A stretch of DNA of 64,000 nucleotides from Sialis fuliginosa. Its lineage: Eukaryota; Arthropoda; Insecta; Megaloptera; Sialidae. The translations under genes were made by a program, and so were the position numbers. Positions within the stretch are counted from its first letter, which is position 1; each line of letters opens with the position of its first letter. The stretch lies in contig OY540816.1 in assembly GCA_961205875.1 (NCBI GenBank), forward strand, positions 19,788,701-19,852,700, in the 5' to 3' direction. Below are positions 1 through 64,000 of this stretch, piece by piece. The notes beneath the pieces are model-generated. The model was not told where the DNA came from. It made no database searches and worked only from the letters and a program-made list of their open reading frames with translations.

Positions 1-447
1 AAATTCAGATTTGTATATTTATATAATACATATATTTTCCCATTGTTTGCTTTACTGAAAATTGATGTTTTTTTCAGTGGTTGTTGATATTGTTACCATT
101 TATAATAATTACCCAAGAGACTTGGTCCCCTGATAGGAACATGGTCGCTATCTCATTTTGCTTGTTTTAATTTCGACAACAGTTATTATTCAAAAAAAAT
201 ATTTTCCACTCTGATGGAATTTGTAATTGGAATGATGAAGGAATTATTAAAATTGTTATACAAATTGTAAAATACGAAAAAAGATTTGTTCATTAAAAAA
301 AACGAAAGGAATTTTGTATTGATAATAATTTCATCGTTTAAGAACGGTGATATAGTAGAGCCTCGATGTATCGGACTAAACCAGGAAAATGGGTGTTCAA
401 GTGTCCATAGTTTGTGATATAATAAATAATTTTCCGAACATGTTTTT
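1..447. other. A+T-rich DNA, no gene seen
   Basis: No coding frame, splice-bounded exon or terminal inverted repeat could be supported. A short stretch near 355-380 (GAGCCTCGATGTATCGG) resembles the end of a pogo-type element but has no partner end. Confidence 0.5.
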
Positions 448-950
448 AAGATTTATAAACATTTTGGAAAAAAATAGCTGTAACTTTTGAACACGTGGTT
501 GGAATTGATTTTAGTTGACGAATTTGAAATCAGCGTGTCAAAAACTATGTAATGACATGTAAAATACTTCAAAATTCGACAAAAAAAATTTCGCGAAAAA
601 TCGAAAAAATTCAAAGGGGTATACCTTAAAAAAATGTCGATTTTTGGCCAAAATTTTTTTGTCTGATTTTGAAGTGTTATACATGTCATTATATAGATTT
701 TGACACTCTGATTTCAAATTCGTCAACTAAAATCAATTCCAATCACGCGTTCAAAAGTTACGGCTATTTTTCTCAAAAATTTTGAAAAAACTGAAACTTT
801 GAGAGGCCATATCTCGAAAACGGTTTGAGATACAGACCTGCAGTTTGAAACAAACATCTTTTCACGTCATTTTCTATACAATAAACATACTTTTAACGAA
901 ATCTAAAATTTAATATTTTTTAGTCATATTTCATGCTTCAAATTTTAACT
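448..950. repeat. Foldback (hairpin) repeat, family G, truncated copy
   Basis: The sequence reads almost the same on both strands around a centre at about 621 (GGTATACC). The left arm begins near 448-463 and its mirror runs from about 634 onward; the right arm continues to about 950, so the left arm is truncated. A much longer copy of the same repeat lies at 48312-49027. A 62-codon frame on the minus strand (726-538) recurs in the second copy on both strands, which is a consequence of the palindrome, not evidence of a gene. Confidence 0.8.
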
Positions 951-1875
951 TTCCATAGATAACTCAATTTAAAGATAAGAAAATTAGAAAGAACATCATA
1001 ATTTACTTTATAAATAATAATTTTCATTATTTTTCATCTAATTTTTGTATTTAAATATTTAAAATGCGAGAATATCTAAAAAAGAAAATCGTGACCCGAA
1101 AAATTCAAGAATTCAATGAAATTATGATAGAAAAGTGTCGTAAAAGCTGTAAGAGAATGACACTCACGAGTAGCGTTAGGTTAGCATTGTGTTAAATGGT
1201 GTTAAACATTCGAATGCGTTTTCTAACCTTAAAATAACTTGTTAGCCAAAATCGTGTTTTATGTTTTTCGATGTAGGTGTGCAAAGTTTCAAGAACATCG
1301 GCGAATGGCACTTAAGTAGTGTTACTTTTTAGTCTGTTAGTTTATACGAGCCTGAGAAAAGTCTTGCTTTAGTGTGAAACCCTTCCCACTATAATTAAAA
1401 TAACGATTTTGTGCAACAATCGTCACACACAATTTCCTACACATATGTATTTTTCCGCTGTTGGTAACATTGTCGTGGTCTGTAATTCGCTACCACATTT
1501 ACGATTGTATTTTAATGACAGACTTCGGGTAAAGGAAATAAAATTGGATTGGATTCCCTGATTAAATCGTCTACACACAAAGTTTTATTTTAATTTGTTT
1601 TAAATCTTGGAAAGCAATCAATGGCTAGCGAATGAAAAAAAGAGAAAACCGATATTCTTTATACTTTTTATTTGAAGCCTGCACGTTAAAATTACTTAAT
1701 TGTTATGAGATTCTTCCGTAACTTAGAATATTAACAAATATTTTTTTTAAATTTACTAAATTTATTTTTCATTAATTCTTTTAGTTTTATAAAAAAATAA
1801 AGGATACTACGAAAAGTTCTAAAAATAATTTATTTATATTCTTTGGCTAATTCTAGGCACATTTCATTCTTTACA
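951..1875. other. A+T-rich desert
   Basis: No gene seen. One GTTAGGTTAG doublet occurs near 1166, an isolated telomere-like unit pair of the kind scattered in insect DNA. Confidence 0.5.
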
Positions 1876-1985
1876 AAAAGGTTGAGGGTGGGGCAAAGGG
1901 GGCATTTACTCCGGGCGGCAAGTAAAGTTAAAAAGGTTGAGGGTGGGGCAAAGGGGGCATTTACTCCGGGCGGCAAGTAAAGTTG
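1876..1985. repeat. Two-copy tandem duplication, 55-bp unit
   Basis: A G-rich unit (GTTGAGGGTGGGGCAAAG and following bases through GGCGGCAAGTAAAGTT) occurs twice in direct succession, at 1881 and 1936. The two units are essentially identical, so the duplication is recent. A GGCCCGGCAAATTTG stretch just downstream (about 2070) resembles the edge of a hAT-type element. Confidence 0.85.
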
Positions 1986-2674
1986 AGGTAGCAATAAAAA
2001 AAGTCTTCAAAATTATAAAAAAAATACGTAAAATTGCGGATTGACAACGGCAAATCCAAAAAAAGGGGAGGGGGGCCCGGCAAATTTGCAATCTGCCTTA
2101 ATACGCCACTCTGGAGACCCCTGCTTTAATAGATAAAATTATTCAGCACATTTTGAACTATCATGTCCCCAAGTTACGAAAAATTTCAACCAAAAGGTAA
2201 AATGCTTTAAAATAAAAATACAAATTAATAAAATATTATTTTCGTTCGAGGCAATTACTTTACCTGTCTTCCGTCTTTTTTTCTTTGAAAGAAATTAAAT
2301 TTCAATAGATTATCGATATAATCAATAAATAAATATAATCGCAAATCAAAATTTGTTAAAACGAGTTGTGTAAATTTATTTCGTGCGATTTCTTTTTCAA
2401 TTCCACATACAAGAAACTGTCTCATTTGTGTTTTGTAAATATGTACATAAAATATTTTATTCAAGAAAAATCTGCCTTTGAGAAAAATAAACATAATATA
2501 CACACATTTGAAGAAAGCGTTGGAAAAAATGTTTGTCGTATATTTATGATGTTTTTCTGAATAAATTCTATGTTTTACAACTAAACTGTACGACTTTTGA
2601 AGATTGTATGGATGAACTACGTACTACTTATAGGATTTCACGTGCTGTATTTTTGTTATTTATATATTATACAA
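1986..2674. other. A+T-rich desert
   Basis: No gene supported. Two opposing ORFs of 64 and 82 codons around 2255-2560 are chance frames in low-complexity sequence. Confidence 0.4.
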
Positions 2675-3169
2675 AGTACTGGCACCAGTCTTGGATATGA
2701 CCTCAGTAACGGCTATTTTTTAAATTAAATGTACTGAATTAGAAATATTTGTTGATATTTGATTACTACCATTTCTAAATATTAATCTATATACATTTAA
2801 CTGCCGTGATTTGATGATAATCGGCCAATAGGTGTCAAAATGGTGGACATTTATTTGTATGATATATTATCATAGCAACTGCTTTACATTATTTCAAATA
2901 TGACGATTATTTCTTTTATATCTTTTGTGTCGTAGTACTTATCACTAGCAAGTGTCCATCACTGCACGCTTATTACTAGTTTTACTTTATCCATTATTGG
3001 AGGAAAAAACATAAACAAAATAAAAGGTTATAATTTAAAAAACAACGGGCTTTGGTAATTTAATTGATAAAATAAAGTGTTACTTATTGTATTAATAACA
3101 TGAGTTCATGAGAATTACAAAAAAGTAAACCTTGCTTTTATAGCGGCCATAACTGGTGCCAGTACCTTA
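2675..3169 (-). mobile_element. MITE family A (GGTACTGGCACCAG termini)
   Basis: A non-autonomous element of about 495 bp bounded by inverted AGTACTGGCACCAG and CTGGTGCCAGTACCTT. The same body recurs at 20576-21888, 32741-33246, 33456-33765, 46256-46792 and 56722-57653, in both orientations, with a fragment at 12417. Flanks are TA-rich and suggest a TA target. No coding frame is shared among copies, so mobilisation would need a transposase from elsewhere. Strand is given relative to the copy at 46256. Confidence 0.85.
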
Positions 3170-4300
3170 TTACATTTTAGATTTAAAAATATTTTGCTAA
3201 TTCTATTTTCTAAGCCCAGCGGTTGTATTTACCTATGATTTCCGGGATCGTAAATGTTTTCTACCCTGATTACTCCAGGGTCGCATCCTCTTTCTTCAGT
3301 TAAACCTGACGTTTAATTAACTGGCTGTATGTTTTTCAATAAAAGCAACGAAAGAAAAAACATTTTACTTTTAAATTGATTTTGCATGTAAAATTGATGA
3401 TAATCAAAATATCATTGTGGGCCAGATTATATTTCCTCGTCTGTTATAATATACATAGTATTCGTATGCGTGTTAGTTAATATAAAAATAATACAGCTTT
3501 ATTTTTTTAAATGACAACTCGTGTTCGATATATCCATCTTAATTAATATATAAATATCGGTATGGAGAACCATATGTACATGACTTCCATGTTCTTTCTA
3601 TCTTTTTAAATAATTTTTAAATATACATTTTTTTAAATATTTTATTTATATAACCTACTACTATGAATATACATATCGTAATACATTAAAAAAACATAAA
3701 TACTTACAACGGTTACAGCTCTTTTTGCCAATTGTATATAAATATTAGTTTTCTAATGTCAAAAACATAAAACACATTCGTAGAAAAACTAATTTAACAA
3801 TTTGAATTTAGTTATTAGTATTTAAAATTCCAATTTTAAGTGTGTTTTTCACCCCTTTAATGGCTGTTTAGGCACGTACAAATAATAAATGTCCCTTAGA
3901 TTCAATTGAACTGCAAATGTACGAAATCTTATCAAAATTAGTGAGATAATACTCGCAATATTCACTTTTTAGACGAAAAACGTTACAAAATTGCGAATAT
4001 TTCCAAAACCCCTAATCCGATTTGCACCAAAATCAATAGGTCTGGAGTACTCACTGAGACAAACATTTTCCCCAAAAATAATTCAGATCGGTGCATTTTT
4101 ACAGTAGTTATCGTGAATGAAAGAAAATTCTACATCCGCACAGACACACAGACACACGCTCAGCCGCAATGCGGAAATTAACTTTTCTTTAAGTTTTGAA
4201 GTTAGTACAATCAGAATTTGTCATTTTCTCGGACACGATTTTTCGATGGTATTACAATACTTCCATTTCTTTCAGAACATGGAAGTAAAAACACTGGTGC
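3170..4300. other. A+T-rich desert with an old repeat tail
   Basis: No gene seen. The segment about 4005-4160 (ending in a run of CAGACACACAGACACAC) has the wording of an insect repeat tail but no definable ends. Confidence 0.4.
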
Positions 4301-4720
4301 GATATCATCAGGCCTAAACCACTGGACGTATCGTAGCCATATTCACACCATATGTTCGTTTGGTACTCGTAGATTTTTTTGACCCAACTCGGGTCGAGAT
4401 ATTTATAAAAAATGTATTTTTTTTCATATAAAAAAATTATTTTTGTATGTGATCTCATCAGGCCTAAATTACTGGACGTATCGTAGCCATATTCACACCA
4501 TATGTTTGTTTGGTACTCTGATAAGTTTATAGATTTTTTTGACCCGATTCGGGTCGAGATATTTCTAAGAATTGTATTTTTTTTTTCATATAAAAAATAC
4601 ATCAAAACGTTGGTTTTTTGTATGTCATCTCATCATGCTCAAACTACTGGACGTATCGAAGCCATATTCACACCATATGCTCGTTTGGTGCTCCGTTAGA
4701 TTTATATTTTTTTAATTAAT
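4301..4720. repeat. Three direct repeats, 150-175 bp units
   Basis: A unit beginning CTCATCAGGCCTAAA and containing CTGGACGTATCG and CATATTCACACCATATG occurs three times, starting at about 4301, 4451 and 4626. The 117-codon minus-strand frame 4605-4252 comes from two of these units and has no other support. The array lies just inside a Helitron-like 3' end at 4881 and is probably part of that element. Confidence 0.85.
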
Positions 4721-4852
4721 TTATTTATTATATATTTACGAAAATGTGTTTTTATGTTCTGATTTTTAAACAAATTATTTTTGGTTAGAATAACGTTTGC
4801 CGGGTCAGCTAAAACAACAATTACAACCCTCCATACGCGTGAAATATTAACT

Positions 4853-4881
4853 CCCGTGCGAAGCCGGCACGGGCCCGCTAG
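4853..4881 (+). mobile_element. Helitron-like 3' terminus
   Basis: A perfect 7-bp stem, CCCGTGC (4853-4859) and GCACGGG (4867-4873) around a 7-nt loop, is followed 4 nt later by CTAG (4878-4881) and then T. A short hairpin just before a CTRR end, inserted ahead of T, is the established signature of Helitron 3' ends. The 5' end was not located; the three direct repeats at 4301-4720 are probably internal. No Rep/helicase frame is present, so any element is non-autonomous. Confidence 0.65.
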
Positions 4882-5321
4882 TATTATTTATAAATTATTA
4901 GAATTAGTCGTTTTCAATTTTCAAAAACCTCTATTTTGATATTATCAAGATTCGTTTATTTCTTCAATATTTCTGTCAACGTTTCTTTGCATTTTAAAGT
5001 GTCGGAAACTTCAATATTATATTTTATATATAAAGTACTGCGTCAGATAATTTTTATATTTTATTTCACTTCAATTTGTAATGTCAATAGACGTGTGTAT
5101 ACTCGTCTGATCTGTCGATAAAGAAGGTGTCTCTTCTATTTTTTCTCATTTTATCTGTCTGTAGGTTTATGTTTACATTTTGCAGATATTTACAATTTCA
5201 CTTCAAATCTCTATACATTTCAAATCAATAAGAACATCGAAAATAGTTTTTCGTTTAATGTTTTAATGCAGGGTCGAGAAATTCAATTTAGAAAATTATT
5301 TTATTTTATTTATAAGATACT

Positions 5322-5600
5322 AACTGTTACCCGCGACTTCGTTCGCGTGGAATTAAGGTTAGTGAAAATAACACCATGAAGTTAGGTTAGATAAATAATA
5401 AAGATTTCTATTATGACATAGTCGATAAAACAGATTTTTTATTTCGAATTTGCACGCTAGATTTTTTATCTAATAAATTTTTCGGAATACAAAGTAGTCT
5501 ATGTCCTTCTTCAGGATGCAAGCTATTTTCCTGCCAAATTTCATCAAAATCGGTTCAACGGTTTAGCCGTAAAAAGGTAACAAACAGAGACTGTCTAATT
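5322..5600 (-). mobile_element. Helitron-like short repeat (CCCGCGACTTCGTTCGCG end)
   Basis: On the minus strand the end has a CGCG...CGCG hairpin followed by GGTAACAGTTA, like the insect Helitron-type 3' terminus GCGGGTANCNGCTAGT. Inside are CCAAATTTCATCAAAATCG, GGTTTAGCCGT and AAAAGGTAACAAACAGA, shared with 16640-16873. A SINE or LINE tail is the alternative reading. Confidence 0.55.
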
Positions 5601-5913
5601 TTTTTTTAACGTTTAAAAAAATTGTGACCGTGTGTAAGAGCCCTGAAAACAAATTCTTTTATAAACATAGAGAGTGTTTTTAATATTCTCAATTTAAATA
5701 ATTTCACAAAACAAAAGAAGTTTGTTTTAAATTTATTTTAAGTTGTCTCAAGGAAACATTTTTTGCAAACATAAATAAATAATACGTATTTATGAAAAAA
5801 AATGCATTCTGTTTGTGAAATGATAATTCTTCATTATTTTAAACATTTCTTTAGATAAAATTGTCAGCGTTTTTGTATTTTTCTAACAAAGCGAATAAAA
5901 GAAATATTATTTA

Positions 5914-6300
5914 AGCTGCCCGCGGCTTCGACCGTGTTGTATTCGTTTTTATAAACTTTTGTAAAATTTATAAAATCTAATTCTATTTGTACTGTAAGTC
6001 TGAAAATATTTTTTTACCCCTTGAACTTTGATATACCGCAATACACGTGTATTTTACCTGAAACCTACTTAGTTATGAAGATAAACGTATATCAAAAAAC
6101 ATAGAGTTTAACTCCCTTTTCTTTACCCTTAGGGGTTGAATTTCGGAAAATATTTTCTTAATGAGTGCTTACATCAAATTTTCTATAATTTCATTTTTCT
6201 AGTCCCAAATATTTGGGCTGGGCGTTGATGAGTCAGTCAGTCAGGACTTTCTAGATATAAATATAAAAAATAATTATAAATATATTCAAATTTAGTGGAT
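5914..6300 (-). mobile_element. Degenerate Helitron-like repeat
   Basis: Starts with GCTGCCCGCGGCTTCGACCG, a diverged form of the same GC-rich terminus as at 10164, and contains GGGCGTTGATGAGTCAGTCA, shared with about 10590-10620. Boundaries are approximate. Confidence 0.4.
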
Positions 6301-6719
6301 GATTTATATAATAAAAATTACTAACGATTACATAGCCACACAAAAAATGTTTGAGGTACCAAAAAAGCGACCTAGCATAGTCCAAATTCAAATTTTTGGA
6401 ATTTTCTGCTTACCTGTTTTGCAGAGAAAAGTTTTTCGAAAGAAGGTTATATTAGATATTCATTTCAGTGAAAATTATTATATGAGAGTTTGAATTTTGA
6501 TTGAAAATTGGGTCGCAAATACTAAAAGGTTGAAAAACACTGATTTAGGTTGAATTTTTCCAAGCTGGCTAAACATCTAAAATCATTTTTTTGAGCTGTA
6601 AAGTGGATTTTGTTATATATAGCTTTTATGTTCATATGAAGTTCTTGCTAGAAATAATCACCCTGTACATAACATTCTTACGTCTTAATCAAGAATCAGA
6701 CATATTCCAATTACATTTT

Positions 6720-7010
6720 TATCCCATCTAATAAAAGCATACAAACCTAACGACCCGAGCATCGGAAAGTCATTGACAATAATACCGGATCGGAACCTTC
6801 GCGACGACGGTCGGTCGGTAAGGAAGAAAACTGCAAAATCCAATTAACTAATTTCGTTAATTGGTGTTTGAATTACTTTTTTAAAACGCCACATCTGGTT
6901 ATGTAACGCAATTTGTGGCAGCGTGTCTCGTATTTCACACCAGCGGTAATTAAAATGTGCAACTATCAAGGTACGTTATTCTTTTGATATATGATGTCGT
7001 GAAACCTAAT
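6720..7010 (+). promoter_or_regulatory. Less A+T-rich single-copy island, candidate 5' exon region
   Basis: This stretch is visibly richer in G+C than its surroundings (for example TTCGCGACGACGGTCGGTCGG near 6800) and I found no second copy in the window. It contains two donor-like sites, TCGGTCG/GTAAGG near 6818 and TATCAAG/GTACGT at 6970/6971. Selected noncoding DNA or a 5' untranslated exon would both fit. Confidence 0.3.
6955..6970 (+). CDS. Candidate 5-codon first coding exon (weak)
   Basis: An ATG with A at -3 opens MCNYQ plus one base and ends at a good donor, CAAG/GTACGT. It would leave a phase-1 junction. An acceptor-like TTTCACACCAG lies about 17 nt upstream, so the piece could instead be a small internal exon. 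I do not recognise the product; frames this short with a donor arise often by chance. It is listed because it sits in a single-copy G+C-richer island. Confidence 0.15.
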
Positions 7011-8737
7011 TAACCCGGTGAGCGTTTTTGACCTCTTCTGTATGATCCGATGCCATGTTTATGTTCAGAACACAATCTGACTAATTTCGTTTTAGTCAAT
7101 TTATTTATTTAAGGCAGGCCTGCACAACATAGCGGCCCCCGAAAACTTGGGTGAAATTCATAATATTATAAATTAAAAATAATATTCCCCAACTTATTGA
7201 TTTATCATATTATCTAAAGGTATATATACAGAAAAATAATATAAATATTTATTTGATTTTCAAATAATTAAATAATATTATTATTTTTTTATAGCTTTCC
7301 CCCTGTCATATTTTTTTTCGGCCCGCACAAGTTTTTCATAAAGTAATTACATTTTGAGTTGTTGTTAAGTTAACCCTTTCGCACCTAACGGGTTATATAT
7401 GTCCTAGTTGTACATTTGTGCGCTTAAAATGAAGATAGCAGTAATTGTTTTGACAATTTTTTTTTAATTTTTGACCTCTGTAAATTTGATAAATCAATGA
7501 ACCAATAATTATTTAGCCCAGGGGTGTATGGGGTAACCGATCACTTAAATTTGTATATTGTCTTTTTTGTTTTTTACTAAACCCGCCCGCATGTTTTTTT
7601 AAATCAGTAAATGCCCATAAAAAATACGAGTATATTTTACAATATTTAATATTCATAATACAAAGGTGAGTTTTATTTCTGACAAATTCCATAAAACAAT
7701 TTTATATACATATTAAAAAAATTATTCACATAAACTATATGGAAACAATAAATAATCAGTATTCAAGAATTTATAGTCATACCATGTTGGAAAGTTGGTT
7801 GTGTGGACCTCAAGGGTCGAACCTATGACTTGTTATAATATATGTATAAGATATCTAATGAGTATATGGTTGTGTATGTATGTACACTATATGTACATAC
7901 TTAAGTACTTGACCTGTTTAATTTAAATCGCTTACATTACTTAATAGTAAGTAACATCAGTAATAATTACATACTCTTTATCAGTTGTAGAAATTAACAT
8001 CTAATTTACGCATTTTTTAATATAATGTGTATTAAACTCACGTGTATGTGGGAGGCTAGAGAATTGAATTAGGTCTCGTTAAAATGGTTAATTAGAAAAT
8101 TCTATTATGATATACATATAATACAACTGGCCACGTGCCCTTAAGTAGACAAACTAGATATCATTAGAATTTTTTTACAATTAGTTTGAAGCTGTGCCTT
8201 TTGGGGGTTTTAGGTCTCTCCCCCTATTCCAGTAAGAATTAATTTAGATTAAACTTTATACAGCCCTGTCTAGATACATTTATTTATATAAATAAAATAC
8301 GATAAAAAAAATCCTCCCAGACAAAATATTTGTTCTAATTAAATATGAATACACTATTTCGTTAATACTTATTTATTACAATTATTATCATGCCAATAAT
8401 CAACAGCCTATTGTCTTTATTGAGTGGAATGTTTCATTGATAATATGTTTACAAATTGTTTTTTTGTTTATCATATAGGAAATAGTATATAAAGACAAGT
8501 ACTTTTTTATTTCAATTATGAAATAATTTCAAGTATTGTTATTAATTTAAGTTCTAATTATATTGATAAGGATTTATAAAATATTATATCTTTGTTTTTA
8601 GTTTTCATAAGAATTTAGTATAATAGGTAATAATCCTATTATCATTTTTTCAGTCTTTATTTTATTTTATAACGATGAATTGATAAATATTTTCAAAACG
8701 TTCAAAAATTTCTTAGTAAAAGAAAAATAAACAAACC
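7011..8737. other. A+T-rich desert
   Basis: No gene, defined transposon end or RNA gene was recognised. Confidence 0.4.
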
Positions 8738-8740
8738 TCT

Positions 8741-9315
8741 CGTATCTTCGATATTACGAGGAAGCAAAACTAACCAAAATATTATTTAAATCTTAATAAA
8801 ATTTAGATTCAGCCGAACTAAATAAAAATCAAATTGAATTTTATAATAGCATAAATTCTACCTCACATTCCTCAAAATTTTTGAATATTTTGAAACCAGA
8901 AAACATTTTTTTTGTATCATTTTAAAACGATCACAAAGCTCTCGTATCTTCGATATTGCAAGGAAGCAAAACTAACCAAAATATTATTTAAATCTTAATA
9001 AAATTTAGATTCAGCCCAACTAAATAAAAATCAAATTGTATTTTATAATAGCATAAATTCTACTTCAAATTCCTCAAAATTTTTGAATATTTTAAAATCA
9101 GAGAACATTTTTTTTAAAACGATCACAAAGCTTTTCGTATCTTCGATATTGCAAAACTAACCAAAATATTATTTAAATCTTAACCTAACCTAACCTAACC
9201 TAACCAAAATATTATTTAAATCTAAATAAAATTTAGATTCAGCCCAACTAAATAAAAATCAAATTGAATTTTTTAATAGCATAAATTCTACCTCACATTC
9301 CTCAAAATTTTTGAA
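8741..9315. repeat. Three tandem copies of a ~200-bp repeat
   Basis: A unit starting CGTATCTTCGATATT and containing AGGAAGCAAAACTAACC, then AAATTTAGATTCAGCC and CCTCAAAATTTTTGAAT, occurs at 8741, 8943 and 9136 (periods 202 and 193). Its first part is the terminal block of repeat family C. The third unit carries an interstitial telomeric tract. Confidence 0.85.
9181..9205 (-). repeat. Interstitial telomeric tract, five TAACC (TTAGG) units
   Basis: Five perfect TAACC units, TTAGG on the other strand, which is the common insect telomeric unit. A 21-bp sequence is repeated on each side (9160-9180 and 9203-9223). The neighbouring units of the tandem repeat carry a single CTAACC at this place, so slippage from that seed is an alternative to telomere insertion during break repair. 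Confidence 0.85.
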
Positions 9316-9525
9316 TGAGTTTCACTCACACACATATGCATACATGAACAAACATATCCCCTCTATTCGGACAGGTATATTGTGTAATAACTCACCTGGC
9401 AAGTAAGTTAGAAAGAGATGAACTCGAGTCGGGCCACCGCGTGAGCGCGCACACTAAAATAATCCAACCAGTTCTGATTTGGCTTTCGTAACAACACGTC
9501 GCGCCCTGCTCTCTAACAAATACCA

Positions 9526-9677
9526 CACGTGGATATCGTAATATATAAAACACGTGGATCACACCGAAAAATATATCCCGTATTCATTTGTTCGAAAAAT
9601 CATTTTAGATTATCACGGTCGTTTTTTGTTTTTGTTACGTAGTATTTTATTTGTGTTGGTTTTTTTTTTTTTTGAAA
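9526..9677 (+). promoter_or_regulatory. Candidate core promoter: two CACGTG boxes, TATA box, 5' leader
   Basis: CACGTG at 9526-9531 and 9551-9556 flank TATATAAAA at 9542-9550. An initiator-like TTCATTT lies at 9584-9590. The start codon at 9678 would give a leader of roughly 90-105 nt. CACGTG is the canonical bHLH E-box, so E-box control is an inference. The 9340-9600 interval appears single-copy and less A+T-rich than its flanks. Confidence 0.45.
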
Positions 9678-9756
9678 ATGAAGCAGTTTAATAAATTGAG
9701 TGATTTTTTGAGAGGATGCTTTGGGTGGCTGGTGAACACGTTTTTTATCCTTGCAG
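9678..9756 (+). CDS. Candidate first coding exon with a transmembrane-like segment (possible tetraspanin N-terminus)
   Basis: The ATG has A at -3 and follows the TATA-type promoter candidate at the right distance. It opens 26 codons plus one base, up to TTGCAG/GTATTG, a phase-1 junction. The peptide has a short polar, basic start (residues 1-13, with K2, K6, R12), then a hydrophobic run at 14-26 (CFGWLVNTFFILA), completed by Gly across the junction. Tetraspanins have this layout: short cytoplasmic N-tail, juxtamembrane Cys, then TM1 with N...F..AG. No later exon was found within the window, so the intron would exceed 54 kb. The donor lacks G at +5 and is not strong. A signal anchor of another family, or a chance frame, remains possible. 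Confidence 0.35.
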
Positions 9757-10163
9757 GTATTGTAAAAATTAAATGCTATAATTTTTTTAAATTATGTAAT
9801 TTTACTGTGTTTATAATATAAGTTACCTATACTAACAATGTTTTGATTGGTTATATAAATTTGCATTTCCAACAAAAACAATGGATTAATTTTAGTTGTT
9901 TTATTATGCCATTATCGAAAAACATGTTTGTTTTGATTTAAAGTAGTTCATACAGGAAATAAATTTGATATTTATGAATATACATTTACTAATATTAATT
10001 GAAACTGAAATTATGTATTATTATAAATTGACGAAACTTTTATACTGATTTAAAAATGTATTCTTTATAAAATTCATATGTCGAATATAGTTAAAATCTT
10101 TGTATTTCAGTTTCAAAAAATTTGGACACTATTATATTACATATATAGATGTATCTTTTTAAC
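9757..10163. other. A+T-rich DNA, presumed start of the first intron
   Basis: No feature seen beyond the donor at 9757. The unspliced frame runs into a stop about 70 nt later. Confidence 0.3.
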
Positions 10164-10725
10164 TAGCGGCTTCGCCCGCGTTGTATTATTTTTTATGGAT
10201 ATTTTTTTATAATTTAATAATATTTATACCAACTGTTAGTCTGTAACATTTAAAATTTTTTTTTATATATATTGGGATTGAATTTAAATAAAAAATAAAA
10301 CTGACTTAAAAAAATCTAAAAATACTTAAATGTATACGTAAATAATTAAAAATAATTCCTGAAGTCAGTCTTATTTACTTCTTCCGGAGTTATGCCCAAC
10401 TATGAATAAAAAATATATATTGTCGAATCGGGAACCTCCCCTTTTTTGAAGTCAGTTAAAAATCATAATATACGTGTATTTTTATTATAATAGAATATCA
10501 TTTTACTTGAAGTTCATTTTTATAACATAAGTATGTAGTTATGCATATATTTAAGACCTTTTTCCTACCTTTGGATAAATTTCACGTTGAGCTGGGTGTT
10601 GATGAGTCAGTCACTTCAGGACGTTTTATTTTTTTACATATTAAACTCAAAAACTACTAAACCGATTTTTATATGTTTTTCACCGTAGATAGATGATTTC
10701 TCAGAGCAGGTTTTTAACTAATAAT
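10164..10725 (-). mobile_element. Helitron-like repeat, minus orientation
   Basis: On the minus strand it ends in GCGGGCGAAGCCGCTAGT: a short GC hairpin directly before CTAG and T, the Helitron 3' pattern. The body shares GTTGATGAGTCAGTCA with 5914-6300 and has CTCAAAAACTACTAAACCG. The other end is not clear. No protein frame. Confidence 0.5.
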
Positions 10726-11294
10726 ATTTTATAAAAACCTATACGATTTTCATGTATATTTGTTTGTATAAATTAATAATATTAGTTATTTTTTATTTGA
10801 TTTAAATACTTTTACTTTTGAATACATTATTGTATTAATTGCATATTGTAAGTAATGAAATTTAAATTAAATATAAAAACACAAATAATTCATAAGTAAC
10901 GGCCAGAAGTCAAGGTAAATTATAAATCATTTATACAGTTTTTTTTTGTCACAGGCAAAATTCATTAACAATTTAAATTAAATGTATTATAATAAAAAAA
11001 TCAATTAATTAGTTGGAATTCATAGAATATCATTATTATATGTGTTAAAGGAAGTGACATAGATATTTTTTTAATTTCTACTTACGTATTATTAATATTA
11101 TCTATAATTTATGTCCTATTCATTTTATTCTATCTTTTATTAGTTTGTCAGAAATATGTTTTAATATAAAATAAGAATCACGTACACTATTCACAAGATT
11201 ACGTATAAGAATGTCCTGTGGCTCCCATATATATTTTAATATAGTAATAATAATATATATATATATAATAAAATAATGTAAATATACTATAATT
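10726..11294. other. A+T-rich desert with a TA-rich tract
   Basis: No gene seen. An (AT)n tract near 11250-11270 is a simple microsatellite. Confidence 0.4.
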
Positions 11295-11627
11295 CACGTC
11301 TGACCAAAAAACGGAACAACGAGCTTTTATTGGAATTTCTGGTGGAATGTACCAGAAATTAAAAGAATGTCATTTTTTAAGCCAGTAAGGAAGTGAGAAA
11401 GAAGTAACTAGAAAGAGATAGAAACTAGTGACCAGGCTAATCAAAGAACTTTTATGTTCACTTCATGTTGAGCGTTTCTGCCAGAACACTAGTTTCTATC
11501 TCTTTCTGGTTACTTCTTTCTCACTTCCTTACACGCTTAAAAAATGACATTCTTTAAATTTCTGGTACATTCCACCAGAAATTCCATGAATCAACCAATC
11601 AAAGCTCACTGTTTTTGGTCAGTCGTG
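11295..11627. mobile_element. Foldback MITE, long hairpin
   Basis: Left arm 11295-11430 and right arm 11487-11627 are inverted copies around a ~56-nt loop. Outer ends are CACGTCTGACCAAAAA and TTTTTGGTCAGTCGTG. Within each arm a smaller inverted pair, TTTCTGGTGGAATGTACCAGAAA-like, makes a secondary hairpin. A transcript would form a double-stranded stem of about 135 bp. Confidence 0.85.
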
Positions 11628-11880
11628 AACGTGACCAATAATGAGAAGTTAATATAATAAGATCAATTTTACAAATAATATTTAAAACAATACAAATCGC
11701 TTATCATTTGTTGACATTCTTTAAATTTCTGGTACATTCCACCAGAAATTCCATGAATCAACCAATCAAAGCTCACTGTTTTTGGTCAGTCGTGAACGTG
11801 ACCAATAATGGGAAGTTAATATAATAAGATCAATTTTACAAATAATATTTAAACAATACAAATCGCTTATCATTTGTTTG
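11545..11880. repeat. Tandem duplication, 167-bp unit, of the foldback right arm and flank
   Basis: TGACATTCTTTAAATTTC begins two nearly identical units at 11545 and 11712. The duplicated part covers the right-arm end of the foldback element plus flanking DNA, so the duplication post-dates insertion. Confidence 0.9.
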
Positions 11881-12416
11881 GACGGTTACCAAAATACCGT
11901 ATCCGGAACATAGTAAATACATATTTGTATTTTTTATATACTTTCAAGGAAGTAGATAGAGGTGTATATATTTGTTGGTCTAGCCTAGCTATTCATAGAT
12001 AAACTATGCGTGCGCGAAAAATATATGATAATGAGTGAGTTAACATCGTTACGTAATATCGTATGATTTTTTTCACATGTGTACACATATGTTGGTTAAT
12101 CAAATATTAAATATGTGTATCAGGAGTTCTGAATTGTTTTCTATTTGTATTTTTTTCTTGGGAAGTATTTAAATAGATGATTTAGATAGTTTTATTGAGG
12201 TCAATTTTTATTTAATGCCATGTCAGCGCGCTTTAAACCTGTTATTGAATTTAAATGAAGTAAAAAATGTTTATTATATAATGTATTTAAGTATATTATC
12301 AAGAATAAAATCTTTCTGCGAGGTACATATACCTTAAAAACCCTGTAAAAATATTGAATTTTTTACGACTCATAATATGCTACCTAAAATTGATTCTGTA
12401 GCGCTCCGAAACTTGC

Positions 12417-12850
12417 TAGTGATAAGTACTACGACACAAATGATATAAAAGAAAGAATCATCAAATTTGAAACAATGTAAAGCAGTTGCTATGATAATAT
12501 AATAATAAATAAATAAATTATACTAATAATTTTGACACCTATTGGCCGATTGTCATCAAATTACGCTGTAAGACAGTTAAATGCATATAGATTAATATTC
12601 AGAAATTTTTCGACTCGTGGCGCCCTTTTCGAAATAAGGTTTTCCCATAGCGCCCTCTCTAATTGTAAGTCAAAGCATGACTTACTTGTAAACAACTGCA
12701 TTAATGAACAAAATTAAATTAATTAAGAGCACACTTTGGGAACCACTGATCTATGGGATGGATTGAAAATGATATTCAGGAAAAGATGTCCGCCATCAAG
12801 TTTTGGTTACAGTTTCGTATAATGGACTAGATGGCTTGTTATGTATCCAT
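12417..12850 (+). repeat. Composite: MITE A fragment, hAT-type end, family B-like fragment
   Basis: 12417-12600 is the interior of MITE A. From about 12600 comes CAGAAATTTTTCGACTCG with TGGCGCCC, ending at 12748 with CACTTTGGGAACCACTG, a hAT-type terminus. Then comes a stretch with ATGTCCGCCATCAAG and ATGGCTTGTTATGTATCC. The same combination recurs in reverse near 56970-57195, so the composite was copied as a unit or formed twice by targeted insertion. Confidence 0.65.
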
Positions 12851-14026
12851 AAACTCTTAATTTAAGGTTTTACGATGCTTTAAGTTTTGTACATTGACAA
12901 TCCAAGGCATACTGTTTCCGTAATTTATAAAATATTTATAAGAATTTATGTTGGTGTTTATGGCCAAGCTCGAGGACAAAATTTAGATCTGACGGTAAAT
13001 TTCGATCGTACGTCAAATGTACAAGAAAAAATGTACTTAAGAATTTGTTGCAATATTTATAGGAGAACAAATATTTGGATGTATCTGAAATAACATTAAA
13101 ATTCCCGAAAAAGAGTATATTATCTGAATTACACTTTTATAATATAAGCAATTATAGGTGAATGTATTAAAATTTAAAAAAGTAAAAATAGAACAGTAAA
13201 ATTTAAGAATAAATGGGGTATAACGTACAAATAAGCAAATGCTATGAAACATAGGATGAGGTAGATTATTGTACCGATTAAATTAATTTAAAGGTTTTCT
13301 GATTATTAATTGCCTTAGGTTATTTATTAAGTTTATTGAACTACTTAAGACATTTAAATTAATTTGACTATTATTAAAAATTTAAGTAAAAAAAAGTAAT
13401 ATTATTTGTTAATATTTTTACATGAATATTTAAGTGTTTCTACCACAATTTCTATTTTAATTCATACATTTTATTGTATAAGTAAAATGTAGGTAGATAT
13501 TATGAAATGTTATATTTATTTTAATCACGTAAAATAATAAACAAACACAATTATTTATAATATTTTGACATTTACTATGAATATGTGTTGAAATGTTTTC
13601 ATTATTACCTTTTTTTAATTTCCCCATTGACGTTATTATCGTAATAATTCATAAAATATATAATTATCAATGTTTAATTAATATCAGTTAAAGCATTATT
13701 AATTTATTCATTTTTAGATAATGTCTACAAGGTTATTATATACATAAGAAAAGTAAATATTATTATTGTGAATGTATAAACAACGATATTTTATTTTTTT
13801 GTAGTTTCATTAACTTTGTATATTATATGTTATAAAAAAATTTAAGGTAAAACAATCACAGAATATATTATAATAATTAAAAATAGAATAGAAAGCGTAA
13901 ATTGATTGGGGTGGGGAGTAAGCCTACCGATAATATTGGGGGGCTTGAGCCCCCCGAGCGTCATGAAGTCGACCCCCCTACTGAATTTCTATAAACTAAT
14001 TTATCCTAATTAATATAAAAACCTTA
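12851..14026. other. A+T-rich desert
   Basis: No supported gene. A small G/C palindrome, GGGGGGCTTGAGCCCCCC (about 13938-13955), stands out near the right edge and may mark the end of an old element. Confidence 0.4.
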
Positions 14027-14240
14027 GATTAGGAATGACTATGGATACATAACAACCAATGCTAGTCCGTATATGAAACTGTTACCAAAATTTGACGGCA
14101 GCCATCTTTTCTTAAATGTCACTTTCGTCATTTCCATGCATATTATCCCAGAGACGTCAGTTGAAAATTTATAATATGCAAATATGCTTTAAATTACAAT
14201 TGAATTTAGTATGGAATATTTTTAAAGACAATATAAAATA
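14027..14240 (+). repeat. Interspersed repeat family B
   Basis: Begins TTAGATTAGGAATGACTATG, contains ACATAACAACCAATGC and GACGGCAGCCATC. Homologous copies lie at 48057-48300 (same orientation) and 34500-34735 (reverse). No protein frame; class unknown. Confidence 0.8.
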
Positions 14241-14957
14241 TTTATTATTAATTAATTTTATATTTCAAAATAATTGATATTTATTTTAAAAAACCGAATG
14301 ATACGCCAATGACTCGTGGAGCGATATGGTAACAACGCTAGGTAATGTGTTATATGTCCTTTATCTCGGTGTAAGAATTTAAAATACAAAAATTTTAAAT
14401 TTATCAAATACAAAATTGCATTACAATATTAGATATAATAGTTGAAATTTTATTTTATTTGTTAGTTACAAATTAATTTGTATAATACACATTTAAAGTT
14501 GGCATTTTTATGTCAATGTAGCAAGTCTCAAGAGTGCTATATCTACCTAGCAAAAAAAAGCATGAAAATTAAGTTAAATTGTTTTGAACTTGTGTTTTTT
14601 TTTTATTTGAACGATTTTCCACAAAAGTATAAAAACTTTAAACTCTGCCGATTAAATCGTAAAAACTAATCTAATTTTAGTTTACGTTGTTTTTTTGTTC
14701 GAAGTCTATCATTAAAATGCAATTGTAAACGCTGGTGCAGTTTCGCTAACTTTAAATTTAGCAAAGCTGGTGAAGTTTGTAGACACAGTCACACCAACTT
14801 ATAATGTAATATAATTATTTATATGTGCGCTAGAATTAGTCAAACATTTAAATTTTATGCCATGCAAAGGAGAACTTTTTATTTTCATGTTGTTTAATGA
14901 TAATTATCTTATAATTATATAAATGAAAGTTTTAATGCCTTTTTAGAAGTATAAAAA
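14241..14957. other. A+T-rich desert
   Basis: No gene or element ends recognised. Confidence 0.4.
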
Positions 14958-15540
14958 AATTATGCTACCATTTTTTTATAATAAATATTATGTATAATTA
15001 GGGTTGTCTTAATATACTCTTTTTAAATAAGGGGGTCGTATATATAGTGTGTCAAATGAAAGCTTATTGAAGCTTGAATTCAATAATATGTATTCTGATA
15101 ATAGATGGAGTTAATTCAAAAGGATTTCTGTTAATTTATTACGTTTTGCGATCTGTAGCGTGTTGCAGTCACTTAAAAATTTCAATTTCACGACAAATTT
15201 AACTTTTTAGAAGTATAAACAAATTATGCTACCATTTATTTTATAATAAATATTATGTATAATTTGGGTTTTATTATTGTACTCTCTTTAAATAAGTTTT
15301 TTTTTCAAGGGGGTCGTGTATATAGTGTGTCAAATGAAAGCTTATTGAAGCTTAAATTCAATAATATATATTCTGATAATAGATGAAGTTAATTCAAAAG
15401 GATTTCTGTTAATTTATTACGTTTTGCGATCTGTAGCGTGTTGCAGTCACTTAAAAATTTCAATTTCACGACAAATTTAACTTTGTTTATATTTTTATAA
15501 AAGAAAATTAAAACTAATCGATATTAAACTAAGTTAATAT
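14958..15540. repeat. Tandem duplication, ~274-bp unit
   Basis: A unit containing TATGCTACCATTT, GGGGGTCGTATATATAG and GTCAAATGAAAGCTTATTG occurs at 14961 and 15235. A diverged third copy of the second half is at 58756-58960 (GTTTTGCGACCTGTAG). GTGTCAAATGAAAGCT-type wording is typical of insect retroelement tails, but I see no reverse transcriptase frame. Confidence 0.8.
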
Positions 15541-16092
15541 GGAGACTGTAATGTTCTCTTTCAGAAAATGTTAATATTTAAATAGGTTACTAAAGAAATT
15601 GAATGTATATGCACAATTTTTTTTTAATTCAGGTGGTTAGTTTTCATATGAATTCACAAAACTTATAAATTTATAATGGCTCTAAAATTGTTCATTGCAA
15701 AATGATACAAACAAAATTCGTTTCGAGGAAGTATCAATACGTTACTGCCAATCAGTACAAATAATAAACAAAATTATACTTACATAATAAAAAAATATCA
15801 TAATACTCATTTGATACACATATCAGAAAATACATTTTAAATGACATTAAATTATAAAGAGATTAATTAATTAAAATTTATAACTGTATACATATATATG
15901 TATATAAATTATAAAATAAACATCAATGTTATTTGTTTGATTTATATATTACATCAATAATAGAAATAATCATTTTAGTCTGAGTGTTATATTATGTTAT
16001 TTAATTTTGCTATTTGTAAGTAATACCATTAAAATACATAGTGTATTAATAATAGATGTATCTATTATATATTATATTTTAACAGTATGCTT
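15541..16092. other. A+T-rich desert
   Basis: No gene seen. A T-tract ending TTTAATTCAG/GTGGTT near 15633 resembles a splice acceptor fused to a weak donor, but the donor is poor. Confidence 0.35.
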
Positions 16093-16537
16093 CATAGGCG
16101 CCGACTTTTAATTTTTACCATAAGGAGGGGGGATTTTCACAACTAACCAAATTATACAATATTCAAATAGCTGCCATTTTTGGTAATAATAATCACAATG
16201 AAATTTTTCAAAAATTAATTGAAAATTCTATGTTCATTCTTTCAAAAAATGTATTTTTATTTACATTTTAAAAGTTACAAGCTAGTGAAGATTGGGTCAA
16301 CAAATTTTAGAAAAATGTACCCCCTTTTTTCTCGGAATGGACGCCTATGATTATAACTGCATGCACGATGATGATGGATATAAAATATCAGCTATTAATA
16401 ATGGTCTATTAAAATTCTGAGTTCATTCTTTCAATAAATGTATTTTATTTACATTTTAAAAGTTACAAGCTAGTGAAGATTGGGTCTAAAAATTTCATAA
16501 AAATTGACCCTATTTTTCTCGGAGTCGACGCCTATGA
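16093..16537. mobile_element. Small DNA element with CATAGGCGCCGAC termini and an internal duplication
   Basis: CATAGGCGCCGACT at 16093 is matched in inverse by GTCGACGCCTATG ending at 16537. A block starting GTTCATTCTTTCAA is duplicated inside with a 189-bp period (16232 and 16421). No 8-bp duplication is visible, so the superfamily is open. Sequence after 16537 (GATGATGATGGATATA) also repeats. Confidence 0.6.
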
Positions 16538-16639
16538 TTATAACTGCATGCTTATTAATAGGACGATGATGATGGATATAGAATATCAGCTATTAATAAT
16601 GGTCTACGAATAGGAGATTTATAATGGACTTGCGAACTT

Positions 16640-16873
16640 TGTTTACGTAGAATTTAGGTTAGATTTGTGTTATGATATAGTCGATAAAACAGGTTTTAAG
16701 TTTCGCATTTGCACGATAGATGTCACCTAACTAATAATTTTTTTTATCTAATACATTTTTGGGATACAAAGTAGCCAAATTTCATCAAAATCGGTTCAAC
16801 GGCTTAGCCGTGAAAAGGTAACAAACGGACAGACAGATAGACACTTTCGCATATATAATATTAGTATGGAGTA
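16640..16873 (-). mobile_element. Helitron-like short repeat
   Basis: Shares GATATAGTCGATAAAACAG, TCATCAAAATCGGTTCAACG and AAAAGGTAACAAACGGACAG with 5322-5600. It ends with CGCATATATAATATTAGTAT then GGA; on the minus strand this is a TCCATACTAATATT start, like the 5' end of insect Helitron-type repeats. A SINE origin is not excluded. Confidence 0.6.
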
Positions 16874-18777
16874 TGGATGAATGTTTTTTAAAAGAGTAAA
16901 ACAGTAAAACAGTTTTTTAACTGAGATTTTACGATTACATATTTTATATTAAAAAAGATAAATATTTTTTCATGAGATGAATTACAAAGTAAAAAAATCT
17001 AGTGTTACTTTATGTGTTGGTGTTTACGAAAATATATTAGCGTGGGTGTGTAGGTATCTAAAACAGTGATTCTTAAAATGTTTATTACAACTTATAAAAG
17101 TAAAAAAAGATCCACAAAATATTTATTTATTATAAAGAACTTGTAGAAAGTAATTGTTAAAATTCATCGAAAAAAAAATAGGGTTATCGTTCGATCTGTA
17201 AACACCTCATAGAAAGATTTGGTTATTGCAATAGACATTTAAATATAGTATTAATTATTATTAATATTCCATTTAAGGGAGTAGAAAGGTGAGGGCAAAC
17301 TATTAACTGAAATATAAAGTAGGTTTTTTTTCTTCTTCTTTATGGGTCAAATGGATTTTAAAAAGTATGTTTTAAATTTTAATGTTCAATATATATTTTG
17401 CTATATGAAAATTTACAACGAGAAGAGGACGGGGGTGTGAAAGTGGTACCCATTTTCCCTTTCTTCTACCGTTTTAAATTTACAAATTCATATAACTAAA
17501 ATCGTAATATTTTTTCACGAAATGAAAAAAGAATTTATTTTGAGATACACCGATTTAGAAATTATCCATTTATTTATGACACATTAAAAAAATATATATC
17601 CTTTTTATTTATAAATAAATTCAACACATTTCCAAATGACGCATGTATTTTTTATTTTGTGTACACTTATATTTCAAAATATAGATCTTTCTTTAATATA
17701 AAAACGTTGCTCGAGTGGAAATAATTTTAATTCATACGAACAAAATTTTTCTCCGCCTTGCGTCATTTTTTTCTTTACTGCTTACCTATATTATATCTCA
17801 TTCTCGTAAAATTTTCATCCAAATCGGTCCAGTACTTTGTTTATAAACAAATGAACTCAATAAGTTTTCTGGTTTAGATAATAAAACTACATTTATACAA
17901 TATTATGATTATTTCTACAAGTTGTTTATATCTGTAATTATATTTTATACAAAATATTTTGATGACAGTTAATAGCATTTTAAAATAAATACTTATATTT
18001 AAAATTTATATTTTCATTCCAAATACATATTAATTTATAATTTGGTATTCCTTGCCTATAAATAATAATTTACGTGTAGAAGTAAATTGTAATTCATTAT
18101 GGAAATCTCCAAGTCAGAAATCATTATATAATTTTCTATTATCACCACGATAGATCAACATTAGTTAAACTGTTTTTTAATAAAAATCAAGAATGCAATA
18201 CATCACTATTTAATTAATTTGTATCCGAAATATGAACAAAAAATCGTATATTTTCATATATGTAAATTCACATTTTCTTGCAAAATAAATAAATTATTTT
18301 ATCGCAAATTTTATTTTTAAAATAATTAAATTTTTAATATATTAAATTAAGCGACCACCGCTGAAGATTTTTAAATGAAATCATATATATGAAACACGTA
18401 TATTACGAGTTAAAAATAAATTGTATTTTTATGATCTTTAATAAAACCCGATTTCAGATTTTTATTAAAACCTAGCCTGAAATTAAATGTTTCTATATTA
18501 AAATTCTACAGTTGTAGAGCAAAAAATATTGCTGCATTTCCAAACAAAATAAGAATTTGTCACGTCTAGATTTTATTATTTTAATAAACTTAGATACTGC
18601 ATCTTTGTGTTGCTCAAAAAAAACTTTATTAAATCTCATTTGGAATACGAAATACCGTCTTTTAAAGTTAGTTTTATAAAGCAAATAGAATCACGATTAG
18701 TTAATCGTCCATTTGTAAACCATGATTACTTTATAATTTCAATTTGTAAATTGATAATTTATTAAATGTGATCATTG
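16874..18777. other. A+T-rich desert
   Basis: Nearly two kilobases with no supported gene, RNA or element boundary. Confidence 0.4.
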
Positions 18778-19020
18778 CTTCCTCATTACATCCGAAAGAT
18801 AGAGGAAGCTATGTGATAATTTCTAAAAGCAGAAAAACATTTCTTAATTTCGACTTGATCTTTGCGTTTTAGGTCAAACACTTTTCGTTCCGTGTCTGTA
18901 TGTCCTTTAAATCCTTGTCACACGCATAACTCATAAACTACTGAACCGATTTTTATGAAACTTTCTTTCTTAGTTGAGTCTGGATAATACTCGTATACGT
19001 TACATATTAAAATCATCACA
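18778..19020 (-). repeat. Family C repeat, diverged fragment
   Basis: Starts TTGCTTCCTCATTACATCC and carries CCTTGTCACACGCATAACTC and ACTACTGAACCGATTTTTAT, the family C wording in reverse orientation, with many changes. Confidence 0.65.
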
Positions 19021-19779
19021 ATCGTGAAACGAAGCAGACTATAAACACGTTACTGTTGAAGCAATTAAGATTTTCTTGTAAGCATTAAAGAAACAATATA
19101 TGTTAATATTATTTTAATAACAAATTCACGTTTAATAACATTACCTACATAGATAATTTCAAATCGTTCATAGTGTCTTATCGAAGAACTCGCCTTGACT
19201 TGATTTTTTCAAATTAAAACCATTTGTTATTAATTAATCATAACGAACTTGGAGAAAAAATTAGACGCAGTATTTTACGTGACTAGTAATTATTTTTATG
19301 TATATTTAAATAAACATATTTCAATGTTTGTTTTTTCTCTGTACAATGTCAAGTTTCTACTTTGAAGAAAAATCATTTATCATGTTGATTGTCAAGTACT
19401 TACGAATTTCTGGTATTTGAATCTTATAATAAGTAATAGATAAAAATATCTCTACGTAGGAACATATGAAAATTTCATTGTCATTAATTTTTGCTTGCGT
19501 ACATTTGTATTTTTTAAGAAAATTTTTTTGTTCTATTCTATTGTTGTTTAATTTTGAATATGCTATGACGTACTTTTAAATTTTTTTGAATATTCGATTC
19601 AATTATGATAATTAGCCGATTAATAACATGTATGTCATCTTTTATATGAAGATAGGGCAAGAAGTGACATTTACTGTTTGAATGACGTATTGAAAAAAAT
19701 ACAGGACGTAACTAAAATGACAATTGCTTTTGTATGATAAAAGGAATTGTTTTTTTTTTTTTTATATTAATGTACGGTA
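19021..19779. other. A+T-rich desert
   Basis: No gene seen. Confidence 0.35.
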
Positions 19780-20030
19780 TTATAAAGGAGCTAGCAAAAT
19801 TTGCTAGCTAGTAAGCACTTTCAAATAAGGTTCTAACCTATCTGACAGCTCTTTTTTCGCGCACGCGTGATATGTAAACACCAACGGTATTAAAACAGTG
19901 GCGATATTATGAAAATTATTTTGTACGTTGAAGAATCACTGCTCTAAATTTCATAGCTAATCCATAGATATTTTCACAGAATTAATACCCCATTTGAAAG
20001 TACTTGCTAGTTAGCAAATTTATTAAAGTT
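19780..20030 (-). mobile_element. MITE family H, internally deleted copy
   Basis: Terminal TTATAAAGGAGCTAGCAAA is mirrored by TTGCTAGTTAGCAAATTTA. The body shares ACGGTATTAAAACAGTGG and CATTTGAAAGTACTTGC with 26484-26758 and 47720-48043, but lacks the middle of the small reading frame kept by those two. Confidence 0.75.
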
Positions 20031-20575
20031 GATAGCTGAAAAAAAAAGTGTTTATATTTACAAACTTTTTACTTTTAATTAAAGTCGATATGAAGGGGCC
20101 TTTATATTCTACAAATAAGTATAAAAATATACATAAAGAATTTTTTATTTGACTTAAAACAATCATACAGCGCTTAAACTCTTTTTAAAACTGTTACCCT
20201 ACTACAATAGGTATAAAAAAATATCTTTGACAGAAACAAAGTTTTTATAAGGTTTATATGGCACCCTTTCTGATAATATCCAATGTTCGTATTGATCTTT
20301 AAAATTGCTATATATACGATTCTAAAATAGGAATATTTGCCATTGTAAGTAAACACCTACAACTGTAGAGAGTCAGCAATTGTATTATGTTACATCAAAA
20401 TTTACCTATTGCGGGGGTGCACAAACATTTGTGGGTTCTCCCCTAGAAACCCTTGCATACATAGAAAATGAATGCTTCCTTATTGGTGTTGACAAAACAA
20501 TCTTAATTACGTATCTATAATTTTTTGAATAGGACAGAAAAAAATATATAGGTACCAAAATACTTATAAACAAAT
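20031..20575. other. A+T-rich DNA
   Basis: No gene supported. Confidence 0.35.
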
Positions 20576-21888
20576 AAGGTACTGGCACCAGTTATGGCCG
20601 CTATTAGAGCAGGGTTTACTGTTTTTGTGATTGACGGACTTCTTTTTGTAATTTTCATGACCTCATGTTACTAATAAAACAAGTACCTAACTCTTTATTT
20701 AATCAATTTAATTAGCAAAGTCCGAAAATATGGTTTATTTTTTTTAAATTAAAGCTTTTTATTTTGTTTATGTTTTTAAAGTAAAACCAGTAATGGGCAC
20801 CAAGAGATGAACACTTGCTAATGATTATAAAATTATAAGTACTACGACACAAAAATTAACGTAAAAACATCTGCCAAGTAAATGCACAGTGCTTCCTCGT
20901 GCTAAATTCACTAAAACCGATAGTGTTCAAATAAATTGCCTGACATTGGTTAACCATTTAATTTTTATACAAATTTTACTAAAAAATCTTAGTTCGAATT
21001 TTTTCTTAAAACGCACCTGAATATTTTTTCATATATTTTTAATTTTTTGACAATTTCAATCTAAATCTAAATTTATGCAAATGTCAAAATGACATTTAAA
21101 ACGTCAAAGTGACATTTAAAACGCCAAAGTGACATTTAAAACGTCAAAATGACACTTAATATATTCAATCAATTATCAATTTAGAAAAACAAAACACGAA
21201 TTTTTAAAATGAATTTAGATAAATCTTTGTAAGGGAATATTTGACAACAAACGTAGTAGACCCATATTATAGGAAATTTAATTCTCTACAAAAAATATTC
21301 TATAAAATTTTCTCGTAACATGTGTCGTTCTTGAGATATCTTGAAAAAATAAATATTTTGGGGTGTCACTCCTCCCCCTTACACACGATTTTGATGATTT
21401 TGAAATGGGACCGTCCTCAAACCAAACCCAACCATCCGACCAAGTTTCAATAATATCGGTTCAGTGGTTCATGAGTTATGCGTGTGACAAGGATTCAGGG
21501 GACAGACGGACGGACGGACGGACGGACACACGGACAGACAGACAGACACGGAACGAAAAGTGTTTGTCTTGACGTGAAACGGATAAATAAATTTAAAATT
21601 TTGAAATTGGAGAACTTTTTTTTGTCTCAATCTGAAACGATCACATAGCTTCTCGTATCTTCGATATTGCGAGGAAGCAAAAATTGAAACAATGTAAAGC
21701 AGATGCTATGATAATATAATAATTAATAAATAAATAGATTTTAATCAAAACGCTGTTTTACAGTTAAGTATCTATTGATTATAATTCAGTAGTGGAAGTA
21801 ATCAAATATCTACAAATATTTCTAATTTAGTACGTGTAATTAACTGTCCAATATTGGGGTTCTGTCCAAGACAGGTACCAGTACCTTA
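20576..21888 (+). mobile_element. MITE family A interrupted by a nested family C repeat
   Basis: AAGGTACTGGCACCAG at 20576 pairs with TACCAGTACCTT ending at 21888. The family A body stops at about 20858 and resumes near 21683 with GAAACAATGTAAAGCAG. The foreign DNA between is a complete family C copy, which therefore inserted later. Confidence 0.85.
20862..21682 (+). mobile_element. Family C repeat, full-length copy
   Basis: Starts AAAAACATCTGCCAAGTAAA with AGTGCTTCCTCGTGC. It carries several GTCAAAATGACATTTAAAAC-like repeats near 21080-21150, CCTTACACACGATTTTGATG and a GACGGACGGACAGACAG tract. It ends CGTATCTTCGATATTGCGAG then GAAGCAAAA. TGCTTCCTCG near one end and CGAGGAAGCA at the other form short inverted ends. 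At least eight further copies occur in the window. No shared protein frame; the 69-codon frame here is not conserved. A non-autonomous element of unknown class. Confidence 0.8.
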
Positions 21889-22380
21889 TTTTTATACATA
21901 TAAATTTTTCCATGCCGTTATTTATTAAATCAAATAACCGATATCTACGAATATATTTCGTTGTTATGTGGATATGTAGAAAGAAATACCAAATCACATT
22001 TTTTGTATGACCTGACATGCATAATAACCTGTGAGGTATTTTTATAAGCCGTGGCATTCCCCCTCCCCTCTAGCCCCTGTTTACCTTACTACACGTTTTA
22101 TCAAATATGAATGGGTCAGGTGACATTGTCCTTGATTTTGCCTTCATATTGTTTTAATTAAATGTATACTTGTATACATTTAAAACCAGACAGCTATCGC
22201 GTGATATTTTGTTTATTTAACAGGCGATAACAATAGGTATATTGCAGGCGTAGGCTTGTTTATTGACGCTTGGAATTAATTTTTCAACCCTTTAACATTT
22301 TTATAGATAATTGATAGATATTTTAAATGATACTTTTAATTATTTATATTTTGTTAATGATTTATTTTTTATAAAAAAAT
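21889..22380. other. A+T-rich DNA
   Basis: No gene supported. Confidence 0.35.
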
Positions 22381-22680
22381 AAACTGCCCTGGTCGTGCAA
22401 ATAATCACGCTATCACCCACAACAACTGAGCAGTGAATATTTATATTTTTATATTCCCAAAGTAACCCCGGAACCTATTAGATAGCACTTTGATAAAATA
22501 CTTCGTTTTAAAACGCGATAAAAAATAAAAAGAATACACACAGATGTATTAATTCTTAACATCTCTAGAAGATTCTAGACACGTCTTTTGAAGGCCGCAG
22601 CTTAGATGACCACACGGCCGACGAAATTAAATATTTCTCACAGCGGGTAACTTCCCTTTATATCGTTCGTTTTCTCTACA
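22381..22680. promoter_or_regulatory. Single-copy, less A+T-rich island with a heat-shock-element-like dyad
   Basis: TCTAGAAGATTCTAGA (22564-22579) contains the AGAANNTTCT core bound by heat shock factor. The surrounding sequence (CTGCCCTGGTCGTGC, GGCCGCAGCTTAGATG, CACACGGCCGACG) has no second copy in the window. One dyad alone is weak evidence for an enhancer. Confidence 0.25.
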
Positions 22681-22794
22681 TTTTTAAATGAAAAGTAATA
22701 TTTTTCCTACAATATTGCACTTTTCAATACACAATGTATACTAGTCACTTAAATATATATGTCTATTTCAAACAGGATGGGACAATTGACGTTT

Positions 22795-23429
22795 AAAAAA
22801 CATCTGCCAAGTAAATGCACAGTGCTTCCTAGTGCTAAATTCACCCAAGATAATTAATTATTGAACAATTTCAATAAAAACCGATGCTCAGATAAATTGC
22901 TTAGAATTGGTTAACCATTAATTTTTTATACAATTTTACTAAAACATATTAGTTCGAAATTTTTCTTAAGACGCTCCTGATTATTTTTTCATATATTTTT
23001 AATTTTTTCACAATTTCAATCTGAATCTAAATTTATGCAAACGTCAAAATGACAGTTATTTTTAAAATAAATTGAGATAAATCTTTGTAAAGAGATAAGA
23101 AACGTTGTAGATCTATATATTATAGGAAATTAAATGCTCTACAAAAAATATTCTATAAAATTTTCACGTAACATGTGTCGTTCTTGAGATATCTTGAAAA
23201 AATAAATATTTTGGGATGTAACCCCTCCCCCTTACACACGATTTTGATGATTTTAAAATCGGACCGTCCTCAAGCCAGACCCAACCATCTGACCAAGTTT
23301 CAATAATATCGGTTCAGTGGTTCATGAGTTATACGTGTGACAAAGAAGGGGTCGGACAGACACGAAACGAAAATTATTTTAAAACGATCACAAAGCTTCT
23401 CGTATCTTCGATATTGCGAGGAAGCAAAA
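22795..23429 (+). mobile_element. Family C repeat
   Basis: Runs from AACATCTGCCAAGTAAATGC to GCGAGGAAGCAAAA. It has one GTCAAAATGACA unit where the 20862 and 58062 copies have several, and a shorter PuAC-rich tract. Confidence 0.8.
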
Positions 23430-23949
23430 TATTTATTTTTTATTTAGTTTATTAAATAAATTGTATTGCCTGCAAATTAAACTATTTAAACATTTTTTGC
23501 ATGTATACTAACATTGTAAACTAAAACAATGGTAATGTTAAAGTGCATTGTATAGTTTAATACAAGAAATATTACGTCCTTAGTAAGGACATCCTGAAAA
23601 CAATGCGATGTTTTTATAGCAGACATTGTTACTTAAACAGAACTGTTCTGAATATATGTTTATGAATAATTATTGTATGTATTGTTAACGGAAAAAAACT
23701 ATAACTATACTAACAAAACATTTAAAATAAAATGATTTTGGTTTTGAATGGAAAACAAAATGGCGTTTATATGAGTTACTGGATTTATATAGACTTCTGG
23801 ATATAAATGTATCTACTCATTGTTCTTATATATGTAGGTGTTATTTACTACAATACAGGATTTTAAATCATTGTGGGTTATAAATATAATAACGATAATA
23901 AATAATGTCACCTACTTGACTTTATTTTCTATCTTGTATATATTTTATA
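23430..23949. other. A+T-rich DNA
   Basis: No gene supported. Confidence 0.35.
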
Positions 23950-24357
23950 TAGGGTGTTTTTTTAAAGACTTTCCAGCGGATTATTTCCATAATAACGAAT
24001 TTAAAAAAAAAATGTTTAGATAAAAGTTTCATGGGGTAAATATTGACAATATGGGGTGACCTTAGAAAGGTTGGGGTTTTCAGGTTCAACTTTTCTTTAT
24101 CAAATCTAAACCAATTGTTACAGATTCGTAATTTACGAGAAATATTTTTTTCTGAAAATGTTTATTTTTTATGATATGGAGCAAAAAAAATCTGGATATT
24201 TAATAATTTTTTATAACCTGAAAACCCATCAAAGTGACCTTTTTAAGGTCACTCCACATTGTCAATATTTAGCGCACTCAAAACCACGAAACTTTTGTCT
24301 GAAACATTTTTTCTGAAAATTCATTATTTTGGAAAGTCTATAAAAAAATACACCCGG
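23950..24357. mobile_element. TA-target foldback MITE
   Basis: GGGTGTTTTTTTAAAGACTT at the left is the inverse of AAGTCTATAAAAAAATACAC at the right, with CCCGG and TA beyond. The arms extend inward over about 185 bp, including GGGGTTTTCAGGTT and AACCTGAAAACCC, so the element is almost one hairpin. TA flanks fit a mariner-type or related transposase. Confidence 0.8.
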
Positions 24358-25310
24358 TATATATCTGTATGTATTATCTTTTAATATAAAAATATCAACA
24401 AAAAGCACTGCTTTTAACTTTATACTTGAAATGTTTAATAAGACGTTTTTAATATACTTTATATACCAGCACGAATATATTTTTTAAATACCTTTCAAGA
24501 GATTTATGGCTTGAAATATATGTAATTTAGTAGCTTCAAAAGACAAAAAAATGGTATGGGTAGATACCCATCTACTATTTAAAAGAAAAACAATTTAGTA
24601 GATACCTACCTTTGAAGTTGAAAATAAAAGGCATATTATTCATTTGTTTTTTAGTAAGTTATTTAATAGCAAATCTTGATTTCTGGGCTGGGATGATTAG
24701 TATATTTATGAATATTCAATATTTTTAAATAAATTATTTATTTATAATATAAAACTACATATTTATAACTCATTGTTTTGAATTAAATGACGTACATTAT
24801 AGGAATTTATATAAGTATTATTACTAAATAAAATATGATTTCTAGAAAAATGATAACAAAATATTATTTCGTAATATGGAATGAATTTTTGCAATACTAG
24901 GAATTTCGATTTTAATTAATGTGTACTAACGATTGTCTTATAAAATTCTGTCTTTAATCTTTACATTTATAAAACACAATGTCTTTTTATAGACGATGCA
25001 GACACAAGGAGATTATTGATAAATATCATTTTAAATTGGCTTCTCGACTTATGCAGAGCAATAGTCTTACTTTAAGATTATTAATAATAGGTATAAATTT
25101 TCTTTGTGAATGTCTAGAATAATCCGTCAAACAGAAATTATGTTTGTATTCTATAAAATCCATTTTATGCAGTAGATAAATCTATATCTATGGATGAAAA
25201 CGATACTAATATAACTTTACCTGGTGTTCATAAAATTCAAAATTAACTTTAATTTTCTTTAGCTTGATTAATATTGTATTATTTGTTAAAAAAATAAAAT
25301 AAAATAAATA
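24358..25310. other. A+T-rich desert
   Basis: No gene or element boundary recognised. Confidence 0.4.
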
Positions 25311-25447
25311 CAGTGGAACCTCGTGAATACGCTTTTAAAGAGACTGGGGGAAAACACGTACTGATGAAATATTTTAACATGGGGTCTTATGGAAGAATGC
25401 CGGAACCTAAAAAAAGAAAAAATTAACGTACTATCGAGGTTTCACTG
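25311..25447. mobile_element. pogo-like MITE, 137 bp
   Basis: CAGTGGAACCTCG at the left and CGAGGTTTCACTG at the right are inverted ends flanked on both sides by TA. CAGTRNAACCTCG is the usual terminus of pogo/Tigger elements. Too short to encode a transposase. Confidence 0.85.
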
Positions 25448-25629
25448 TACTCACGTTTTATTTTTCTTTGTCTTTGACTAGACTCGTGGTTACATTTTAT
25501 AATTTGTTTGTAAAAAATTTTTTTAAGAGTACAAAAATAACAGATTTTTATAATTGCACGTCGCTTCCAACCCGCCCTTAAAAAAAACAGGATCCAAAAT
25601 ATTTTTTCGGGTTGGGGGAGCAAAAAGTA

Positions 25630-25981
25630 GTCATTACCCCCTTCACTGAAATTAAATGCTCTATAAAAAAGATTCTATAAAATTTTCACCTAATATATTT
25701 TGATTATTGAGATATCTCAAATATTTTGGGATGTCACCCCTCCCACTTACACAAAATTGGGCCGTCCTCAACTATCCAACCAAGTTTGGTTCTTGAGTTA
25801 TGCGTTTGAAAAGGATACAGGGGACAGACAGACACACAGACAGACACGAAACGAAAAGTGTCTGTCTTGACGTGAAACGGAAAGATCAATTTAAAATTTT
25901 GAAATCGGAGAACAATTTTCTTTGTCTCATTTTAAAACGATCACAAAGCTTCTCGTATTTTCGATATTGCGAGAAAGCAAA
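25630..25981 (+). repeat. Family C repeat, 5'-truncated
   Basis: Keeps the block from AAATTAAATGCTCTATAAAA to GCGAGAAAGCAAAA, including GACGTGAAACGGAAAG and GAAATCGGAGAACAA, but lacks the TGCTTCCTCGTGC end. Confidence 0.8.
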
Positions 25982-26483
25982 AATGAAAAAACGTTCATTT
26001 TTTCATTATAGATATGAACCAAAACCGACACTAGCGCCATTAGAATGAACAAGTAACAGGTGTGCCATATATGTTATACATAGTTAATTATATTAATTAC
26101 CGTTTCAAAATTCGTAAACCCGTTTGAAATATCCCGGCATTTACCAAAAACTAATATCAGTTGTGAATGTAACGGATAAAGCCAGCATAAACCCTGATTT
26201 AATAACAAATGACGGGCTAAAGCAGGATATAAAAGAATAATTTCAATCAACTATTTGAAATGATGTTCTGATGGAAAATTAGACATGAATGGGACTAAAT
26301 GTATTATTTATAGTATTACTATTGAATGAAATAGTTGATTCAGTTTGCTTCAGTCTAATTTATCTATCAATAAAATAATAAACGGCAGGGGTTATTTTAA
26401 GAAAATTTTTCAACTGCAAATTTTTTTTGTTTTTTTTTTGCTTTGTATATTTCTCTCTTACAAATTATAGTGACTTTTTTTTA

Positions 26484-26758
26484 TTATAAAGGAGCCAGCT
26501 AGCAACCACTTTCAAATAGGGTATTAATTCTGTGATAGTATCTATGGAATTTAAAGCAGTGATACTTCAACTTATTATAACACAGTTGGCGATTCTGACC
26601 ATACAAAATAATTTTCATAATATCGCCACTGTTTTAATACCGTTGGTGTTTACATACTACGCGTGCGCAAAAATTGTCAAACACTTCATGAAGCTACAAG
26701 AGAACTGTCAGATAGGTTAGAAACCTAATTTGAAAATGCTTGCTAGCTAGTTTATAAT
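26484..26758 (+). mobile_element. MITE family H with a small conserved frame
   Basis: TTATAAAGGAGCCAGCTAGC is mirrored by GCTAGCTAGTTTATAATA. Between them a 62-codon frame (26532-26720) aligns without a gap over about 58 residues with the minus-strand frame at 47954-47748 of another copy (shared TVLIP, ACAK, NNFHNI). The frame is hydrophobic with no known motif. It may be chance or a relic. Confidence 0.75.
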
Positions 26759-27479
26759 AGCGGATATTACACTTTTTTATATATTTTTTTCTACTTGCAA
26801 TTTTTCAACTACACAAATTAGCAGTTTTCATTTTTGGAACACCAATCAATTCTACACAAAAAGTGCTTTAAGAAATCGCAAACAAAAAGTACCTATCTAC
26901 TTTGACAAAAAGGTTATAACCATTTAAAAAATTTCTGAATTTTCAGATTTTTGAATATACCTCCTAAACTATATACAATTATTCATATTTTTTGACGTAG
27001 TAATACTCACCACTTCCTTACAAATAATTAATTTCATTTAACCGAATCTGTACCTCTTATCTTGAATATCATGTATATTAACCCAATGGTGACCAGCGTA
27101 CGGAGTGCTTTTGTTAAGATTTTGCGTTGCTGTAAGATTATTTTAATTCGAATGGGTTTGAAATCATACTTATTTTCGAATATTGGACTGAATACATCAA
27201 CAATGCAATTACCAACGTTCTGGAGTTTCAGTATACGATATCAGCAATATCGGTAAGAAAAAAAAACCTTGGTCACGATTGGGTTAATATCGATTATCTT
27301 TTTTTTCTTCAAAAATCATTAGAAAAAATATAGCGTTGAACAACTTTAATAAATAATAAATTTCCCTTTGAGCCTATATTTTTAAATTATTTCTATAAAA
27401 GTTTAAACACAGTGCTGCTTATATACTGTGTTAAATTTACCAGAATAGCTATAAAATTAAAAAAATAATAAAACAAGCA
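26759..27479. other. A+T-rich DNA
   Basis: The 64-codon frame at 27062-27256 has no supporting feature. No gene claimed. Confidence 0.35.
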
Positions 27480-27720
27480 TGGAAGAATGAGGAAGCGCTC
27501 GGAAATGTCTTCCATTAATTATGAAATATTAATAAAGCGATGCGAAACATAAAAAATTAATACCGGTTATCTGAGGTGTAGTTGGCAGCCCTGAGTAATC
27601 CGCGAGTAAGCTTACGGTATAGCAATATTCTATCGCTTGTAATACATAGACTCAAGTGGATATTACATTTAGAATGAAATCGTTCGTAGTGAGTTTTTGA
27701 AGTTTTGTTATAACTAATTA
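27480..27720 (+). promoter_or_regulatory. Single-copy, less A+T-rich island with a possible mini first exon
   Basis: GTAGTTGGCAGCCCTGAG, TAATCCGCGAGTAAGC and neighbours are not repeated in the window. At 27674-27688 ATGAAATCGTTCGTA is followed by GTGAGT, a 5-codon phase-0 exon (MKSFV). Many insect cuticular and secreted protein genes start with such a tiny signal-peptide exon, but no TATA box or downstream exon was found. Confidence 0.2.
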
Positions 27721-30700
27721 ATTTCAAGGCAATTTGTATTTTTTTTTAATTGAAATTATTGGTGTTTATTTTACCAATTAATACATATTGAAGTGAGCTT
27801 TGGGAAATTCAAAATAAAAAATAATTTTCTTTGTATCAATTTTTTGAATTTTGATAACTAGATAACTTAATGATGTATTGATAACAGTCTAAAATTTTAA
27901 TATGTTATTTATGGTTAGCTCATATATTTTACTATTTTTTTATTAAATATTGGACGTATGGTTTTTGAGTAATTGGATATTAAAAATATTATTATATTTA
28001 TTATTATTCGAAACTTCAATCCTTTTAAATACTATAAAAATTATAAAACATAAACATTCACGTGTAGTTTCAGAACCAGGTTTATTCAAAGTAATGAAAA
28101 ACTAGAAATACATGACAGCATGTTTGTAAAGATGCATAAACAAACAATAGAGTGCGAATTACAGGCAAACAACGTGTACGAGTGCAATAAGTCGGTAAAA
28201 AATGTGTCGATAAATGTAACAAATCATGTATATTACATACATATGGTAACAGTCCGACATCTATTAGGGTTCTAAAAGTCTATCTATATATATAAATATC
28301 AATTTCTTAGACTATTTAAAAATTTTATACTTATCTCTATCTCCTATCTGAATATAGTAAATGATAATTTTTTGACACTAGTGCCAACTGTATAAAAATA
28401 AAATTGGTTACACTCAAAAAACATTGTTCGATTGGTTAAATAAATAATTTAATAATTTGAGATAAACTGTATATTGTAACTGTGGGTATTTGTCGTTCGT
28501 GAAACCGGGCATAAATCTGGAGTCTTTAGTAAACTAACCGCAGAAGCACAGTATCTGTAGTTACTTTAAAAATAAAATTTCATTATTCGTTTCATTTAAA
28601 AGCACCCGACAGGAAAGTCAAACAATTTTATTAGGTTTCTATTCGACATTAAAAAAAATGAAACATATTTTTAATAGCAGAATAAAACTCAAATATAATA
28701 TAGAAACATAATATGTATTCAGGTCAAACAGTGAAACACGTTATTTATTTTATAATAAGGCCGTTTGAAAATAATTCATATTTCAGCAAAAGTTATTTTC
28801 GAAAACCCTAATTAACAATAATAATAATCAAAACATAAATCAATTTGGGAATTCAACTGACATTGTTTGCGAATATATGTCATCAAAATTGCAGAAAAGC
28901 AAATAATCGACACTGTAATGCTGTACATATATGATACAGTAACACATCGGTAAAACGAAAACTATATATAGGGTCGAGCGGGGTAAATATGAAACACTAA
29001 AAAAAACAAGCTTGCAACTAAAAAACTAATTTGTTTATAGGAGAATTATAAAAACTGACATCATCATTAAGGTTTGTTAAAGCGACCTGAAAATATGAAT
29101 CACCTAATAAATGATGTGTCACCCTTACAGATTTCCCTGTTAGACGATGTCAAAACGTGTGAAATAAATTTTAATTCTTTGCACATAACTTTCTGTATAG
29201 CTCAGATATTAATTAGAGTTACAATTTCACATTGATATGCCACAAAGAAGATAAATCAAAGTTGCCTTTGTAGCTTTTCTTTTAATTTTTCGAGAAATAT
29301 TTTCCATTAGAGGCCTGTTTCACTTTTTCCCTTACTTTCACTTTTTTACCTTCCTAAGGTTATAAATGAAACACACTTTTTTCATTTTTAAAGTCCGTAT
29401 TGTATCGTACAGTGTACCTATCCTAAAATTCGTTTAATAACTCAATTTCATTGAACCCATATATAACGCTATACGAGGTATATTTGTGAATAATGGAAAA
29501 CTATCGTATTATAAATTGAACGACAAATCTGTATATAATATAAATATTACCTAAATATTTGTAAACATTGAATTGGTGAGAAAATCGTCGTTGAGGTAGG
29601 TTATGGTTCAAGGCTGTAGAAATGTAATGAATACATTTTTTTTTTCGATTATACAGCACATTATAAGTTCACTGATATAAATAGACTGGATTAGTTTTTG
29701 CCTACCTTTCAAATTGCTATAACTATATTAAAGATTTTATAATGTACTCTGATTGTACTTTCACATTTAATTTATTGATTTATTTTTTTGCAGTATTTAT
29801 ATTTCACACTCTATTAAACCATTATCAGTATATTATGAAATAAAATATAAATAAACAAATTATAAAATATAAAACATTCTGGAATTTTTTCGTATTTTAT
29901 GGATATTTGATCTTTTCAGAAATAAAACTTATAATTTCACTTGTGTGTTTCACGCCAGCCAAATACAGGGGGGGGGGTATTTAATAAATTTAAACACTGA
30001 GCCACCCCCGCGGAAATACGGTACAGGTGATGAGGGGTTAAATGCGCAGCGATCATTTTGCGCGCTAAATTACAATCAATGATTTTGGTTTCAAGTTATA
30101 AACCTCGATTAGATCTATAATTTTTGTGTTAAAAAAAATTGTTAGATTATTAATTTAATTGTTTACTTTATTTATTTAATTCGCATGGTTAATGAAATCA
30201 AAAGAAGTTTCACTTCAACCGAGCGTTTATGTGGGTGCAGCACATACCTTTTTTTGTAGTCCAGTGTTTAGTGTTAAAATTTCAAAACATTTTAAAGAAT
30301 CGTAGAATGTTACAGCCCTTTTTACTATATAAAAAAACACACACACAAATCGTGGGTTAATTAACTAGATCGATGTTAATATTGCAATTGTTTTTGATTC
30401 CACAAAATCGAATGAAAGGATTCTCAATTATTTAAACCTTAATCCTCTTGAATATTGTGTTTGTAATCAAATAGAAACGTTAGTACACAAAAAACAGCTT
30501 ACACACGTTTTGTATCAAAATGTCAAAATAACGAATTTAAGCCGTTTGAATTTGAATTTTTCAGCTTGAAAACTAAACTTAATATCAATAGTTAATGGAC
30601 CTAAACACACAGATTTAAATAAAATTTAAAATTTATATAAAATCAAATGATTTATTCATTGTACCTGAATTTTTGGTGTACTTTACTTAATTGTATGTAA

Positions 30701-30859
30701 TTACTAAATGGTTCATAAAAACGATTTGAAAATTCAAAACGTGAAACTAGACTATATAACAAACATTTTAAGATCATTCTGAAGTTTGTATTACTTATAG
30801 TTCCAAAGTACTATGTCGTCAAACGGTATTCATATGTACAATACTTATGTAGGTAATTT
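27721..30859. other. A+T-rich desert with one unbounded repeat
   Basis: No gene seen. GGGTCGAGCGGGGTAAATAT at 28971 looks like the terminus of a DNA element (GAAACAC follows), and GTGTTTCACGCC at 29945 may lie near its other side, but matching inverted ends could not be shown. GTGGGTATTTGTCGTTCGTG (28482) is a short, less A+T-rich single-copy patch. Confidence 0.4.
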
Positions 30860-31230
30860 AATCCTTGAGGATTGTACTCGGGGCGGACCTCCCCCCACTG
30901 TAGATTGATGATTCAAAAACAGAAATGATGAGATTTAAAAAAAAAAACTTAAAAGTGTACTCAAAATTATTTTTTCATTTTACCCTATAGGTCTCCTACA
31001 GTGCAACAAAAAATGTTTTAGGATCTTTTGATTTTAACCCTTCAGTGACGATATATTTGCTTTTTAATGTTGTTATCAGAGTGTTACCTAAACTATCGAT
31101 ACAAAAAAACTCTAGCAAAAATAGTTTATGAAAAATTTAAAAATAACTCTTTTTTTTAATATAAATCGTAGTAAGAATGACTACGGAACCCTATCAAGTG
31201 CGTGCCCAACACGCACTTGGCCGTTTTTTT
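30860..31230 (+). repeat. Interspersed repeat family K with hairpin tail
   Basis: Shares CAGAAATGATGAGATTT, AGGTCTCCTA, CAACAAAAAATGT and TTTTAACCCTTCAGT with 62100-62470. It ends CTACGGAACCCTATC, then a perfect 10-bp stem CAAGTGCGTG / CACGCACTTG (31195-31204, 31210-31219) with a 5-nt loop, then GCCG and T7. This tail resembles repeats common in Lepidoptera. The T-run after the stem looks like a Pol III terminator but may be chance. Confidence 0.7.
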
Positions 31231-32740
31231 AATTAGAATGATACATTATAAATCATATATTATTAATAGATTCAAACAACGTGATGTTTTTGTTTACTAA
31301 ATGGTCTAACAAAAAATATTTAGATATCAAAAAGGTGCCAAATATATTTATATATATTCATGAACGAGTAACGAAATTACATAATATATAGAGTGGAGAT
31401 ATGTCGCTTTAGTCGCTTACTATTTTAGTAACAAAACAACAATCTTATTTAAAATCAAATTAAATTTTGCGACGCATGTGGAATAGTTTTTATCGGTCAT
31501 TCCATAAATAACTGCACACTTTTTTTTTGTTGTTACCGATTTTTTTAATTTTTACATATGATTTAGTACTAGTTAAAAGAAGATTTTTAACGGTACTTAA
31601 AAATCGAAAAAAATTCCCCCCAAAAATATCGACTTTTTTTTTTAAAACAAAATTTCTCAAAAAATATCAAAGATAGCGTAAAAATACAAGGGATCAATTT
31701 TGTAGGAAAATGTATATAATTTATTTTAAAAAATATTTTGCTGCACAAAACTTTTATTTAAATATATTTTTTTTATTTATAAAATTTAACTGAAAATTTG
31801 GGGCACATGTCAATTCTGAATTTTAAAAATAAAAATATATGTTGTAGCTTAATCATTCCTGAGTATGTAGCACTTTGAAAATTTATGAACATATGAAAAC
31901 TTCATTTCAATCGGGCAAACTATTCGGGGAATAATCGGCTCGATTTTCCTATATACGACCCAATCTGCAGTACCCCCACTCTACCTCCCGACAAATCGGC
32001 CCTGAAGATTGGGTGGCTTTTATATTTTTTGCACTCACTTCTTTCTAGCACCTCGTCTAATAGTAACAACGCTTTGTATATTTCTTTGTATAAGATGGCA
32101 GTATAAACAAATACAGGGCGTCTGAAATCGAGATGCCTCGGGCGGCAGAAAACCTAGAGCCTACACTGATACACACACACATACACATGCAGTTACACAC
32201 ACGCCAAAAATCAAAGAGAAAAATACAATTCGAAAGGTCAACATTTGTGTTGAAAAGATAAAAGAAGAGGAGATGAAAGTAAAATTATGCGAATCACAAT
32301 CACTGCTTGTTTACAACTTGAAACCCGGAATTAGAGTAACCGCCCGGAGCATCAAAAATACTCCGGTGTGTGGGGAAGGGGGGGGGGACAAAACATCGAA
32401 TCCTCTCTACGTATGTCATGTTACTATGTATGTGACGTGAAATTGGGAAGGGGGGGGTGGACTTGTGTTCATAATATGTATATTTAATGTAAAGAAAATA
32501 ATACAGATTCCCTCTCGATTTCTGTCGTTTGTTTCCTCGAAGAATATACTACGTAAAATTAAATATATGCCTGAAAGGAAAAATAATATAATGCATATTA
32601 CCTTGTAGGATGCGTTTGTGGAGCCTGAGAAATCATCTTTTACTTTCCTTTGATGAAAATCGCGGTAAATTATTATTTATATTTTGTAATTTTGTTCTTG
32701 ATTTTTGATGTTTGATTTGAATATCGCTTTAAGATGATAT
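31231..32740. other. A+T-rich DNA with element fragments and G-tracts
   Basis: No gene. CATTCCATAAATAACTGCAC (31499) and GCCTCGGGCGGCAGAAAAC (32133) look like termini of DNA elements. G-runs at about 32371-32388 and 32445-32458 are local and could form quadruplexes. Confidence 0.4.
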
Positions 32741-33246
32741 AAGGTACTGGCACCAGTTATGGCCGCTATAAGAACAATTTTTATTGTTTTTGTGATTGAC
32801 GGGCTTGTTTTTTGTAATTCTCATGAACTCATGTTACTAATAAAACAAGTTACTCTTTATTTAATCAATTTAATTACCAAAGTCCGCAAATATAGTTTGT
32901 TTTTTAAATTATAGCTTTTTATTTTGTTTATGTTTTTTCTCCAGTAATGGATAAAGTAAAACGAGTAATGAGATGGACACTTGCTAATGAGTAAAAAATG
33001 ATAAGTATATACTACGACACAAAATATATAAAAGAAAGAATCGTAACTAATAGTTAGTTTAAATGACCACCATTTTGACACCTATTGGCCGATTGTCATC
33101 AAATCACGCTGTAAGACAGTTAAATATATATAGATTAATATTCAGAATTGGTAGTAATCAAATATCAAGAAATATTTCTAATTCAGTACATTTAAAATAA
33201 AAATAGCCATTACTGGGGTCATATGCAAGACTGGTGCCAGTACCTT
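32741..33246 (+). mobile_element. MITE family A, complete copy
   Basis: AAGGTACTGGCACCAG at the left, CTGGTGCCAGTACCTT at the right, 506 bp. Flanked by ATAT/ATAT, consistent with insertion at TA. Confidence 0.9.
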
Positions 33247-33455
33247 ATATATTTACGATAAAAAATAACAATACATTTGTCATTATTTGTCTTCATTCTC
33301 AAGATGTGGATATTTTTAGTTCATTGATTTATTTTATTTTATTCAAAAATCAAGTAGGTACTTGACAATCCACTTAAAATGACATTATTTTGACTTTTGA
33401 ATGAATACTTGGGAAAGGTGGGGGGGATATTATGATCAATAATCAAAACTAATAT

Positions 33456-33765
33456 AAGGTACTGGCACCAGTCTTGGATATGACCCCAGTAATGGTAAGT
33501 TTTTTAATTAAATGTACTAAATTAGAAATATTTGTTGATATTTGATTACTACCATTTCTGAATATTAATCTATATACATTTAACTGTCTTACAGCGTGAT
33601 TTGATGACAATCGGCCAATAGGTGTCAAAATGGTGGGCATTTAAACTAATTATTAGTTTGATTTATTTATTAATTATATTTTCATAGTAACTGCTTTACA
33701 TTGTTTCAAATTCGATGATTCTTTCTTTTATATCTTTTGTGTCGTATATATGGTACTTATCAAAA
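33456..33765 (-). mobile_element. MITE family A, truncated copy
   Basis: Opens with AAGGTACTGGCACCAG and the TCTTGGATATGACC end, then stops at TTTTGTGTCGTATATATG, so the second inverted end is missing. It lies only 210 bp from the complete copy, in the opposite orientation. Confidence 0.85.
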
Positions 33766-34499
33766 AATAAATTAATACATTTTTATAGTTAGGGGATTTG
33801 TATTTGTTATGTCAAAAACTGTTAAATTTAATAACTAGTTATATACTTTTCAATTTTTTAAATTTTTTTTTTAGTTTCCTATCCAATTTTGAAAATATTC
33901 ATTGTAATACACGTCGAAACGTTGTCCAAAAAATTTGATACATTTAACTAGGTAATGCCCAGATAATTTTTTTTTGCGAGATGAAAATTTCGAGTACACA
34001 TAGTTAATAAATAAGAAACTCGCATTACTAAAAATAAAATATGACCGTGGGAGAGTAAATATCTAAAGGACAGATGAAAATAAACACAGCGTTGTAAACA
34101 AAATTTTACTTTTCTCAATTAGATAAAGTTGCGATGAATTTTCTGTTAGTGTTTTCTTATTCCTACCCCGCCTTAGATTTTCCATTTGATGTTTTATTTA
34201 AATATTAATCATTAATTGGTTATTTTAAGTCATTTTCTAAATTACGAGTGGGTTCTTTTACGTAAAATATCTGTAATTATTATTATATTATATGGATTTA
34301 ATATTATATTTCTGATGAATTGCTTAAGAGGTTAAAGAGATTAACTCCATTCGATGTTTTTTTAGGTAGATACTTTTCATTTATTTGTAAAAAAAATAAT
34401 AAAAATTATTTTAGAATTTTAAACCAATCAATCTTGTTGATTTTGCTGTTACCATATAAACGGAAAACTGTATTTCCTTATTGTATATTAATTGATTAA
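33766..34499. other. A+T-rich DNA
   Basis: No gene supported. Confidence 0.35.
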
Positions 34500-34735
34500 C
34501 GGAGAAACGTCTATTTGGAACTATCATCTCTCATAAATACTAAATTCAATTGTAATTTAAAACATATTTGCATATTATAAATTTTTAACTAACGCCTCTG
34601 GGATAATAAACATGAAAATGACGATTGTGACATTTAAAAAAAGATAGCCGCCGTAAAATTTTTGTAACAGTTTCATATACGGACTAGCATTGGTTGTTAT
34701 GTATCCATAGTCTTTCCTAATCTGAGGCTAAAAGG
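34500..34735 (-). repeat. Interspersed repeat family B, reverse copy
   Basis: Mirrors 48057-48300: ACTATCATCTCTCATA, CCTCTGGGATAATA, GCCGCCGTAAAATTTT, GGTTGTTATGTATCCATAG. Confidence 0.8.
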
Positions 34736-34843
34736 CTGTGACAGACAAACACTAAAAATGTCATAAAATATAATCATTTTATCGTTAATGGTAATTTACA
34801 TAATTTTAAAACTAATTATGTAATTATAAACAAACAAAAATTA

Positions 34844-35315
34844 TGACTGTTTCATTTAATAGAGTAGGTAGCAAAATAGTCACTTTGGGGATTATTTATA
34901 TAAATTTATAACTGGAAAAATGTAAGACCCAGGTCCAAACTTGGTACAGTGAATTTGTAGGTAACATTATGACACACCAAAATAATGATAAAAAAATACC
35001 ACATATATAGGTACTTTTGGAAAAAAATGTCATTTTCATAAAAATAAATATATTTTTTGACTTTGATAAGCAATAACGCTGAACTGGAAACACGGCTAGC
35101 AAAAACGCTAATACTGAAAAATACGTTAGTTAATTACCTATGAAACTGTCTCATTGTGGTTGCTCTATTTACATTTCTTTGGAAGTTACGAGATAATATT
35201 TGTTTGTAAGTACTACTCTGAAGGAAGTTTTTAAACATCCTGTAGCTCAGGGTGTTGAAGATAGACTTCACCTTCCCGTACATTTTTTACTAATAACGAG
35301 CCAATGAATCAGCTC
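34844..35315 (+). repeat. Interspersed repeat family I
   Basis: Same sequence as 50620-51377 (AGACCCAGGTCCAAAC, ACACGGCTAGCAA, TTTGTTTGTAAGTACTACTC, GAATCAGCTC) without the hAT insertion found there. It serves as the empty-site reference for that insertion. No conserved protein frame. Confidence 0.85.
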
Positions 35316-35640
35316 TTAAATGCAAGCAGTAGATGCATTTTATTACACCTTTAATCTCCACTGAATGATATAATTATATACGGAAACATTCTGAATTAAC
35401 CTTGAAAATATTCTATACCGTTTACTATTGCTGTAGTACACTATAAGTGCATTATTACTTTCTGTACCACGCAACCAAATGTCAAACTGGTTTATTTTTA
35501 AACACACTGTTTTATTCCCGCATTCTTGACAATTATGCCCATTAAATATAATCGGCCTTATTATTAAAACAATTTCTTAAATTGATTAGTTTTTATATAT
35601 AGTAGTTACTACTGGTTATGTCAATACTGTTTAACAGTGT
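35316..35640. other. A+T-rich DNA
   Basis: No gene supported. Confidence 0.35.
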
Positions 35641-36130
35641 TTTGCTTCCTCGCCATATCGAAGGTACGAGAAGCTTTGTGATCGTTTTAAAATGACAAAA
35701 AATTGTTCTCCGATTTCATAAATTTAAATTGTCTTTCCGTTTGAGGTCAAGACAAACACTTATTCTGTATGTCTGTCCCCTGAATCCTTGTCACACGCAT
35801 AACTCATAAACCACCGAACCGATATTAATGAAATTTGGTTGGCTGGTTGAGTCTGGCTTGAGGACGGTTACATTTCAAAATTATTAAAATCGTGTATATG
35901 GGGGAGGGGTGACACCACAAAATTTTTATTTTTGGAAGATTTCTCAAGAAAGACACATGTTACGTGAAAATTCAATTTTCTATGATATAAGTCACACAAC
36001 GTTTGTTGTAAAATATTCCCTTACAAAGATTTATCTTAATTTGCTTTAAAAAATCGTCATTTGTTTTTTTTATATCGCTACTTACTTACCACGAGGAAGC
36101 ACTGTGCATTTATTTGGAAGATGTTTTTTT
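35641..36130 (-). mobile_element. Family C repeat, reverse orientation
   Basis: Starts TTGCTTCCTCGCCATATCG and ends CACGAGGAAGCACTGTGC with ATTTGGAAGATG. Internal part lacks the GTCAAAATGACATTT repeats. Confidence 0.8.
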
Positions 36131-36668
36131 TATCTCTTTTATCAGTTATCCAGAAAGATTTTTTTATATAATAACACGATGATGTTAAAAAATTGCGAAA
36201 GGTGGTTTTGATCTAATATTAAAATTATTACATCTTATCAGAAATATGCTTATCATTTAAAGCTAATAAAAATATTATTTAACTACAATTTGTAGATTAT
36301 ATTTATTGTTAGATTACCTTCTGTAAGTTATATTTATTAATCTATTCCAGTTTAAACACGACGTAAAAAACCATAAGTACTAAAACCTTTGTTAAGTTTC
36401 TACTATTTATGATAATAGTATTAGGAATATAATAATTCTTAAGTTGGTATTACCGGATTTGAACTTGCAGTGATAAAAACGTTTATACCCGTCTGTTCTG
36501 TTGTGTTGGAGAGAGAATTAGTACAAGAAAGAGAGGGATGATTCGGTGCAAAAACCATACAGACAAACCAAACATGTCCGAACTTGATATTTTTTGCTTT
36601 TAGTAGTTTATTTTGTTTGATATACAAACCTGCCACCTGTCTAGTCCCATAAGAGGATGTAGTGTTGG
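36131..36668. other. Single-copy-looking flank of the large transposon
   Basis: A 65-codon minus-strand frame (36636-36439) has no recognisable motif and is not claimed. No other feature. Confidence 0.35.
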
Positions 36669-36690
36669 TACACTGTTAAAAATTTCTTTT

Positions 36691-37128
36691 GTAATTTTAC
36701 AAAAATGTGTAGGAAGTTTTTACGCACCACAATTTTCGGAATTATGGAACACAGTTTTGTAAATTTACTATACAATTTATCACAACTCAATTTTAAACTA
36801 TTACAAATCATCTGTCGCAAAATTACTAATCATTTACTAGACTTATGTTTAGTAATATTACTGTACATTATTCGTAATTTTACTAAGCCAAATGTTTCTA
36901 ATAATTTTAGTAATTTTACAAAAATGTGTAGGAAGTTTTTACGCACCACAATTTTCGGAATTATGGAACACAGTTTTGTAAATTTACTATACAATTTATC
37001 ACAACTCAATTTTAAACTATTACAAATCATCTGTCGCAAAATTACTAATCATTTACTAGACTTATGTTTAGTAATATTACTGTACATTATTCGTAATTTT
37101 ACTAAGCCAAATGTTTCTAATAATTTTA
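36691..37128. repeat. Subterminal tandem duplication, 219-bp unit (left side)
   Basis: GTAATTTTACAAAAATGTG begins two nearly identical units at 36691 and 36910. The 158-codon plus-strand frame here (36705-37181) is simply this repeat read twice. Further GTAATTTTACTAA-like motifs continue to about 37510. Confidence 0.9.
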
Positions 37129-37712
37129 GTAATTTTACAAAAATTTATTGTAATTATACTAGACAATTTATACCAATTTAGTTTAGAAAAATTACAAACT
37201 ATTTGTTGCAATATTACTAACCTTTATTAAAAAATTGTTTAGTAATATTACAATACAATAGTCGGAATTTTACTAAACAAATTAGATTAAATACATTTAG
37301 TAATTTTACAACCATATATCGTAATTTTTCAACCCAACTAATACCAATTTAGTTTCGAAAAATTACAAACTATTTGTTGCAGTATTGAATTTTTACTACC
37401 CAACTTACATCAAGTCAATTTGAAAAAAATACAAACCGCTCGTTGCAATATTACTATGCATCGGGATATAACTTGCATAGCTTTATTTCAATATCAGACT
37501 GTAATTTTACTGAAAAAAATTGTTAAATCAATGAATGCTACAACAGCGTATTTTAGTGTTAAATATAAAATATTTATTAAATATTAATTTATTAATTATT
37601 TAATTAACAATTAAACATATGTCATTAATTATAACAGTGTTATCAATAATTTATATTATGAAAATAATAACATAATTTAATGCTAACACAAATTTTAAAT
37701 TTTTTTTGAAGA

Positions 37713-39082
37713 TTATTCTGACGTTTTGATTGCCACATAATTAATTGCCAAATCACGAGTAATGTAGGCACGGAGTATCTTTCCAATATTCTTGGTTATA
37801 TCTACTGTCTTGTTTATTTAGCATAACAATTTGTAAATCTAAAAAAAGAAAATTATTATTCATGTCTTATAAACGAATTATATAAAATAGGGCTTATATA
37901 AAAAAATAATAATTTTATTTGTGATTACTTACCAATTTTTTTTTAAAATCAACATCATTTTTAATTTTATCATTAAATTTAATAAAACTTTCTTCATTTT
38001 GTAGTGGAAGAATCATGTCAAATTCACTCTCAGAGTTACTGATTTCGTCACTCAAAATGCTTGTTGAATTATGAAGTTTTTCAATGACATTTTCAAGGCT
38101 TTGTAATCTGGTTGAATAATTGGTTAATTGACTTCCTAAATTTGACAAACGTTTGCCGATGCTTACAAAACAGCTCGATATGAATTGATGCAGATCTTCT
38201 GTAACAAAAAAAATCACGTTTCCAATACACATTAAAGAAAAAAAAAACGATGTATGTTTTTACCTATTGTCATTGGTTGATTTGCACTGGTCTCGAGTTT
38301 TTCTTCAGCTTTTTTTTTTACAATCCTTTTTGGATTTAATATATTGTTTGGATCTAATCCGTTAGTGTTGTCTTCATCACTGGAAAATTCCGTTGAAGTT
38401 GACTTAATGTCAGTGTCATCAGATGGGTGACAACATGGGATTGAAATCGATTTAGAATTCAATTTTTTTCTTTTTGTGTGTTGACTTTTAGGATTAGATG
38501 AATCTAACATTAAAAAAAATATATTTGTTGCATATTTATAACAAAAAATTTTACCGAAAAAAATTAAAACTACTTACGAATTTTTATACCAAGATCGTCT
38601 GTCCATTTCAATGCTGCTTGACTAAATTGTTTGTTAATGAGCTCTTTATTCTTTGCAACAAATTTGCGCTTCAGAGCCTTCTTATCAGTATCTGCTTTTT
38701 TTTTGCAGATTCTTCATTTGCTGTCGAGTATACATATGGTTTTGTTTCTAACTCAACGATTTTATTTTCAGCTTCTTTATAAGTATCTAAAAAATTGATT
38801 AATAATATGTCAAAGTAAAAAAATTAATATTGTGGTAAAGAATTTATTTTAAAATAACATATCATTACTTACGAGCACTTCCGCGAATATCCACTAGAAA
38901 TGTTGGCTATGTAGATTTGGGTGGTTCTAAATTTTTCACCATTTCTTGCAGTTCTTCGCATACATTTGGATCATCAAGCAGGCCTGGCATATATTTGCAA
39001 TATACCTTATCAGAATCTTCTTCAAAATGAAGCCATGTATATATAATATAATATAATATAAGACGATATTTATGATCCATGT
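37713..39082 (-). pseudogene. Five-exon DUF4806-like protein gene, broken by one stop and one frameshift
   Basis: Exons (minus strand): 39082-38873, 38786-38578, 38503-38264, 38198-37933, 37808-37713. All four introns are 65-124 nt with GT-AG ends, and the phases agree once one base is restored to a 9-A run near 38701. Exon 1 has ATG at 39080, a cysteine/acidic stretch (CKYMPGLLDDPNVCEELQEM) and an in-frame TAG at 38909-38907, after which the same frame continues as PTFLVDIRGSA. Exon 2 is Lys-rich and ends QAALKWTDDLGIKI. Exon 3 is Ser/Asp/Lys-rich, likely disordered. Exon 4 has a coiled-coil-like part, then LPLQNEESFIKFNDKI. Exon 5 has ILRAYITRDLAINY and stops. The last two match the pattern of DUF4806 (LPL..EE...F...L, then R.I......LA..Y), a domain of unknown function common in arthropods. 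An additional 5' exon may exist: ATTTGAAA/GTAAGTAAATC at 41561 is a strong donor upstream. Confidence 0.7.
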
Positions 39083-39830
39083 CTATAAAAAACAAAACAA
39101 AATGTGGGTATGTGTACTTATGTACACGCGTTAGAAGTTATACTTATTTGTCGTGAAATTTTAAAACACTTATCAAAATTTGATTACACATTTCAAATAT
39201 TAAAATCTTAGTTTTGGAAAAAAATTATTTGAAACAAGAAAATATTTCTTTTGCCTTAAAATTTTAACTCCAAAAATAAAAATCATTTGTTTAGACAAAT
39301 GGCTACAGCTTAAAGATGTAAGTAGGTGAAAAAGTTACCTGAATTATAACAGATATATATTCAATAAACGTTAAAAACAATTATTGGATTAAACAACAGA
39401 ATTATAACAAATCACTTGTAGCAGCATCAATCTTTACACAACAAATTTTTAATAACGACTGTTCAAAAATCGTATTATTGCTCATACGCAGTAGCTTAGC
39501 ATCGTGAGAAAATAAAATGTAACAAAATTTACCCCTTCCGCCAGCGCGTTCACATGAAACTATGTTCTATACCAGTATTTCTCAAACTTTTTGAATTGAA
39601 TCACTCATAATTGTGATTAATAGCGAAATTTAATATCAATAATAATTAATAACAAGTTAATAACTTATCTCGAGTACATCTTTGAACAAAATATTATTTG
39701 TATATTTTTCGACATTAACTTAACTAACTAATTGAGTTTACTAAAAATATTTTAAATTAAATTTAATGTGATGAGTGAGCGCGGCTTTGTTTTGATGTTG
39801 GTCAGTACTGAAAATACCATTTCGTATAAT

Positions 39831-41200
39831 AGGGCGAGCGGATTACAGCTATTTCGAGTACACTAACCAACCAATCGACGTTCTAGTGGGTAAAAATGAT
39901 TTTATTGAATTCTTTATATTTTTCTGAGAAAAAACATCTATATACATGATATTTTTTTATGCGGTCCTTCAATAGGTACACACATTTTTTTGTTTAATAA
40001 ATTTAAATCTGCATTAAAAAATCTGAAAAAATTCATTGGATTAAAATAAACATTTTTTGTCTCATAAACTTTTTTTTGAAAGCTATAGTTTTGAAGATAA
40101 AAAATATTTTAACTTTAAAAATAGCGAAAAATTCGTATATTTGTGAATTTTTTTCTCGGTAACTAATTGTTCAATCAGAATAAAACATAAACAAAAAGAA
40201 TCAGCCAACTTTAAACTATAATTAGATTTTTTTTCATTTTGATTATTACTGTAATTAAATGTAAAAACTTCATTAGAGCCGAACTCACTCCTTGCGCCGT
40301 AAATAGATACCATGGCTGGCTACAATTTTCGTTTAATAATTGAAATATTTAAATACTGGGATGAAAGTTTCAATAAAAACACTTTAGAATATTTTTATTG
40401 CACATTTATTTGTTACAATTATTTTCTTTATTGTTACACTTATCAAAACATCTACAAACTGAACAACATTTTAAATCTAAATCCAAACAAGAGCATGTTT
40501 TAGCTGTACAAGGAAATTTTCCGCAACAAGAACAGAAATATTTTTTGTAGATGTTCTGATAAGTATAATATTATAATAAAGAAAATAATCGTGACAAATA
40601 AATGTGCAATAAAAATATTCTAAAGTGTTTTTATTGATGCATTCATCCTAGTATTTAAATATTTCAATTATTATTAAATGAATGTTGTAGCCAGCCATGG
40701 TATCGATTTACGGCGCAAAGAGTGAGTTCGGCTCTAATGAAGTTTTTACATTTAATTACAGTAATGATCAAAATGAAAAAAAATATAGTTATAGTTCAAA
40801 GTTGGCTGATTCTTTTTGTTTTTGATTTATTTTGATTGAACAATTAGTTTCCGAGAAAAAAAATCACAAATATACGAATTTTTCGCTATTTTTAAAGTAT
40901 AAATATTTTTTATCTTCAAAACAATTGATTTTAAAAAAAAGTTTATGAGACAAAAAATGTTCATTTTAATCCAATGAAGCTTACATAATTTTTTCAGATT
41001 TTTTAATGCAGATTTAGATTTATTAAACAAAAAAATGTGTGTACCTATTGAAGGACCGCATAAAAAAATATCATGTATATAGATGTTTTTTCTCAGAAAA
41101 ATATAAAGAATTTAATAAAATCATTTTTAGCCACTAGAACGTCGATTGGTCGGTTATTGTCATTTCTAAGCGAGCTAGACTCGATAATCCGCTCGCCTAT
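39831..41200. repeat. Giant palindrome, arms ~630-655 bp, loop ~85 bp
   Basis: Left arm 39831-40458 and right arm 40544-41200 are inverted copies, with matching landmarks GGGCGAGCGGATTA / TAATCCGCTCGCC, GAGCCGAACTCACTC / GAGTGAGTTCGGCTC and CCATGGCTGGCTACAA / TTGTAGCCAGCCATGG. Small differences between arms show that they have started to diverge. The palindrome probably arose by inverted duplication of the 3' part of an ancestral element. Confidence 0.9.
40406..40534 (-). pseudogene. C-terminal remnant of a cysteine-rich (CXC-like) protein
   Basis: Minus-strand frame of 42 codons plus TAA, spanning the palindrome loop and the inner left arm. It contains CSCCGKFPC, TCSC, KCCSVCRCFDKCNN and ends in NCNK. 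Spacing is CxCCx4Cx4CxCx6CCx2CxCx3CNN, close to the zinc-binding CXC/TCR pattern seen in tesmin-like proteins, MSL2 and some transposon proteins. Twelve of the first 33 residues are Cys. The frame continues from the loop into the left arm, so the left arm is the original copy. The N-terminal part of the protein is gone, replaced by the mirror arm. Function unknown; DNA binding would be the inference. Confidence 0.5.
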
Positions 41201-41951
41201 AAATAAGTTGGTTGCAAATGGCAAGAGAACTGTCATTGTTAATTCAGCGAATAGTGGACACTGTTTTCACACCAAGTAAAAAAGAATTGTTTGCTTACTA
41301 AACTCGGTTTATGTCATCAATTTTTCTGCGACCTTCCTAGGAGTCGCGACCCACACTTTGAGAATCACTGTTCTATACTTGTGTCGGTATGTCAAAAGAA
41401 ACGCAACAATGATTTTTTCTATGCTGGTCGGGACTTGCAAATTCGAATAAAATTAAAGGTTGTTTTACACCGGCATATGGAGCATTTATAAAGGTTGTTT
41501 TAGGCATTTTGACCAGTTTATATATAATTCATAAATAATAATTAGCAAAGATTTACTTACTTTCAAATATAAAAAATGTTGATATGCAGATTTGAACATA
41601 CCCTATTACACTTACAATTAAATTTTATCACTATTTTTTACCACAGTGAATAATTCGGTTCTTTCACAATTTTTTTTATACACTTGATCGATTCTATGAG
41701 GTTTTTTTTATAAAACTAACATATTTCATATTCAGAAACAACATGTATATTAAAACATTTTAATAAAAAAAAAATATTTTTTTATAATCTATACTTCATA
41801 CTTGCAATTCAAGTATAAATGTTTGCTACTAATTTTACTTAGAACTGCATTCAAATTAAATTTTAAATCTGCATAAGTCACAATTTTATAAAAATGCAAA
41901 ATAAATATACCAAGTTTTATACTTGAAACTACACAGCAGAATTAGAAGATT

Positions 41952-42960
41952 ACATAAAACTATATGATTGTAAGAGACACTAGTAAAAATATAAACAAAT
42001 CTAAAGTAATTAAAGTTTTACAATTTTTCAATCACTTTTTGCAATTTGGATTACGTATTTCAGTTAGTCATTTTTTTGATAACTGTAGTAAGATTAGACT
42101 ACAAATAGGTATAGAAATTTTACAAAATTTTAGACTTGAAATTACAAACAAGAATTGTAAAAATACATAGCGCTCATGACTTGAAAGAAATTTTGTAAAA
42201 ATGCAAACAGAATTTTTAAAAAAAAAGTAATGATTTGTAAATTTCCTGTAATTGTAACTGCAAGTTTCGGTTAGTAATTTTACTATTAATCTTGGTAAAA
42301 TCAAAATCCGAATATGTGTAGAAATTTTACAAAGTTTTAGACTTGAAATTACAAATAAGAATTGTAAAAATACATAGCGCTCATGACTTGAATGAATTTT
42401 TGTAAAAATGCAAACAGAATTTGAAAAAATAAATAATGATTTGTAAATTTCCAATCACTTCTTGAGATTGTAATTGCAAATTTTGGTTAGTAATTTTACA
42501 GATAAATGTGGTAAAATTAAATTCCGAATATGTGTAGAAATTTTACAAAGTTTTAGACTTAAAATTACAAACAAGAAATGTAAAAATACATAGCGCTCAT
42601 GACTTGAATAAATTTTTGTAAAAATGCAAACTGAATTTGAAAAAATAAATAATGATTTGTAAATTTCCAATCATTTCTTGTGATTGTAATTGCAAATTTT
42701 GGTTAGTAATTTTACAGATAATTGTGGTAAAATTAAATTCCGAATATGTATGGAAATTTTACAAAACTTTAGATTTAATTCTACAACTTTTAATGGTAAA
42801 ATTACAACAAGTTTCTGACGAATACAAAAAATTTGTAAAATTGCAACCTGCTTAGTACTCTTGTTATTACAAATTGCAATATTACTACGAATGCGTTTGA
42901 AAATTCCAATACAATACGAGAGTTTGTAATTTTACAAAGCAACTGCTTAGTAAAAATGTA
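41952..42960. repeat. Subterminal repeat array (right side), ~207-216-bp units
   Basis: CATAGCGCTCATGACTTGAA recurs at 42166, 42373 and 42589, each followed by TTTTTGTAAAAATGCAAAC and TAGTAATTTTAC. About three and a half units are present. Motifs of the GTAATTTTAC type run in the opposite sense to those behind the left end, so the two sides form very long imperfect inverted subterminal regions. The 128- and 71-codon frames here are repeat artefacts. Confidence 0.85.
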
Positions 42961-43233
42961 GTAAATTTACAAAAATTTTTAACAGTGTAGCACTGGAAAA
43001 AATTGCAGTATCTTAGTTTTTTTTCTAATTTATCATGATGAAATGTTCTAAATCGTTTGGGATTAATTGTTTTGTATATGTATCTTGTATCAGCAGATGT
43101 TGAAATGTACAAGAAATTTATTAAATTATATATACAGTAAATACAAATCTTTTTTTACGAATTATAAGGGATTTAAAGTCTAGCTCAATAGCACTGGAAA
43201 TACCTCAGTTATGTTTTGACATAGAATCTAGAT

Positions 43234-43378
43234 CAGTGACTGCCAAACTGTGTGCCAAAGAAGATTAAAAAATATTAAATATATTATTTTATTATAATAA
43301 GAATTTCTGTATTTTTTTCATGCAAGTAAAATTCATTTAAATTTTGTGTCGTGAAGTAAAAAAGTTTGGCAGTCACTG
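43234..43378. mobile_element. hAT-type MITE, 145 bp
   Basis: CAGTGACTGCCAAACT and AGTTTGGCAGTCACTG are perfect inverted ends. Flanks ATCTAGAT (43226-43233) and ATCTAGAA (43379-43386) match at 7 of 8 positions, as expected for an ageing hAT target duplication. Confidence 0.85.
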
Positions 43379-43681
43379 ATCTAGAATAAAGACATAGACT
43401 ACTCACTCTGTACTAAACTAACATAATGAGTTAAATATGCTTCACAAAAGTGAAGTTTTTACACATTTGTTTAAATAAAGACAAGTATATACCCTGACTG
43501 CACTCTATCTCTTTCTTTAATGAGGACTCGGTTTTCGAATCAGTTGCGCAGTTAATGTCTATGGCTTAAACCAAATTCTTTTATTGAACTCAGAAGGGGA
43601 TGACTGTCAAATTTTTTGAATTTAATGAATTAAAAAATATATCGAATATTTTACCAGAAATTCTTGTTTTATACAATGAAA

Positions 43682-44092
43682 TGCAGAAGTGGTCGTCCAG
43701 TTTTCATTGAAATTTAGTAGGCTCCTCCCATTTGATTATTATAATATTTAAATCATTTCTCCAAGTACTAAACAAAGACAGATATTTTGAAACTCATTTA
43801 CTAGATAAAGATGTACTCTTCGTTTATAGTACTCATATAATAATCTATTGAAAATTGTATAGGTAAATTTTGTGGCAATAAATATTTGATATTCCAAATT
43901 TTAGTATTTAAATATGTTAAACTTGATATAAAATTAATTAATGAAATGGACGTATATTTGAATTTTATTTAAAATGATGTAACTATATAAGCTCCGCCCT
44001 AAAAAAAGATAACCGATGATGTTTGTCTTAATATTTTAGAATTTGTTGTAAGCGATTCTGACCTTTACGGTGGAAGACGACTTCTGAAGCCA
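43682..44092 (+). repeat. Interspersed repeat family J
   Basis: TGCAGAAGTGGTCGTCCAG through GATGATGTTTGTCTTAATAT to GAAGACGACTTCTGAAGCC is homologous to 53408-53846. No element ends or protein frame found. Confidence 0.75.
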
Positions 44093-45400
44093 ATAGTACA
44101 TATTATATAAACTATGTCAGCTGTTCAATGACAACCATTTTTTTAAATTATGTAATAAATATCTTCCTTTCATATTGGCTGATTTCGAAACAATCGAAAA
44201 GACTTATAATATACATTAGTATTCCGAACACTATAAAATTATTTGAAAATATTCCACTTACGTATGCAAATTTAAACAAGACTTTTGGCATTTTAATATT
44301 TGCACTAAAAATAAAGCCGGTAAAAGTAGAAATGGAAAATATTAACAAAAATTATATGAACGCTTATTTTTAGATTTCCTTTTAATTTATGTAATAAAAC
44401 ATTTTCAGTTGGCATTACAAATTCTATTAAATATAAGTAGACATTACTAATTTGTATAATCTGAACTTTTAGGTAGAAACTAGATGAGTTTCTCCAAATT
44501 ATATTCTAGTAGCTTTTTTGTGTATAAAAAAACATTTAAATAAATTAATATATTTGATGACCTATTTTCTATTTATTGAAAATGACTACTGAGCGAAAAG
44601 AATATATCTTGGGATTACTGCCAAAAGCTAGTAACTATAGCAAATAAATTGTGGAATAGGTAAAAGCTTTAGCAATCATTAAAAATCAATATAATATGTA
44701 TTGATTATTCTATAAATTGTAATATAAACATAAATAAGCTGTAGATAGAATGGGATTTGAAACAAAATAAAACAATCACAAAGCTTCTCGTATCTTCGAT
44801 ATGGCGAGGAAACAATTAACTAGATACACTATATAAGCTTTACTAAATATCGGAGACAGACGAAATTAATACAAGATGTAGATATTCAAATATAGATCCC
44901 GAATTTGCCACTAATTTAAATTACCTTAAATATGGAATGAATAACATTTGGAAGTTACCCTACGATATCTGCAGTGACCAGAAATTCTGATTTTGAGAAA
45001 AACATAATTATATGTCATTCCTATTTATCAATTTTGATCTTACTAGTATATCTATTAATCACTAGGAGCCGGAGAGGGTTTTTTCTTCTTAAATATAGTT
45101 TTTGGAACATTAAAAATTATCAATGAATGCAGTTATATAAAATTCAAAATTAACTTTTTCTTCATAAAAGCTGACTAAATTATTTCGAAGTAGCGAAAAA
45201 AACAGTCGCAATACTTTTCCAATTTCTGGTGAGTAATTCGACATATCCACACGCAAATTTTTCTAGTGCCTACAGCCTAGACAACATACCAAAGACTAGA
45301 CTGTTCCAAAACATAAATGCAGTAAACGTTATAATTTCGATACGAAATAAGACACTAGGATTATTAAATCACCCTCAAAATATATGCACAGTTAAATAGC
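44093..45400. other. A+T-rich desert with a family C scrap
   Basis: Opposing 66- and 81-codon frames near 44128-44373 look like chance. Only AGCTTCTCGTATCTTCGATA near 44781 is recognisable, the last 40 bp of family C. Confidence 0.4.
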
Positions 45401-45615
45401 ATCTGGAACATAGACATAGAGAATGGACCAGGCATCTGACTCGAACACAGAACCGTGTCAAAAGAAAGAGATAGAAACAGGTTTGGAATAACTGTGTATC
45501 TCTATGTCTATGTTCCAAACTACACTGCATCTCTCTCTCCTTTTTTGAACAGATGTTACACCATTGAGTTAATACAGAATGCACTGTCCATTCTCTTTGT
45601 CTATGATCTGGAAGT
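45401..45615. repeat. Inverted repeat around 215 bp
   Basis: TCTGGAACATAGACATAGAG near 45401 is mirrored by TTGTCTATGATCTGGA near 45613, and an internal TCTCTATGTCTATGTTCC adds a nested stem. The 113- and 84-codon frames overlapping this are on opposite strands and have no other support. Confidence 0.6.
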
Positions 45616-45780
45616 GCTAAAAAAATTGATCCCATTTTTCTTAATTTTAACATTTTGCTTTCATACTGTCTTTTTCCCACCTTTTCAGCTACAATTTGCA
45701 GTGGTATAGAAATCAAAGGTCAAATGCATTTAAACCACTGTATGTATTCGGATATTGGTGGTATTATAAGGTGAAGGACG

Positions 45781-45975
45781 GTTATATTAGTTAAGTACGG
45801 TCGGCTTGGTTCTGCCCAGACAAAATGACGTCACGCGCCGAGCCTACTCAGATCGCGTTCTCATTGGTCGAAACGTATCGTACGATATTTTAAAATAACT
45901 TACTTGTTACGCTTACGTACGCAAAGTCTGTTGTCTCTTTCTGACTAATAGTAATGTACGAGTTGACGCGTGAGT
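45781..45975 (+). promoter_or_regulatory. Candidate promoter with palindromic CRE and CCAAT box; possible mini exon
   Basis: A perfect TGACGTCA (45826-45833) and an ATTGG box (45863-45867) lie in a less A+T-rich, apparently single-copy patch (CACGCGCCGAGCC). About 90-120 nt downstream, ATG at 45954 opens five codons (MYELT) ending ACGC/GTGAGT, a consensus donor at phase 1. CRE and CCAAT pairing is common in promoters. No TATA box and no downstream exon were found. Confidence 0.3.
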
Positions 45976-46255
45976 TTTTTATTACTTTCTCTTATTCATT
46001 CTATTTTGTTTCAGTGTAGGTATATTCTTTTCTAGTAGATGAACGGTTTTTTATAGCCAGTTTTTTTTAATCGCATTATACAATTAATTGATATATTGTT
46101 ATAGTTTTTACTTCGCATTACGTAGTTTTCTGATAATGGTGATTCGATAAATATTATTATTATTTTTCTCAGGGACGTGGCTAAAAAAGTGGGAACAGAT
46201 AGGCATAATTTGAGATACATTAACTATTAATAATATTACTATTATAAGGTACTGG

Positions 46256-46792
46256 CACCAGTTATGGCCGCTATAAGAGCAAGGTTTACTGTTTTTGTGA
46301 TTGACGGGCTTCTCATGTTACTAATAAAACAAATAACTCTTTATTTTATCAATTTAGTTATTAAAGTCCGCAAATATAGTTTTTTTTAAATTATAGTCTT
46401 TTATTTTGTTTATGGTTTTTCTCAAGTAATGAATAAAGTAAAACCAGTAATGAACACGCAGTGATGGACACTTGCTAATGATTACAAAATGATATGTACT
46501 ACTGCGCAAATGATATAAAAGAAAGAATCGTCAAATTTGAAACAATGTAAAGTAGTTACTATGATAATATAATAATTAATTAATAAATTATACTAATAAT
46601 TAGTTTAAATGTCCATATTTTTAACACCTATTAGCCGATTGTCATCAAATCACGCTGTAAGACAGTTAAATGTATATAGATTAATATTCAAAAATGGTAG
46701 TAATCAAATATCAACAAATATTTCTAATTCAGTACATTTAATTAAAAAATAGCCATTACTGGGGTCATATCCAAGACTGGTGCTAGTACCTT
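46256..46792 (+). mobile_element. MITE family A, complete copy
   Basis: 537 bp between AAGGTACTGGCACCAG and CTGGTGCTAGTACCTT. Used here as the orientation reference for the family. Confidence 0.9.
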
Positions 46793-47719
46793 ATAGTTAT
46801 TGATAAATATAAAAAGGAGGAGTTGAAAAATAGGCCTTTACCGGTTCCCAATGAGTTTTTACTAGGAAATGCGAGGTATTGAATCAAAATTGGTCATGTT
46901 TACTTTCAACTAAAATTTAGATTTTTGTTGCATTCTGTTTTGTAGTCATTCTTAAACTTACTGTATGAAAAACCCATAGAGATATTATACATAGAGAAGG
47001 TATGGGAGCCAAAAACAGAATATGCAATAGACATAACTCTATAGTGAGCGAATCTATTTTTGTTAAATGTCACATGCGCAGTACATTTATTTCAAATGTG
47101 TTCAAAAGATACAACCATCCACAAATTAGCTGCTTCTACTTACATGAAGTGCTATGGTGTACCTAAATACCAACTCTATGAAAAGACAAGTCTGAAAACT
47201 GTAGTTACTATCAAAAACAGCTATGTCCAATGTCAATTCTCGGCCCATGAAGTTGTTTTCTTTTTGCTACCAAAACTTGCCATGTCCAAGGATTCATTAC
47301 TTACACCATATTAATCATTTTTTTATTAAACCGTAACATACATAACCTTAAAAAAAACTAGGGTCGATCGCAAAATCGTCATTCCTTTTTTATCGAGCGA
47401 GCATGAGCAAACACTTGTCTAGCTTAAATTTTCCTAGACTTGGTATTTAAAAAAAAATGATTCATTAATTATTTTATTTTACGTCGTTGTTGACATTTTA
47501 CGTTTTATTTTTTCGGGCACACGTGTAACCTTCACATGATTTATTAGATCTCTTGAACCCCATAATTTGTATTAATCAATGAAGAAAAATGTAATGAATG
47601 AATGACAAAATGTGAAGGCTCGTACGAGAAATGAAATTTTTATAAACCTTTATTAGGTATTATATTGTTAAAAATTAAAACTTATGTCTAGTATTATAAA
47701 AAATAGAATGTTTTATGTC
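46793..47719. other. A+T-rich DNA
   Basis: An 84-codon plus-strand frame (47060-47314) has no motif or conserved neighbour and is not claimed. No other feature. Confidence 0.35.
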
Positions 47720-48043
47720 CGGTATCATAAAGGACCTAACAAATTTGTTAGCTAACAAACACTTTCAACTGAGATATCAAACTTATATGACAATTCTTTT
47801 GGAGTTTGTTGATGACTTTGACAAGTTTCGCGCACGCGTTGAAGGTAAATACAAACGGTATTAAAACAGTGGTGATGTTATGAAAATTATTTTGTACGGT
47901 CAAAGATGCCAACTGTGTTACAATTAGTTGAAGTGTCACTGCTCTAAATTCCATAACTAATCCATAGATTCTAGTACAGTATTAATACCCCATTTGAATG
48001 TAATTGCTAGCTAACAAATTTTGTTAGGTCCTTTATAATACCG
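47720..48043 (-). mobile_element. MITE family H, complete copy
   Basis: CGGTATCATAAAGGACCTAA and TTAGGTCCTTTATAATACCG are inverted ends of about 24 bp. The minus-strand frame 47954-47748 (68 codons) aligns with the plus-strand frame of the 26484 copy. Confidence 0.85.
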
Positions 48044-48056
48044 GGCATTACACTTA

Positions 48057-48300
48057 TAGATTAGGAAAGACTATGGATACATAACAACCAATACTAGTCC
48101 GTATATGAAAGTGTTACCAAAATTTTACGGCGGCAAACTTTTCTTAATTGTCAAAATCGCATATTATCCCAGAGGCTTCAGTTGAAAATTTATAATATGC
48201 AAATATGTTTTAAATTACAATTGAATTTAGTATGTATGAGAGATGATAGTTCCAAATAGACATTTCTCTGTTAATCAATTATCACTTAAATAGTTTTAAA
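48057..48300 (+). repeat. Interspersed repeat family B
   Basis: TAGATTAGGAAAGACTATGG through TTTTACGGCGGC and CCCAGAGGCTTCAG to GAGAGATGATAGTTCC; near-identical wording to 14027-14240. Confidence 0.8.
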
Positions 48301-48311
48301 GACAATATTTT

Positions 48312-49027
48312 TTGTATTTTAGTCGATATTTGTATGACGAGTTGAAGTTTACTGCAGGAAATTTCACTAAAAAATTTTGAATTTTTTATTTCGTTAAAAG
48401 TATGTTTATTGTATAGAAAATGACGTGAAAAATTGTTTGTTTCAAACCGCAGGTCTGTATCTCATACCGTTCTCGAGATATAGCCTTTCAAAGTTTTATT
48501 TTTTTCAAATTTTTGGAGAAAATAGGCCATAACTTTTGAACGCGTGGTCGGAATTGATTTTAGTTGACGGATTTGAAATCAGCGTGTCAAAATCTATATA
48601 ATGACATGAATAATACCTTAAAACTCGGAAAAAAAAAATTCACGAAAAATCGAAAAAATTCAAAGGGGTATACCTTAAAAAAATGTCGATTTTTGACCAA
48701 AATTTTTTTGTCGGATTTTAAAGTATTATACATGTCATTATATAGATTTTGACACGCTGATTTCAAATCCGTCAACTAAAATCAATTCCGACCACGCGTT
48801 CAAAAGTTATGGCCTTTTTTCTCCAAAAATTTGAAAAAAATAAAACTTTGAGAGGCTATATCTCGAGAACGGTTTGAGATACAGACCTGCGGTTTGAAAC
48901 AAACAACTTTTCACGTCATTTTCTATACAATAAACATACTTTTAACGAAATCAAAAATTCAAAAATTTTTAGTGAAATTTCCTGCAGTAAACTTCAACTC
49001 GTCATACAAATATCGACTAAAATACAA
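48312..49027. repeat. Long perfect-looking hairpin, family G, arms ~355 bp
   Basis: The sequence is an inverted repeat about its centre GGTATACC (48667-48674), with outer ends TTGTATTTTAGTCGATA and TATCGACTAAAATACAA. Arms match almost base for base with scattered differences, and there is virtually no loop. The same 62-codon frame therefore appears on both strands (48564-48752 and 48775-48587). A transcript from either strand would fold into a double-stranded RNA of about 355 bp. Confidence 0.9.
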
Positions 49028-49677
49028 GAAAATAAGACGTAGAATCATTTAGTCACTATATAAATATTTATATAAGAATTTAAAAAAGTAAAAGCTTGAA
49101 TTTAAAGTGTTTCATAACTAGTTTTTTTTTGTTAATAGGAGGGGGAGGATTGACAAAATATGCTTCCCTTATTAAAAATTTCACGCTTCGCCACTGTTCT
49201 ATATAAATTTATTAAATATAACTTATCAAGCACTTCATGATACTTCAAGAGAACGGTTTGATAGTGCTTGTTAGCTCACAAATTTTGTTAACTTCTTTAT
49301 AAAAGATTAAAACGGATGAAAGCTTTTTAAATAATGTGGAAAATATGCTTACATAATTATTTTGAGGTAATTACACTATCTATGTAACTGTTTTACAATT
49401 ACTTTGACGAAACATTTTTCACAAATGGATAAACACAAAATTTTTGTGTCTTTGTAATAACATGTTAAACAATTAAATGGAGAGATATTTTAATTAATTA
49501 AATAATATGAAAATACCTACACGAAAATTAAAAATTATACGTTGTAAATTATAAAAAAATTAAAAAATTTTCTCTTTTATTTATTTATTATGAATGTATC
49601 TAATATTATACCCTTTTTTATTTACTGACACAAACAATTTTTTAATATTTATAATTTTATCCATGCATAGATAATAT
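49028..49677. other. A+T-rich DNA with a MITE H scrap
   Basis: Near 49220-49310, CACTTCATGATACTTCAAGA and TTGTTAGCTCACAAATTTTG are a broken end of family H. No gene. Confidence 0.45.
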
Positions 49678-50037
49678 CAGGGCTTCGAACCGTTATTTTT
49701 TTCGTTTCGGTTTTCGTTCCGGTTCGAATAAAAAAATATATTTCGGTTCGGTTCCGGTTTTCATTCCGAAAAAAATAACGGTTTTTCCGGTTTTCGGCTC
49801 AGCTCCGAGTGATTAATTAAAAAAAAAATTTCTACCATAATTTAGAACATTTAATGGTACTTGTATGATAGTCCGCACGACAATTGAAGTTGGAAAGAAG
49901 ATCATGTTAATGCGCGTATTTTAACATGTACTGAACCGTAAAAACCGATATTTTTATTTCGGTTCTGTTTCGGTTTTCGTTCTGGCAAAAAATAACTGTT
50001 TTTCCGGTTTTCGGTTCAGTTCCGGTTCGAAGCCCTG
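49678..50037. mobile_element. hAT-type MITE, 360 bp, 8-bp TSD GATAATAT
   Basis: CAGGGCTTCGAACCG and CGGTTCGAAGCCCTG are inverted ends, with GATAATAT repeated exactly at 49670-49677 and 50038-50045. The interior is a string of TTCGGTTCCGGTTTTC-like motifs near both ends. Confidence 0.92.
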
Positions 50038-50619
50038 GATAATATGTCCAAGAATCTAATATACAAAGTACTAATTTAATTTTATTATTAATAATTAGTT
50101 AGTTAAAATATTTTGTTGAAATTTCAACAAATATGTTCATCTCAATAATAACATTTTGTTAAATTTAAAGAAAATATGAACTTTCCACGCCGTTCATTTT
50201 CATCATTATGTAGCAGATATATAACTTTCCTTAATATGTGTAGAAATTATATTATAAAAGTTTTCATTTTCTTACACCACGTTTTATTCTTAACTGTGAT
50301 TCTAGTTGCATAAGTTAGAGGTAAAATTTAATTACTTGAAAGTTATACCAGGTTTTTTTATTTGATTTTTAACTTTTAGAAGATTAAAAAGGTATTTTAA
50401 TACTTATAAAAGTATAATAATAAAAAAAATACTATGAAAGAAATAAAAATCTATTATGAGGCTTTCGTGGTGGGTTTTGGATGAAAAACAACTTGAAACA
50501 AAATGTTGTCTTGACTGATTCTTGGGTTCTAAGTAAAAACCGAGTCCTCTTCCGTTCAGAAGATAAAAAGACTATATTTAAAAAAAAAAGTCAATTTTAT
50601 ACAGGGTGTGTATAAAATT

Positions 50620-51377
50620 GTATAACTGTTTCATTTAATATGATAGGTAGCAAAATAGTCACTTTGGGGATTTATTTAGATAAATTTATAATTGGAAAAC
50701 TGTAAGACCCAGGTCCAAACTTTGTGCATAGGTACCATTATGACGCACCAAAATAATGATAAAAAATACCACATAGGTACTTTTGGAGAAAAATGTAATT
50801 TTCATAAAAATAAAAAATTATTTTTGACTTTGATGAGCAATAATTCTGAACTAGAAACACGGCTAGCAATAAGGGTAATACTGAAATATATGTTAAATAA
50901 TTACCTATGAAACTGACTCATTGTTAGAGATTGGAAAAATAGTTTTTCAACTATTGCGTAAAAATGCATTTATTGTAATTTTGATTAAATATCTCCACCG
51001 TTTTCAGAAAACTGGTTTGATTGAACACAATTTGAAATCACCTATTTGCAACTACTATTCCAACTATTTTTAAACTATTTGCGACACTTTTTACTGCTTC
51101 GTTTGCACTAATTATTATTAAATCGTAAAAAAAACTATTTACCAACTATTTTCCGAAAAAAAAATTCAACTAGTAACTATTTCATTGAAAATAACAACTA
51201 TTTTTCCAATCTCTACTCATTGTAGTTGCTCTAGTTACATTACTTTGAAAGTTATGAGATAATCTTTGTTTGTAAGTACTACTCTGTATCAAGTTTTTAA
51301 TCACTCTGTAGTTCAGAGGAAGATAAACCCCCCTTTCTTATACAACTTTTAGTTACAATGAGACATGGAATCAGCTC
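50620..51377 (+). repeat. Interspersed repeat family I, interrupted copy
   Basis: Homologous to 34844-35315 but split by a 291-bp hAT-type insertion at 50925-51215. Confidence 0.85.
50925..51215. mobile_element. hAT-type MITE, 291 bp, 8-bp TSD CTCATTGT
   Basis: TAGAGATTGGAAAAATAGTT and AACTATTTTTCCAATCTCTA are inverted ends. CTCATTGT is repeated at 50917-50924 and 51216-51223. The homologous uninterrupted repeat at 34844-35315 carries a single CTCATTGT here, an empty site that confirms the insertion boundaries. Confidence 0.95.
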
Positions 51378-51539
51378 CTAAAATATCTGTATCCTAAACC
51401 GGACCATCCTGTATATATATTTCTTCTACAATATACATAGGTATAAGAAATTAAAAAATACGTTTGTTTGACGTATGAAAAACTGCCTTAAGTAATATCC
51501 AAAAATATGTCTAGTTTTTAATATAAGTTTTCAATTATT

Positions 51540-51606
51540 ATAATTAATTTATATATTTTTTTTTCAGGTAAGAACATCTACAACTCTTAAAGAAAACATT
51601 GTAAGT
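51540..51606 (+). other. Candidate recursive splice site (ratchet point) with a 33-nt RS-exon
   Basis: A nine-T tract leads to CAG, which abuts GTAAGA at 51567/51568: a strong 3' splice site fused to a strong 5' splice site. Exactly 33 nt later, at 51601, GTAAGTGAG is a second near-consensus donor. This is the arrangement of recursive splice sites in very long fly introns (zero-length exon), with the extra donor of vertebrate RS-exons. If included as an exon after a phase-1 junction, the 33 nt read AAG AAC ATC TAC AAC TCT TAA and terminate, as expected for an RS-exon that must be skipped. It is on the same strand as the exon at 9678. A genuine 33-nt microexon in phase 0 (11 open codons) is the main alternative. 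Confidence 0.5.
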
Positions 51607-52169
51607 GAGAAAATGTTAAAAAATGTAAAATTATTTTAGTTTCTCTTGATATTTTAAGAACGCAATTTTCTGGTAATAAATTTATATTACCTGAATATAA
51701 AAACAAGCGAGAATTTAAAAATTAAAATTATCTTTAGCATGTTTACATAAAAATAAGGATGTTGTAAATTTCGGTACAATTACTTAGCCGCTGAGGAATA
51801 CCACATAACTTTATTTATCATAAGGTGGTTATATTTTACCACCCCACATTGTTTTAAAATAAACAGCTTGTGGTATGAATAATTTCACGCGAATTATTTA
51901 TATTACTTTAAACCAGTGGTTCTTATTTCAGGGCTAATTACCCACAGGGGAGCAATTTCTAATGTTTGAAACAAAAGGGGTAATTTTTAGTTTTAGCGTT
52001 AAATTCGGAGTAAATAAACAAACGAAATAAACTGATATCAATCAATTGTTTGTAATTATCAAATGCTCAAGTGATAAATTACCTCATTTATGACGATGGG
52101 CCCAATATTCGGTTGCCAAGTGTTGCTTTTTCGATATTGGTTCCCCCAACCTTCAAATACCGAGCTTCT
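51607..52169. other. A+T-rich DNA
   Basis: CAGTGGTTCTTATTTCAGGG near 51914 is a hAT-like terminus without partner. No gene. Confidence 0.35.
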
Positions 52170-52816
52170 AACATTTGTCGTTTTTGAGATATCTTGAAAA
52201 AATAAATATTTTAGGATGTCACCCCTCTCTCTTACACACGATTATGATGATTTTGAAATGGGACCGTCCTCAAACCAGACCCAACCATCCAACCAAGTTT
52301 CATTAATATCGGTTCAGTTGTTCATGAGTTATGCGTGTGTTTTCAGAGGACAGATAGACAGACAACCTGAAACGGAAAGATCAATTTAAAATTCTGAGAA
52401 CAATTTTTTGTCTCATTTTAAAACGATCACAAAGCTTTTCGATATTGCGAAGAAGCAAAATGTTGTATATACAGTTACCTATAAACGTTGTAGACCCATA
52501 TTATAGGAAATTGAATGCTCTACAAAAAATATTCTATAACATTTTCATGTAACATGTGTCGTTTTTGAGATATCTTGAAAAAATAAATATTTTGGGATGT
52601 CACCCCTCCCCCTTACATAAGATTTTGATGATTTTGATATGGGACCGTCCTCAAGCCAGACCCAACCATCCGACCAAGTTTCAACAATATCGGTTCAGTG
52701 GCTTATGAGCTATGCATGTGTGACAAGGATTCAGGGGACAGACGGACATTTTTTTTTGTCTCAATCTGAAATGATCACAAAGCTTCTCGTATCTTCGATA
52801 TTGCGAGGAAGCAAAA
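52170..52816 (+). repeat. Two adjacent truncated family C copies
   Basis: The first copy ends GCGAAGAAGCAAAA at 52460, the second GCGAGGAAGCAAAA at 52816. Both start within the ACATTTGTCGTTTTTGAGAT block and differ in their PuAC-tract lengths. They form an imperfect tandem pair. Confidence 0.8.
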
Positions 52817-53407
52817 CGTTGTATACAGTTACCTATAATCGATTTAAAAATAGCAGCAAAAATGTAAAAATGTCAATATTGAAAATCTAACTTGAAATCT
52901 GAAGTTACATCAAAAGACACTTGTCCTTTGTATCAACTGATATCCGGGTATTTTCGTATATTTTCTACAGGATCTCTTTTTTTCCACCGCCTCCTTCTAC
53001 TCTTTGATGCTCAGCTGTTTCGATGTGCATCCAATTCAAAGAAAAATGTTCAACGAACCTTGCCGAAAAAACATTTATCACTATCAGCTGTATTTAAAGA
53101 TTAACTTTTCCGTCGCTTTTTTTAACGTTTTATTTTTGCTTTTCTTTTAACTGATGTATGTGTTTTATTTGGAGAGGGGGGTGAATTCTTAGCTTTAAGA
53201 TTTTAAATCGTTCAATGTCACCCCTAATCGAATTGATTTTGTAATTTAAATCTGTTATTTTTAATACAAAATAAAAGGCAATTACTTTAACGTTGATTTG
53301 TGCTGTGAAAGATAACGTAAAGTATGGGAACTTACTTGTAACACATAGCGCATGTGGAAGATGGATGGGGAGATATTTATCAGTTAGTATAGTATGTAGA
53401 GTCGCAT
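52817..53407. other. A+T-rich DNA, unassigned
   Basis: Opposing ORFs of 70 codons (52892-53104, plus) and 100 codons (53432-53130, minus) have no motif. A less A+T-rich patch at 52960-53060 (CACCGCCTCCTTCTACTC) is single-copy in the window and of unknown origin. Confidence 0.3.
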
Positions 53408-53846
53408 GCAGAAGTGGTCGACCAGTTTTCATTCAAATTCGCTTGGCACAAACTTAGTAGGCTCCTTCTATTTGATTATTATAATATTTAAATCATTTTT
53501 TTCGTGTACCAAACAATTTTTTTGCTAGATAAATAAGTACTCTTCGTTTATAATACTCAAATGTATATATATTTGTGCGATTAAATTATTATGTAATCTA
53601 TTAAAAATTGTATAAGTAAATTTTGTAGCAATAAATATTTGATATTCCGAATTTTAGTATTTAAATATGTTAAACTTGATATAAAATTAATTAATGAAAT
53701 GGACGTATATTTGTGTTTTTATTTAAAATGATGTAATTGTATTAGCTCCACTCTAGAAAAAGCTAACCGATGATGTTTGTCTTAATATTTTTGAATCTGC
53801 TGTAAACGATTCTGATCTTTAGGGTGGCAGACGACTTTTGAAGCCC
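53408..53846 (+). repeat. Interspersed repeat family J
   Basis: GCAGAAGTGGTCGACCAG to GACGACTTTTGAAGCCC, homologous to 43682-44092. A fragment of family G (GAGATATGGCTTTTCAAA) follows at about 53930. Confidence 0.75.
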
Positions 53847-54579
53847 TATATAGAAATAGGGCTTTAAATTGAGATAAGACCAAAACGATATCAACCTGAT
53901 ATGTTTAAACTGCAGATTCTCGAGATATGGCTTTTCAAAATTTTGGAGCAAAATGGCCACAAAGAGGTCATATCTCGAAATTTCTATTTTTCAAATTTTT
54001 TTTGCAAATTGAAATGTAATTCAGTTATAGAATTAAAAAAGGAAGTAAAAAATATGTAAATTTTAGTAGTTGACTAGATAAGTCACATCATACCATAAAA
54101 TTCAAACAGATTTCCAGTATTAGTACATTTTATAATTTCTTTTAAAAATTATTGGAGGAAAATATTAAAATATTGAAAATAATTTATTGAACCTTTTAAA
54201 AATATATGGTTACCGGTTATCCATGAAAAGGTTTGAGTTCAGATTCAGGTTCGTTGACTTTGAGATATAGTGGTTCGGTTCGGGTTCAGGTTAATGAAAA
54301 ATACGGATTCAGGTTCAAGTCCCCGCTTTTAACTAAATTAAAAATTTTAAGTATAATTTCAAGCATCAAACAAAAGATAAGAAATAGAAGTGAAAGATAG
54401 ATATATTTGTTGATTTTCTAGCAATCAAATATTCTACTCATTAAATTAATTGTATTAAATATATCACACACGATTTGAATCAAATCGAAGCGCGTGTAGA
54501 AGACGGACATATACATATTAATTATTCAAGAAACCTAAACCAACTAAATCTAAATCAATACACAACACTGTTGTTGTTC
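53847..54579. other. A+T-rich DNA
   Basis: Only a family G scrap (about 53925-53990) is recognisable. Confidence 0.35.
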
Positions 54580-54870
54580 ATTTAGCAACATCAAAAATCT
54601 TATCTGTATAAACATTATAAGCGCTTGCTCGCAAATCTCGTGGGAATTTTTCTGGGTACCTAGTAGCAAGTTGTTGGGTGAACTATTGTAGTGGGAACCG
54701 CCCGGGATGGGGCTTGACGTGTTATCAAAGCCGGGTAAGGGGTAGCAGACACCGCGAGAGCAGCAACACAGAAGCGGCCCCCCAGGGGGGCAATGCATCA
54801 CATTAGCGCCGTGTGAAGGAGATCTCGCTATATCTACGGACGGTAACTGCAGGGCTGAAATAACACTGTT
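54580..54870 (-). other. G+C-rich island, possible retroelement or exon fragment
   Basis: The most G+C-rich 250 bp of the window (GGGAACCGCCCGGGATGG, GCGGCCCCCCAGGGGGG, GATCTCGCTATATCTACGG). An 83-codon minus-strand frame (54801-54550) crosses it, with PPGGP, CCCSRG and FDNTSSPIPGG. The composition suggests DNA with a different history, such as a retrotransposon piece. I cannot name it. Confidence 0.3.
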
Positions 54871-54922
54871 TTGTTAAGGTTAGTTTGTAGCTGTAATTAA
54901 AGTGCTTTGAAATAGGGGATAT

Positions 54923-55622
54923 CAGTACCGGCTTTAGGAGAGGGGGGGCACAATGGAGTATAAGTCACTTTTTTGGTTCAAATCAGTGTACAGGCTGTAA
55001 TTTTTGAGTAAATTTTTTTTTTATCTTTAAATTTTTTGTCGATCAGTTAAACCCGATTAAGCAAAAAATATAGCTAAATATAAACAATGTTAATTTGTAA
55101 AAAAAATCGATTATTTGATAGCTGCTAACAAATACTTATTCAGCAACCCAGAAAACCTTATTATAAGGTATTAGCTGAGATACTAACTAATCAACTTATT
55201 TGTTGGTTTATCAATTTTAATTTGTTCATAATAGGGAAAGGAGGTCTCGACGGTCTTAGGGCATTTGATAGTCTTAAAGTTAATGAAGTAAGCTATATTT
55301 AAAAAAAAAGTTTGAGTTTGTAGCATCGCGCCAAGCTGAGATATTAATTATTCAAATTATTTGTTGATTTATCAATTTTAATTTGTTCATAATAGGGGGA
55401 AGGAGGTCTCGGCGGTCTTTGGGCATTTGATACACTTAAAGTTAATGATGTAAGCTATATTTAAAAAAAAAGTTGGAGTCTGTAGGATTGCGTCAAGCTG
55501 AGATATGAATTATTCAATTTATTTGTTAATTTATCAATTTTAATTGACATTTTCGGTGTTTTTTTAACATGGCGAAAAAATAAATCTCGCCCAGGGCGCC
55601 AGATTTGCTAAGGCCGGCACTG
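54923..55622. mobile_element. hAT-like element with CAGTRCCGGC ends and internal tandem repeat
   Basis: CAGTACCGGCTTTAG at 54923 is the inverse, at 13 of 15 positions, of CTAAGGCCGGCACTG ending at 55622. No 8-bp duplication remains. A 161-bp unit starting AGCTGAGATA occurs at 55173, 55334 and, in part, 55496. The terminus GGGCGCC...CTAAGGCCGGCACTG is typical of widespread arthropod hAT elements. Confidence 0.7.
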
Positions 55623-55799
55623 ATCCGAATGATGCGCCGCTGATATTTCGGAGCGCAACGGTATCAATTTTATGTACAGTGTTTATGAGATATATTTCTC
55701 TTATAAAAACATATTAAAATGTGTTCAAATGCATTTCCAAACAAAAATCTGTTGAAACAAAAGACGATTGAAATGATAACAATAAACAAACGTTATCTA

Positions 55800-55923
55800 G
55801 ACATTTTACATCCCTGCACATACGTGTGGCAACACTGACAACCGGAAACGTTGGTGTGTACGTACAGGAAGTCGAGATTGGCGCGATGTTCAATTGTTTA
55901 GAGCATGAGCCGTGATAACAACA
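55800..55923 (+). promoter_or_regulatory. Candidate TATA-less promoter with TGGCAACACTG and CCGGAAAC motifs
   Basis: TGGCAACACTG (55827-55837) resembles the insect core-promoter motif 1 (YGGTCACACTR). It is followed by ACCGGAAACG, ETS-like. The patch is single-copy and less A+T-rich (GAGATTGGCGCGATG). It lies 87 nt before an ATG in good context. Confidence 0.3.
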
Positions 55924-55982
55924 ATGGATGTTGAATCGAATATGTCTGCTATAAATGATTTGATGGATTATTCGATTAGAAG
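55924..55982 (+). CDS. Candidate first coding exon, product unknown
   Basis: ACAACAATGG is a favourable insect start context. The frame reads 19 codons (MDVESNMSAINDLMDYSIR) plus AG to a weak donor, AG/GTGTTA; unspliced it would stop after 39 codons. The peptide is acidic and Met-rich with no motif I recognise. Support comes mainly from the promoter-like island just upstream and the start context. A chance frame is quite possible. Confidence 0.22.
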
Positions 55983-56124
55983 GTGTTACTTACTTACTCT
56001 CTGGCGTCTGCAGGGATGCAGATACTGTTTACTTTATATGTAGTTAGGATGTTATTGATTTGCATTGTCTTTAACCGTTCGTTAAACATATATTATTCAT
56101 GTTTGTTAATGTTGATATGATATA

Positions 56125-56393
56125 CAGTGTATTCCAAGATGATTAAGCCATAGGAAATTTAACATGGGGACAATTAAAAGTCTTGTAGTAACCTTTGATC
56201 GAATTTAACGATGTGTGATTGGTGCATTTTGAAATGCCGCCACAAAATTGTCATTAGTATTTTGTTTTCAATTTTATATCTGCCAAAAAATATTATTATA
56301 ATTTTTGTTTTTTTATTTTTTGTTTTTGTTTGTATTTTGCTTTTCGTTTTGACTCATTCTATGCAAGTGTAAATTGCTAAAAGAATAAAGATG

Positions 56394-56433
<40 letters not shown>

Positions 56434-56626
56434 CTAGGATGCTTAAATTAATGAAATTAAAATTGAAAACAAAATACTGTTCATTAATTTAAAATTTATC
56501 AGTTAGTTTCGAGGCGGCATTTCAAAATGCACCAATCACACATCATTAAAGACCAAAGGCTACTACAACATTTCTAATTGTCTCCATGTTAAATTTCCTA
56601 TGGCTTAATCAACTTGGAATACACTG
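56125..56626. mobile_element. TA-target MITE with ~145-bp inverted arms
   Basis: CAGTGTATTCCAAG at 56125 and CTTGGAATACACTG ending at 56626 are inverted ends flanked by TA. The arms extend about 145 bp, with TTTGAAATGCCGCC / GGCGGCATTTCAAA. The spacer holds an (ATT)n microsatellite at about 56397-56429. Confidence 0.88.
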
Positions 56627-56721
56627 TATATAATACATATGTATATATAGACACTTATGTTTGATTATATTATTAAATAGTTAGGGTGTATTTAAGTATT
56701 TCAGAAGCACAAAATATTTAA

Positions 56722-57653
56722 GGCACTGGCACCAGTCTTGGATATGACTTTTTAAATTATATGTACTGAATTAGAAATATTTGTTGATATTTGATTACTA
56801 CCATTTCTGAATATTAATCTATATACATTTAACTGTCTTACAGTGTGATTTGATGATAGGTGTCAAAATGGTAAACATTTAAACTAATTATTAGTATAAT
56901 TTATTTATTAATTATTATATTATCAAAGCAACTGCTTTACATTGTTTCTAATTTGACGATTCTTTCTTTTAGTCCATTTCATCTAGTCCATTATACGAAA
57001 CTGTAACCAAAACTTGATGGCGGACATCTTTTCCTGAATATCATTTTCAGTGTACTCTTAATTAATTTAATTTTGTTCATTAATGCAGTTGTTTGGCTTG
57101 TTCATTACAAGTAAGTCATGCTTTGACTTAGAGAGGGCGCTATGGGAAAACCTTAGTTCAAAAAGGGCGTCACAAGTCGAAAAATTTCTTAAAATTAATC
57201 TATATACATTTAACTGTCTTACAGCGTAATTTGATGACAATCAGCTAATAGCTGTCAAAATGGTGAACATTTGTTACAAATTTGACGATTCTTTCTTTTA
57301 TATTTTTTGTGTCGTAGTACTTATCATTTTGTAATTATTAGCAAGTGGCCATCACTGCGTGCTCATTACTGGTTTTACTTTATCCATTACTGGAGAAAAA
57401 ACATAAACAAAATAAAAGACTAACGATTTTTGGGGACTTTGGTAAGAGTTTTCGATAAGAGTAAATCAAGTCGGAAAAAAGTTTACCGCCAGCGCGCTCT
57501 TTTGCAATCCGCTGTCTAAACCGTTAAATATTGAACAAAATAATTTAGTTTTATTAGTAACAGAAGTCAATGAGAATTACAAAAAAGAAACCCGTCAGAC
57601 ACAAAAACAGTAAATCTTGCTCTTATAGCGGCCATAACTGGTGCCAATACCTT
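56722..57653 (-). mobile_element. MITE family A composite
   Basis: GGCACTGGCACCAG at the left and CTGGTGCCAATACCTT at the right. Between about 56970 and 57190 lies the same foreign block as at 12600-12850 (GGCGGACATCTTTTCC, AGAGGGCGCTATGGG), and part of the family A body appears twice around it. Confidence 0.75.
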
Positions 57654-58061
57654 ATCTATTACAATTACATACCATATTATCTTCAACAGTCTAGAATTAG
57701 TACATTTTACCTGAACATTCAAAAATAGCATATTGTTAATTAAAAAAATTTAATTAAAATATTACTCATGCGGGTATCTTTTTTGAAAACGGGGAAAACT
57801 TTTTTTATTACTGAATTGACGTGAACGGGGAAAAATTTCAAGCGAAGTGTAAATATAATACAGGTACTAAAAATTTATTACAATGCGAAGAAGAACCGTA
57901 AGAAACAAGTCGAAAGAGTTGAAAGGAGTATCGGTAGAGTAAAGAACAGGGTCGGACTTTGGTATAACCTCACACTTAGGGCTTAGATATATTAGGGTTT
58001 GTTATATTTCTGTTGAATCAATATTAAAACAGTAGTGCGTTATAAAAATCGGGCCCTCATT
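57654..58061. other. A+T-rich DNA
   Basis: No gene supported. Confidence 0.35.
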
Positions 58062-58755
58062 AAAAAAACATCTGCCAAGTAAATGCACAGTGCTTCCTCG
58101 TGCTAAATTCACTAAAACCGATAGTGTTCAGATAAATTGCCTGGCATAACCATTTAATTTTTATAAAAATTTTACTAAAAAATTTTAGTTCGAAATTTTT
58201 CTTAAAACGCTCCTGAATATTTTTTTCATATATTTTTAATTTTTGACAATTTCAATCTAAATCTAAATTTATGCAAATGTCAAAATGACATTTAAAACGT
58301 CAAAGTGACATTTAAAACGCCAAAGTGGCATTTAAAATGTCAAAATGACATTTAATATATCCAATCCAATATCAATTTAGAAAAACAAAACACGAATTTT
58401 AGAAATAAATTGAGATAAATCTTTGTAAGGGAATATTTTACAACAAACGTAGTAGATCCATATTATAGGAAATTTAATGCTCTACAAAAAATATTCTATA
58501 AAATTTTCTCATAACATGTGTCGTTCTTGAGATATCTTGAAAAAAGAAATATTTTGGGGTGTCACCCCTCCCCCTTACACACGATTTTAATGATTTTGAA
58601 ATGGGACCGTACTCAAACCAAACCCAACCATCCGACCAAGTTTCAATAATATCGGAGTGGTTCATGAGTTATGCGTGTGACAAGGATTCAGGGGACAGAC
58701 GGACGGACGGACACACGGACAGACAGACAGACACGGAACGAAAAGTGTTTGTAGT
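58062..58755 (+). mobile_element. Family C repeat, 3'-truncated
   Basis: Starts AAAAAAACATCTGCCAAGTA, has the GTCAAAATGACATTTAAAAC-type repeats, and stops after GAACGAAAAGTGTTTGTAG. It is followed at 58756-58960 by a diverged half of the 15-kb tandem repeat. Confidence 0.8.
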
Positions 58756-59660
58756 AGATTAAGTGAATTCAAAAGGATTGCTGTAGATTTATTACGTTTT
58801 GCGACCTGTAGTGTGTTACCATTTCTTAAAAATGGGATGGAATCGACAAATTGAACTTTATTTATATTTTTATAACAGAAAATTAAAACCAGTCGATATT
58901 AAACTAAGTAAATATGGAGACTCTTTCAGAAAATGTAAATTTTTAAGTGGGTTACTGAAAATTTTTTAACAATTTTCATACGAAAAAAATTAGGGCGTGA
59001 GTAGAACACACTTCCAAGCAAAGCCCGCTTGGGGTGTGCAATGTTGTATGAAATACTTTATCTGGGTTCAAAACATTCTTAATCCGTCTCTGTAAAATGG
59101 GAGGGGAATACCCTTAGCGTTTAAAGGAGTAGAGATGCGATATATACGTATAGACTTGAAACGAGTGGAAAATTTACTTCGGCTTTTGAAATTTTATTTG
59201 AATTAACTATCTGATTCAGAAAACGTCCAGATATTGAAACGGTATTTTTATTTTATTTTATAGGCATCCCTTGTCTTATATTTTATACAGTTATTATGAT
59301 AATTTTATACCCTTATATTTATTTCATAACGCTATACTTTTGGTTTAATAATATCACAGTCTTTATTTTTTTAAATTTTGGATCAAATATTGTAATAAAA
59401 AATATTTCATAGCTTATTTACTTATCTAAAGTTATTTCTAGGCTTGTGGTTTTAAGTCATGTCTTGTTGATCTATTTCAATAACGTCCATAGAATATTAT
59501 ATATTCAAGATAATACTATGTTTTGGCATGTATATCAGTAATAGAAATTAATAATTTACTATTTAATCTATTTGTATTAATGGCAATGTTGAATCCAGAG
59601 GGGGAACCCTTACCACATGGTGAAATTACAATTCCTCCCAACCGAAATACATATAATAAT
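58756..59660. other. A+T-rich DNA with an old repeat
   Basis: 58756-58960 matches 15110-15590 (TTATTACGTTTTGCGACC, GTCGATATTAAACTAAG). Nothing else is recognised. Confidence 0.5.
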
Positions 59661-59935
59661 TGCTTCCTCGCAATATCGAAGATACGAGAAGTTTTATTTT
59701 TTCAGGTCAAGACAACATTTTTCATTCCGTGTCTGTCTGTCTGTCCCCTAAATCCTTGCCACACGCATAATTCATGAATCACTGAATCGATATTAATGAA
59801 ACTTGGTTGGATGGTTGGGTCTGGCTTGAGGACGGTCCCATTTCAAAATCATCAAAATCGTGTGTAAGGAGGAGGGGTGACATCCCAAAATATTAATTTT
59901 TTCAAGATATCTCAAGAACAGCACATGTCACCCTT
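59661..59935 (-). repeat. Family C repeat, reverse, truncated
   Basis: TTGCTTCCTCGCAATATCGA to ATCTCAAGAACAGCACATGT. Overlaps the 84-codon frame at 59523-59777, which is therefore not a gene. Confidence 0.8.
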
Positions 59936-61577
59936 CCACTTTTCAAATAAAAAAATAAATACTTTATAAAACTAAAATTAAGAAGTACCAGTTAACAGAA
60001 TTTTCCTCTAGAGCTTATATTATCAATGCTTTATTTATCAATTAACAATTTTCATTCAATTTAACAAATAAAAAGAAAAGTCTGTTCGTGTGAAACCGCA
60101 CGCTGTTCCAAGATCAGTATAACCAGCATTCTTTAGTGATCTTAAACAACTATTATATAATCCTTTTGTACCAATTTAATACCCCTCCCCCTCACACTTC
60201 ACCCACATAATAAATAAATAACCCTACCTCCGACTATAATTAATTTTATGTAAGGAAAATAGCACTGCTAAAAGAGATGAACAACATTTAGTAAATTCTT
60301 TGAAGATTTGACACGGGGATGTTTCGTCCCAATCTCGAGAGATATCACCCCCACCTCCGATCCTATATCTACTTTCTACCCCCACCCATTTACCTCTTTC
60401 TGTGTTCACTTCTTCTTTTGCCTGCCTTCTTGACGGGGTAACCTATAAGTCGCTTTTAACAATCGGCTGTAGATGCAAGATCCGGATTGAAACACTTTTA
60501 GTGCTCCTTTCCGAAATCGGAAAAATTGTGTCCGTCTGTCTGTCTGTCACAGCCTTCTTGCTACTGAACCTTTTGTGGATTAATAATAGATTTGCATTGA
60601 AAAAATAAAATTATAAGTTTTTGGCACTTTTTAAGAGGGGTAAATGGATTACTAAAAAATTTATATTAATCAAAACATGGCGAGTGGGGTATCATATGAA
60701 AGCTGACAATTCAAAGAATTTATATATGTAAACAAATTAAACAAATATTTTTTCTTTTGTCCTGAACCGATTTTGATGGGATTTTCATTGTTAGAAAACC
60801 TAAAACCCTATAGTTATGCTATAATTTACAATTGATAATTTCTTGAGATAAGTATTAAGTAATAAAAAAAAACAGTTGTATGAGTTGAATTTATAACCCT
60901 AAAGTCAGGAGTTATATAATTTATCTTCTATTCCAGTGGTCTCCAAAGTGGGGCACGCAAAGTTTCCTTTCAAAATAACTACTGTATCTGTGTTACATTA
61001 TATTTTATATTACATTATGTTATAGGGAGAATAACTTATAATTATTTCTATCTTATGGGTACGGGATCAAAAAAGTTTATGAATATATTTTCAATAAAAT
61101 GTTTGAAAAAAATTAGGTCTGCACGTCGAGACGATATTTTTCCCGGTCTCGTCTCGGTCACGTATACGAGACGAGATGGTTTTAATTTACACGAGACGTT
61201 ACTTGACTAGTATGCAGTTTTAAAAATAATTGATTTAAAAAATACATTTTCCCTTAATCCGCACCTGCTTTATTCTCTGCTGTCAGATAAGTTAAAGGAA
61301 AACCGGAGTGTATAAATTTTAATGCTGATTTTCATTTTAAACCTATCGACTACGTTAGCTACAACTTAGCGGTAAGATGTGCGTTAGTATGTCTACACAT
61401 GTACATATATGTATATATTTACATGTATGTTTGTATGGGTGTGCGTGTAACTTAAGTTAATATATATAATTTAAATTGTATAATTTGCCATCCGCGACCG
61501 TATAATTGTATTTAGGCGTTATTTTGTGTTTAATTGTCGCGGAAACGAGTCACTACATGCGAAGGAATTTAATTTAT
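59936..61577. other. A+T-rich DNA with element fragments
   Basis: GTCTGTCTGTCTGTCACAGC near 60534 and CCAGTGGTCTCCAAAGTGGG near 60938 (hAT-like terminus) are unpaired fragments. CGAGACGAGATGG and GTCTCGTCTCGG near 61145-61175 form a short stem. No gene. Confidence 0.4.
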
Positions 61578-61578
61578 T

Positions 61579-61995
61579 AGCAAGGGTTGCGCGGGGAAGG
61601 AAGCGCTGCGGAGGGTGGTAGAGGAACTGCAGGGCTTTGCAAATATCCCAAGGACGAATTCATAGGTATATAGAAAAGGCTTGGATGTTATTTATTATAT
61701 AATTTATTTATTTATTAAATTATTTAAGTTATTAACAAGGGTTGCACGAGGGAGGAAGTTCTGCAGAGGGTTGTAGAGGAACTGCAAGTGTTTGCAAATA
61801 TCCCAAGGACGAATTCATAGGTATATAGAAAAGGCTTGGATGTTATTTATTATTTAATTTATTTATTAATTAATTTATTAAATTATTTAATTTATTAACA
61901 AGGGTTGCGCGAAGAAGGAAGTGCTACAGAGGGTGGTAGAGGAACTGCAGGGCTTTGCAAATAAACCAAGGATGAATTATTTGGTATATATGGCT
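61579..61995 (+). repeat. Three tandem units (155-163 bp) with a conserved ~28-codon frame
   Basis: CAAGGGTTGC begins units at 61581, 61736 and 61899. Each unit has a less A+T-rich core of ~85 bp and an A+T spacer of TTTATTTATT-like sequence. In all three the core reads in one frame without indels: (S/N)KGC, then E(V/A)L, RRVVEELQ or QRVVEELQ, then FAN.PR, stopping at TCATAG in the first two units and running slightly longer in the third. A multiplied exon or gene fragment is possible. So is a plain minisatellite, since changes between units include many that alter the amino acid. Confidence 0.8.
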
Positions 61996-62836
61996 CGGAT
62001 GTTTTAGTTAATTTAAAATTGTTTATCGAATTTAAAAAAAAATGGAATAAGTGTATTAACTTGTAGATTTTTAGCTCATCTAGAGTAGAGTTAGAAGTTT
62101 TTAGATGTCTTGTTTCCTAGTTTTTAGGATTCAATAGAAAACTAGGAACCCTTATAGTTTTGCTTTATCCGTCCGTTTGTCTGTCTATATAAATTTTATA
62201 CCGATTAAGATGAAATTTGGTATACAGACGTATTTAGATTGATAACCCAAAAACAGAAATGATGAGATTTTTCAAAAAAATATTTTAGATAGGTCTCCTA
62301 AAATGCAACAAAAAATGTCATATAACCTTGTGATTTTAACCCTTCAGTTACGATATATTTGCGTTCAAAGTCGTTTTCAGAGCGTCCCCTCCCTCTATTT
62401 CCTAAACTATCGATATAAAAAAAATCTTTAAAAAATGTAGCTTTTAATTAGTACTTTCAATGAAAATTATAACGAATACTGTCAAAAAGTTTTGGAACCT
62501 CTACCATAAACATTCTTCCCCAAATCATAAACATCTCACATACATATTTTCGCATCTTACCTTATACGTTACATAAAGTTAACTAAAACTTCCTCATTTA
62601 TTCATCAATGTCATCCTTATACACATTACTTCTATCTTCTCTCTTGTCTGTAACATTGCATTGCTTGCTTCTGTTCATTGTGACATGAATGCATTCAGCG
62701 CCATCTGAATTACATGAAGTATTCAGGAACTATCAGCATATCTAGACGTTTAATTCAATTAAGTTTTTATAGTGACAGATAACAGAGTATTTAAGATGCT
62801 GTATGACATAAAATTGTATTAGAGTGCACTGAAATA
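61996..62836 (+). repeat. Interspersed repeat family K (62100-62470) and flanking DNA
   Basis: AGTTTTTAGGATTCAATAGA, CTAGGAACCCTTATAG, ATGAAATTTGGTATACAGAC, CCAAAAACAGAAATGATGAG and CCCTTCAGTTACGATATA match the 30.9-kb copy. Nothing further is recognised up to 62836. Confidence 0.65.
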
Positions 62837-63517
62837 CAGGCTGTCTATAAAGTTTCGATTAGTTTTTGTTCTAGGGATCAATTCCTAGTTGAGGGAAGTT
62901 AACATAATAACAGAAAATAGCTATATTGGGGTACGTCCAATTTCACCAATCTATGTTACCAGTCTGTTTGTGCTAACAGCTTGGTATCTGTCTGATGAAT
63001 AGCAAAATGCTGGTTGGTCTATTAGAGTCGAGTTTATGCGTTAATTAAATGAAACTTGGTTCAACAAGAGCGAATTTTCGATTTCAAATTTCAAAGAACA
63101 TAACATGTTTAATAAGAAATTGAATTACATTTACTTGCAGTCTCAGCAGAAGTTTGGTATACTTTTAACCTTGAAAAGTTGTGCTTATAGTTTCAAGTTT
63201 TACACATACTTGAAGTATATCAAGCTATGTGTTATGATCTTCTTCTTCTTCTCGCAAATGACTACAATTAAATTTATTTGCATTTATATGTAACCAAGTT
63301 AAGAGACATACTTGTCAAATATGGCTTCTCATATGCCCTTGTGGGTTTAATGACTTAAACAAACGAAAATTATGTTAGTAGCAATTCGGCTCGAAGGACC
63401 ATAAATATATTGGCTCGAAAACCACTTCTTTCAAATACACCCAGCATTTTTTTCAACTTTCTTCAACTAGAACAAAAACGAGAATTATTAAATGGATCAA
63501 AACTTTATAGACACCTG
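62837..63517. mobile_element. TA-flanked DNA element, 681 bp
   Basis: CAGGCTGTCTATAAAGTTT at the left is the inverse of AAACTTTATAGACACCTG at the right, with TTTTTGTTCTAG / CTAGAACAAAAA just inside. TA lies on both sides. The enclosed 62-codon frame is too short for a transposase, so the copy is non-autonomous, probably mariner-like. Confidence 0.8.
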
Positions 63518-64000
63518 TATTTGCAAAATAAGTTTTATCGATTTTCTATAACTTTGCTGTTTATTGAAGAGTTCTGCTGTGATGTATGACGAAACGTTGG
63601 ATCAGATGACGACTTACATCTATATTCCAATAAGTATATTAATAAAAATATCGATTTTTTGACGGTTCAATTTTACCTACCTATGATTTGGTCCAGCAAT
63701 TAAAATTTCAACAGTAACATCTTTGAGTGACAGGTTAATTAATATTAAATTTTAATTTATTATTAATACAAAGAAAATAAAGCACGATAAATTGAAAAAG
63801 AGTGGAATTTAATAATTTCCTTTTCAAAATATTACAGAAATCCTATTTTTAACAAATCAATTTGATTAAATTCTTGCTAATTAGTTTTTTTCTAAGGAAT
63901 GTTCGATGATATGGCAATTATGAAATTAGTCTTTTGTATAAAGTTTTAATAAGCTGGCATAGGTTGTACATTTGTTCTTTAATTTTAAGGATTTATTTTC
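63518..64000. other. A+T-rich DNA to the window edge
   Basis: No gene or element recognised. Confidence 0.35.

Follow-up and report, generated by a model that had tools for sequence, protein, structure and literature searches.

A recently amplified transposon of Sialis fuliginosa carries the relic of a gene with a probable DUF4806-like end

Introduction

What is a spliced gene doing between the inverted ends of an insect transposon, and was it once part of the machinery that moved the element? The locus that raises this question lies in a 64,000-nt stretch of Sialis fuliginosa DNA (assembly GCA_961205875.1, contig OY540816.1, positions 19,788,701–19,852,700, forward strand), hereafter called the window. 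The gene resembles DUF4806, an orphan domain that is present in multiple copies in animals and has scarcely been written about. In the portions of published sources on which we draw throughout, DUF4806 is counted among the subtypes of the BEN domain (PMC11075544, citing Pan et al., 2023), BEN proteins are said to bind DNA in a sequence-specific manner (PMC10080584), the genes of one beetle are reported to be enriched for DUF4806 (PMC13270666), and the domain is expanded in Hydra, where two species have counts of 69 and 54 and the remaining five in the same table have 0–6 (PMC7642931). A literature search that took in mostly papers outside subscription returned no link between DUF4806 and transposons and no title combining a BEN domain with a transposon; the family described here may have a Repbase entry. 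A young, high-copy family with a DUF4806-like relic and dyads at its ends makes a transposon end-binding origin of DUF4806 proteins directly testable, and the element is a clean case in which a nested wreck was amplified in its entirety in trans.

Results

Dispersed copies define a bounded transposon

The copy in the window is delimited by the following features.

36669..36670, left copy of the TA target duplication, flanking position 36671
36671..42987, entire non-autonomous transposon copy, 6317 bp with the nested hAT-like element counted
36671..36684, plus strand, left terminal inverted repeat (TIR) CACTGTTAAAAATT, 14 bp, perfect inverted repeat
42974..42987, minus strand, right TIR CACTGTTAAAAATT, 14 bp, perfect inverted repeat
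42988..42989, right copy of the TA target duplication, flanking position 42987

Without the nested hAT-like element, the length is ~4.5 kb. Exact matches to CACTGTTAAAAATT in the 64-kb window number two, namely the inverted element ends; when two mismatches are allowed, 5 matches are found versus 5.02 expected. At this tolerance the TIR string is about as frequent as chance predicts, as it would be if inverted repeats stood by coincidence around a diverged host gene (an artefact or segmental duplication). The ends are therefore weak evidence by themselves, and it is the copies that prove the element.

Using a left-terminus probe (36660–37100) against the window's own 392-Mb genome, we scored the best 40 of 175 first-look candidates. 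All 40, the window copy included, matched at 99–100%, with matches starting 1–11 bases outside the predicted boundary. Twenty of the 39 other scored places were fetched and aligned with the window copy to give a set of 21. All 20 fetched copies read from TIR to TIR (6.27–6.53 kb) and share the boundaries of the window copy, whose termini read CACTGTT..AACAGTG, with 0–1 mismatch per TIR. A 2-bp target duplication flanks all 21 aligned copies (TA in 20, CA in one, L024), and mean pairwise identity is 99.65% (99.43–99.92%, gaps left out). These copies are dispersed over many contigs with exactly the same boundaries, and their flanking sequence varies from copy to copy, which together with the 2-bp duplications refutes the artefact or duplication reading and leaves it with virtually no probability. 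Positions 36671–42987 are thus a real, bounded, multi-copy transposon. The first-pass annotation had proposed inverted ends with TA flanks, and the exact 14-bp TIRs, the TA on both sides, and the boundaries kept in 20 of 20 other copies bear this out.

The exact string of TA plus TIR occurs at 160 genome sites versus 5 for a reversed control. Among the 100 sites listed, 55 by our count had neither an exact partner nor a scored left end; of the 40 of these that were fetched, 32 were right ends of the element (98.6–99.7%) and 8 were unrelated chance matches. For 24 of the 32 right ends, a left end lay 6.2–6.6 kb away, carrying the TIR variant CACTGTC in every case and preceded by TA in 22 (the exceptions being L083 and L089). 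No left end was found in the stretch 6.2–6.6 kb away from the other eight; one of these, L070, belongs to the full copy L102, and for another, L078, the hAT junction is present in L109. The 40 scored left termini and 32 right ends give at least 72 distinct places, probably fewer than the true number, in a sample drawn from best-scoring matches that may miss older, more diverged, or differently built relatives. With its many near-identical copies, fixed ends, and 2-bp duplicated target, the family spread recently in the host genome.

The CA on either side of L024 suggests that this dinucleotide belongs to the target rather than to the TIR. It also bears on whether the element is a member of the Tc1/mariner group rather than of CMC type, its arrays and gene being incidental. 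Tc1/mariner elements insert at TA, in keeping with the TA duplications of 20 of the 21 copies; the CA duplication of L024 argues the other way, no Tc1/mariner-type DDE/D transposase was found in the interior (39081–41800), and short TIRs, long subterminal arrays, and CA..TG ends suit a CMC-type element at least equally, as CMC elements are described in the text drawn on from PMC12730594. We consider Tc1/mariner membership improbable.

A nested hAT-like element is older than the burst

A second element sits inside the first.

39565..39572 and 41371..41378, 8-bp duplication TTCTATAC, flanking the nested hAT-like element
39573..41370, nested hAT-like element, 1798 bp, with TTCTATAC at both sides

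The ends of hAT elements typically read CAG..CTG. The nested element, with ends CAGTATTTCTCAAAC and CAGTGATTCTCAAAG, combines ends of this type with the 8-bp target duplication of hAT elements. It contains a 1.3-kb foldback (39860–41160), and its six-frame pieces gave no Pfam match of any kind at E up to 1, to a hAT transposase or otherwise. The hAT-like region is present in 21 of 21 aligned copies, and its left junction is mismatch-free at all 14 loci tested, 12 of which lie outside the aligned set. In searches for a copy free of the insertion, a probe joining the two flanks matched by its left half only in all 40 places scored (the best 40 of 330 candidates), and a 35-bp empty-site pattern, allowed up to 3 mismatches, had no match in the genome. 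Because every aligned copy contains the hAT-like element and the searches for an empty site found none, we place this insertion before the burst. Both this nested element and the tandem arrays inside the two ends are absent from the first-pass annotation.

The gene was dead before the burst

To the left of the nested element lies a relic gene of five exons on the minus strand.

38873..39080, minus strand, exon 1, with an in-frame TAG at codon 58
38578..38786, minus strand, exon 2, with a frameshift at an A-run
38264..38503, minus strand, exon 3, part of the five-exon relic gene
37933..38198, minus strand, exon 4, first part of the DUF4806-like match
37713..37838, minus strand, exon 5, with an in-frame TAA and the remainder of the DUF4806-like match

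The four introns are bounded by GT..AG in 21 of 21 copies, in agreement with the minus-strand, five-exon gene of the first-pass annotation; the introns of the window copy measure 86, 74, 65, and 94 nt, which corrects the range of 65–124 nt given there. The exons had also been described as in phase with two lesions. They do form one frame if the lesions are read through but are otherwise broken, and the lesions number at least three (the exon-1 TAG, the exon-2 frameshift, and the exon-5 TAA). A candidate coding exon further upstream (41507–41379, minus strand), ending at a GT within the hAT duplication, was rejected for a phase mismatch with the exon starting at 39080.

Gene and element move together, as had been supposed: the whole gene is present in 21 of 21 aligned copies and its exon-1 part in 12 of 12 further copies (33 of 33 overall), and in the termini search for full-length copies, set beforehand, all 20 others hold the spliced gene and both boundaries. 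The lesions travel with it. The exon-1 TAG is found in all 21 aligned and all 12 further copies (33/33), the exon-5 TAA in all 21 aligned copies, and the exon-2 frameshift in 20 of 21; four of the 21 (L019, L022, L025, and L028) have an additional length change in exon 1. The gene was therefore dead before the burst, in the burst's ancestor. Among the 21 copies, exons have a per-site diversity of 0.0035 and introns one of 0.0015, diversity at codon positions 1, 2, and 3 is 0.0039, 0.0030, and 0.0038, and variable columns comprise 108 singleton versus 43 shared. Because exons are no more conserved than introns and the codon positions are alike, the burst shows no sign of selection on the protein. 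Moreover, stops common to all aligned copies mean that the gene was not needed in cis, and that the proteins that moved the element were made elsewhere and acted in trans.

Consistent with the earlier remark that no conventional transposase is visible, a Pfam search of six-frame pieces of at least 25 amino acids from the interior (39081–41800) gave no match at E up to 1, to a transposase domain or to any other. Among the copies examined, we found no autonomous or intact relative. Two longer copies were considered as autonomous elements and rejected. One, L029, in which exact TIRs stand 8.8 kb apart, consists of the same wreck and a 2.33-kb insert that is flanked by a 3-bp TAA duplication, as judged from the insert edges; pieces of its broken gene had DUF1681 (E 0.27) as their sole match. 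The other, L102, likewise consists of the wreck, here with a 2.2-kb insert in the right array.

The relic product is probably DUF4806-like

DUF4806 had been named for this gene before any profile search, which helps the assignment. The read-through product matched the Pfam DUF4806 profile (PF16064) at 17 bits (E 0.0076), and exons 4 and 5 joined matched it at 20.2 bits (E 0.00074); the proposed domain was thus recovered, but at scores below the 25-bit gathering cut-off. The match covers profile positions 5–58 of 90, leaving the domain end unmatched. Exon 4 alone gave no DUF4806 match, so that the match depends on the exon 4–5 splice. DUF4806 was hit by none of 10 shuffled sequences, for which the lowest E to any family was 0.038. 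A reversed control gave hits to unrelated families down to E 0.0005, and E-values of this size are therefore unsafe for this composition. A scan of the whole genome with PF16064 returned 0 hits and carries no weight, since its control was recovered in 0 of 14 genomes and introns split the domain. A search for protein homologues returned 2149 candidates, none at E up to 1, and a comparison of the C-terminal piece with solved structures returned only three designed proteins (E 2.3–3.6). We conclude that the relic product, read through its stops, is probably DUF4806-like at a level below the Pfam cut-off, with a domain that an intron interrupts and that is broken in every copy examined.

Both ends carry arrays with a common dyad

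The sequence inside each end is tandemly repeated.

36674..37456, left subterminal tandem array, with 219- and 171-nt units and 11 of the 12 left dyads
41908..42890, right subterminal tandem array, with 216-nt units

The two arrays resemble one another in short, weak stretches only (for example, 79% over 57 bases). They have 128 9-mers in common, compared with a mean of 58.5 and a 95% point of 92 for 454 random pairs of window segments, one of which exceeds the arrays with the maximum of 233. The best 10-mer common to both, GTAATTTTAC, is part of a dyad, GTAA-NN-TTAC. This dyad occurs 12 times on the left, 6 times on the right, and not at all between the two; the rest of the window (57.7 kb) holds it twice. 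The array counts are inflated by tandem duplication of the units. The twelfth left dyad lies at 37501, and the six right dyads span 42274–42970. The dyad is present in both arrays and comes within 17–20 bp of each element end. The eleven other arrangements of its half-site letters do not occur in the arrays.

Discussion

What the dead gene may have been

Since DUF4806 is reported to be BEN-type and the dyads occur in both arrays, the gene may once have encoded a TnpA-like accessory protein that bound the element ends. We put the probability at about 55% that the family multiplied in a burst driven in trans and that the relic was formerly the gene for a dyad-binding accessory protein of the DUF4806 (BEN) type. 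Transposition proteins acting in trans would have recognized the TIRs together with the subterminal arrays. The relic would be a former gene of the element for an accessory protein that bound DNA and had a DUF4806 (BEN-type) end. This protein may have attached to the GTAA-NN-TTAC dyads and assisted in end pairing, by analogy with the role of TNPA in plant CACTA elements. In this scenario the element would have lost its transposase gene, the accessory gene would have decayed, and the hAT-like element would have inserted beside it, leaving a wreck that was presumably amplified by a relative, of which our searches found none.

Because the gene was dead in the burst's ancestor, the copies cannot separate a former element gene from captured cargo. 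A host DUF4806-like gene could have been captured with its introns, played no role in transposition, died, and hitch-hiked. A passenger of this kind fits with a gene that is dead in all aligned copies and unneeded in cis, and with the presence of DUF4806 in an ordinary annotated gene of Anopheles and in such genes of zebrafish and the two Hydra species with counts of 69 and 54, as far as the sources drawn on extend. It fits less readily with this being the sole gene recognized in an element whose ends bear dyad arrays suited to an end-binding protein; the tabulation of Hydra DUF4806 among expanded transposase and related DNA-binding domains (PMC7642931, in part) also points away from a passenger but is suggestive only. 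Capture is a serious possibility, to which we nevertheless give less than even odds. A broader proposal is speculative and on balance unlikely: DUF4806/BEN-type proteins might be end-binding accessories of a group of animal transposons with CACTG ends and TA targets, recognizing GTAA-NN-TTAC-like dyads in subterminal arrays, and the expansion of DUF4806 in arthropods and Hydra might be partly transposon-borne.

Comparison with known systems

The literature cited in this section is represented by parts of each source. Elements of the CMCT group mostly have CA..TG termini, create 2- to 5-bp duplications, and encode a DDE transposase with C(2)C and H(3-4)H motifs (PMC12730594). The element described here has CA..TG termini and a 2-bp duplication (21 of 21 copies), and no such transposase was found in the interior, 39081–41800, for which reason we do not file it as a CMC/CMCT member. 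Its termini resemble those of TA-target CMC elements, and its CA..TG ends and 2-bp TA target fit the CMCT group and CNEST. Both CNEST (PMC12810828), whose clade takes in unclassified transposases from diverse animals, and ESTA (PMC12730594) have CA..TG ends and a 2-bp TA duplication, like the element here. CNEST differs in having ends that begin CACGG and 33-bp TIRs (versus CACTG and a 14-bp TIR) and in encoding its own transposase (PMC12810828), whereas none was found in the interior of our element.

SmTRC1, an animal CACTA element, likewise has a 2-bp duplication (in 7 of 14 copies), and a TNPA-like second product, unrelated in sequence to plant TNPA, has been proposed for it; unlike our element, it has CCC ends, a long TIR, and Transposase_21 (PMC1636069). 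Plant En/Spm (CACTA) elements are marked by a 3-bp duplication, as in the soybean CACTA element (PMC2613891), in contrast to the 2 bp found here. In plants, the accessory DNA-binding protein TNPA binds subterminal repeats, and defective copies that retain the cis sites move in trans (PMC2613891). A TNPA counterpart for the Sialis element can only be inferred, yet the two systems have in common CACT.. ends, repeated subterminal motifs, and defective copies moved in trans (PMC2613891).

Intron 1 of the window copy lacks 33 bp

Intron 1 of the dead DUF4806-like gene, between minus-strand exons 1 and 2, lacks 33 bp at 38814-38815 in the window copy. Among the 20 further copies of the transposon that were aligned from the same genome, 19 carry this segment in full or partially, and the window copy is thus a minority form.

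Nested and additional insertions

One element is nested within the window copy:

39573-41370, hAT-like element with an 8-bp duplication

Most of this element is a near-palindrome (foldback 39860-41160; 88% over 1.3 kb), the loop of which holds a short cysteine-rich ORF fragment (40409-40570, minus strand). A 43-codon, ATG-initiated open frame (41379-41507, minus strand) stops exactly at a GT within the hAT duplication; as a possible upstream exon of the dead gene, it was rejected because its phase is mismatched to exon 1.

Elsewhere in the window, a 0.7-kb near-palindrome (48306-49034; 93%) has a related copy 48 kb away (462-936; 91%), and a dispersed repeat at 20863-21567 and 58064-58752 (94% identity between the two) has several shorter relatives. 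Five perfect TAACC units occupy an internal location (9181-9205) and are a rotation of TTAGG, the insect-type telomere repeat.

Two other genomic copies of the transposon carry inserts of their own. The 2.33-kb insert in L029 (3957-6288) has long inverted ends, starting TAGTCCAGTAACTTT, and contains fragments from a gene whose tail is cysteine-rich; for these, Pfam comparison gave nothing above chance. In L102, the right array is interrupted by a different insert of 2.2 kb (7457-9685, reverse-complement positions), which holds inverted, similar ORF fragments. The L029 insert has an apparent 3-bp TAA duplication, which is Harbinger-like.
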